DNA of 36,897 nucleotides from Candidatus Dojkabacteria bacterium. Its GTDB lineage: Bacteria; Patescibacteriota; Dojkabacteria; SC72. Made by a program: the position numbers and the translations under genes. The stretch spans positions 150,788 through 187,684 of the forward strand of contig JACPFP010000003.1 in the NCBI GenBank assembly GCA_016182915.1, given 5' to 3'. The notes beneath the pieces were generated by a model. That model ran no database searches and was not told the DNA's origin. It saw only the letters and a program-made list of their open reading frames with translations. Positions 1 through 36,897 of this stretch are shown one piece after another (the stretch's first letter is position 1; each line of letters starts with the position of its first letter).

Positions 1-69
1 ATGCAACACTTCTCGAAAGTTTGTGTTACGAAGGGTAAGTTCCTCAATATTATCTACATATCCAGTCAT
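1..69 (-). CDS. Cupin-domain protein, N-terminal fragment (cut by window edge)
   Basis: Reading the minus strand from the ATG at 69 to the left edge gives 23 codons, beginning MTGYVDNIEELTLRNTNFRE. This resembles the N-terminus of small cupin proteins of the mannose-6-phosphate-isomerase-like type, which usually start with MxGYxxNIEExTLxNxNFR and continue into a beta-barrel. Only this start lies in the window, so the metal-binding histidines are not visible. It is divergent from the M16 protease gene with 44 bp between starts. The family call rests on recognition of the N-terminal pattern alone. Confidence 0.6.
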   Translation of the reverse strand, partial: MTGYVDNIEELTLRNTNFREVLH

Positions 70-99
70 AGTATTAGTTATTTAATTTAGTACATTTCT

Positions 100-107
100 A
101 GTATAAT
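100..107. promoter_or_regulatory. Overlapping divergent -10 boxes, cupin / M16 protease
   Basis: TATAAT at 102-107 on the plus strand ends 6 nt before the ATG at 114, so transcription would start at or next to the start codon (leaderless mRNA). On the minus strand the same bases read TATACT (105-100), facing the cupin gene. No good -35 box is visible for either direction. Confidence 0.55.
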
Positions 108-113
108 ACTTCT

Positions 114-1511
114 ATGAAAATATTAAATAGTTGGAGAGATGAGAGATATGGAGCTGAAAATACACTGTATGAGCTCCCAAATGGAACTAAACTCCTACAC
201 TCACTTGACCCAAAAACAGTTGACAGTATCTTCTCTATTTATACCAGAATTGGTTCATTATATAACCCAATTCTAAAGGTAAAGGGGGGAACAGCACACT
301 TCTTGGAACATATACTTGCGGGAAATCCTAACGAAACCTTTAAAACAAAAAAGCAGATAGATAACTTTGAATTCGGTTCTAAAAGGTACCCTAAAATATT
401 TTCAAACGCTTGGACTAACAGACTTGGAATGGCATTTCACGGGACAGCAAATAGTGAAGGTGAGGCACGTCTTCTCAAGAGAGTGGCTTCATTCCTAAAC
501 TTCAAGTCTGAGACCTTTAGCAAGTATATTGAGAAAGAGAGAAAGATAATCCTTGCGGAGTTAGGACAGAAGGATAAGCCTGAAAAGAACGCCTTTCTTC
601 AATTCTGTAGTTTTGCATTTAAAGACCTAAATCTAGAGTATCAGAAGTATGCCCTAGGTACAGAGGAAGATATAAAAGAAATTACTGCAAAAGATCTTTC
701 AACATTCTATTCATATCTGTTTAACAACAAATCAACGATTCTCTCCCTACAATCTTCAAAACCAATATCAAAGAAATCCCTTAGGTACATTACAGAGATG
801 GATAGTTATATATCCAAGATTGAAAAAACTCCTGAGAGAGCTCCTTCAGAGACCCTTATAAATAAATTTATGTATATGCATTTTAAAGACGAGAAGGCTT
901 CAAATATCGGATTTGAATTAGAGACTTTTGATAAGGACTCTTTAAAGACTGATTACAAACAAAAGGCAACACGAATGCTCTCATATAATCTCGTAAATCA
1001 CATAATATTTGAAGACCTACGTGAGAAGAAGGGATATGTATACTCCTCTGACACCTTCTATGAAGGAAATCTTCTTGCAAGCCACAATATAAGAGGTATG
1101 TATTTCTCGACCAGTATTGAGAATTTCAAGAAGGCTGTAGATTCCTTCTACAAAATAATTACCGAAGGGGCTGGAAGGTATCTAAACTCTAGGTCGGGTA
1201 AGAAGTGGTTGGAGAGTCAGATCAGTGGAGTTCTCTTTCCCAACACATCAGCATTTGATGATGACTATGCTCGTGGGAAGGCAACAAGTTATATAGGGGG
1301 ATACGATATTTATGACTACACAAAGTTTAAAGCCGCCGCTTTGAAGGTAACACCAGGTGAGATAGAGAGCTACATAAAAGAGAGTATTCTAAATACCCCT
1401 CACATTGTATGGATTACATCAGATAAGGAGGATAAAAAGATAGAAGATCTGTTCAGGAAGACCAAACTCTTTAAATATCAAAGCTCCCTCTCCCCTAGCG
1501 TGCCTCTTTAA
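114..1511 (+). CDS. M16 family zinc metallopeptidase (insulinase/pitrilysin-like)
   Basis: The 465-residue protein carries the inverted zinc motif HxxEH as H62-F-L-E65-H66, just after GGTA, where M16 peptidases have it. E149 in ILAEL is the likely third zinc ligand, at the usual distance. The length fits a single two-domain M16B unit (processing-peptidase-like), and the second half (EDLREKKGYVYS, about residues 300-312) matches the R/Y region of the inactive M16_C domain. No signal peptide is visible, so it is probably cytoplasmic, degrading peptides. There is no Shine-Dalgarno site; the -10 box lies 6 nt before the ATG. Its 3' end overlaps the convergent capA-like gene by 17 bp. Confidence 0.85.
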   Translation: MKILNSWRDERYGAENTLYELPNGTKLLHSLDPKTVDSIFSIYTRIGSLYNPILKVKGGTAHFLEHILAGNPNETFKTKKQIDNFEFGSKRYPKIFSNAWTNRLGMAFHGTANSEGEARLLKRVASFLNFKSETFSKYIEKERKIILAELGQKDKPEKNAFLQFCSFAFKDLNLEYQKYALGTEEDIKEITAKDLSTFYSYLFNNKSTILSLQSSKPISKKSLRYITEMDSYISKIEKTPERAPSETLINKFMYMHFKDEKASNIGFELETFDKDSLKTDYKQKATRMLSYNLVNHIIFEDLREKKGYVYSSDTFYEGNLLASHNIRGMYFSTSIENFKKAVDSFYKIITEGAGRYLNSRSGKKWLESQISGVLFPNTSAFDDDYARGKATSYIGGYDIYDYTKFKAAALKVTPGEIESYIKESILNTPHIVWITSDKEDKKIEDLFRKTKLFKYQSSLSPSVPL

Positions 1512-3219
1512 GGAGCTGTAACAGGGATTCTCGCTCATTTCCAGTAGTTACATATGTTTTCATATCATTATCATAAAGGGTGGTTGTAACTTTTGTTTGA
1601 ATAACCTTACCATTATACAGATAATGACTTAGAATTAATCCCTGCCTTGTACCAATCCAGTATATCTGGTCAAAGAAGAGATTCCCCAGTCCATAGAATA
1701 TCATCTTGTTGTTATATATCTCGTAGGTTTGAGGCTGGTGAGCCTGGGTACCAATTACAATATCGGCGCCATAATCAACAGCTTTCCTAAAAACTCCCTT
1801 CTGATCAGGAGAAGATAGGGCCCGATAACAAATTGGATAGACCACATCACTTGGAGGATATGAATAGCACTCCTGAAATTGGAAGTCTACAATTACAACG
1901 TCAGCCACCTTCCTAGCCTCTTTTATATCTCTATCCATCTTCTCGAATGAGAATGAGTTCGCCCCTGCTCTACCAACTCCGGCTACTGCACCAGTCCCCT
2001 GCATTGTGTCGTAGTAATTGTAGCCGAGAAAGGCGACTTTATTCCCCTTAACCTCTTTTATGAGGAATTTAGCAGCGTCTGTACTATCAACTCCCCCTCC
2101 AAAATGCCCCCAACCAAGAGTATTATATAGTTCAATAGTTGATTTATTGTATGTAGCTCCATAATCGTTATTGTGGTTGCCCGTTAGCTCAACAATATCT
2201 ACTCCGCTATCTTTTAATGTCTTTATCGTTTCGGGTCTTGAGCAAAATCGAAGTGCTCCTTCAGCATATTTACAACCGGAAACAAAAGAGACTTCATTAG
2301 AAACATGTGTTAAATCAGCATCCTTTAGAAACTCGCTTATTTTTGAAGCTGGATATCCGTAATCTCCTGTAGCATCCATCTTATTTGCTAGAGCTCTGGT
2401 TATTGCTGTAACTCCTGTCATGTTTATTTTAGCAACCTTATCGGTTGTAAATTCATCTTCTCTTAAACTCACTGTATTTTTATAGATTGCCTCTTGAATG
2501 TGTTTTGGAAGATCCCCAGTTATTGTAAGGCCGTAAACTAACCCTCCCTTTGCAGGATCCTCAAGAAAATAGCTTCCACCAATACTCATAATCTGCAAAT
2601 CTGGAGCTAGACTATCAATAGGGACAAGACCAAGGTACTCACTCTCACTCTTATCTTTTAGCTCAGCGGCAATATCTTCTACCTCAGCAACATTATATTC
2701 TTTAATACCATAGATATCGGTAAGAGTTTCTTTTACCAGGTCGCCATTTCCGGAAGTTGTTAATATTTTTCTTTTAGCAATATCCGCCCCTTTAATATCC
2801 GAACTTATCCAATACATATGCCCTACAGGAACTAGATATGATTTATATAACCAAACTGCACTACTTATACTAGTAAACTCAACCTTAATCTCGGCATCCG
2901 ATTTGTAACGAAAACGTGGTACCTCACCTAACTTCATCTCACCAAGAACAAGCTTTAAATCTGTGAGCGTTTTGCTATCAAGATCCTTCGAAATTGCAAT
3001 CTCATATGTTTTATACTCTGGAATCTCTACTTTTCGAACAGGTAGTAGGACTGAGTTGATATCAATGTTGGGAAACTGATCCCATATAATATATCCAAAA
3101 AAGGCTGTACTAGCAGCAACGAGTGAGAGGACAAAAAGAAAAGGTGTAGTTAGCGAAGACCTTCCTTTATACTTACTCTCTTTCACAGTTTTTTCTTTGA
3201 AATTCAGAACTACTGACAC
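1495..3219 (-). CDS. CapA-like metallophosphatase-fold protein, membrane-anchored
   Basis: This 574-residue protein starts with GTG at 3219. It has a basic N-terminus, one membrane segment at about residues 25-46, then an extracytoplasmic part. The C-terminal half is a CapA/PGA_cap domain (calcineurin-like fold): ELTGNHNNDYG holds the Asn-His metal-site motif, and GTQAHQPQ followed by FYGLGNLFFDQ is the typical CapA ending. The region between anchor and CapA domain (about residues 55-270) looks like a periplasmic-binding-type domain, as in other CapA proteins of candidate phyla. CapA proteins are linked to poly-gamma-glutamate or other envelope polymers; the substrate here is unknown. It stands alone, with no capB or capC nearby. 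Confidence 0.8.
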   Translation of the reverse strand: MSVVLNFKEKTVKESKYKGRSSLTTPFLFVLSLVAASTAFFGYIIWDQFPNIDINSVLLPVRKVEIPEYKTYEIAISKDLDSKTLTDLKLVLGEMKLGEVPRFRYKSDAEIKVEFTSISSAVWLYKSYLVPVGHMYWISSDIKGADIAKRKILTTSGNGDLVKETLTDIYGIKEYNVAEVEDIAAELKDKSESEYLGLVPIDSLAPDLQIMSIGGSYFLEDPAKGGLVYGLTITGDLPKHIQEAIYKNTVSLREDEFTTDKVAKINMTGVTAITRALANKMDATGDYGYPASKISEFLKDADLTHVSNEVSFVSGCKYAEGALRFCSRPETIKTLKDSGVDIVELTGNHNNDYGATYNKSTIELYNTLGWGHFGGGVDSTDAAKFLIKEVKGNKVAFLGYNYYDTMQGTGAVAGVGRAGANSFSFEKMDRDIKEARKVADVVIVDFQFQECYSYPPSDVVYPICYRALSSPDQKGVFRKAVDYGADIVIGTQAHQPQTYEIYNNKMIFYGLGNLFFDQIYWIGTRQGLILSHYLYNGKVIQTKVTTTLYDNDMKTYVTTGNERESLLQLLKEAR

Positions 3220-3276
3220 AGCACTCTACTTTAGTTTATACTTATTAAAGATATCTTTTAATACAGTGTACTGCAA
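3220..3276. promoter_or_regulatory. Bidirectional promoter region, capA-like / FkbM
   Basis: The 57-bp gap between two GTG-started genes holds opposed -10 boxes that share bases: TATACT at 3237-3242 (plus) and TATAAA at 3240-3235 (minus). The minus box is 15 nt from the capA-like GTG, leaving a leader of about 8 nt. A second plus candidate, TACAGT (3262-3267), lies 9 nt before the FkbM GTG. No Shine-Dalgarno site is seen on either side. Confidence 0.4.
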
Positions 3277-3990
3277 GTGATAAACATAGAGACAACAAAA
3301 CTAAGAAACTATACCGTTAAATATACCAATTCAAAGGAGTATCACTTAATTAAAAATGAGATTTTCAACTCCGAGCTATACAATGTAGATTTGAAAGAAA
3401 AGAAACCAGTAATCGTTGACTGTGGTTCACACATAGGATTATCGATACTATATTTTAAATCAATATATCCAAATTCAGTTATATATGGGTTTGAACCAAA
3501 CCCTCATGCATTTGCCCTTCTTGAAGAGAATGTCTTTGTGAATAACCTGGAAGAGGTATATGTGGAAAATGTCGCTGTAGACACGAAAAAGACCGAGAAA
3601 GAGTTGTATATAGATAAAAGTGATGGTTGGTACTCAACAGGAAGCTATACAAAAGGGAGCTGGAAAGGATCAGAGGAAACTGAGGCTATATCTGTAAAAA
3701 CAATTGACACAAAAGCAATGATTAAGAAACTCATTGAGAAACATAACCGTATAGACCTTCTTAAGGTTGATATTGAGGGGTATGAGTATAAGCTTCTTGC
3801 ACATATACAGGAAGCTCTAAGTGAGGTTGAGAATGTAATTGTTGAATACCATCCTGTAAATAACAGTAATTTTCCAAGGATACTTTCCATACTTAGAAAA
3901 TACTACTCCGATATTACTTACGAACAGGAAGGAAAAGAGGTAACAGAGCCTGATCTAAAAGGGTTATTCGTTATAAAAGCCACTAATTAA
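3277..3990 (+). CDS. FkbM family SAM-dependent methyltransferase
   Basis: This 237-residue class I methyltransferase has SAM motif I as VDCGSHIG (residues 47-54), the acidic ribose-binding residue E73 in GFEPNP, and the FkbM signature LLKVDIEGYE (161-170). FkbM enzymes usually O-methylate sugars or polyketides, often in polysaccharide gene neighbourhoods, which fits a role in surface glycan modification next to a CapA-like gene; the substrate cannot be read from sequence. The start is GTG at 3277, and no ATG is available before the conserved core. Its 3' end overlaps yvcK on the other strand by 8 bp. Confidence 0.85.
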   Translation: MINIETTKLRNYTVKYTNSKEYHLIKNEIFNSELYNVDLKEKKPVIVDCGSHIGLSILYFKSIYPNSVIYGFEPNPHAFALLEENVFVNNLEEVYVENVAVDTKKTEKELYIDKSDGWYSTGSYTKGSWKGSEETEAISVKTIDTKAMIKKLIEKHNRIDLLKVDIEGYEYKLLAHIQEALSEVENVIVEYHPVNNSNFPRILSILRKYYSDITYEQEGKEVTEPDLKGLFVIKATN

Positions 3991-5008
3991 TATCTTTCAC
4001 TAACCAGCTGAATAGTGCAAAATGATTCTTTCTGAAAAGATTATACAATTCACTACCAATTTTTCTATCACTATGCCTGATTAAACTCCTCTTTAACTCA
4101 TCTCCCTTCTTCTTTTTGATCTTGATTCTCGAAATAAGGTCTGATCTTATAACCGTTAAACCTGGAAACGTCTTGGAATTAATATCGTCTTTAAATGGAG
4201 CCTCCCCATCCTTTTTATAGATATCCATAACTTCCTTAGGAATGTTTCCGTTGTTTATTAAGAGGTAGTCAACAGGTCTCCCGATATATTTCTGAATCTC
4301 CAAAACCATGTCAGAGTGATTAAATCCACGAGTTTCACCCAATTTACTCATTAGGTTAGAAATATATACAATCTTACCCTTTGTCTCACGCAAGACTTCA
4401 GGTATTCCGGGAATAACGAGATTTGCAATTAAGCTCGTGTAAAGGTCTCCTGGCCCGATTACAATGAAGTCAGATTTAAGGATTGCATTAACAGCCTCTT
4501 CATTAGCTTTTGGCTTACTACTAACACTTAGTTTTACAATCCTTTTATCCTTGTTGCTCTCGTCGATAAGGTGCTCGCCAATTAGTTTACTTCCATCACT
4601 ATACTCAGCTACAAGCCGAACTTTATCTAAAGTTACTGGAATAATACTTCCTTTTATATCAAACAGTTCAGAGCATGCCTTAATTGCTTCAACTTCGGAA
4701 CCTGTTAAATTAGAAAGGGCGATCATAATGAGGTTTCCAAGAGTATGGCCAGAGATTCCAACTCCTTTGGAGAAACGATACATGAACAGCTTTCTGAACA
4801 TTTCATCCTTATTTCTTCCTGATAGTGCAATAATTGATTTCCTAAGGTCACTTAAAGGGAGAAGACCGAACTCATCCCTCACGCTTGCATTACTTCCACC
4901 ATCATCTGTCATTGAGACTATTGCGCTGAGGTTCAGGTCCGGATACTCCCTAAGACCTTTAAGAACTGCTGTAGTACCTGTACCACCTCCAATCGTTGTG
5001 ATATTCAT
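3983..5008 (-). CDS. yvcK: YvcK/GlmR (CofD-like) gluconeogenesis factor
   Basis: This is a member of the CofD/YvcK fold family. It begins MNITTIGGGTG, with the nucleotide-sugar binding loop GGGTG at residues 7-11, followed by SMTDDGGS and a conserved DLRK segment. YvcK/GlmR binds UDP-GlcNAc and in Firmicutes promotes entry of carbon into cell-wall precursors. I place the start at the ATG at 5008. The upstream in-frame ATG (5017) lies directly against TATAAT (TATAATG), so it would precede the transcription start. The gene is divergent from the flippase gene and overlaps fkbM by 8 bp at its 3' end. Confidence 0.88.
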   Translation of the reverse strand: MNITTIGGGTGTTAVLKGLREYPDLNLSAIVSMTDDGGSNASVRDEFGLLPLSDLRKSIIALSGRNKDEMFRKLFMYRFSKGVGISGHTLGNLIMIALSNLTGSEVEAIKACSELFDIKGSIIPVTLDKVRLVAEYSDGSKLIGEHLIDESNKDKRIVKLSVSSKPKANEEAVNAILKSDFIVIGPGDLYTSLIANLVIPGIPEVLRETKGKIVYISNLMSKLGETRGFNHSDMVLEIQKYIGRPVDYLLINNGNIPKEVMDIYKKDGEAPFKDDINSKTFPGLTVIRSDLISRIKIKKKKGDELKRSLIRHSDRKIGSELYNLFRKNHFALFSWLVKDIN

Positions 5009-5015
5009 TGCGAAC

Positions 5016-5021
5016 ATTATA
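5016..5021 (-). promoter_or_regulatory. -10 box of yvcK, leaderless spacing
   Basis: The minus strand reads TATAAT at 5021-5016, followed by 7 nt and ATG at 5008. This spacing puts the transcript start at the start codon and excludes the upstream ATG at 5017 as the initiator. Confidence 0.6.
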
Positions 5022-5079
5022 TCGGATATTCGTAATTGTAAGTAGGGGTACGGGAGTTGTTAAACATTGTCTATCTGAC

Positions 5080-5090
5080 TATACTATATT
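5080..5090 (+). promoter_or_regulatory. -10 region of the UPF0104 flippase gene
   Basis: TATACT (5080-5085) runs directly into TATATT (5085-5090), ending 10 and 5 nt before the ATG at 5096. The RNA would have almost no leader. No Shine-Dalgarno site is present. Confidence 0.45.
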
Positions 5091-5095
5091 CAATT

Positions 5096-6136
5096 ATGCA
5101 TAATGAGATTGAAGCCAAAAGACGAATATCTATCCTCAAGAACCTTTTAACCATTATCCTTCTTCTCTTCTTTCTCTGGGTTTTATATAGAAACCTGGAC
5201 GACTTTAGAACTCTATACAATACAATTCAGAAGGCAAATCCCCTCTATTTATTAAATGCAATGTTCCTGGGAGTTGCGAACTTCATACTTCTAAGTTTTG
5301 TATTTCAGAGCAGTTTCAAACTGATTTCCAATGACACTAAATATCCAAATCTCTTTGCTAAATCAGTTATATATCATTTTTTAACATTAAGTAACCCATT
5401 AGGAACGGCAGGAAGTAGTGCATACCTGATTAACTACCTAGTTGAGAGAGGGCTCTCTCATATCAAAGCTGTATTTGGCATTCTTGTTGCAAACCTCTCT
5501 TTGAACTTTTCCTTCCTCCTTATCCTCGCCTTTACCCTATACAATTTAAGTATCCATAATAAACTGGAGGAGTATCAGTGGGTAGCGGCAGGATTGGTTT
5601 TTGGCATTAACTTAGGGCTCATTCTGCTTATTATATTCTTCGTAATTACGCCTAAATTCAGCGCAAGGATGGCATATAAGATTACTGCTTTCATAAACAA
5701 GATTACAACCTCAATTATAAAAAAGGACTTATTCTCTACCAAAACAGTTGAAGAGTATACCCATGAAGCAAGGTCCCTCTCAGATAGGTTTGATAGATCT
5801 ATTTATAACTTCATTAAAAACCTTCCTTTACCTCTGGCATATCATGGTATCAACATTCTTATCCTTTTCCTCTCCTTCTATTCCTTCGACATTTTAATAC
5901 CTCTAGCTGGAATACTAACTCTATATGGCGTCATTATGCTTTTTACTGTGGTATCCCCTACTCCTCAAGGCATCGGGATAGTTGAAGGCCTCTCTTATAC
6001 AGCCGCAGTATCGGTTGGGATAGGGCCCTCAGAGGCACTCTTTGGAATTCTTATCTATAGGGTTGCAGTTGTGTGGATACCAGCTTTACTCGGATTAAGC
6101 CTTTTTAAGTGGAGTACTGGAGAAAAATCAGGTTAG
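5096..6136 (+). CDS. UPF0104 / lysylphosphatidylglycerol-synthase-type integral membrane flippase
   Basis: The protein has about seven to eight hydrophobic segments, starting after MHNEIEAKRR at about residues 14-34. It carries the hallmarks of the LPG-synthase transmembrane family (PF03706): NPLGTAGSSAY near residue 98 and STPQGIGIVEG in the penultimate segment. Members flip or transport lipids, isoprenoid-linked sugars or aminoacyl-lipids; no catalytic aminoacyl-transferase domain is attached here. A TTG start at 5057 is possible in frame, but the candidate -10 boxes (5080-5090) lie downstream of it, so ATG 5096 is preferred. It overlaps umuC at the 3' end by 4 bp. Confidence 0.78.
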   Translation: MHNEIEAKRRISILKNLLTIILLLFFLWVLYRNLDDFRTLYNTIQKANPLYLLNAMFLGVANFILLSFVFQSSFKLISNDTKYPNLFAKSVIYHFLTLSNPLGTAGSSAYLINYLVERGLSHIKAVFGILVANLSLNFSFLLILAFTLYNLSIHNKLEEYQWVAAGLVFGINLGLILLIIFFVITPKFSARMAYKITAFINKITTSIIKKDLFSTKTVEEYTHEARSLSDRFDRSIYNFIKNLPLPLAYHGINILILFLSFYSFDILIPLAGILTLYGVIMLFTVVSPTPQGIGIVEGLSYTAAVSVGIGPSEALFGILIYRVAVVWIPALLGLSLFKWSTGEKSG

Positions 6137-7389
6137 CGGGCTGTAAGCAATCCATTCCAATCAAAGGTATATCCAGTTGACACTTTATCTTTAGCACTAA
6201 TATCGCCGTTTAACATGACTTCTCTACCAAGCTTTACTACTCCCTTCCACTTACTGTTAACCCTATCGATAGCAGCGAAGATTGAAGGATTATACCCACT
6301 GGATCTAAACAGAGACATCTGATTTCCCTTTGGCCTTATATCAGAGAGATATATCCCCGCCTTTTTATATTCATACCCTTCCTTGTATACCTTTCGCAAA
6401 GCTGTGACTGCACCTCTAAGAAGATCTGTGGAAGAGTCCGTATATTCAGGGAGTTCTACGCTTAAGGAATTCGAATATTGCTTTTTATTACCATTATGGT
6501 AGTTTGTTCGAATATATACGCTTAGACATCTAGCCTCCAGCTTCTCATTTCTCAATGTTTCTCCTGCGCTATGAACAAACCTTGCTATAACCCCAGAGAG
6601 TTTAGAGAACTCGTTGAAAGTGTACTTAAAACTACGCGAGATAACTAGACTTTTCCTAAAGTCCTGATGTGAGCAATCACAGTCGATATTAAAAAGCTCC
6701 TGCTGAGTCCGAAAACCAGTAACTCCCATATGAGAGCGTACCCATGAAGAGGACATCTTCATGAAATCCGATATCGTTGAAACCCCTAGAGAGTTTAGCT
6801 TCTTGGAAGATCGATACCCAATCCCCCAAACCTCCTGTACAGGGAAACGCTTGAAGACATCTGTTTTTTCCCAGTCTAGAAGCATATTAAAATCCATTAC
6901 TCCACCATAGAGAGGTTCTTTCTTCGCAAGATGATTTGCAAGTTTTGCCAGGGTCTTGCTCCCCGCAATCCCTATAGATACGGGAATCCCTGTACACTGA
7001 TATATGAGATCTTTAATACGTCTTGCAAGTAAATTCAGATCTTTATCCCTCATAGAAGAGAGATCTAAAAAGGCCTCATCTATAGAATATATTGAGACAG
7101 AGCGGACCTGTTCTTCCAGAAGACTCATAACTCTTCTGGACATATCAGTATACAATCGGAAATTAGCAGAAAGAGCTTTAACACCGTTTGTTTCTAAGAA
7201 AGAGCGTACCTTAAAATATGGTTCTCCAACCTTTAATCCCAAAGCTCTAGCCTCAGAGGACCTTGCAATAATACAACCATCGTTGCTGGAGAGAACCACC
7301 ACAGGAATCTTCCTGAGTCTAGGGTCAAAGACTCTCTCACAAGAGACAAAAAAGTTATTACAATCTACTAATCCATAAACTTTGTTCAT
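6133..7389 (-). CDS. umuC: Y-family DNA polymerase V catalytic subunit UmuC
   Basis: This 418-residue Y-family translesion polymerase has catalytic carboxylates D9 (in GLVDCNNFF) and D104-E105 (in YSIDEAFLDL). SSNDGCIIARSSEARALG is typical of the UmuC/ImpB subgroup rather than DinB. A helix-hairpin-helix region follows near residue 190, then the little-finger domain and the UmuC-type C-terminal extension ending in DWNGLLTAR. The start overlaps the umuD stop as ATGA, so the two are translationally coupled. It should bypass DNA lesions with processed UmuD. Length agrees with UmuC (about 420). Confidence 0.93.
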   Translation of the reverse strand: MNKVYGLVDCNNFFVSCERVFDPRLRKIPVVVLSSNDGCIIARSSEARALGLKVGEPYFKVRSFLETNGVKALSANFRLYTDMSRRVMSLLEEQVRSVSIYSIDEAFLDLSSMRDKDLNLLARRIKDLIYQCTGIPVSIGIAGSKTLAKLANHLAKKEPLYGGVMDFNMLLDWEKTDVFKRFPVQEVWGIGYRSSKKLNSLGVSTISDFMKMSSSWVRSHMGVTGFRTQQELFNIDCDCSHQDFRKSLVISRSFKYTFNEFSKLSGVIARFVHSAGETLRNEKLEARCLSVYIRTNYHNGNKKQYSNSLSVELPEYTDSSTDLLRGAVTALRKVYKEGYEYKKAGIYLSDIRPKGNQMSLFRSSGYNPSIFAAIDRVNSKWKGVVKLGREVMLNGDISAKDKVSTGYTFDWNGLLTAR

Positions 7390-7778
7390 ACTTTTTTAAT
7401 AACATAGGTTACAACCCCCCAGACTTCAAAATCGTCACCCTCCTTTACAACTTGAGGTGCATATTTAGGATTTTCAGGGGTTAGAAAAATTCTACCTCCA
7501 CTCTTTATCAACCTTTTCACTGTAAAACCGCCGTTATACATTGCTACAATTACACTATTGTTTGAAGATGGAAGTGACCTGTCTACAACAAGGATATCCC
7601 CATCATGTATACCAGCATTAATCATTGAATACCCGTCAACACGGGCAAAGAAAGTTGAGGCGGGATGCTTGACACAGAGCTCATTTAAATCCAAAGGAAC
7701 ACCGGAGCTTTCACTAAAAGTGCTTGTAAACCCAGCAGGCACTTTATCATCCATCAGAAGAGACACATTACTATTCAT
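7386..7778 (-). CDS. umuD: UmuD, self-cleaving S24-family subunit
   Basis: This S24 peptidase has no DNA-binding domain, so it is UmuD and not LexA. The cleavage site is Ala-Gly in VPAGF, followed by a linker and the catalytic Ser in DGYSM and Lys in GFTVKR (S51 and K88 when numbered from the second Met). RecA filaments trigger self-cleavage in the family, and recA lies 25 kb away. Two in-frame ATGs exist (7784 and 7778). I prefer 7778, because TATACA on the minus strand ends 7 nt before it; 7784 would add two residues. An AGGA 9 nt before 7784 is the competing argument. Confidence 0.9.
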   Translation of the reverse strand: MNSNVSLLMDDKVPAGFTSTFSESSGVPLDLNELCVKHPASTFFARVDGYSMINAGIHDGDILVVDRSLPSSNNSVIVAMYNGGFTVKRLIKSGGRIFLTPENPKYAPQVVKEGDDFEVWGVVTYVIKKV

Positions 7779-7784
7779 AACCAT

Positions 7785-7830
7785 ATGTATACATCCTAGC
7801 TATATCTATATAGTATACTATATATACTTC
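7785..7830 (-). promoter_or_regulatory. umuDC promoter region with palindromes
   Basis: The region holds two perfect palindromes with core GTATAC: ATGTATACAT (7785-7794) and TAGTATACTA (7811-7820). The first contains TATACA, a possible -10 box 7 nt before ATG 7778. The second contains TATACT, a possible -10 box for a longer leader with AGGA before ATG 7784. The same core occurs twice upstream of recA, so a shared damage-responsive operator is possible but unproven. Confidence 0.35.
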
Positions 7831-7895
7831 TCTAATTTAGTGTCAATATTTATGAGAAGTTTTAATATTAGAGGCCATTATAACCGACTCTAGGG

Positions 7896-7925
7896 TTCGA
7901 CTATTCCCCTTAAAAATGGTATAAT
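7896..7925 (+). promoter_or_regulatory. Promoter of the CarD-like gene
   Basis: A consensus TATAAT at 7920-7925 is preceded, with an 18-bp spacer, by TTCGAC (7896-7901), a poor -35. The predicted transcript has a leader of about 28 nt without a Shine-Dalgarno site. Confidence 0.4.
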
Positions 7926-7959
7926 AGTGACATATTAATATACCTACCAATATATCCAC

Positions 7960-8478
7960 ATGGAACTAAAACTCCAATCAAAAGTCTTTTATCCATCTCA
8001 CGGTGCAGGCTGGGTTAAAGCTCAGAAAGTTATAGAGTTCTCAGGACAACAGAAGGAATATTACGAGTTTGAATTTATAAACTCACCTCTAACAATTTCA
8101 GCACCGGTAGAGAATATTGATAGGTTAGGAATTAGAGAAGTATTAAAAGAGAAGGAGATAATCAAAAAGATTATGACCCTCAAGAAAACAAAGACAATGA
8201 ATCCTAAAACTAAGGATTTTAATGAATTAATGTCACTATTAAATACCTTAGAATCTAAAGGTGATATAGAAACATATATCCAAATAATTCAGTATTGTAA
8301 CAGCATTAAAAAGCAAAGGGACGCTGAAGGAAGACTTATCCCTATAAGTATAGATAAACATGTAAAGAACTCTGTAGAAAATATTGTAGCTGAACTTGCT
8401 GTAACATCAGATACAGACCTAGCTAGAGCTGAACTGAAGTTTGAGAAAGCAACGGGTATGAAAGTATCTGAGCTCTAA
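7960..8478 (+). CDS. CarD/CdnL/TRCF-domain transcription regulator
   Basis: The N-terminal 60 residues form a CarD-like RNA polymerase interaction domain: KVFYPSHGAGWVKA is the family opening (usually VxYPxHGxGxV), followed by a YYEFEF strand and a PVENIDRLGIRE segment. The remaining part (to 172 residues) is helical and charged, as in CdnL/CarD, where it binds promoter DNA and stabilises open complexes. It stands alone, divergent from umuDC and convergent with the ileS operon (stop codons 3 bp apart). A global role at promoters is inferred from the family. Confidence 0.85.
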   Translation: MELKLQSKVFYPSHGAGWVKAQKVIEFSGQQKEYYEFEFINSPLTISAPVENIDRLGIREVLKEKEIIKKIMTLKKTKTMNPKTKDFNELMSLLNTLESKGDIETYIQIIQYCNSIKKQRDAEGRLIPISIDKHVKNSVENIVAELAVTSDTDLARAELKFEKATGMKVSEL

Positions 8479-8481
8479 AGC

Positions 8482-8763
8482 TCATACTTCCGAAATTGGG
8501 TTTCTGAACTTCATCATCAATTCCATTATCTTTATACGAACCTGCTTCATTGCTTCCGATTCATTTGGAGTAGGGACACTAAACTCATCACTCATTATTT
8601 CCAGCTCGTCCTCAGATAGTTCAAGAGGAACAGGATCCAATTGAGCGTCCATACCAGCCTTCAACTTGTTTGATAGATGAATTTTCGAATACATTGCTAG
8701 ATCAAAAACCTCTAGAAGAGACTTCAGCTCCTCCTTCGTTAGTGTTAAGACACCTCTTTGCAT
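8482..8763 (-). CDS. Small acidic helical protein of unknown function
   Basis: This 93-residue protein is not recognised. It is predicted mostly helical, acidic in the middle (LELSEDELEIMSDEF, residues 48-62), with an amphipathic C-terminal helix rich in Met. It starts 6 nt after the ileS stop, and the TAGGG formed by that stop codon and the next two bases is a Shine-Dalgarno-like element 4 nt before the ATG, one of few in this window. It is probably co-transcribed with ileS and under the same T-box control. The good ribosome site and tight spacing support a real gene. Confidence 0.65.
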   Translation of the reverse strand: MQRGVLTLTKEELKSLLEVFDLAMYSKIHLSNKLKAGMDAQLDPVPLELSEDELEIMSDEFSVPTPNESEAMKQVRIKIMELMMKFRNPISEV

Positions 8764-8769
8764 ATATCC

Positions 8770-11685
8770 CTACTTAACAAATTTAAGATGAAGAGTATAC
8801 CCATCAACATTCAAAGATACCATACTTTCATCTTTAGCCTCAAGAATATTTACATCTGAAACCGTAACATCTGTTTTAAGGATCTCTAGGTTACTCCTAA
8901 GCACATCTAAAGCCTCTATTTGGTCCGAATATACATTTACTCCAACTCTCTCCCCTACCATGAGTCCAGCTTCCTTTCTGGCATTCTGCATCGCCCTTAC
9001 AAACTCTCTGTACAACCCTTCTGCCTTAAGCTCGTCTGAGATCGTAGTATAGAGGGAAAGCTTGAGCCCTCCATCTTCAGATGTTACCCAACCTTTACCA
9101 CTTTCAACATTCTTAACGTGCTCCTTTACATTGAGTTCGTTAAGTAGAATATCAAGATACTCCTTGCTAAAGTCAGCGCCTGAGACTGAGAACTTCTCTA
9201 ATGGCTGTCTAAGTTTTAAACCATGCTCAACTCTTAAACTCTGGCCGAGTCCTGAGAGTATTCTTACATTTTCCATGCTTTTAACTTCCATTCTCTCTTT
9301 TTCTGTGAGCTCAGGGAACTCTGGATAGTTAGTTAAATGAACTGATTCCAACAATGAGTTATCTGTATCTTTAAGAACCTGATATATCCTCTCTGAGATA
9401 AACGGAGCAAAGGGAGCAAGTACTTTAGAAAAGCTGAGTAGTATGTAATATAGGGTGTTGAAGGCATTTAGATCGCCATCAACAAACCTATCTCTTGAAC
9501 CTCTAATATACCAACGGGAGAGTTCATCTATAAAGGCAAATAATGGTGCGGTACTTTTTTGAAGATTATACTTCTCCATATGGCCTCTAACCTGCGATAC
9601 TAACTCTTTGAACCTCAAAAATACCCATCTATCCATAAGGTGCTCGACTTTAGGTTCAGCATCCTTAAAATCAGAGAAGTTATGAACATTTGCATAGTTA
9701 ACAAAGTATTTTACAGAGTTCCAGAGAGGGAGGATAAAGCTGGCATTCACTTCTTTTAAGTATTTCTCATCAAAGGCAACATCATTAGCTCTAACAATTG
9801 GCGAATTGAGGAAGTACAGTCTTAAAAGATCTGCTCCAAATACATCCAAAACAGTATTAACATCTGTATAGTTCCTCTTACTCTTAGACATCTTCATACC
9901 ATCCTTTGCTAAGACCAAACCGTTTACAATTACATTCTGGAAAGCCTTGCTATCAAAAAGAGCTGATCCAAGGACGTGAAGGGTATAGAACCAACCACGG
10001 GTCTGATCGATTCCCTCTGCAATGTACTGAGCTGGGAATTTCTTCTCAAACATCTCTTTGTTTTCAAATGGATAGTGGAATCTTGCAAAAGGCATAGCTC
10101 CTGAGTCGTACCAAACATCAATAACATCGGGTACCCTACTCATCTCTCCACCACACTCACTGCATTTATAGTTAACTTCGTCTATGAAAGGCTTATGCGG
10201 ATCGGTTATCTCAACTCCAGACTTCTCTTTAATCTCCGCAAAAGAGCCAAGAACTTCGACATGATCACACTTTGCACACTCCCAAACTGGAAGTGGTGTT
10301 CCCCAATATCTTTTTCTTGTTAGTGCCCAGTCACGTGCTCCTTCTAACCACTTACCGAACCTACCGCTTTTAATATGAGATGGGACCCAGTTAATCTCAT
10401 TATTCTCTTTGACCATATTATCTACGATTGCAGTTACTTTTACATACCAGCTTTTAACTGGTTTATATATCAATGGAGTATCTGTTCTCCAACACATAGG
10501 CATTCTGTGAGTCAGATCAGAGGAGGCAAAGAGAAGCTCTCTAGATCTAAGGTTTTCCATAATTACCTTATTGGCCTTCTTATAGAAGAGGCCTTCATAC
10601 TCTTTTACCTGATCTGTAAAGTTTCCGGTGTCATCTAAGTAATCAAACATTTTGATACCCATGCCGTTCATAAGAAGGAAGTCTTCCTCTCCGTAGGGGG
10701 CTTGATGAACAATTCCAGTACCGTCTTCCAGTGTTACATGGTCTGCATGGACTACTTTAAAAGCTCCTTGCTCCTTCCTATCTTTATAGTATGGGAAGAG
10801 TGGTTCATACTCCATTCCAACAAGATCACTACCTTTATACTCCTTAACTACCTTCTTTCCTTCTCCAAGAACCTTTTCAAGAAGATCTCTTGCTAAGATT
10901 AAATTAACTCCCTCATGCTCTACTTCCACATAATCAGCATCATTCATAACGGCAAGAAGGAGGTTTCCTGGAAGGGTCCATGGTGTGGTTGTCCAAGCAA
11001 GGAAGTATCTATTCTCTGATCCTACAACCTTGAACTTTATTGTTACAGCAGGATCTACAATATCCTTATACCCACCAAGTGCAACCTCTGAATTAGAAAG
11101 AGTTGAACCTGCTCGAGTCGAATATGGAACAACTTTGAAGCCTTGATATAGCAGATCTTTGTTATACAGTTCTTTCAGTGACCACCAGACGCTTTCAATA
11201 TACTGAGCATCCATAGTTGCAAATTCTTCGTCACTATTAACCATTCTTCCCATTCTCTTTGTTAGATCTAGAATATCTTTCTGGTGGATCTCTACAGACT
11301 CCCTACATAACTGGTTGAACTTTTCTACACCGTAATCTTCGATATCTTTCTTATGTTCAAACCCTAATTTCTTTTCAACTTCATACTCAACAGGAATCCC
11401 CTGACAATCCCATCCCAAACTTCTCTTAACTTTATAGCCCTTCATAGTCCAGTATCGTGGAACGGTATCCTTAATTACCATAGTTAACGCATGTCCGTAG
11501 TGGGGCTTATTGTTTGCAGTGATAGGTCCATCGTAGAAAGTAAAGGGATTGTCATCGGGCCTTTGATCAATTGATTTTCTAAGGATATCGTTCTCTTCCC
11601 ACATCTTAAATGTATCTAACTCTGATTGAACTGTATTAACACTGTTCATCTGTTCAAGTTTTTTTGCCCAGTCTATCTTTTTCAT
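8770..11685 (-). CDS. ileS: Isoleucyl-tRNA synthetase (IleS2-like)
   Basis: This 971-residue class I synthetase has the HIGH motif as HYGH (62-65) and KMSKS at 598-602. The CP1 editing domain holds TWTTTPWTLPGN-type and GTGIVHQAPYGEEDF segments. It has cysteine pairs CAKC and CSEC and the C-terminal anticodon-binding part with LRVEHGLKLRQPL (DUF5915). FTFYDGP with HYGH and the DUF5915 end point to the IleS2 (eukaryote-like, often mupirocin-tolerant) clade. It charges tRNA-Ile and edits valine. I choose ATG 11685: TATAAA ends 7 nt upstream, and an earlier in-frame ATG (11709) would sit before that box and add non-conserved residues. A T-box leader precedes it. Confidence 0.95.
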   Translation of the reverse strand: MKKIDWAKKLEQMNSVNTVQSELDTFKMWEENDILRKSIDQRPDDNPFTFYDGPITANNKPHYGHALTMVIKDTVPRYWTMKGYKVKRSLGWDCQGIPVEYEVEKKLGFEHKKDIEDYGVEKFNQLCRESVEIHQKDILDLTKRMGRMVNSDEEFATMDAQYIESVWWSLKELYNKDLLYQGFKVVPYSTRAGSTLSNSEVALGGYKDIVDPAVTIKFKVVGSENRYFLAWTTTPWTLPGNLLLAVMNDADYVEVEHEGVNLILARDLLEKVLGEGKKVVKEYKGSDLVGMEYEPLFPYYKDRKEQGAFKVVHADHVTLEDGTGIVHQAPYGEEDFLLMNGMGIKMFDYLDDTGNFTDQVKEYEGLFYKKANKVIMENLRSRELLFASSDLTHRMPMCWRTDTPLIYKPVKSWYVKVTAIVDNMVKENNEINWVPSHIKSGRFGKWLEGARDWALTRKRYWGTPLPVWECAKCDHVEVLGSFAEIKEKSGVEITDPHKPFIDEVNYKCSECGGEMSRVPDVIDVWYDSGAMPFARFHYPFENKEMFEKKFPAQYIAEGIDQTRGWFYTLHVLGSALFDSKAFQNVIVNGLVLAKDGMKMSKSKRNYTDVNTVLDVFGADLLRLYFLNSPIVRANDVAFDEKYLKEVNASFILPLWNSVKYFVNYANVHNFSDFKDAEPKVEHLMDRWVFLRFKELVSQVRGHMEKYNLQKSTAPLFAFIDELSRWYIRGSRDRFVDGDLNAFNTLYYILLSFSKVLAPFAPFISERIYQVLKDTDNSLLESVHLTNYPEFPELTEKERMEVKSMENVRILSGLGQSLRVEHGLKLRQPLEKFSVSGADFSKEYLDILLNELNVKEHVKNVESGKGWVTSEDGGLKLSLYTTISDELKAEGLYREFVRAMQNARKEAGLMVGERVGVNVYSDQIEALDVLRSNLEILKTDVTVSDVNILEAKDESMVSLNVDGYTLHLKFVK

Positions 11686-11692
11686 TTCAATA

Positions 11693-11698
11693 TTTATA
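11693..11698 (-). promoter_or_regulatory. Possible second, leaderless promoter of ileS
   Basis: TATAAA (11698-11693 on the minus strand) ends 7 nt before the ileS ATG and lies after the attenuator. It could give T-box-independent basal expression from a leaderless mRNA. The region is AT-rich, so chance is possible. Confidence 0.35.
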
Positions 11699-11712
11699 AA
11701 TTTAAACAAAAG

Positions 11713-11766
11713 CCCCTCTTTAGAACCGAAGAATATTTTACATATATCTTAGACTCTAAAGAGGGG
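11713..11766 (-). terminator. T-box attenuator terminator of ileS
   Basis: A perfect 12-bp stem, CCCCTCTTTAGA (minus strand 11766-11755) with TCTAAAGAGGGG (11724-11713), encloses a 30-nt loop and is followed by GCTTTTGTTT. Its 5' arm overlaps the CACCCCTC that can pair with the T-box side (GAGGGTG), so the antiterminator and terminator are mutually exclusive. Confidence 0.85.
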
Positions 11767-11935
11767 TGAACTACAAATTCACGGTAGTACACGGTACCAC
11801 CCTCACTTTTTCTTAACCACATTTCCATATGGTTTAGTCTTTTATACGGTGACTTCCGTCAGATTCTACATCTAGGTATTCCTAGACTTCTTTCTGATAC
11901 TCCCCAGTGATTGCTGGTTCAAAGTACTTGTTGCT

Positions 11936-11963
11936 ATTATAGCAGATACGGGGATTCAATCAA
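11936..11963 (-). promoter_or_regulatory. Promoter of the ileS T-box leader
   Basis: The minus strand reads TTGATT (11963-11958), a 16-bp spacer, then TATAAT (11941-11936). Transcription would begin near 11929, about 245 nt before the ileS ATG, as needed to include the T-box. Confidence 0.7.
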
Positions 11964-12043
11964 ATTCTTTAAATATACTTGTATGTCATTGTAACTGATC
12001 TGTGTAATTAGTATCATTTGTAAATTAAATAACAGAACTCACT

Positions 12044-13846
12044 ATGAGAAAAGAAACTAACAACTGGAACCTTGCACTCCTCTACAAATCAGATAATGAT
12101 CCCAATATTGCCAAAGAGAGAGAGAAAGGGATAAAAGCAAATGCAGAATTTGTTAAGAAGTGGGGAAAAGATGACTCATACCTTAAAGATCCAGCAATTC
12201 TTCTAAAAGCCATTGTTGAATATGAAAATATGATTGCAAATGATAATGGTTACCTCTCTAAAGAAGATCTCTACTACTTTCTTAGGACATCTGAAGACAG
12301 TATCAATACTGATTTAAAAGCCAAGGAGAGTAAACACAGCGAGAGAACAACAAAGCTCATGAATGATACTCAGTTTTTCACACATAAAATATCTAAAATT
12401 CCACAATCAGAACAGAAGAAGTTTTTAGAATATAACCCACTTTCAACATATAAACATTTCCTTGAGAAACTTTTTGAGCAGGCCAAATACCTTCTAACAG
12501 AGCAGGAAGAGAAGCTACTTCTGATTACATCTAAAACCTCCCACAGCAACTGGGTAGAGATGGTAGAAGAGTTCCTATACTCTGACGAGAGAGAATTTTC
12601 TGTTGAAAGGAAGAAAGAAAGAATGGGTTTTGAAAAACTTCTTTCAATTGCAACCGTAAACAAAGATGAGAAAGTTCGAGACCGTGCCGTAAAGTTGGTA
12701 AATGATATTCTCCTAAAACATACCCTTATAGCAACAAAAGAATTAAATAGTATCCTTCAGTACAAAAATAGAATCGATGAGTTAAGAAAAATCACAAGAC
12801 CAGATCAAGAAAGATTAATGGAGGATGACGTTGATGAAGAAGTAGTAGACACTTTAATCAAGACTGTCTCCTCACGGTATGATATTCCCCAAAAATACTA
12901 CAAATTGAAAGCCAAGCTACTTGGGAAGAAGAAACTCAAATATAATGAACGCAATCTTCTAGTTGGATCGTTCAATAGAAAGTATAAATACGAAGATGCT
13001 CGTCAGCTTGTTTTAAGTACATACAGAAAGATTGATGAAAATCTGTACCACCTGGCCAAAACCTTCTTTGATGAGAAAAGGATAGATGTCTTCCCGAAGA
13101 AAGGTAAAAGAGGCGGAGGTTTCTGCACAATCTCATTAGTCAATGACCCTGTATATATTCTTTTGAACTATACTGATGAGATAACGGATGTAACTACATT
13201 GGCTCATGAGCTTGGACACGGAGTAAATCACATAATGATGAAGGAAAACAATACAGAACTTAACTATACAAGTTCAAAGAGTACTGCCGAGGTAGCAAGT
13301 ACCTTTTTCGAGGACTTCACCTTGGAAGAGATAACAGAAGGACTAAGTGAGGAAGACAGGTTCACAATACTTCTTAAGAAACTTGATGGTGATATAGGAA
13401 GTATATTCAGACAGATTGCGATGTACCAATTTGAGCAGGAGTTACACATGCAGAGCAAGGAGAAAGGATATCTTTCCGAGAAAGAGATTGGCGAGATATT
13501 TCTCAAACATATGAAGGAATATATGGGAGGGGGTGTATCGTATGAGAAAGGGAGTGAGAATTGGTGGGTTTACGTTAATCACTTTAGACTCTTCTTCTAT
13601 GTATATTCCTATGCCAGCGGTCTTCTCATATCAAAGTCTCTCCAGTCAATGATAAAGAAGGACGGGAAGAAGATTGAAGTGTTTAAAAAGTTTCTCAGAG
13701 AGGGAGGGAAACAATCACCAAAGAATATATTCCATGATATGGGTATAGACATAACGTCTTCAAAGTTTTGGGAAGAGGGAATTACTCAGATTGAAAACCT
13801 TCTAAGCAAGGTTGAACAATTAGCCGTAAAACTTGGTAAGATATAG
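12044..13846 (+). CDS. pepF: M3 family oligoendopeptidase F
   Basis: This 600-residue M3B metallopeptidase has the zinc motif HELGH (H388, E389, H392) and a third ligand E416 in AEVASTFFE, 24 residues later. The all-helical architecture and length match PepF/M3 clan MA peptidases, which cut cytosolic peptides of about 7-17 residues. No signal peptide is present. It is the first gene of a run with ung and a glycosyltransferase. The upstream 43 bp show no Shine-Dalgarno site and only a weak -10 (TATCAT, 12012-12017). Confidence 0.92.
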   Translation: MRKETNNWNLALLYKSDNDPNIAKEREKGIKANAEFVKKWGKDDSYLKDPAILLKAIVEYENMIANDNGYLSKEDLYYFLRTSEDSINTDLKAKESKHSERTTKLMNDTQFFTHKISKIPQSEQKKFLEYNPLSTYKHFLEKLFEQAKYLLTEQEEKLLLITSKTSHSNWVEMVEEFLYSDEREFSVERKKERMGFEKLLSIATVNKDEKVRDRAVKLVNDILLKHTLIATKELNSILQYKNRIDELRKITRPDQERLMEDDVDEEVVDTLIKTVSSRYDIPQKYYKLKAKLLGKKKLKYNERNLLVGSFNRKYKYEDARQLVLSTYRKIDENLYHLAKTFFDEKRIDVFPKKGKRGGGFCTISLVNDPVYILLNYTDEITDVTTLAHELGHGVNHIMMKENNTELNYTSSKSTAEVASTFFEDFTLEEITEGLSEEDRFTILLKKLDGDIGSIFRQIAMYQFEQELHMQSKEKGYLSEKEIGEIFLKHMKEYMGGGVSYEKGSENWWVYVNHFRLFFYVYSYASGLLISKSLQSMIKKDGKKIEVFKKFLREGGKQSPKNIFHDMGIDITSSKFWEEGITQIENLLSKVEQLAVKLGKI

Positions 13847-13847
13847 T

Positions 13848-14519
13848 ATGGATGTAAAGATAGAAGAAAGTTGGAAAGAGGTATTAGAAGATGAATTCGA
13901 TAAAGAATACTTCATTGAGCTCACCAACTTTGTAAAAGATGAGTATAGCAAGAAGAAAGTATACCCTCCTCCATCTCAGATATTCAATGCTTTTAACCTT
14001 TGTCCTTTTGATGCAGTTAAAGTGGTAATAATTGGACAGGACCCATACCATGGTAAGAATCAGGCAAACGGTCTTTCATTTTCTGTTAATGATGGAATAC
14101 AGATCCCTCCATCTCTTCAAAATATCTACAAAGAAATAAAGAGTGACCTTGGAGTAGATAGTCCTAAGTCAGGAAATTTAGAGCGATGGGCAAAACAGGG
14201 AATCCTTCTCTTAAATGCAACCTTAACAGTAGTTGCAGGGGACTCAAGTAGTGCAAACTCACATCAGGGATATGGCTGGGAGAAGTTTACAGACGCGGCT
14301 ATAAAGGCCGTATCCGAAAAGAAAGAGCACGTCATATTTATTCTCTGGGGAGCATATGCTAAGAGGAAGGGAGAAGTCATCGACGAATCTAAACATCTTG
14401 TAATTAAATCCCCTCACCCATCACCTTTTTCAGCAGACAGAGGGTTCTTTGGGAGTAAACCGTTCAGTAAAACAAATGAGTATTTAAAAAAGTATGGCCT
14501 CTCTGAAATAAATTGGTAA
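13848..14519 (+). CDS. ung: Uracil-DNA glycosylase, family 1
   Basis: This 223-residue family 1 UDG has the water-activating motif GQDPYHG (63-69, D65), LLNATLTV (121-128) and the HPSPFSADRGFFGS leucine-loop region (H190). It removes uracil from DNA at the start of base-excision repair. The start is ATG 13848, one base after the pepF stop (TAG T ATG). An in-frame TTG at 13833 inside pepF would add five residues unlike the family N-terminus. No Shine-Dalgarno site is seen, so translation is probably coupled to pepF. Confidence 0.95.
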   Translation: MDVKIEESWKEVLEDEFDKEYFIELTNFVKDEYSKKKVYPPPSQIFNAFNLCPFDAVKVVIIGQDPYHGKNQANGLSFSVNDGIQIPPSLQNIYKEIKSDLGVDSPKSGNLERWAKQGILLLNATLTVVAGDSSSANSHQGYGWEKFTDAAIKAVSEKKEHVIFILWGAYAKRKGEVIDESKHLVIKSPHPSPFSADRGFFGSKPFSKTNEYLKKYGLSEINW

Positions 14520-14529
14520 TAAATCCATT

Positions 14530-15396
14530 ATGTATAATAAAAAGAAGGTAAAGATATCTTGTGTTATCCCCGCATATAATGAAGAAATATATATCAATAG
14601 AGTTCTTGAAAATGTAATTGGTTACCAAAATTTTAATGAAATAATTATAGTTAACGACGGTTCCACAGATAATACCTCTGCAATAATTGAGCGTATAGCA
14701 AAGAAATCCAGCAAAATATCATTACTTACCCATCAGAAAAATTTAGGTAAAACTCAATCCATAATGGACGGTGTTAATATGGCTAAAGGAAAACTTATTG
14801 TGATTGTAGATGCTGACTTGAAGAATTTAAACCACACTCATCTTGATAAATTGATAGCTCCGGTAGTTAATAGCGAAGTAGATATGACGATACTAGATAG
14901 AGGAAGTGACCAGTTCAGCCCAATTGGGTGGAGCTCATTTATTATTGCACGAACAATTGGAGGAGAAAGAGCATTTTGGAAAAGCGATTTTGAGCAGTTA
15001 GCCCTCAAGGGAAATGAACGGTACGGGCTAGAAGTAATTATGAATATGGCTTACATTGCAATGAATAAAAGGATACGAACAATAAGTGTTCCCGACCTAG
15101 AATCTTTGTATCAGTTCAAAAAGACAGGGAGTTTTTCAAAAGGACTCATAAGAAGCATTGGTATAGCCTCAGACATAATTAAAGTCAGTGGCGTTAAAAA
15201 CTTTATAAGCCAAGGTGTAGAAATTGAGGAGGAGCGATTAGATAAATTATATGAGATTAAACGAAAAAGCAAAAGGAAAACACCTATCTTGGCATTAATT
15301 CTAGTATCAGGGTTAGCTCTTTCATTTGGGACATTCTGGGCACTTAACGTCAAAAGGGGAATTAAAAAAGTGGGGGAAGGTTTGAAACCTAGCTAA
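14530..15396 (+). CDS. Family 2 (GT-A) glycosyltransferase with C-terminal membrane anchor
   Basis: This 288-residue protein starts with a GT-A fold: CVIPAYNEE (residues 10-18), IIIVNDGSTDNTS (about 37-49), NLGK, and the metal-binding VDADL near residue 95. The second half lacks the multi-helix membrane channel of processive synthases. One hydrophobic helix lies near the C-terminus (TPILALILVSGLALSFGTFWA, about 251-271), followed by a basic tail. It is likely a membrane-bound transferase moving a sugar from a nucleotide or polyprenyl donor; the substrate is unknown. It lies 10 nt after ung and overlaps typA by 8 bp on the opposite strand. Confidence 0.82.
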   Translation: MYNKKKVKISCVIPAYNEEIYINRVLENVIGYQNFNEIIIVNDGSTDNTSAIIERIAKKSSKISLLTHQKNLGKTQSIMDGVNMAKGKLIVIVDADLKNLNHTHLDKLIAPVVNSEVDMTILDRGSDQFSPIGWSSFIIARTIGGERAFWKSDFEQLALKGNERYGLEVIMNMAYIAMNKRIRTISVPDLESLYQFKKTGSFSKGLIRSIGIASDIIKVSGVKNFISQGVEIEEERLDKLYEIKRKSKRKTPILALILVSGLALSFGTFWALNVKRGIKKVGEGLKPS

Positions 15397-17287
15397 CTCC
15401 CATCTGCTTCTTAGCAAAAGCACTTAGATTCTTTCTCTTTGACCACTCTCGCTCTGTTCTAGTTAAATACTGCTTCCTCATTCTAAGATTCATTGGGGTA
15501 ACTTCTAGTATTTCATCCTCATTTAAAAATGAGAGCGCAAATTCCAATGTTAGGGGGAATGGTTGGTTTAAGCTTACCTGTGTTACCTCGGCCTGATTCA
15601 TTCTTACACTTGTCTTATGCCTTTCCTTACATGCATTCACCTCTAAATCGTCTTCATACTTATTAATACCTATAATCATACCTTCATACAATTTATCACT
15701 TGGCTTTATGAAGAGTACTCCTCTATCCTGAACCATGTTCATTGCATAAGCACGTGCATCTCCAGTATCAGAAGATACTATTACCCCTTTTCTATAAATA
15801 TTTGTAGCAGGCTGTTTTGGTACATACTCTAAGAAGGTTGAGCTGAAAACAGCACTCCCTTTTGTTTCGGTAATAAGGTAGTTTCTTAGACCAAAGATAT
15901 TTCTTGTTAAACACTTATATTCAAATCTAGTTATTCCATTAAAACTTCTCATATCAACTAACTCACCCTTTCTCCCGCTTACTTCCTGTGTGACAACACT
16001 TAGGTACTGATCAGGGACCTCAATAAAGAGGGAATCCATAGGTTCCATTTTTACCCCATTTATCTCGCGGACAATGACTTCAGGCTTTCTTACCTGGAAT
16101 TCATATCCTTCTCTTCTAAGTGTCTCAATTAAGATTGAAAGCTGAAGCTCTCCCCTACCCGAGACAATATATGCACTACCACCTGCGTCTTTAATATCAA
16201 GACTGGTATTTACCTCTGCTTCATTCTGTAACCTCTTCTGCAAAAGAGAAGCTGTTACAAATTTTCCTTCCTGCCCAACAAGTGGGGAGGTATTTGCTTC
16301 AAACTTAATTGAAACCGAAGGAGGAGAAATCTTTAGGCTTGGAAGGGGTTCCACCTTACCAAGAGCACAGATTGTTCCTCCAATAGCTGTTGAGTCAATT
16401 CCTGCAATAGCAATAATATCCCCAACTCCTGCCTGGGTTACCTCTAAATAGTTCATACCTTCTTTTGTGAATAATTTTCGAACTCTTCCTTGTATCTGTT
16501 TTGCATCAGGTTCATCATTTACGACCAGTATAACGGGATCATTTAGTTTAATAATCCCTCTATTGATTTTTCCAATCATATATCTCCCTGTATGAGCATC
16601 AAAATCCAAGGCATTTACTTGCATCTGGAATGGACCATCCATATCTCCTTTTGGAGAAGGTATATAGTCTATAACTGCATCAAGAATTGGAGTTACATCA
16701 CCTGTAGTTGAATTTGGTTCGAAAAGATTCTCTTTTGGAAGTTCTTTAAATACCTTTCCTTCCCTGGAAATACCATAGAAAAGAGGAAAGTCTAACTGAT
16801 CATCCCTAGTAGCAAGATCTAAAAATAGATTCTGAACTTCATTGACGGTATTTTTAATATCAGCAAGCTTCTTATCAATCTTATTAACAAGAACCATAGG
16901 TTTTAAGCCTAATTCCAAAGCTTTTTTAAGTACAACCTTCGTCTGAGGCATAACTCCCTCCTGAGCATCAACAAGAAGTAGGCAACCATCAGCCATGCTT
17001 AATGTCCTCTCAACTTCACCTCCAAAGTCTGCGTGTCCCGGTGTATCTATAATATTGATTTTTATATCCTTGTAATGGATAGATATGTTCTTTGCAAGAA
17101 TTGTAATACCTTTCTCTCTCTCTAAGTCGCCAGAATCAAGAATCTGAGTTTGATTCATCTCATCCTGATTATCTCTAAATAGATGACTTTGCTTCATTAT
17201 AGCGTCTACCAAAGTAGTTTTCCCATGGTCTACATGGGCTATAATTGCAATATTTCTAATTTTATCTTGTGGTATTATTGCTGACAT
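15389..17287 (-). CDS. typA: Ribosome-associated translational GTPase TypA/BipA
   Basis: This 632-residue translational GTPase has G1 AHVDHGKT (17-24), G3 DTPGHADFGGE, G4 NKID, the EF-G-like domains III and V (PEVIVREINGVKMEP), and the TypA-specific C-terminal domain ending in LRMRKQYLTRTEREW. TypA/BipA binds the 70S ribosome and helps 50S assembly at low temperature or under stress. Length and domain order are standard. TATAAT on the minus strand (17300-17295) ends 7 nt before the ATG, so the mRNA is probably leaderless. It lies downstream of the envelope gene group on the same strand but has its own promoter. Confidence 0.96.
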   Translation of the reverse strand: MSAIIPQDKIRNIAIIAHVDHGKTTLVDAIMKQSHLFRDNQDEMNQTQILDSGDLEREKGITILAKNISIHYKDIKINIIDTPGHADFGGEVERTLSMADGCLLLVDAQEGVMPQTKVVLKKALELGLKPMVLVNKIDKKLADIKNTVNEVQNLFLDLATRDDQLDFPLFYGISREGKVFKELPKENLFEPNSTTGDVTPILDAVIDYIPSPKGDMDGPFQMQVNALDFDAHTGRYMIGKINRGIIKLNDPVILVVNDEPDAKQIQGRVRKLFTKEGMNYLEVTQAGVGDIIAIAGIDSTAIGGTICALGKVEPLPSLKISPPSVSIKFEANTSPLVGQEGKFVTASLLQKRLQNEAEVNTSLDIKDAGGSAYIVSGRGELQLSILIETLRREGYEFQVRKPEVIVREINGVKMEPMDSLFIEVPDQYLSVVTQEVSGRKGELVDMRSFNGITRFEYKCLTRNIFGLRNYLITETKGSAVFSSTFLEYVPKQPATNIYRKGVIVSSDTGDARAYAMNMVQDRGVLFIKPSDKLYEGMIIGINKYEDDLEVNACKERHKTSVRMNQAEVTQVSLNQPFPLTLEFALSFLNEDEILEVTPMNLRMRKQYLTRTEREWSKRKNLSAFAKKQMGVS

Positions 17288-17294
17288 GACCCCA

Positions 17295-17300
17295 ATTATA
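17295..17300 (-). promoter_or_regulatory. -10 box of typA, leaderless spacing
   Basis: TATAAT (17300-17295 on the minus strand) ends 7 nt before the typA ATG. A TTGGCT lies 18 bp further upstream as a plausible -35. No Shine-Dalgarno site fits in the gap. Confidence 0.6.
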
Positions 17301-17378
17301 TCAGGAATTTGATTATATAGCCAAGAACGGGATTATGTACTTGGAGAGTACTTTTGCAAACCAATTACCATGCATTCA

Positions 17379-18419
17379 CTAAACCTTCGAGAATACGTTC
17401 GTTACAGTACTTATAATGTAGGTATCTATCTTTGCCAAAAGAAGAAGGAAGGATTTCACAAAAAGCTCAATCCCAGAATCCTTTTCTATCTCATCTTCCC
17501 TGTTAACAGAATCCGTAGCTCCAAGAACTGTAGTACCGTTTCCAAAAAAGATTAACTTTTCGTCATCTTCTACTACTCCAAGGACATTATTATCAAGGAG
17601 ATCATTCTGAAGAGCTTGCTCTTCTGTTGAAAGCTTTTCCGTGGTTATTAAATATGAAACTTCAGGGAAACTATCTGCTACATTTGTACCATTTCCATCA
17701 TTTGCTAATACCATAGACGAAGGGAGAAACTTAATTTGAGCAAGTCCAGAGCTTTTAGCTTTAAAGTATACTGTTCCTAGGGTTCCTTGAGCTTCCGTAA
17801 GACCGGGACTTGGCAATCCACCAGTTAATCTTACATACCCAATATCGTTGTTAATCTGCTTCTGAAGAAATACTTTAGCAAATGAATCTTTAATTGAAAC
17901 TTCAACAACCTCTACCTTATCTGGATTAAAACTAAGATCAGCCTGTACCACATTGATGGGGGTCTTTACCCCCGAGATGTCTATCTTTACAGGAAAAATT
18001 TCCTCCAACCTATATTGACCTTTAGAAGGTATACTGAAACTAACACTCTTATCCACTTCCTTTTCAAAAAAACCTGCTTCATTAAGTGCCCTTAATTCAA
18101 AATATACAATTAAGACGGAGATTATAGTTACTAGAAGAATCAAAAGGGCATTATAAGCTACAGATCTAAAGTTTTTAGGTTGACTACCAAACTGCCTAGA
18201 GACCTCATGCTTACATACCTGACAATATTCCCCCTCTTTTTTAAACCGACAAGAGAAACATATAGATAGTTTAGGAAAGAACATCCACCATATTGGATAG
18301 GCTATAACCAAAAACACACCTGATACAGCGAAGACATGTACAAGTACCCAAGAGAGGATTACATAGAGAATAATCCTAACACCTACAAGGAGAGGCCATA
18401 ATTTAGCAAAATTGTCCAT
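17379..18419 (-). CDS. Membrane protein with zinc ribbon and extracytoplasmic cohesin-like domain
   Basis: Domain order in the 346 residues: two hydrophobic segments (about 10-30 and 31-48), a zinc ribbon with C54xxC57 and C66xxC69, a third membrane helix (about 89-107), a cohesin-like beta-sandwich (about 125-260), a linker, and a last hydrophobic segment (about 318-338). The cohesin call rests on FPVKIDISG, VVQADLSFNPDKVEV, GYVRLTGG and LGTVYFKAKSSG, the order seen in type I/II cohesins. Start is ATG 18419, one base after the stop of the dockerin gene; an in-frame upstream ATG (18455) would overlap that gene. Cohesins bind dockerins, and one is encoded next door. Confidence 0.75.
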   Translation of the reverse strand: MDNFAKLWPLLVGVRIILYVILSWVLVHVFAVSGVFLVIAYPIWWMFFPKLSICFSCRFKKEGEYCQVCKHEVSRQFGSQPKNFRSVAYNALLILLVTIISVLIVYFELRALNEAGFFEKEVDKSVSFSIPSKGQYRLEEIFPVKIDISGVKTPINVVQADLSFNPDKVEVVEVSIKDSFAKVFLQKQINNDIGYVRLTGGLPSPGLTEAQGTLGTVYFKAKSSGLAQIKFLPSSMVLANDGNGTNVADSFPEVSYLITTEKLSTEEQALQNDLLDNNVLGVVEDDEKLIFFGNGTTVLGATDSVNREDEIEKDSGIELFVKSFLLLLAKIDTYIISTVTNVFSKV

Positions 18420-18420
18420 A

Positions 18421-19020
18421 CTATTCAGAATAATATAATGAAATAGATAAATCAACTAGATTACAACGATTATCATTATTAATATCACAAAGAGAGTAGC
18501 TTGAGTCCGAGTTGTCTATCCTTTCATATATGTATTCGTTCCATACCCGTACCCACGTCTTTATAAAGTTTACAAATTCATCATTGACAATAAGACCGTC
18601 TCTATCAAGATCAAAAAGTCTCATAATAATAGGTAGTCTTAGTGCAGGGTTCTGTACAGGAAGGAATGGGTTAACAGATACTACAGGGGGAGTTTCATTA
18701 TTCCCCTCCTCTGGTGGTGTAGGCGGTTCTAAAGGAATAACAGGGACGCAAGTGAGCATATCATACTCACAAGCAATATCGCACGTTGTAGTACCAGTGT
18801 AAGACCCAATATCAGAGCATTGGAAAATTTCCTGATATTGAGGTTCACAATCCTCACTCCCTTCAACAATTCCATCTCCACATAAGCTTAGCTTAACATT
18901 AGAATCTATGCCCACTTCCGTTGCGGCATATGAAAAAAGTGAAAACAGAGAGAATATGGTAAAAAACACAATTAAGGCAATAAGTATCTTAATTGTTTCC
19001 CTCCATTGGTGTATAACCAT
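18421..19020 (-). CDS. Exported dockerin protein with cysteine-rich module
   Basis: This 199-residue protein has an N-terminal membrane or signal segment (about 11-32), a cysteine-rich module (CGDGIVEGSEDCE at 47-59, more Cys to 91) like the DUF4215 type, a Pro-rich linker (93-125), and a C-terminal dockerin. Dockerin repeat 1 is D137-x-D139-x-D141-G with E148 closing the loop. Repeat 2 is D179-x-N181-x-D183 with N187 and D190. The spacing matches the two calcium-binding loops of type I dockerins. It lies 5 nt after the upstream gene and directly before the cohesin gene. A calcium-dependent pairing with that cohesin is inferred. Confidence 0.78.
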   Translation of the reverse strand: MVIHQWRETIKILIALIVFFTIFSLFSLFSYAATEVGIDSNVKLSLCGDGIVEGSEDCEPQYQEIFQCSDIGSYTGTTTCDIACEYDMLTCVPVIPLEPPTPPEEGNNETPPVVSVNPFLPVQNPALRLPIIMRLFDLDRDGLIVNDEFVNFIKTWVRVWNEYIYERIDNSDSSYSLCDINNDNRCNLVDLSISLYYSE

Positions 19021-19025
19021 TAAAA

Positions 19026-19634
19026 CTATCTCGATTCATTTGATTTTTTTGGTTTAAGTTCAATTTTTATATAATTTCTACCCACCAAATATAGGACTAC
19101 GAGCGCAAAAGCGCCGGCGACTCTTTCAGTCCAAGGAGAATATAAATTCCAAAGTGATAGTAATCGATAGTATATACCTATGAAAATATTGGCGGGAGCG
19201 ACTTCAAAGTACAGCTTTGCTGCAGCAGCTATTCCAACTGAGGAGCTACCCTCTTCATTTTCCTTTATGGGAGATGCCTCAAGAAAGGCAAAATACTCCC
19301 CTGGAACAACCTTAAGTGGAAGTTCTATTGTCATTTTAACAATCTGAACTTCACCAGGTTTTAAATTAAACTTCTGAGGCTCGAATTTAATCCACTCCTT
19401 TGCAGGTTTTAATTCTGATTGATTTTCGTGATATGAGACGGATACTTGATATGCAGAATCCACATCTCCTGTATTAACTACAGAAAGCGGAGGGAGCTCA
19501 TATATGATACCTGGTTTTAAGTCTGCATCTACGCGTATTTTTCCCGTACCTATTCCTACTCCTAGCTTTGCATATAAAGGAAGAGACGATGTAAGAAGTA
19601 CTAACAGAGCAAATAGAATCCAAATTTTCTTCAT
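19026..19634 (-). CDS. Exported beta-sandwich protein with C-terminal membrane anchor (DUF916-like)
   Basis: This 202-residue protein has a signal peptide (1-22), one Ig-like beta-sandwich (about 30-150), a hydrophobic helix near residues 170-190, and a basic C-terminal tail. The pattern LPPLSVVNTGD, FNLKPGEVQIVKMTIELP, VVPGEYFAFLEA resembles the extracellular domain of DUF916/WxL-interacting proteins and COG1470-type proteins. In Firmicutes such proteins sit in operons with WxL-domain proteins and hold them at the wall; the neighbour upstream may play that role here. It is second in a four-gene group; no Shine-Dalgarno site is visible. Confidence 0.62.
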   Translation of the reverse strand: MKKIWILFALLVLLTSSLPLYAKLGVGIGTGKIRVDADLKPGIIYELPPLSVVNTGDVDSAYQVSVSYHENQSELKPAKEWIKFEPQKFNLKPGEVQIVKMTIELPLKVVPGEYFAFLEASPIKENEEGSSSVGIAAAAKLYFEVAPANIFIGIYYRLLSLWNLYSPWTERVAGAFALVVLYLVGRNYIKIELKPKKSNESR

Positions 19635-19653
19635 AAGAACAGACTAAATGTTA

Positions 19654-20163
19654 TTACGGCAGTGATACCAAGACCATTACACCTACATTCTGTGAAGTAA
19701 AGTTGGTAGAAACAGTTGGAGTTGTAAGGTATAGATCCAAGTTTACAGTTCCACTTGCAGCAACACTATTCGCAAGAGTTGCATACGAAGTAGTCAAAGC
19801 AGTGTAGTTTGTAGGAGGTGTACCACATGTTGCAGAGCAGAATTTATGAACATAGGTATCCGAACCTGCAGTACCTGCCAAGGTCCAATTTGCACTATTC
19901 TGACCTTTAATATCAACATCAACCGTCACGTTACTATCATTTGTAACAACCTGTGTATCAGTTCCATTAGTACCTACAGATGTATTTGAAGCAAGTGTTC
20001 CATAAGCAATGGTTCCGTCCGCTACAGAGACAGAGATATTCTGTACGGTTACGGTCGCAGCAACTGACGCTTCATTTGCGGCATAGGTTGCAAAACCCAT
20101 AAACAAGAAGAGAAAAGCTAATAGAAGACCTGTTAAATGCGTAAGTTTTCTTGGGACAGACAT
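19654..20163 (-). CDS. Small exported beta-rich protein with TIAYGTL-type domain
   Basis: This 169-residue protein has a signal peptide ending near residue 28 (FATYA), then a single Thr/Ser/Asn-rich domain. The domain contains DGTIAYGTLASNTS, DTQVVTNDSNVTVDVDIKGQ, NWTL, YVHKF and a final strand NVGVMVLVSLP. The same order occurs at the C-terminus of the divergent glycine-rich protein (about residues 377-506), so the two share a domain. No wall-sorting motif or membrane anchor follows, so it is probably secreted or held by a partner. It is first in the minus-strand envelope group. The domain has no name I recognise with certainty; a WxL-like role is inferred from context. Confidence 0.65.
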   Translation of the reverse strand: MSVPRKLTHLTGLLLAFLFLFMGFATYAANEASVAATVTVQNISVSVADGTIAYGTLASNTSVGTNGTDTQVVTNDSNVTVDVDIKGQNSANWTLAGTAGSDTYVHKFCSATCGTPPTNYTALTTSYATLANSVAASGTVNLDLYLTTPTVSTNFTSQNVGVMVLVSLP

Positions 20164-20198
20164 AGGAATATAAACACTTAAATAAGATTCAATACAAA

Positions 20199-20225
20199 GT
20201 TATACCAAATTCTAAAGTGTGTCAA
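20199..20225 (-). promoter_or_regulatory. Promoter of the minus-strand envelope operon
   Basis: The minus strand reads a perfect -35, TTGACA (20225-20220), a 15-bp spacer, then TATAAC (20204-20199). The transcript would have a leader of about 30 nt without a Shine-Dalgarno site. The spacer is shorter than ideal. The divergent gene has TATAAA at 20266-20271. Confidence 0.45.
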
Positions 20226-20293
20226 CATGAATATTTAACTAATAAACTTCTAATTGTAATTTTAGTATAAATTATTTAAACTAAGTAATATAT

Positions 20294-21814
20294 ATGAAAT
20301 TCGTAACAAAAAAGCTCCTAACATTTGGACTAACGATAGTACTTTTTTTTAGTAACTGGTTAATACCTTCTGTCGTCAACTCCCCTATCTATAATGGCAA
20401 AGTATTGGCTGCAACAGAGACATTCACAACAAGTGGAACATGGACAGCTCCTACGGGTGTAACGACTGTAACCGTAGAGGTTTGGGGAGGAGGAGGGGCA
20501 GGTGGTGGTGCTTCAGGAAACCCAGCTACAGGCGGTGGAGGGGCAGGTGGTGCATATGCGATCAAAGTCATAACAGTAACTCCAGGTAATGGCTACACAT
20601 ATACTGTAGGCGCAGCCAAAACAGCCACGGCAACATCATCACAATCAGTAAACACTGGAAACCCATCTTGGTTTAGCACCACAGGGACTGTATATGCCCC
20701 CGGAGGACAAGGAGGTGCACCAATGGCCAGCAACAGTGCCAATGGTGCAGCAGGAACAGGGAGTAGTACAGGAGCGATTGGAGACACTGTTTATGCAGGT
20801 GGAAGCGGTTCAGTCGGAAGTTATACCTCCGGTTCAGGTTATAGTGGGGCCGGTGGTGGAGGTGCAGGTTCAACTGGAGCTGGTGGGAATGCCTCCACAG
20901 GTACTGGTGGAAGCGGAACAAGTCAAAATGGGGGGAAAGGAGCAAATGGTGTAGGAAACAGTAGTACCGGTGCAACTGGTTCTAACTACGGAGGTGGTGG
21001 TTCTGGGGGAAAGGCTAACAACACAACAAATCGTCCAGGTGGGACTGGGGCTCAAGGGCTAGTTAGAATTACATATAACTCTCCCCCTACTATAACAGTA
21101 GATACAACAGAATCTTCAGATCCTATTACAGTAGGTGATAATGTAACATTCTCTGCTACAGCGACAGATGCTGAAAATAATTGGTACCTTGCCGTTTGCA
21201 AAACCAACTCTATTACCGCTGGATCTCCCCCAACATGTGCTACTAGCCAAACATACTGTGTATCCTCTTCAGCTGTGGCTTCTGGGGCTCAAAATACCTG
21301 TGTATGGACATCAGATACCGAAGGCTCACTCAACTGGTATGCCTTTGCATGTGATAATGCCTCTGTAAATCCTTTATGCTCACCTGTAAATACAACCAAC
21401 TCACCTCTTCAAGTAAACCCAAGCACAATTGTTTCAATTACACTAACAACAGATGGAACAATTGCTTATGGAACACTTGATTCAAATACAGCAAAGACCA
21501 CACTTGATTTAACTGATACCCAAACCGTTCAAAATAACGGAAATGTAACAGTCGATTTAAACATTAAAACTTCGGCACCAAGCGGTTGGACCCTTGGAAC
21601 TAGTACAGGAACAAACCAGTTTGTTCACCAATTTTCAACTAACTCAGGAGGAGCATGGACATCCTTAACAACTGCAGATAGCTTCCAAACCCTATCCACA
21701 GGATTAACGGAATCAAGCACCCAGAGTTTTGATATGAAAATTATATCTCCAAATCCATCTACAAGTTCAACAGAAAAGTCCATTACCATAACAATACAGG
21801 CAGTACAGCCTTAA
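20294..21814 (+). CDS. Exported glycine-rich surface protein with TIAYGTL-type C-terminal domain
   Basis: This 506-residue protein has a signal peptide (1-40). An opening TFTTSGTWTAPTGVTTVTVE leads into a long glycine-rich region (about 65-255) of the type named glycine-rich domain in surface and phage proteins. Next comes an Ig-like segment (about 262-375) with pairs of Cys, then a C-terminal domain with DGTIAYGTLDSNT and NNGNVTVDLNIKT that matches the small exported protein encoded divergently. No membrane anchor or sorting motif follows. It is probably a structural or adhesive surface protein. G+C is locally high because of Gly codons, which also creates long spurious antisense frames. Confidence 0.8.
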   Translation: MKFVTKKLLTFGLTIVLFFSNWLIPSVVNSPIYNGKVLAATETFTTSGTWTAPTGVTTVTVEVWGGGGAGGGASGNPATGGGGAGGAYAIKVITVTPGNGYTYTVGAAKTATATSSQSVNTGNPSWFSTTGTVYAPGGQGGAPMASNSANGAAGTGSSTGAIGDTVYAGGSGSVGSYTSGSGYSGAGGGGAGSTGAGGNASTGTGGSGTSQNGGKGANGVGNSSTGATGSNYGGGGSGGKANNTTNRPGGTGAQGLVRITYNSPPTITVDTTESSDPITVGDNVTFSATATDAENNWYLAVCKTNSITAGSPPTCATSQTYCVSSSAVASGAQNTCVWTSDTEGSLNWYAFACDNASVNPLCSPVNTTNSPLQVNPSTIVSITLTTDGTIAYGTLDSNTAKTTLDLTDTQTVQNNGNVTVDLNIKTSAPSGWTLGTSTGTNQFVHQFSTNSGGAWTSLTTADSFQTLSTGLTESSTQSFDMKIISPNPSTSSTEKSITITIQAVQP

Positions 21815-21841
21815 TCTTTCCGAAAGTTTGAAACATATCAG

Positions 21842-21915
21842 TGGTTGCCGGACAGGGACTCGAACCCCAATTAACTGCTCCAGAGGCAGTCGTCCTACCA
21901 TTAGACGATCCGGCA
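21842..21915 (-). tRNA. tRNA-Gln (anticodon CUG), CCA encoded
   Basis: The minus strand folds into a cloverleaf: acceptor TGCCGGA/TCCGGCA (7 bp), D-arm GTCT/GGAC, anticodon stem ACTGC/GCAGT with loop CTCTGGA (anticodon CTG), and T-arm with TTCGAGT loop. The discriminator is A and CCA is encoded (21844-21842). It reads codon CAG. It is near gltX; in many bacteria GluRS mischarges tRNA-Gln and GatCAB corrects it, but no glnS or gat gene lies in the window to decide. The variable loop is 4 nt, and two T-stem pairs are wobble pairs. Confidence 0.93.
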
Positions 21916-21933
21916 ATAAAGTAAGCAATTATA

Positions 21934-22704
21934 TCAGAATCTGGTAATATTTTTAAGGAATTCTAGCAAACCATTCCAGTTATCGTTATTTAGAAACTCA
22001 TGGTTTCCTGGTAATTCTGTAACTTTCTTAAAGTTCATAGATAACAAATTCTTATATTCCTCCTCTTTTACAACGGAATCTCCCTTTGCCCATGCAAAGT
22101 TTGTATTATACGTATCATCAATCTTTCTAAAAAGTTCTCTGATATCAATATTACTTGCCTCTTCCCAAAATTCTTTAGGGATAAGGGTAACTGTACCATC
22201 TGTACGAACTAGCTTTGATATTCCATCTTCATTTATAATAGACCCCTCTCTTTTACTAAATTTTTGTTTCTGCTTCTCAACAATGTTTCTTCGGATTAGT
22301 GGAGACAGAAAGATTAGGTGCTTAATTTTATATCTTGTTTCCGTAAGGAGCATAGATGTAATATAACAACCCTGTGAATGGGCAATTAGAATGACTTCTT
22401 TCTCAGGGTATTTATTAATCATATTATCTAAAACGGTTTTAAGGACCTCAACTTGAGTGGAGTATTCCGGTACGTAAATTGTATTATTGATATTGTCTAT
22501 GGTTCCGAAATGGAATCTAACAGTCAGGAAATCATTCTGAAATTCCTCACACACCCTATTGTACATACCTCTTGAATCACTCTTAACACCAAAACCATGA
22601 CAACAAATAAGTAGTTTGCTGGAATTTTCGTTTCCGTATATCTTACCTACAATCTGTTGAGAGGAAGGGGACATCAGTAGTAATCGGTCATCGATTATTT
22701 TCAT
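21934..22704 (-). CDS. Alpha/beta hydrolase, second of a tandem pair
   Basis: This 256-residue serine hydrolase has the oxyanion region CCHGFGVKSDSRG (about 34-46), nucleophile in AHSQG, and a catalytic His in GNHEF near the C-terminus; the Asp of WAKGDSVV is the likely acid. There is no signal peptide. It starts as ATGA overlapping the stop of its upstream paralog, and by eye nearly half of the residues agree with that paralog. The substrate is unknown; the fold suits esterase or peptidase reactions. Stop is TGA at its upstream junction, which argues against UGA recoding. Confidence 0.85.
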   Translation of the reverse strand: MKIIDDRLLLMSPSSQQIVGKIYGNENSSKLLICCHGFGVKSDSRGMYNRVCEEFQNDFLTVRFHFGTIDNINNTIYVPEYSTQVEVLKTVLDNMINKYPEKEVILIAHSQGCYITSMLLTETRYKIKHLIFLSPLIRRNIVEKQKQKFSKREGSIINEDGISKLVRTDGTVTLIPKEFWEEASNIDIRELFRKIDDTYNTNFAWAKGDSVVKEEEYKNLLSMNFKKVTELPGNHEFLNNDNWNGLLEFLKNITRF

Positions 22705-23462
22705 AGAATTCCATCGAGATATTCAATTAACTTCTTCCAATTGTCATTTTTAAAATCATGATCTCCATCCAATTCAACAAAATTTGTTGGAGTTATAGAT
22801 TTTATAGCCTCATATTCCTTATTTGTCAGGACAGGATCATTCTTTGCCCAAACAAAATACGTATTGTAGTTGTCATCTACGTGTTTAAAAAGAGATGTGG
22901 GATCAATTAATCCAGCCTCACTCCAGAATTCACTTGGTACAATAGTAGTTGAACCGTCGGATCTTTCCAACACAGTCTTTCCAGAGGTATCTATCTTTGT
23001 ACCTGGTCTTTTTTCAAAATACTCTTTCATCTTAAGTGCAATATCAGAAGTTGCAGGTGGGGCTAACAGTATAAGTTTATCAATCTTCGAGTTATACATC
23101 TTTAGAAATAGTGGAGGTATAAAGGTTCCCTGAGAGTGTCCAATAATTGTAATTGTTCGGTTTGGATATTTCTTATTGACTCTATCAATAACTGTTTTAA
23201 GTTTCTCTACCTGTTTACTATACTCATGTACATACGTAGTACGAACAAATTCATCTACAGAAACAAAGTTAAAGCGAATTGTTAAATACTTTTCCTTGAA
23301 GTGTTCACATATTGTTTTGTACATTCCCCAAGAGTCACTTGTTACCCCAAAGCCATGGCAACATATAAGGATTTGAGAGGACTCTTCATTGCCTAATACC
23401 TTACCTACAATTTGCAAACCATTTTCTGAAATTGTAAGAAGGTCATAATCGACTATTTTCAT
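22701..23462 (-). CDS. Alpha/beta hydrolase, first of a tandem pair
   Basis: This 253-residue serine hydrolase is paralogous to the next gene. It has CCHGFGVTSDSWG (about 34-46), nucleophile elbow GHSQG, acid in WAKNDPVL and His in GDHDF. The start is 2 nt after the gltX stop, so the three genes form one unit (gltX, hydrolase, hydrolase). Its stop TGA overlaps the next ATG. Linkage to gltX does not reveal a substrate. The pair probably arose by tandem duplication. Confidence 0.86.
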   Translation of the reverse strand: MKIVDYDLLTISENGLQIVGKVLGNEESSQILICCHGFGVTSDSWGMYKTICEHFKEKYLTIRFNFVSVDEFVRTTYVHEYSKQVEKLKTVIDRVNKKYPNRTITIIGHSQGTFIPPLFLKMYNSKIDKLILLAPPATSDIALKMKEYFEKRPGTKIDTSGKTVLERSDGSTTIVPSEFWSEAGLIDPTSLFKHVDDNYNTYFVWAKNDPVLTNKEYEAIKSITPTNFVELDGDHDFKNDNWKKLIEYLDGIL

Positions 23463-23464
23463 CT

Positions 23465-25024
23465 CTACTTATTTAGCCATGTAATAGCTTGTTCTATAAA
23501 GCTTCTAACCTTCTTCCATCCCATTATTTCATAACAATCAAGAAGCGGAGGACTCTGAAGACGACCAGTTGTTGCTGATCTTATAGCTAAAAATAGGTCT
23601 CCATGTTTCCAACCTAACTCATCCGCATACCCTCTTACTACCTTCTCCCATTCCTCATGGTCAAACACATCTTTCTTAAAGATTTCTTCTAACTTAGGTA
23701 ATACATTTTCAAGAGCAGTAGCTAATTCAACCTTTGTATGGTTCTTTGTATTCCAATCCTCATCTTCCCAACTTAACTCCTCTTCATAGAAGAAGTCTAA
23801 TGCAGCAGGAATTTCCGCTAGCATAGAAATTCTTTCATGTTCAAGGGAAAGTGCTCTCTTGAAGTGCTCTATATCTGCTTTCCACAGTGGAAGATACTTT
23901 TTAATAGCATCCTTTAGACTTCCCTCCCACTCTGCTGGTTCCGTATACTCATCGCTCATGAATGTTCCTAATACATACTTTTCTGCCCACTGGAATACTC
24001 TCTCTACGAGAGCATCGATTGATAGGTTTCTAATATGCTTGGAGTTAATATAGTCAAACTTCGCTTGATCATACCTTGCAGCTGTTTTATGCACTCTATC
24101 AAGATCGAAGAGTTGAATTAGCTCCTCAGGAGTATAGATCTCATCCTGATGTGCCTCCTCAGGCTTTGGTGCCCAGCCACAAAGAATAGAGTAGTTCATA
24201 ATGGCTTCTTTCAAATATCCTTTTCTCAGAATTTGGCTAACAGGAAATGCTCCATGCCTTTTACTCAATTTCTTTCTACCGTCTGGATTAAGTATCAATG
24301 GAAGGTGGGCAAACTGTGGAGGTTCCCAACCAAACATTTTAAATAGTACAACGTGCTTAGGATAGCTTGGAAGCCAGTCAACCCCTCTAATCGCCGTTGT
24401 TATACCCATTAAATGGTCATCAACGACAACAGCCAGGTGGTAGGTTGGAAAACCGTCACCCTTCATAAGGACCTGATCTTCAACATCACTGTTTTTAACG
24501 CTCACCTTTCCAAATATTAGGTCTTGGCATACTGTTCCACCCTCTTTTGGAAATTTCATCCTAATCACATGAGGTTCTCCCCCATCAACTCTCTTCTGTG
24601 CTTCTTCCCTTGGAATATTTCTACATAGTCCGTCATACATTGTCTTCTGTTTATTCGCACTCTGAGTTGCACGAAGTTCTTCAAGCCGCTCTTTTGAGCA
24701 GAAGCAGTAGTATGCATCACCTTGATCAATCAGCTGTTTAGCATACTTTCTATATATTTCCAACCTCTCTGATTGGACATAAGGTCCAAACGCCCCTCCT
24801 CTATGTGGTCCTTCATCAAATGTAATTCCTACCTCTTCGTATGCTTCAATCATTGCCTCAACACCATTGGGAACAAGTCTCTTCTGATCAGTATCTTCAA
24901 TCCTTAATATATTTTTTCCACCATACTTTTTTGCAAGAAGATAATTGGGAAGATATGCTCTAATTGTACCAATATGAACCTTGCCTGTTGGGCTTGGTGC
25001 CGCTCTAAATCTGAATTCACTCAT
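23465..25024 (-). CDS. gltX: Glutamyl-tRNA synthetase
   Basis: This 519-residue class I synthetase has the HIGH motif as HIGT (17-20, in PSPTGKVHIGT), RIEDTD (41-46), the Cys cluster CFC (107-109) with C134, and KLSKR (252-256). It attaches glutamate to tRNA-Glu and, in bacteria lacking GlnRS, to tRNA-Gln. The presence of RIEDTD and the all-helical C-terminal part shows a bacterial GluRS, not GlnRS. Length is near 500, which is normal. A -10 TATAAT (25062-25057, minus strand) gives a leader of roughly 25-30 nt with no Shine-Dalgarno site. Confidence 0.96.
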   Translation of the reverse strand: MSEFRFRAAPSPTGKVHIGTIRAYLPNYLLAKKYGGKNILRIEDTDQKRLVPNGVEAMIEAYEEVGITFDEGPHRGGAFGPYVQSERLEIYRKYAKQLIDQGDAYYCFCSKERLEELRATQSANKQKTMYDGLCRNIPREEAQKRVDGGEPHVIRMKFPKEGGTVCQDLIFGKVSVKNSDVEDQVLMKGDGFPTYHLAVVVDDHLMGITTAIRGVDWLPSYPKHVVLFKMFGWEPPQFAHLPLILNPDGRKKLSKRHGAFPVSQILRKGYLKEAIMNYSILCGWAPKPEEAHQDEIYTPEELIQLFDLDRVHKTAARYDQAKFDYINSKHIRNLSIDALVERVFQWAEKYVLGTFMSDEYTEPAEWEGSLKDAIKKYLPLWKADIEHFKRALSLEHERISMLAEIPAALDFFYEEELSWEDEDWNTKNHTKVELATALENVLPKLEEIFKKDVFDHEEWEKVVRGYADELGWKHGDLFLAIRSATTGRLQSPPLLDCYEIMGWKKVRSFIEQAITWLNK

Positions 25025-25052
25025 AGTTGTTGCTGATATAGATTACAATTGA

Positions 25053-25062
25053 TATCATTATA
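25053..25062. promoter_or_regulatory. Overlapping divergent -10 boxes, gltX / membrane protein
   Basis: TATCAT (25053-25058, plus) ends 6 nt before the ATG at 25065, predicting a leaderless mRNA. TATAAT (25062-25057, minus) faces gltX. The two boxes share two bases in a 40-bp intergenic gap. Confidence 0.5.
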
Positions 25063-25064
25063 CC

Positions 25065-26396
25065 ATGACACTAACACAAGCCGCATACTGGACAAGACGA
25101 TTTGGAGTTTTAGGAATTATAGTAGTTGCTGTTTTCATAATTTCCGTAATAGTTATCCTCAGTCTACCTAGCAAGAATGCTCCTTCGGAGTATCTACAGG
25201 CAAACTTTGCATGTACTGAGTTCAAAGATGAGTTCCTTGCAAACAAGTTAAGCATCCCTTCCCTAAGTCTTTCAGCTGGGTCTGATCTTGTCTTTGAGAT
25301 TGAGACTGTAACCGGAAAGATTGATTCCCTTCCAAGGATTATTAATGTTCATAAAATAAATAATCTTGGACAATCTCTTAACTCACAAGGTGAGGCGAAG
25401 ACCCTCGCAGGAAAGCTTGGTTTTAACCCTGATGAGATACAGAGAAGGGGGTCAGCGGAGTATGTATGGTTTAACTCCTCAAATTTCAAAACCTTGGTAA
25501 TTCAAGCAAGAAACCTTAACTTCACTCTTACAACCGATTTCTCAAAACCAACCTCAATTCCTTCTAATGCACAACTACCTTCGGATAACCAAGCTATAAC
25601 ACTAGCGACATCGTTTCTGAAGACTAAAGGGCTACTAATTGAAGATTATATTCAACAAACTCCACAGGTAACATATATTAATATCGCTCCAGATGGATCA
25701 TTCTCACAGGCAAGATCAAAGGTTGAAGCAGAGTTAATAAGGGTAGATTTCTATAGGAAAGCGTCAATGATATCTATCCGATCAGATTTAGGAGGAGCCG
25801 AGGATATGAAAAATGAGCTTGAAAAGAAGCTATTCCAATCCACAACGACTTCTATGCTTACAGATAAAGGGAGAATAGATATGTATAACTTTGATACAAT
25901 AGTTGCTTTCCAGAACCCAAACCTTCCAAATGTGTCAGTTTATGTAGGAGCACCAAACCCTCTTGAAGCATCCTCTGATACTTCGAACAAATCTGTTTAC
26001 GCAGCAAATTTCACATATTGGCCAATTGAGCCGCTACCGTGTGGTACTTATCCTCTAATCCCTCCTGCCACAGCAATTGAGGTGGTACAGGCTGGAAAAG
26101 GGAGCCTTGCCTATTTAAATGACAAGAATGGAGATGATGTAGTCCCATATACTCCAAGGAAAGTTAGAAAGTTTACGATCTATACAGTTACAATCGGATA
26201 CTACGAACCAACCGCGGAACAGGACTACCTCCAGCCAGTATATATTGTTTCTGGGGAAGCAACCTTTGATACAGGAGTCATTGGAACCTTCCACTACTAT
26301 GTTCCAGCTATAGACTATGCAAATGTTGGAGATAAGATTGTGATAAAGGATCCCCAGGAGGTAGATCCAGATGCAGGCACATTTTTAGACAACTAA
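25065..26396 (+). CDS. Membrane-anchored extracytoplasmic protein of unknown function
   Basis: This 443-residue protein has a short cytoplasmic N-terminus, one transmembrane helix (about 13-34) and a large outside domain. I do not recognise the family. Visible features are a mixed alpha/beta middle with repeated hydrophobic strands, a paired Cys at positions near 50 and 318, and a C-terminal part with QPVYIVSGEA, reminiscent of YycI/YpmB-type folds. It lies 18 nt before an L,D-transpeptidase-type gene on the same strand, so a cell-wall role is plausible but only inferred. Confidence 0.6.
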   Translation: MTLTQAAYWTRRFGVLGIIVVAVFIISVIVILSLPSKNAPSEYLQANFACTEFKDEFLANKLSIPSLSLSAGSDLVFEIETVTGKIDSLPRIINVHKINNLGQSLNSQGEAKTLAGKLGFNPDEIQRRGSAEYVWFNSSNFKTLVIQARNLNFTLTTDFSKPTSIPSNAQLPSDNQAITLATSFLKTKGLLIEDYIQQTPQVTYINIAPDGSFSQARSKVEAELIRVDFYRKASMISIRSDLGGAEDMKNELEKKLFQSTTTSMLTDKGRIDMYNFDTIVAFQNPNLPNVSVYVGAPNPLEASSDTSNKSVYAANFTYWPIEPLPCGTYPLIPPATAIEVVQAGKGSLAYLNDKNGDDVVPYTPRKVRKFTIYTVTIGYYEPTAEQDYLQPVYIVSGEATFDTGVIGTFHYYVPAIDYANVGDKIVIKDPQEVDPDAGTFLDN

Positions 26397-26414
26397 CTAA
26401 GAATTAGATATACA

Positions 26415-27338
26415 ATGAGAAAGATACTGCCGCTTCTTTTTTTTAATGTAGTACTCATATTCATAATTGGGTACTTTTCTTTTAATATAAATGCTGTAAA
26501 GAAAAACGCAAGTGAGAGAGAGCAGAAAGTTTCAAATCAACAGATTCTTGTAAGTAACGAAACTAAATCCCCAGAGGTATTAGGAATTGAACCTGAAGAG
26601 ATAGATTTAGTATATCCAAAGATTGATCTCTGCTACTCAGGAAAATGTATAGCTCTTTCAACTGGAATTATTGAATGGATCAAAGAAGATAAGGTGAAGG
26701 AGGAGGAGAGAATTATTGATTACATGAGTAGTCATATAATCCCCTTTTTTCAGAAAAATTTTATGAAAACTTCTATTGCTAAAAATGCTAAAGGTTCTTT
26801 TATGTACTTTTCATCAGACAAACTTCCAAACCTAAGTAACATTGGCAATCAGCTTACGGATAAAATTTCTACATTAGAAACTTCTGACTCAGATATCAGA
26901 ATAGATATAACCGGAGTTGATTCCCCAGGCACAGATGGAACGTATGCGAAAAGATATATTGAAGTGGATAATTCAAGGCAGAAGTTATACTCCTGGATAG
27001 ATGGGAAGGTAGATAAAGTAATTAAACTTTCGGGGCCAAAATATGGATATCAGGTGTATGGTGTTTTTCCAATTGTTGATAAAGGGATTGAGCCGATTGC
27101 TCCTGGAGGAAAGTATATGCCCTATTGGATGGCCTTCTACTACTCTCCATCACAAAACTCCTGGTATGGTCTACATGCTTTAATATGGTGGCATGACCGT
27201 AATAACAACAAGATATATGAGTCCCTCTCGAGTATAGGGGAAAGGCGTAGCTCAGGTTGTATAAGAATGCTTCTAGACGAAGCAAAATACCTTTACGACA
27301 ACTTTGAAAGAGGCGACTATGTCCTGATTCACGAATAG
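26415..27338 (+). CDS. L,D-transpeptidase (YkuD) domain protein
   Basis: This 307-residue protein has an N-terminal signal anchor (about 4-23) and a C-terminal YkuD domain. Evidence is the start RYIEVDNSRQKLYSWIDG (about 180-197), H254 in WYGLHAL, and the active-site motif SSGCIRM with C282. L,D-transpeptidases cross-link peptidoglycan stem peptides or attach proteins to them, with the Cys as nucleophile. The family HG(T/S) is LHA here, but the S-x-G-C-x-R core is intact. The middle part (55-170) is not recognised. Gap to the preceding gene is 18 bp, so they are probably co-transcribed. Its stop is 6 bp from the aspS stop on the other strand. Confidence 0.85.
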   Translation: MRKILPLLFFNVVLIFIIGYFSFNINAVKKNASEREQKVSNQQILVSNETKSPEVLGIEPEEIDLVYPKIDLCYSGKCIALSTGIIEWIKEDKVKEEERIIDYMSSHIIPFFQKNFMKTSIAKNAKGSFMYFSSDKLPNLSNIGNQLTDKISTLETSDSDIRIDITGVDSPGTDGTYAKRYIEVDNSRQKLYSWIDGKVDKVIKLSGPKYGYQVYGVFPIVDKGIEPIAPGGKYMPYWMAFYYSPSQNSWYGLHALIWWHDRNNNKIYESLSSIGERRSSGCIRMLLDEAKYLYDNFERGDYVLIHE

Positions 27339-27344
27339 TTCTCC

Positions 27345-29228
27345 TTAAACGCTGAAATCCATATTCTCTGATCCTTTGTTAGGTTGCGCTGCTTTTATAA
27401 GGTCTGATCCTTTCATAATGATAGATGCAGTTCTTAGCCCACAGTTGAAGGCAACGGTATCTTTAGTATACATTGCTTTATCAAAGTATAGATCCATCTT
27501 TAAGAGCCTGGCAAAAGGTGGAATACTACCAACTTTTAATCCTGTGTATGCTTCAACATCCTTAGCAGGTGCAATTTCAAACTCCTCTCCAAGGGTAGTT
27601 GCAACTTTTTCTAGGCTTAACTGCTTATCAGCAGAGAGTACGAACATAACATATCTGTTCCTATATTCTTTAGACCTTACAATCATAGCTTTTGCACCGG
27701 TTGAAAGATCTACCCCCCTGACCTTTGCCGCTTCTTCTGATGTTCTGACCTCTTCATGTTCCAAATACTTGTAATCAATACTCATTGAAGTGAGAATGTC
27801 CTTAATACTGTTTACAGTGTCCATACCTTTATCCAAAACCTCAAGGTGTAAATCTCTAAGAACCTCTTTTGAAACAGGGGCTGGAGCATCCATAACTGCG
27901 GTTTTTCCTGAAGCTGACATAGGGAAAGGTATAACCTCTTTTAGTGAGGTTTCTCCTGCAAGGATCATGACCTGCCTGTCTAATCCCATTCCTATTCCTC
28001 CATGAGGAGGAGTTCCCAACTCAAAGGCTTCAAGCATATGTCCAATACTATCCTGAATCTCTTCTTCGCTATATCCCATGATTCTAAATGTCTGCTTCAA
28101 TACTTCCGGATTATGTGCTCTAATACTTCCTCCTCCGGCTTCTAAACCGTTACATACGAGGTCATATTGTGCTGTAACTATCTCACCAATGTTCTCACCC
28201 TTCATATGCCACTCCATATGTTCTGGAATCGGACTGCTGAAAGGATTATGTGTGAAAACCCACCCGCTTTTTCCATCGAGTTTCTCTGCTGCATCATCAG
28301 CATCAACTTTCTTGAAGAATGGGAAGTTAACAACCCATGCAAAGGCAAGAACGTTCGCTTTCTTCTCTTCTTCGGTTCTAAGGTCAAATTTGTCAGCACC
28401 ATATTTCTCTAGAGCGTCTTTATAATTAACAACGGGAAAGACCTCGTCCTTAAGTTTTCCTCCAACGGCTTTCACCGCATTCTTTATAATATCCTCAACT
28501 GTTTGCATTACCTCTTTCTGGTTGGCAAAGCTCATCTCCATATCAATTTGAGTATGCTCGTACCCCCTATCTGCTCGGAGGTCTTCATCTCTAATACATC
28601 TTGCGAACTGAAAATATCTTTCTATTCCAGCCGTCATCATTAGCTGTTTATACTGCTGTGGGCTCTGTGGAAGGGCGTAGAACTTTCCAGGGTTATATCT
28701 TGAAGGGACAATGAAGTCTCGGGCTCCTTCTTTAGTAGCTTTAGTTAGCATTGGAGTTTCTATCTCAACAAACTCTCTCTTGCGCAGCTCTTCTCTAACG
28801 GCTGCAATATAATCAGACCTAAGTCTTAAAATCTTCTGCATCCTATCTCTTCTCAAATCCAGATACCTATATTTCAATCTAACCTCCTCGTTAATATTCT
28901 TTCCATCATTGTTTACAGGCATAGGCAACTCTTTGGAGGCGTTAAGTACCGTATACTTCTCGACCTCTATCTCCACACTTCCTGTTGCTATCTTTTCATT
29001 CCTCATACTTTCCGGTCTCTCTTTCACAGTTCCCTCAAGCTCTATTACGTAACCCTCACCAAGGGTTTCTTTAAGTCCTCCGTTTACAACACACTGCACA
29101 TATGCCGTTCTATCTTTAAGCATAATAAATGTGATCTGGCCGTGGTCTCTTACGGTTGTAACCCAACCTGAAAGTGATACCTTCTGTCCAATCTTTTCAC
29201 TCGTCTCTATAATTTTTGTTCTTTCCAT
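27345..29228 (-). CDS. aspS: Aspartyl-tRNA synthetase lacking the GAD domain, fused to a YbaK/ProX-type domain
   Basis: Of 627 residues, 1-110 form the OB-fold anticodon domain and about 115-460 the class II core: RYLDLRR, motif 2 FARCIRDEDLRADRGYEHTQ (208-227), and motif 3 GIGMGLDR (411-418). The DKFDLR strand (279-284), after which bacterial AspRS carries a GAD insertion of about 120 residues, runs almost straight into AFAWVVNFPFF. Residues about 471-618 form a YbaK/ProX editing-like domain, with K513 in TGAKAMIV and GSIPPFA (568-574), the counterpart of GSVxPFG. It charges tRNA-Asp; the extra domain may clear mischarged tRNA. Start is ATG 29228, following a T-box leader. Confidence 0.93.
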   Translation of the reverse strand: MERTKIIETSEKIGQKVSLSGWVTTVRDHGQITFIMLKDRTAYVQCVVNGGLKETLGEGYVIELEGTVKERPESMRNEKIATGSVEIEVEKYTVLNASKELPMPVNNDGKNINEEVRLKYRYLDLRRDRMQKILRLRSDYIAAVREELRKREFVEIETPMLTKATKEGARDFIVPSRYNPGKFYALPQSPQQYKQLMMTAGIERYFQFARCIRDEDLRADRGYEHTQIDMEMSFANQKEVMQTVEDIIKNAVKAVGGKLKDEVFPVVNYKDALEKYGADKFDLRTEEEKKANVLAFAWVVNFPFFKKVDADDAAEKLDGKSGWVFTHNPFSSPIPEHMEWHMKGENIGEIVTAQYDLVCNGLEAGGGSIRAHNPEVLKQTFRIMGYSEEEIQDSIGHMLEAFELGTPPHGGIGMGLDRQVMILAGETSLKEVIPFPMSASGKTAVMDAPAPVSKEVLRDLHLEVLDKGMDTVNSIKDILTSMSIDYKYLEHEEVRTSEEAAKVRGVDLSTGAKAMIVRSKEYRNRYVMFVLSADKQLSLEKVATTLGEEFEIAPAKDVEAYTGLKVGSIPPFARLLKMDLYFDKAMYTKDTVAFNCGLRTASIIMKGSDLIKAAQPNKGSENMDFSV

Positions 29229-29410
29229 ACTTGAGTATATATTGTTATATAAAAATAAAAAATCCCCGATTAAGGGGACGATATAATTACCGTGGTGCCA
29301 CCCCAGTTCTCAAAATTGTTAAATAATGAGCACTTGTATGGTATTTAGTTGTACTTAATGTCACTCTTATTTCCAAGCTTTCACCGTTCTTGGTCGCTAC
29401 TTCTACGTGT
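29229..29410 (-). promoter_or_regulatory. T-box riboswitch (tRNA-Asp sensing) in the aspS leader
   Basis: The minus strand carries the T-box core GGGGTGGCACCACG (29304-29291). The variable base after UGG is C (29297), matching the G73 discriminator of tRNA-Asp. Upstream, AGAAGUA precedes a small hairpin CCAAG/CUUGG (29393-29389 with 29377-29373), and a GAC Asp codon follows at 29362-29360, in roughly the specifier position. I could not close a convincing lower helix around it. GGGG of the T-box can pair with the UCCCC that also forms the terminator arm, so antitermination is clear. No gene is seen in this gap between recJ and aspS. Confidence 0.86.
29251..29278 (-). terminator. T-box attenuator terminator of aspS
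   Basis: The stem is TCCCC (29278-29274) with GGGGA (29267-29263), with a 6-nt loop, followed by TTTTTTATTTTT (29262-29251 on the minus strand). It is a canonical intrinsic terminator whose 5' arm competes with the T-box antiterminator. Confidence 0.87.
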
Positions 29411-29412
29411 AA

Positions 29413-29441
29413 ATAATATCACTTTATTTTATCAATCACAA
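29413..29441 (-). promoter_or_regulatory. Promoter of the aspS T-box leader
   Basis: The minus strand reads TTGTGA (29441-29436), a 17-bp spacer, then TATTAT (29418-29413). It starts 6 bp past the recJ stop, so aspS is separable from the recA-recX-recJ unit. A further TATACT lies 5 nt before the aspS ATG. Confidence 0.6.
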
Positions 29442-29446
29442 TGTTT

Positions 29447-31147
29447 TTATATTGCAAACCTCCACTCCTTAACCTGAATTTCAACATTTCTATATCCATT
29501 CCACTCGTTCAAGGTTATATTTGATGCAACATCTATAACGGTACCTACGTTTAAAGTCTCAACATCATCCGAACAGTTGAAAAGAAGTGCAGTTACTTGA
29601 ACACCCTCCCTTTCAAGTTTTAGCTTCAAATGTAATCCACCTTTCATAACCATCTTCTCGACGATTTTCATGCCAGTGAAAGATACAATTGGCTTCGGAT
29701 TACCATATCCAAATGGTTTAAGCTTTTCAATTTCATTGTATAGACCAATTGTAATATCATTGGGCGAGATATCCGCATCTATCTCTAAGGTCCTTTCAAG
29801 AAGGTCTGTTGAAAAGTTCTTATTTGCGAAGTTAACCAGTTTCTCTTTAAAGTTTTCTATCTGCCCTGCTTTAACTGTAAAGCCAGCGGCTTGTGAGTGC
29901 CCACCGTACCGTTCAAGAGAATCTGTAAACTGGGAGATGGCATCTGTAATATTAAATGAGGCAATACTTCGTGCCGACCCCTTATACTTTCCGTCTTCCG
30001 TCTTGGTGGCCACGATTACGGGTTTTCCAAATCTCTCTAATATCTTACTTGCAACAAGACCTATTATTCCTTCATGCCATGAATCACCTAAAACAAAAAG
30101 AAGATTATCATCATTGTTTAGAAGTGAAACCGCCTGATCAAGAATCTCCTGTGTCTTTTCCTGCCTTTCAACGTTAAGGTTATGGAGAATAGAGGCATAC
30201 TCCTTTGCCTTCAATTCATTCTCACTTAAAAGAAGCCTTAGAGCTTCTATAGCAGAGCCAATCCTTCCGGCTGCATTAATTCTAGGACCTATTATAAAGC
30301 CGAGATGATAGGTATCGACACCCTCAATTGACATACCTGATATCTCTAGTAGTTGTCTCAAACCGTGTCGCTTACCCAGTTTCATCTGCTCTATCCCATA
30401 CTTAACTACGGTTCTATTTGCCCCCAAAAGAGGCATCATGTCTGTAACTGTCGAAAGGGCTACAAGATCCAGACCTTTCGAATTAGGAGTAATTGTATCA
30501 TCGACTCCTAATTTATTTCGAATTGCATTAGTTAAAAGAAAGGCAACAAAGGTTCCTGATATTTTTTCTTCTGGAAACTCTTTACCTGGAAACATCTGAT
30601 GAACGATTGTGTATTTAACAGTATTAATATCCTCTGGGGGTTGATGGTGATCAGTAACTATAAACTCACATTTTACAGTGCTCATATACTCCTCGATTAT
30701 GGATCTATCACGGACCCCACAATCCACAGTTATAATCAGATCCGCTCCTTGTGAGATCATGGCATCAACAGAGGATTTAGATAGTCCATAGCCCTCATCA
30801 ACCCTATCGGGGATATATGGATAAACATCAACCTTAGTTTTAAGAATTTCAGCCACCTCTCTGTAGAGGAATTCCCACATGACGGCCGTTGCAGATATGC
30901 CATCTACATCAAAATCCCCATGGATAAATATTTTTTTATTATTCTTAACTGCTTCAATTATCTGTTTAGCAGCCTTCTCTGCACCAAAAAGTTTCTTCCA
31001 GCTTGGAATTGTGGAGAGCTTAGGGTTTAAGAACTCATCAACCTGCTCACCCTCTACCCCCCTACTTTTAAGGAGATCATTAACAATAGTGCTCTCTGTA
31101 GATTGTATCTCAGGTACAACCCATGTTTTACTACTCTCCAATGTCAT
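29447..31147 (-). CDS. recJ: Single-stranded-DNA-specific exonuclease RecJ
   Basis: This 566-residue DHH-family nuclease has motif I HGDFDVDG (D78, D80, D82), VDCG (D142), DHH (D166-H168), the GRIGSA segment and the DHHA1 motif ERYGGHSQAAGFT near residue 420, then an OB fold. RecJ degrades 5'-ended single strands in recombination and mismatch repair. Length fits the bacterial type. Its start overlaps the end of recX by 17 bp, and the order recA-recX-recJ indicates one repair operon. No Shine-Dalgarno site is visible, so translational coupling is likely. Confidence 0.95.
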   Translation of the reverse strand: MTLESSKTWVVPEIQSTESTIVNDLLKSRGVEGEQVDEFLNPKLSTIPSWKKLFGAEKAAKQIIEAVKNNKKIFIHGDFDVDGISATAVMWEFLYREVAEILKTKVDVYPYIPDRVDEGYGLSKSSVDAMISQGADLIITVDCGVRDRSIIEEYMSTVKCEFIVTDHHQPPEDINTVKYTIVHQMFPGKEFPEEKISGTFVAFLLTNAIRNKLGVDDTITPNSKGLDLVALSTVTDMMPLLGANRTVVKYGIEQMKLGKRHGLRQLLEISGMSIEGVDTYHLGFIIGPRINAAGRIGSAIEALRLLLSENELKAKEYASILHNLNVERQEKTQEILDQAVSLLNNDDNLLFVLGDSWHEGIIGLVASKILERFGKPVIVATKTEDGKYKGSARSIASFNITDAISQFTDSLERYGGHSQAAGFTVKAGQIENFKEKLVNFANKNFSTDLLERTLEIDADISPNDITIGLYNEIEKLKPFGYGNPKPIVSFTGMKIVEKMVMKGGLHLKLKLEREGVQVTALLFNCSDDVETLNVGTVIDVASNITLNEWNGYRNVEIQVKEWRFAI

Positions 31148-31790
31148 CTCTTAACCTACTTTCCAATTTAGATATCTGATCCCATGAAAATCCCTTTCTT
31201 GCAAGAAAACCAACTACTTTGCTATCTTCATTTACATCAAATCCCTTCCCTCCAAATTTCTTTCTGTATACATCATAAATCATATCATTATCATCAACCG
31301 TTTCAAGAACAGATTGAATTATCTCATTCGAAATACCTTTCAATCTAAGTTCATTTGAAAGGACTGACTTTGAACGAGGCTTGCTTCTTTCCCTTGATGA
31401 TATAAATTGACGAGCATATTCAAAATCATCAAGAAAATGATACTCTCTCATTTTCAAAATAACCTTGTTTACTGTGGACTCAATATCATACTCAAAATTT
31501 TCACCGAACCAATCTTTCTTCTTCTTAATATAGACTCTCTTTAGGTACTGCTTAACCTGTTTCTCACTCTTAACGACTCCCGTTACATATGTAATAGCCC
31601 TATCGTAGAATTTTGAAAATACTTCATGGTCCCTAACCTGTGTCAGTTCATCTTCTGTTATCTCCTTTCCTTTATATAGATTGAAGAGAGTTATACTTGA
31701 AGAGCCGACACCTAAGACGAAGAGACTATCAATATATAGGTTGAATCTGGAGGGAATCTTTTTTTGAACAGATATCTCTGTAATTTTCAC
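31131..31790 (-). CDS. recX: RecA regulator RecX
   Basis: This 219-residue helical protein matches RecX: tandem three-helix repeats with KSEKQVKQYLKR (about 74-85), YHFLDDFEYARQFISSR (about 117-133), and SVLSNELRLKGISNEIIQ (about 142-159). RecX binds RecA filaments and limits their growth. It lies 4 nt after recA and overlaps recJ, so it is co-transcribed with both. Confidence 0.9.
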   Translation of the reverse strand: MKITEISVQKKIPSRFNLYIDSLFVLGVGSSSITLFNLYKGKEITEDELTQVRDHEVFSKFYDRAITYVTGVVKSEKQVKQYLKRVYIKKKKDWFGENFEYDIESTVNKVILKMREYHFLDDFEYARQFISSRERSKPRSKSVLSNELRLKGISNEIIQSVLETVDDNDMIYDVYRKKFGGKGFDVNEDSKVVGFLARKGFSWDQISKLESRLRDDIGE

Positions 31791-31794
31791 AGTA

Positions 31795-32835
31795 CTATTT
31801 TAGAGTAGCTCTGACTTCTTTTTCAATCTTCGTCGCTAAAGCTTTATCTGTCTTAAGTTCTTCAATAGCAGATTCCCGACCCTGTGCAAGTTGAGTATCA
31901 CCATACTTCAACCATGCTCCGGCTTTCTGAATTATCCCTCTACTAATAGCCGCATCTAAAAGACTACTCTCTTTATCTATTCCTGTTGGATAGATAATAC
32001 TGAATGAAGCCTCCCTGAACGGTGGGGCCAACTTGTTCTTAACAACCTTGACCACACGTATATGTCCAATTAGCTGATCACCTTTCATAATTTTCTCTTT
32101 CTGCCTTATATCCATACGGATTGAAGCATAGAATTTAAGAGCATTTCCACCCGTGGTTGTTTCAGGATTACCAAACATTACTCCTATCTTCATTCTCAAC
32201 TGGTTAAGGAAGATTACTGTAGTTCCTGCCTTATTAGCAATGGCTGTAATCTTTCTAAGAGCCTGGGACATAAGTCTAGCCTGGAGGCCCATATGACTGT
32301 CTCCCATATCACCTTCAATTTCAGCTCGTGGCGTCAGAGCGGCAACAGAATCTATAACTATAACTCCAAAACCCGAAGATCTAACAAGCGTTTCTAAAAT
32401 TTCCAAAGCCTGTTCTCCAAAATCAGGTTGAGAGATAAACATCTCATCAATATTTATTCCAATTGCCTTCGCATAGGTAGCGTCAAAAGCATGCTCAGCA
32501 TCTATAAAGGCAACTGCCTCACCCTGTTTCTGTGCTTCAGCAAGGATATGCATAGCTAAAGTAGTCTTTCCAGATGACTCAGGACCATAGATCTCAATAA
32601 TTCTACCTCTTGGAATTCCACCAATACCTAAAGCGAGATCAAGAGAGATTGCCCCTGTTGGAATAACAGGGATATCAACCTTATGACTGCCACCAAGTTT
32701 CATTATAGAGCCTTGACCGAACTGTTTCTCAATCTGCTGCACTGCCATTTCAATCGCTTTTCTCTTCCCTTCATTTACAGTATTTACGGTTGATTCGGCT
32801 TTAATTGGGGGAACTTTCTTCTCAATAGGTGACAT
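31795..32835 (-). CDS. recA: Recombinase RecA
   Basis: This 346-residue recombinase has Walker A GPESSGKT (84-91), Walker [11 protein letters not shown], loop L1/L2 regions with [15 protein letters not shown] and [15 protein letters not shown], and the C-terminal lid. The N-terminus is about 18 residues longer than E. coli RecA, as in several phyla. It drives strand exchange and should stimulate UmuD self-cleavage. It is the first gene of recA-recX-recJ. The region upstream has TATACT boxes and no Shine-Dalgarno site. Confidence 0.98.
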
Positions 32836-32917
32836 AGTTATTTCAGGATAAATTTATTAGTATATCTAAACATAGCAGATAGTATACCTAAGGTCAAAGG
32901 GGTATACTACCTTGTAA
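32836..32917 (-). promoter_or_regulatory. recA upstream region with GTATAC inverted repeat
   Basis: AGTATACC (32881-32888) and GGTATACT (32901-32908) form an inverted repeat with 12 nt between. The minus strand has TATACT at 32886-32881 and a second TATACT (plus AGTATA, 32860-32865) closer to recA. Two copies of the core GTATAC also lie upstream of umuDC. This may be a regulator site or simply -10 sequence. Confidence 0.35.
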
Positions 32918-33505
32918 TTAATTAGCAAGAAGATACTTAGAAATGCCTGTGACAACAGCATCTCTTAAGTCATCGTCCTCCCTAATGTACCTTGCAATTT
33001 CAAGTTGTATAGCCGGAATTTTCCTTTTCTTTGCAACGAATTCTGTCAGTGTTTCCTGCTCATCATCCTTCATATTAAGAACTACAACTAGAGAGTCACG
33101 AAGAGGTCCCTTTGAAAGTTCCTGAGCTAGCTCGTAAGCCGCTTTCTGTGATTTCAAATATCTTAAAGGAAAGTAGATTGCAAAATCGTAGCTATATCTA
33201 TCCGAAAGTCCGTGTACATCAACAAAGAGCTTAATCCTATTTTTCTTTATTACCTTATCTACCTCCTGTTTATACTTATTATTATCGTAGAGATCAAAGT
33301 TAGGATCAAAATCCAAATCTCTATCAACTAATATCCCGTTTGATCCAGATTCTGTCACGGCATTCTTTACAATGTAATCTGTCCAAGGCTCTCCTTGTTT
33401 AACAACAAAATTAAGATTTTTTCTATAGTGATTATAAACATGAGGAGCCGAGAGTAATACTGTATTCTTTCCTTCTATTAATGAAAACATAGTATAAGCT
33501 AACAT
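32918..33505 (-). CDS. N-formylglutamate-amidohydrolase-like zinc hydrolase
   Basis: The protein carries the pattern of the N-formylglutamate deformylase / FGase family: VLLSAPHVYNHYR (first His ligand), DRDLDFDPNFD, FVDVHGLSDR (second His), and a late IPAIQLEIARYIRE. The fold relates to zinc carboxypeptidases. The substrate may be a formylated amino acid or a gamma-glutamyl bond; no histidine-degradation genes are near. The start is uncertain: GTG 33517, ATG 33505 and ATG 33490 are all in frame. I take 33505, because GATAAT lies 4 nt before it and the longer form adds nothing conserved. It follows downstream of no other minus-strand gene and is upstream of the recA region. Confidence 0.66.
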   Translation of the reverse strand: MLAYTMFSLIEGKNTVLLSAPHVYNHYRKNLNFVVKQGEPWTDYIVKNAVTESGSNGILVDRDLDFDPNFDLYDNNKYKQEVDKVIKKNRIKLFVDVHGLSDRYSYDFAIYFPLRYLKSQKAAYELAQELSKGPLRDSLVVVLNMKDDEQETLTEFVAKKRKIPAIQLEIARYIREDDDLRDAVVTGISKYLLAN

Positions 33506-33582
33506 ATTAATTATCACTATTGCAAACGAAGGTTAAATTATGAATAATGGAGTGAGTTCAAATAATTTTTAATAGAATATCT

Positions 33583-34218
33583 ATGCTAAAAAGAGCAATA
33601 TACGGGGCAGTAATATGTCTGTTATCCGTAATCCTACTTTCACCTACACAGGCGTTTGCTATTGAGGACACACAAACAGATGAGGATGTAATACTATATG
33701 ACAGTGAAAATACTACAACACCAGAGGATGATGCTAACCTCTATGATAGTGAATATGATTGGGAAAGCGCATGGAATGAGTTAGGCACAGGGACTGATAC
33801 AAACGTTAACTCTCAGGATCTAACAGATGAAGAATTAGAAGCCCTTGGGGTATTTGGATTCCTTTTTGGGACTGTATTTATTGTAATTAGCAGTGTAGTG
33901 CTACTTGTCAGCTATGTTTACTCAGCCCTCACTTTATCCGTAACAGCAAAGAAGTTAAATGTTCCAAATCCATGGACTGCATGGGTACCATTCCTAAACT
34001 TCTATACAATGATTCAATGTGCAGGAATTAGTCCTTGGAACCTCCTATGGCTAGCAGTAGCACCAGTCTTCGTTGTCTATGTGTATATGAAGATAGCCCA
34101 AAGAAGAGGATTTGAGCAGTGGTTAGGTATACTTATGCTCGTTCCAATCGCTCAGATTATTGTACCAGGTTACCTCGCATGGGGTGAGCCTAAGAAAGTA
34201 GAAGTAGCACAGGTTTAA
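33583..34218 (+). CDS. Exported acidic plus four-helix membrane protein (DUF5684-like)
   Basis: This 211-residue protein has a signal peptide (about 1-26, ending QAFA), an acidic stretch (28-88) with LYDSE twice, then a membrane region of about four helices (89-200). The part AKKLNVPNPWTAWVPFLNFY resembles DUF5684, small membrane domains of unknown function often fused to exported parts. No catalytic residues are visible. It is followed by the window's only stand-alone intrinsic terminator. Confidence 0.65.
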   Translation: MLKRAIYGAVICLLSVILLSPTQAFAIEDTQTDEDVILYDSENTTTPEDDANLYDSEYDWESAWNELGTGTDTNVNSQDLTDEELEALGVFGFLFGTVFIVISSVVLLVSYVYSALTLSVTAKKLNVPNPWTAWVPFLNFYTMIQCAGISPWNLLWLAVAPVFVVYVYMKIAQRRGFEQWLGILMLVPIAQIIVPGYLAWGEPKKVEVAQV

Positions 34219-34237
34219 GACTTTTGTTTGTAATATG

Positions 34238-34268
34238 AAGACCGCTCATTTACTGAGCGGTCTTTTTT
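34238..34268 (+). terminator. Intrinsic terminator after the DUF5684-like gene
   Basis: An 11-bp perfect stem, AAGACCGCTCA (34238-34248) with TGAGCGGTCTT (34254-34264), has a TTTAC loop and is followed by TTTTTT ending at 34268. It separates the membrane protein gene from the DUF1846 gene, so the latter needs its own promoter. Confidence 0.92.
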
Positions 34269-34283
34269 ATGTAGGATATATCA

Positions 34284-35381
34284 ATGATTACAAGTTCAGA
34301 CACAATTGAATATAAAAGGGTAGGATTTGATAACAGTAAGTATAGAGATGCTCAACAGAACGCACTCAAAGAAAGAATTTCTAAGTTTGATTCAGGAAGA
34401 CTGTATCTTGAGATAGGCGGGAAGTTCCTGCATGACCCCCACGCATCTCGCGTCCTCCCTGGCTTTATCCCTGAGGTTAAGATAGAGATATTCAAAAATA
34501 TAGGAATTCCGTTTGATATTGTATTCTGTATAAATGCAAAAGACCTAAAAACCAATAGGTTCCTGAAAAGTGACGATACATCTTATATCGCATACACGGA
34601 TAGGATGATTGCAGATTATGAGAAGCAATTTTCCCAAAAGCCGTTCATCTGTCTAAATCTAATTAATGAAGATAATCGTGTGTTGGCAATGGAATACAGA
34701 GTTAGGATGGAGGGATTGGGATTTAAAGTATTCAATAGATACTTTATTGAAGGGTATCCAAATGCTGAAAAAGTTGTTTCAGCGGATGGGTATGGAAAGG
34801 ATGAATATATTCCAAATTTAAGTAAGCTGGTGCTTGTAGTTGGCGTTGCTTCAAACAGTGGGAAGATGTCTACATGTCTTGGACAGATCTATCACGATAA
34901 ACAGAGGGGAGAAGATTCAGGATATGCTAAGTACGAGACCTTCCCTATCTGGAATCTTCCAATAAATCACCCTGTAAATCTCGCTTATGAGGCCGCAACG
35001 GTGGATATTGGTGATTTTAATATGATTGATAAATACCATCTGTATAACCACAATGTAACTGCGGTTAACTACAACAGGGATGTAGCGGCATTTGGGATAG
35101 TTGAGAGTATCATCAAAGAGATTGTTAATGGTGAAAATTTCATCAGTACTTACAAATCCCCTACTGATATGGGAGTAAACATGGCGAAGGAAGGAATTAC
35201 GGATGACGAAGTAGTTGCTGTTGCAGGATATAACGAGATTATGAGAAGAAAAGCCTGGTACTATGAACTAAGGGAGAAGAATCCACAGGCCCAGAAATGG
35301 AGCGAGAGGTGTGATGAGATTGGAAAGAAAGCGATGAAGTATATAGAGAATAAGAAGTATAACTTAAATTTAGAACTTTAA
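34284..35381 (+). CDS. DUF1846 family protein, short form
   Basis: This 365-residue protein matches PF08903/DUF1846: the opening VGFDNSKYRDAQ, KFDSGRLYLEIGGK, ASRVLPGF, then GVASNSGKMSTCLGQIYHD (187-205) with a P-loop-like SNSGKMSTC, AKYETFPIWNLPINHPVN, VNYNRDV and SPTDMGVNMA. Family members of Firmicutes are about 500 residues, so the C-terminal ~130 residues are missing here, without a frameshift sign. The function is unknown; nucleotide binding is suggested only by the loop. A TAGGA lies 10 nt before the ATG. The Nudix gene follows after 3 nt. Confidence 0.85.
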   Translation: MITSSDTIEYKRVGFDNSKYRDAQQNALKERISKFDSGRLYLEIGGKFLHDPHASRVLPGFIPEVKIEIFKNIGIPFDIVFCINAKDLKTNRFLKSDDTSYIAYTDRMIADYEKQFSQKPFICLNLINEDNRVLAMEYRVRMEGLGFKVFNRYFIEGYPNAEKVVSADGYGKDEYIPNLSKLVLVVGVASNSGKMSTCLGQIYHDKQRGEDSGYAKYETFPIWNLPINHPVNLAYEAATVDIGDFNMIDKYHLYNHNVTAVNYNRDVAAFGIVESIIKEIVNGENFISTYKSPTDMGVNMAKEGITDDEVVAVAGYNEIMRRKAWYYELREKNPQAQKWSERCDEIGKKAMKYIENKKYNLNLEL

Positions 35382-35384
35382 GCG

Positions 35385-35870
35385 ATGAAGTATGACCTAT
35401 ATGAAGTAAAAGTACTTATGTTTTTGAGGAATAATAAGGGTGAGTATCTTTTTCTAATGAATGACCATGAAGACAGCATTATAAAAGGTTATGTAAATCC
35501 TCCAGGTGGACATATTGAACCTGGCGAAGGGTTCCAAGAAACTGTAAAAAGAGAAGTTCTGGAAGAGATGAGCGTCAAGAACCTTGTTAACATACAATTG
35601 AAAGGGACTATAAACGTAACGGGATTTAAGGAGAACCCAATTATGATGTTTATAGTTACAGCAGATGTGCCCGAAAGTGAGAAGCCTGTCACACAAAATG
35701 AAGGTACTCCTGTATGGGTTGATTTAAATGATACTGCAAAATACAAAATGTTTGAGGATGTGAAATTAATTGCAGGCGCAATTAGCAAAACACAGAAGGG
35801 AACTTTTAGCGGTAAAAGTACCTTTAAAGATAAAAAATTCGTTTCATTTGAAGTTGCTGGAGATAAGTAA
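35385..35870 (+). CDS. Nudix hydrolase
   Basis: This 161-residue protein has the Nudix box GHIEPGEGFQETVKREVLEE (about 41-60), with the closing G replaced by Ser (EEMSV). It hydrolyses a nucleoside diphosphate linked to another group; the substrate is open. The N-terminus (YEVKVLMFLRNNKGEYLFL) is a typical Nudix first strand pair. A C-terminal extension of about 30 residues, rich in Lys and Phe, is not recognised. It is coupled to the DUF1846 gene (3-nt gap) and abuts the pentapeptide gene stop-to-stop with no bases between. Confidence 0.88.
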   Translation: MKYDLYEVKVLMFLRNNKGEYLFLMNDHEDSIIKGYVNPPGGHIEPGEGFQETVKREVLEEMSVKNLVNIQLKGTINVTGFKENPIMMFIVTADVPESEKPVTQNEGTPVWVDLNDTAKYKMFEDVKLIAGAISKTQKGTFSGKSTFKDKKFVSFEVAGDK

Positions 35871-36461
35871 TCATCCCTCCGTTTTTATTCCGAATGGTAG
35901 TAAAAGATTGAGAACCTCTGGTTCACTAAAAGTCGCTCCTTTACAGATATTATCATTGGGATTAAATATATAGTTAATTGCAGAGGTAAAGTCTGAATCT
36001 CTAATGTCTGTTTTATAGAATATTGTTTTTAAAAGATTTGATTCTTTGAACGAGCACTTCCTAGCCTTAGATAGTGTAAAATCAGCCTCCTCAATCTTAC
36101 ACTTAAGGAAATTACTTCCTGAAATATCTACTTTGGTAAAGTTACAGTAACTAAGGTCGGAAGATTTACAATCCAATTTAATCCCTAACTCTGATCGGAG
36201 AAGTTCAAAATCAACTCCGAGCAACTTAGAGGATCGGAATTTACAATCAGTTAGTCTAGTATTTCTTAACTTTACATTACTTAGGTTACTATTATCAAAG
36301 ATGCAATTTTCGAAAATACTCTCAGTTATCTTTGAGTCTGAGAAATCACAATGTATGAATTTACACTCATGAAATTCACATTTAGATAACTCAGAACTTT
36401 CAAAGAGAACCATTCCAAATTCTATATTTCGATACTCTTTATTAGAAAGGATAGTTTGCAT
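35871..36461 (-). CDS. Pentapeptide-repeat protein (Qnr/MfpA-type fold)
   Basis: This 196-residue protein is built of A(D/N)LxX-like repeats with F or L at the centre: CEFHE, CKFIH, CDFSD, SIFEN, CIFDN, SNLSN, then after a non-repeat insertion (about 80-99) SDLSY, CNFTK, SNFLK, ADFTL, CSFKE, SDFTS. The insertion and the closing FSEPEVLNLLLPFGIKTEG are as in stand-alone Qnr-like proteins, right-handed beta-helices that mimic DNA and can protect gyrase. A specific target is not provable. AGGA lies 4 nt before its ATG (formed at the rmuC stop), so it is translated with rmuC. Confidence 0.85.
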   Translation of the reverse strand: MQTILSNKEYRNIEFGMVLFESSELSKCEFHECKFIHCDFSDSKITESIFENCIFDNSNLSNVKLRNTRLTDCKFRSSKLLGVDFELLRSELGIKLDCKSSDLSYCNFTKVDISGSNFLKCKIEEADFTLSKARKCSFKESNLLKTIFYKTDIRDSDFTSAINYIFNPNDNICKGATFSEPEVLNLLLPFGIKTEG

Positions 36462-36462
36462 T

Positions 36463-36897
36463 TTATCCTATTAATTTTGGCTGTTCTACATTATCATCAT
36501 CTGGTCCTTCTAGCCTTACCTTTTCCATGATTCTATTCATCTGATTTACTCTAGTATTGCTCACAACATCATACTGCTTAGATAGTGACTCTATTCTGTC
36601 TCCAACCTTTGTAAACTCTTCAGAGAACTTTACATACTCTTTTTCTAATGTCTTAACATGTGTAACTATCTTCTGAATATTCTCCTGTACCCTGAAATTA
36701 TCATATGATTGTTTAATCATTCTAAGAAGGGCTGAGAAACTGAACGGTCCTGCAAGGATAACTTTCCTCTCCATTGCTTCCTTCCAGACGGAATTTAACT
36801 GGTCGTATATATATGAGAATATCATTTCGTTAGGAATGAATAGTATGACGAAATCAACAGTCTTATCCTCAGGGTTAATATAATCTCTGGTAGTTAC
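36463..36897 (-). CDS. rmuC: DNA recombination protein RmuC, C-terminal part (cut by window edge)
   Basis: The frame is open to the right edge. Its first 24 visible codons read VTTRDYINPEDKTVDFVILF..., followed by IPNEMIFSYI, the conserved RmuC core that precedes KVILAGPFSFSALLRMI. The ATG at 36825 is therefore internal, not the start. Behind the core is a long coiled coil (about residues 75-130 of the visible part) and a charged tail. RmuC proteins limit DNA inversions and have a restriction-nuclease-like core. The N-terminal part, including the membrane anchor and first coiled coil, lies outside. Confidence 0.88.
   Translation of the reverse strand, partial: VTTRDYINPEDKTVDFVILFIPNEMIFSYIYDQLNSVWKEAMERKVILAGPFSFSALLRMIKQSYDNFRVQENIQKIVTHVKTLEKEYVKFSEEFTKVGDRIESLSKQYDVVSNTRVNQMNRIMEKVRLEGPDDDNVEQPKLIG

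Follow-up and report, generated by a model that had tools for sequence, protein, structure and literature searches.

Cohesins and dockerins are hallmarks of cellulosomes, and in one case, a Shapirobacterales genome expressing such genes, the pair has been taken as evidence of one (PMC9123182). The question raised by the locus described here is what such a pair does in an operon for surface proteins in the 0.89-Mb genome of a Dojkabacteria/WS6-like bacterium. The operon lies in a stretch of 36,897 nucleotides, the whole of which is called the window below. The reading we favour, at a probability of about 0.7, is that the pair forms a non-cellulosomal clip, in which the dockerin would bind the cohesin in a presumably calcium-dependent manner, and that this clip tethers a non-enzymatic surface complex of the WxL/WxLIP type to the membrane.

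Layout of the operon

The four genes of the operon, g1 to g4, all lie on the minus strand, with gaps of 19, 5 and 1 bp between g1 and g2, g2 and g3, and g3 and g4, respectively. A fifth gene of interest lies beyond g1 on the other strand.

19654..20163, minus strand: g1, small exported TIAYGTL protein of 169 aa (a signal peptide followed by a single beta-rich domain in which W-T-L occurs once; found in the same position at 12 other loci)
19026..19634, minus strand: g2, short WxLIP-like protein of 202 aa (a signal peptide, then a single Ig-like domain related to PGBD/DUF916, and at the C-terminus a short hydrophobic stretch and a basic tail)
18421..19020, minus strand: g3, exported dockerin protein of 199 aa (open reading frame and family alignment)
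17379..18419, minus strand: g4, membrane cohesin protein of 346 aa, counted from the ATG at 18419 (Pfam and AlphaFold2 model)
20294..21814, plus strand: large surface protein, divergent from the operon (glycine-rich domain and C-terminal TIAYGTL domain; probable large partner of g1)

The dockerin and cohesin genes abut as TAG-T-ATG, just as a preliminary description of the locus had it; the ATG at 18419 lies 12 codons past the TTG (18455) of the open reading frame list. Signal-type hydrophobic stretches are found at the N-termini of g1, g2 and g3. A promoter and terminator scan of the locus found sites no more numerous than in shuffled sequences, and a search of NCBIfam yielded no useful name.

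The membrane cohesin

The features of g4, from N- to C-terminus, are as follows.

18279..18410, minus strand: N-terminal hydrophobic helix or hairpin, residues 4-47 (two KD19 peaks, 4-22 and 21-39; helix 2-47 in the model)
18213..18260, minus strand: CxxC-x8-CxxC zinc-ribbon-like loop, residues 54-69, predicted cytoplasmic (alignment; weak DZR_2 matches in 5 of 20)
18078..18170, minus strand: transmembrane helix ahead of the cohesin, residues 84-114 (KD19 2.72; helix in the model)
17634..18044, minus strand: outward cohesin domain, residues 126-262 (PF00963; Foldseek)
17520..17585, minus strand: conserved VLG..VLG motif pair in a flexible linker, residues 279-300 (alignment and model)
17385..17474, minus strand: C-terminal helix, residues 316-345 (model)

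The assignment of g4 as a cohesin is secure. PF00963 matches residues 128-241 with an E-value of 1.4e-6 (28.9 bits against a cut-off of 24.1) and is found in 17 of the 20 family members. The AlphaFold2 model, computed with 20 sequences, has a mean pLDDT of 79.7, with values of roughly 82-95 across most of the cohesin, and when it is compared with the PDB by Foldseek every one of the best 35 matches is a cohesin (best E 2.1e-10; best TM-score, normalised to the target, about 0.8). A sequence search of the PDB with g4 alone gave no match, and one with a larger profile gave weak cohesin matches only. An outward-facing membrane cohesin is what the preliminary description had proposed for g4, and the fold on which that proposal relied is present in the predicted structure.

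Three hydrophobic peaks, two of them N-terminal and the third preceding the cohesin, make g4 polytopic, and this N-terminus is conserved in the family. The four cysteines of the loop are all present in most of the 20 members, and an orphan g4 at one locus (L070) adjoins a response regulator and a histidine kinase. Instead of a purely passive anchor, these observations would suit a receptor for signalling or assembly, in which the docking of g3 is relayed via the transmembrane helices to the cytoplasmic loop. Against this, several family members have lost the loop and the conserved operon encodes no cytoplasmic effector, so that a receptor of this kind appears quite improbable; a signalling role of the loop is possible, though it is the weaker reading.

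The dockerin protein

The notable parts of g3 are a Cys-rich head and a C-terminal module containing two calcium loops.

18748..18888, minus strand: Cys-rich domain, residues 45-91 (CGDGIVEG..C..C..C..C, like DUF4215/myxo_disulf_rpt; weak matches)
18424..18633, minus strand: dockerin-like module, residues 130-199 (Dockerin_1 in 9 of 20 family members; dockerins take the first three places among PDB folds, not significant)
18577..18612, minus strand: first calcium loop, DLDRDGLIVNDE, residues 137-148 (EF-hand-like; canonical in 15 of 20 family members)
18451..18486, minus strand: second calcium loop, DINNDNRCNLVD, residues 179-190 (dockerin-like; in 20 of 20 family members)

Both calcium loops that had been claimed for this protein are thus present in it, and the first is degenerate in 5 of the 20 family members. 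The second is accompanied, in 19 of the 20, by a pair of cysteines at positions -1 and 8 of the loop, which may form a disulphide bridge. The dockerins of more distant loci do not have the pair, and we know of no such feature in other dockerins.

The window protein itself has no match to the Pfam dockerin family (PF00404, Dockerin_1). Within its family the Dockerin_1 matches just mentioned are at E <= 5, and one relative, at locus L085, passes the cut-off with an E-value of 1.8e-5. A Foldseek search of the PDB with the g3 model places dockerins as the three best chains at a level that is not significant (E >= 0.88); the top one comes from entry 6kgc, the cohesin chain of which is among the top matches of g4.

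The region of the EF-hand pair also gives profile matches to calmodulin-type EF-hands. Taken with the EF-hand-like first loop, with a cysteine pair that is not known as a dockerin feature, and with the occurrence of some CPR cohesins that have no dockerin nearby in a sample of 145 genomes from the phylum, this could mean that the pair of loops is a calcium-stabilised fold or sensor which does not bind g4. The two proteins would then be co-expressed in one surface complex, and the cohesin would bind a host glycan or protein. This explanation is unlikely, given that several relatives score above the Dockerin_1 cut-off, that the order of dockerin then cohesin is tight across the phylum, and that the two modules have been lost together in one genome and exchanged for another anchor in others, as described below.

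Gene order in other genomes

When 84,980 species genomes were scanned with a profile built from an alignment, 31 loci were found; a scan of genome contigs with a single protein as the query found nothing. The nearest named relatives that carry the operon are the Dojkabacteria/WS6. Mapping with HMMs shows the full order g1-g2-g3-g4 at 12 of the 31 loci besides the window, 13 in all and spread over the Patescibacteria, with g1 split at one of them (L076), and g2-g3-g4 at three more that are interrupted by contig ends. At a further four loci (L075, L078, L083 and L085), longer WxLIP proteins are followed by an Ig-like protein ending in a dockerin of the same kind and then by g4. A dockerin gene lies directly upstream of g4 at 19 of the 20 testable g4-family loci, the window not being counted; the exception is L070, where the orphan g4 stands downstream of the two-component system already mentioned. 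More distant Patescibacteria have one to four membrane cohesins after a protein that ends in a dockerin, and a WxLIP often stands upstream. The conservation of this order rules out a chance arrangement, and the expectation that relatives would keep the four genes linked is borne out.

The system is kept in only 7 of the 32 genomes of the window's own family and is therefore accessory. Of the 145 genomes in the sample, 34 have a cohesin, 53 a dockerin and 25 both (Fisher p 9e-7, a value that ignores the relatedness of the genomes), and in 20 of the 34 cohesin genomes a dockerin is encoded on the same strand at a distance of up to 6 kb. Members of the g4 family are also found at L081, labelled Chitinophagaceae, and L080, labelled Micrarchaeota; these are taken to be misbinned contigs.

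Relationship to WxL clusters

On its own, g2 matches PF06030 with an E-value of 0.09, which misses the Pfam cut-off. When the g2 family profile is aligned by hhalign with full-length WxLIPs of Patescibacteria, 8 of 11 of which are themselves matched by PF06030 (best 4.9e-13), the probability is 98% and the E-value 1.1e-13 over 144 columns, a match that may in part reflect the general Ig-like/NPCBM-type fold. By profile comparison, then, g2 is a relative of the WxLIP-PGBD (DUF916) domain, which agrees with its earlier description as DUF916-like. The second WxLIP domain, HBD (DUF3324), was not matched in g2, a protein of 202 aa with one Ig-like domain. The short hydrophobic stretch at its C-terminus is flanked by Arg; it lies under the KD19 value of 1.6 in the window protein and is kept in the alignment.

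The case of g1 is different. None of 15 members of its family matches the Pfam WxL domain (PF13731), hhalign of g1 with Pfam-WxL proteins of the same phylum gives a probability of 15%, and g1 has a single W-T-L where the WxL domain has two W-x-L motifs. The candidate identification of g1 and the large TIAYGTL protein as carriers of a true WxL domain was accordingly rejected on Pfam and profile evidence and is kept as an analogy only.

In the commonest WxL cluster of Firmicutes a single WxLIP is accompanied by two proteins, one small and one large, that have a common C-terminal domain (PMC10599100). The same layout is found here, with a shared domain that is not WxL by sequence: the genome has two TIAYGTL-domain genes, both adjoining the operon of g2, and large TIAYGTL proteins also stand beside the operon at several other loci. 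The likeness to the Firmicute clusters (PMC10599100) extends to the short beta-rich protein, the large protein with the same end domain and the Ig-like WxLIP with its probable C-terminal membrane stretch, all of them exported; the differences are that g1 is not WxL by sequence, that g2 does not have the DUF3324 host-binding domain and that a dockerin-cohesin pair is added. The resemblance to WxL surface complexes drawn in the preliminary description therefore holds for g2 and for the layout and fails for the TIAYGTL proteins. Because the layout is that of the Firmicute clusters and g1 does not have the WxL sequence, the locus may be said to work like a WxL cluster, by analogy, and g1 is not classed as WxL.

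Exchange and joint loss of the pair

Two natural experiments bear on the function of the pair. The first is provided by the full-length WxLIP operons of other Patescibacteria (alignment A10; L115 and L116). These share with L075, L078 and L083 an order of surface protein, WxLIP, surface protein, WxLIP and Ig-like (Big_6) protein, the surface proteins being beta-rich. At L075, L078 and L083 the Ig-like protein has a C-terminal dockerin and the next gene is g4, whereas at L115 and L116 it ends in a transmembrane helix of its own (KD19 2.7-2.8) and no cohesin follows. The N-terminal halves of the Ig-like proteins are homologous (BLASTP of L083 against L034, E 7e-15). The dockerin-cohesin pair and a transmembrane helix thus take each other's place at homologous positions, the helix-anchored side being represented by one lineage with two genomes.

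The second is a genome (G010) with three copies of g1-g2. One runs on into g3 and g4, and another ends at a contig edge. In the remaining copy (C55), g3 has its signal peptide and Cys-rich head and has neither the dockerin nor a following g4. The two cases indicate that dockerin and cohesin are gained and lost as a unit and that a membrane anchor can take their place, and the exchange and the joint loss support an anchoring role for the pair.

Is it a cellulosome?

A minimal cellulosome-like system would have g4 as an anchoring scaffoldin with one cohesin, serving secreted polysaccharide-degrading enzymes that bear dockerins. In its favour are the reputation of the two modules and the Shapirobacterales precedent; the genome speaks against it. 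The one recognisable dockerin in it is that of g3, which has no catalytic domain; g4 has one cohesin, and there is no scaffoldin with several; the partners in the operon are WxLIP-like; and a genome-wide search for the two cellulase families GH5 and GH9 found neither. The earlier statement that cellulases are absent stands for these two families, and so does the conclusion drawn from it: without GH5 or GH9 and with a sole recognisable dockerin that is not on an enzyme, this is not a cellulosome. We regard the minimal cellulosome-like system as very improbable indeed, and the cellulosome reading is rejected on the single dockerin, the single cohesin of g4 and these two enzyme families. At the Shapirobacteria loci L076 and L085, too, the pair sits in operons of the WxLIP type.

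A model for the surface complex

Computation shows the fold of the cohesin, the loops of dockerin type, the conservation of the operon, the relation of g2 to the WxLIPs and the alternation of the pair with a transmembrane helix, and on this basis a model of the tethered complex can be proposed. Held in the membrane, g4 would present its cohesin on the outer face, and secreted g3 would plug its calcium-loaded C-terminal dockerin into it. The Cys-rich head of g3 would stand exposed above a proline-rich spacer and assemble with g2, g1 and the large TIAYGTL protein (20294-21814). Of these, g2 would be anchored by its own C-terminus and would use its Ig-like domain of the PGBD type to hold g1 and the large protein. 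Clip and WxLIP together would serve to display the large TIAYGTL protein, and the complex may function in adhesion to partner cells.

The nearest solved folds include the CaCohA2-CaDoc0917 complex of Clostridium acetobutylicum (PDB 6kgc) and the type II dockerin 2y3n. Among the top matches of g4 are cohesin chains of the 6kgc series; for g3 the first-ranked match, which is not significant, is 6kgc_B. Sequence identity to these proteins is low (about 18-20%) and their context is cellulosomal, unlike that of g3 and g4. Closer in context are the non-cellulosomal cohesins and dockerins already known (Peer et al. 2009, as cited in PMC9012536). These modules, including those of ANME archaea (PMC9012536), resemble the present pair in occurring outside cellulose degradation and in a proposed function in attaching proteins to the surface. 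The present pair differs from them in that its two genes stand side by side in a conserved operon that also holds WxLIP-like genes, in the polytopic base of g4 with its Cys loop and in the cysteine pair of the second g3 loop.

Implications

Non-cellulosomal cohesins and dockerins are known, as are WxL clusters. A literature search of incomplete coverage found no description of a cohesin-dockerin pairing with WxLIP genes, nor of an alternation between clip and transmembrane helix; the union of both in one conserved operon with such an alternation is thus apparently new, as far as the searched literature goes. A tentative extension, to which we would give rather less than even odds, is that Patescibacteria possess a modular platform in which WxLIP complexes are mounted on interchangeable anchors, either a transmembrane helix or a detachable calcium-dependent clip. 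In the g1-g4 type the clip would have a dockerin loop stapled by a disulphide and a membrane base able to sense docking. Such a platform would be a distinct class of surface attachment system in bacteria, serving contact with host or partner cells.

If a non-enzymatic surface complex is fastened by a cohesin and a dockerin, such clips need not mean the digestion of cellulose, and cohesin and dockerin matches in the genomes of Patescibacteria should not be read as cellulosomes. A dockerin-domain protein was reported to be essential in a cultivated Saccharibacterium, where it was assigned a glycan role (PMC10633639), and this brings the question within experimental reach. A central question about the Patescibacteria, tiny and mostly uncultured bacteria, and one that is still open, is how these cells construct their surface and fasten themselves to others, and the operon offers a compact, conserved and testable device with which to approach it.

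Variation at the dockerin and cohesin

In WxLIP-type operons, the dockerin alternates with a membrane anchor: the homologues at L075, L078 and L083 have a dockerin where the Ig-like proteins of L115 and L116 have a C-terminal transmembrane helix. Both modules are absent from a paralogous set in genome G010, and an orphan copy of g4, the cohesin membrane protein, has paired response regulator and histidine kinase genes on one side and a gene resembling signal peptidase on the other.

L115 8588-9481, minus strand: Ig-like protein, C-terminal transmembrane helix
L116 6618-7544, minus strand: Ig-like protein, C-terminal transmembrane helix
L063 4978-6701: paralogous g1-g2-g3, g3 without dockerin, no cohesin gene following
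L070 1785-2873: orphan g4

Further cohesin-like and dockerin genes

Two loci of the same family of genomes encode an unrelated dockerin protein and directly downstream a membrane protein of 740-746 aa; these apparently form a second pair. HMM comparison identifies the L117 membrane protein as cohesin-like and gave no match for that of L118. The genome of the window has a second cohesin-like gene, between two glycosyltransferase-like genes, and no dockerin was seen near it.

L117 2848-5884, minus strand: dockerin and membrane proteins
L118 4303-7363, minus strand: dockerin and membrane proteins
L014 1162-1848, minus strand: 228-aa cohesin-like protein with a membrane helix at the C-terminus

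Features of the operon and its neighbour

18451-18489, minus strand: g3 residues 178-190, Cys pair at -1 and 8 relative to the second calcium loop
18213-18260, minus strand: zinc-ribbon-like CxxC-x8-CxxC loop of g4 (residues 54-69), predicted cytoplasmic
17520-17585, minus strand: two VLG motifs of g4, ~19 residues apart (residues 279-300)
20294-21814, plus strand, divergent from the operon: large surface protein, glycine-rich domain PF21722 and C-terminal TIAYGTL domain

The Cys pair, present in 19 of 20 members of the g3 dockerin family, is a possible disulphide staple. Most relatives of g4 have a CxxC-x8-CxxC loop and some do not; the VLG motifs are conserved in most, yet the AlphaFold2 model has its lowest confidence in the region that holds them. 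Large proteins similar to the PF21722 protein adjoin the operon at several other loci. The g4 family also occurs on contigs labelled Micrarchaeota (L080) and Chitinophagaceae (L081), which are probably misbinned Patescibacteria.
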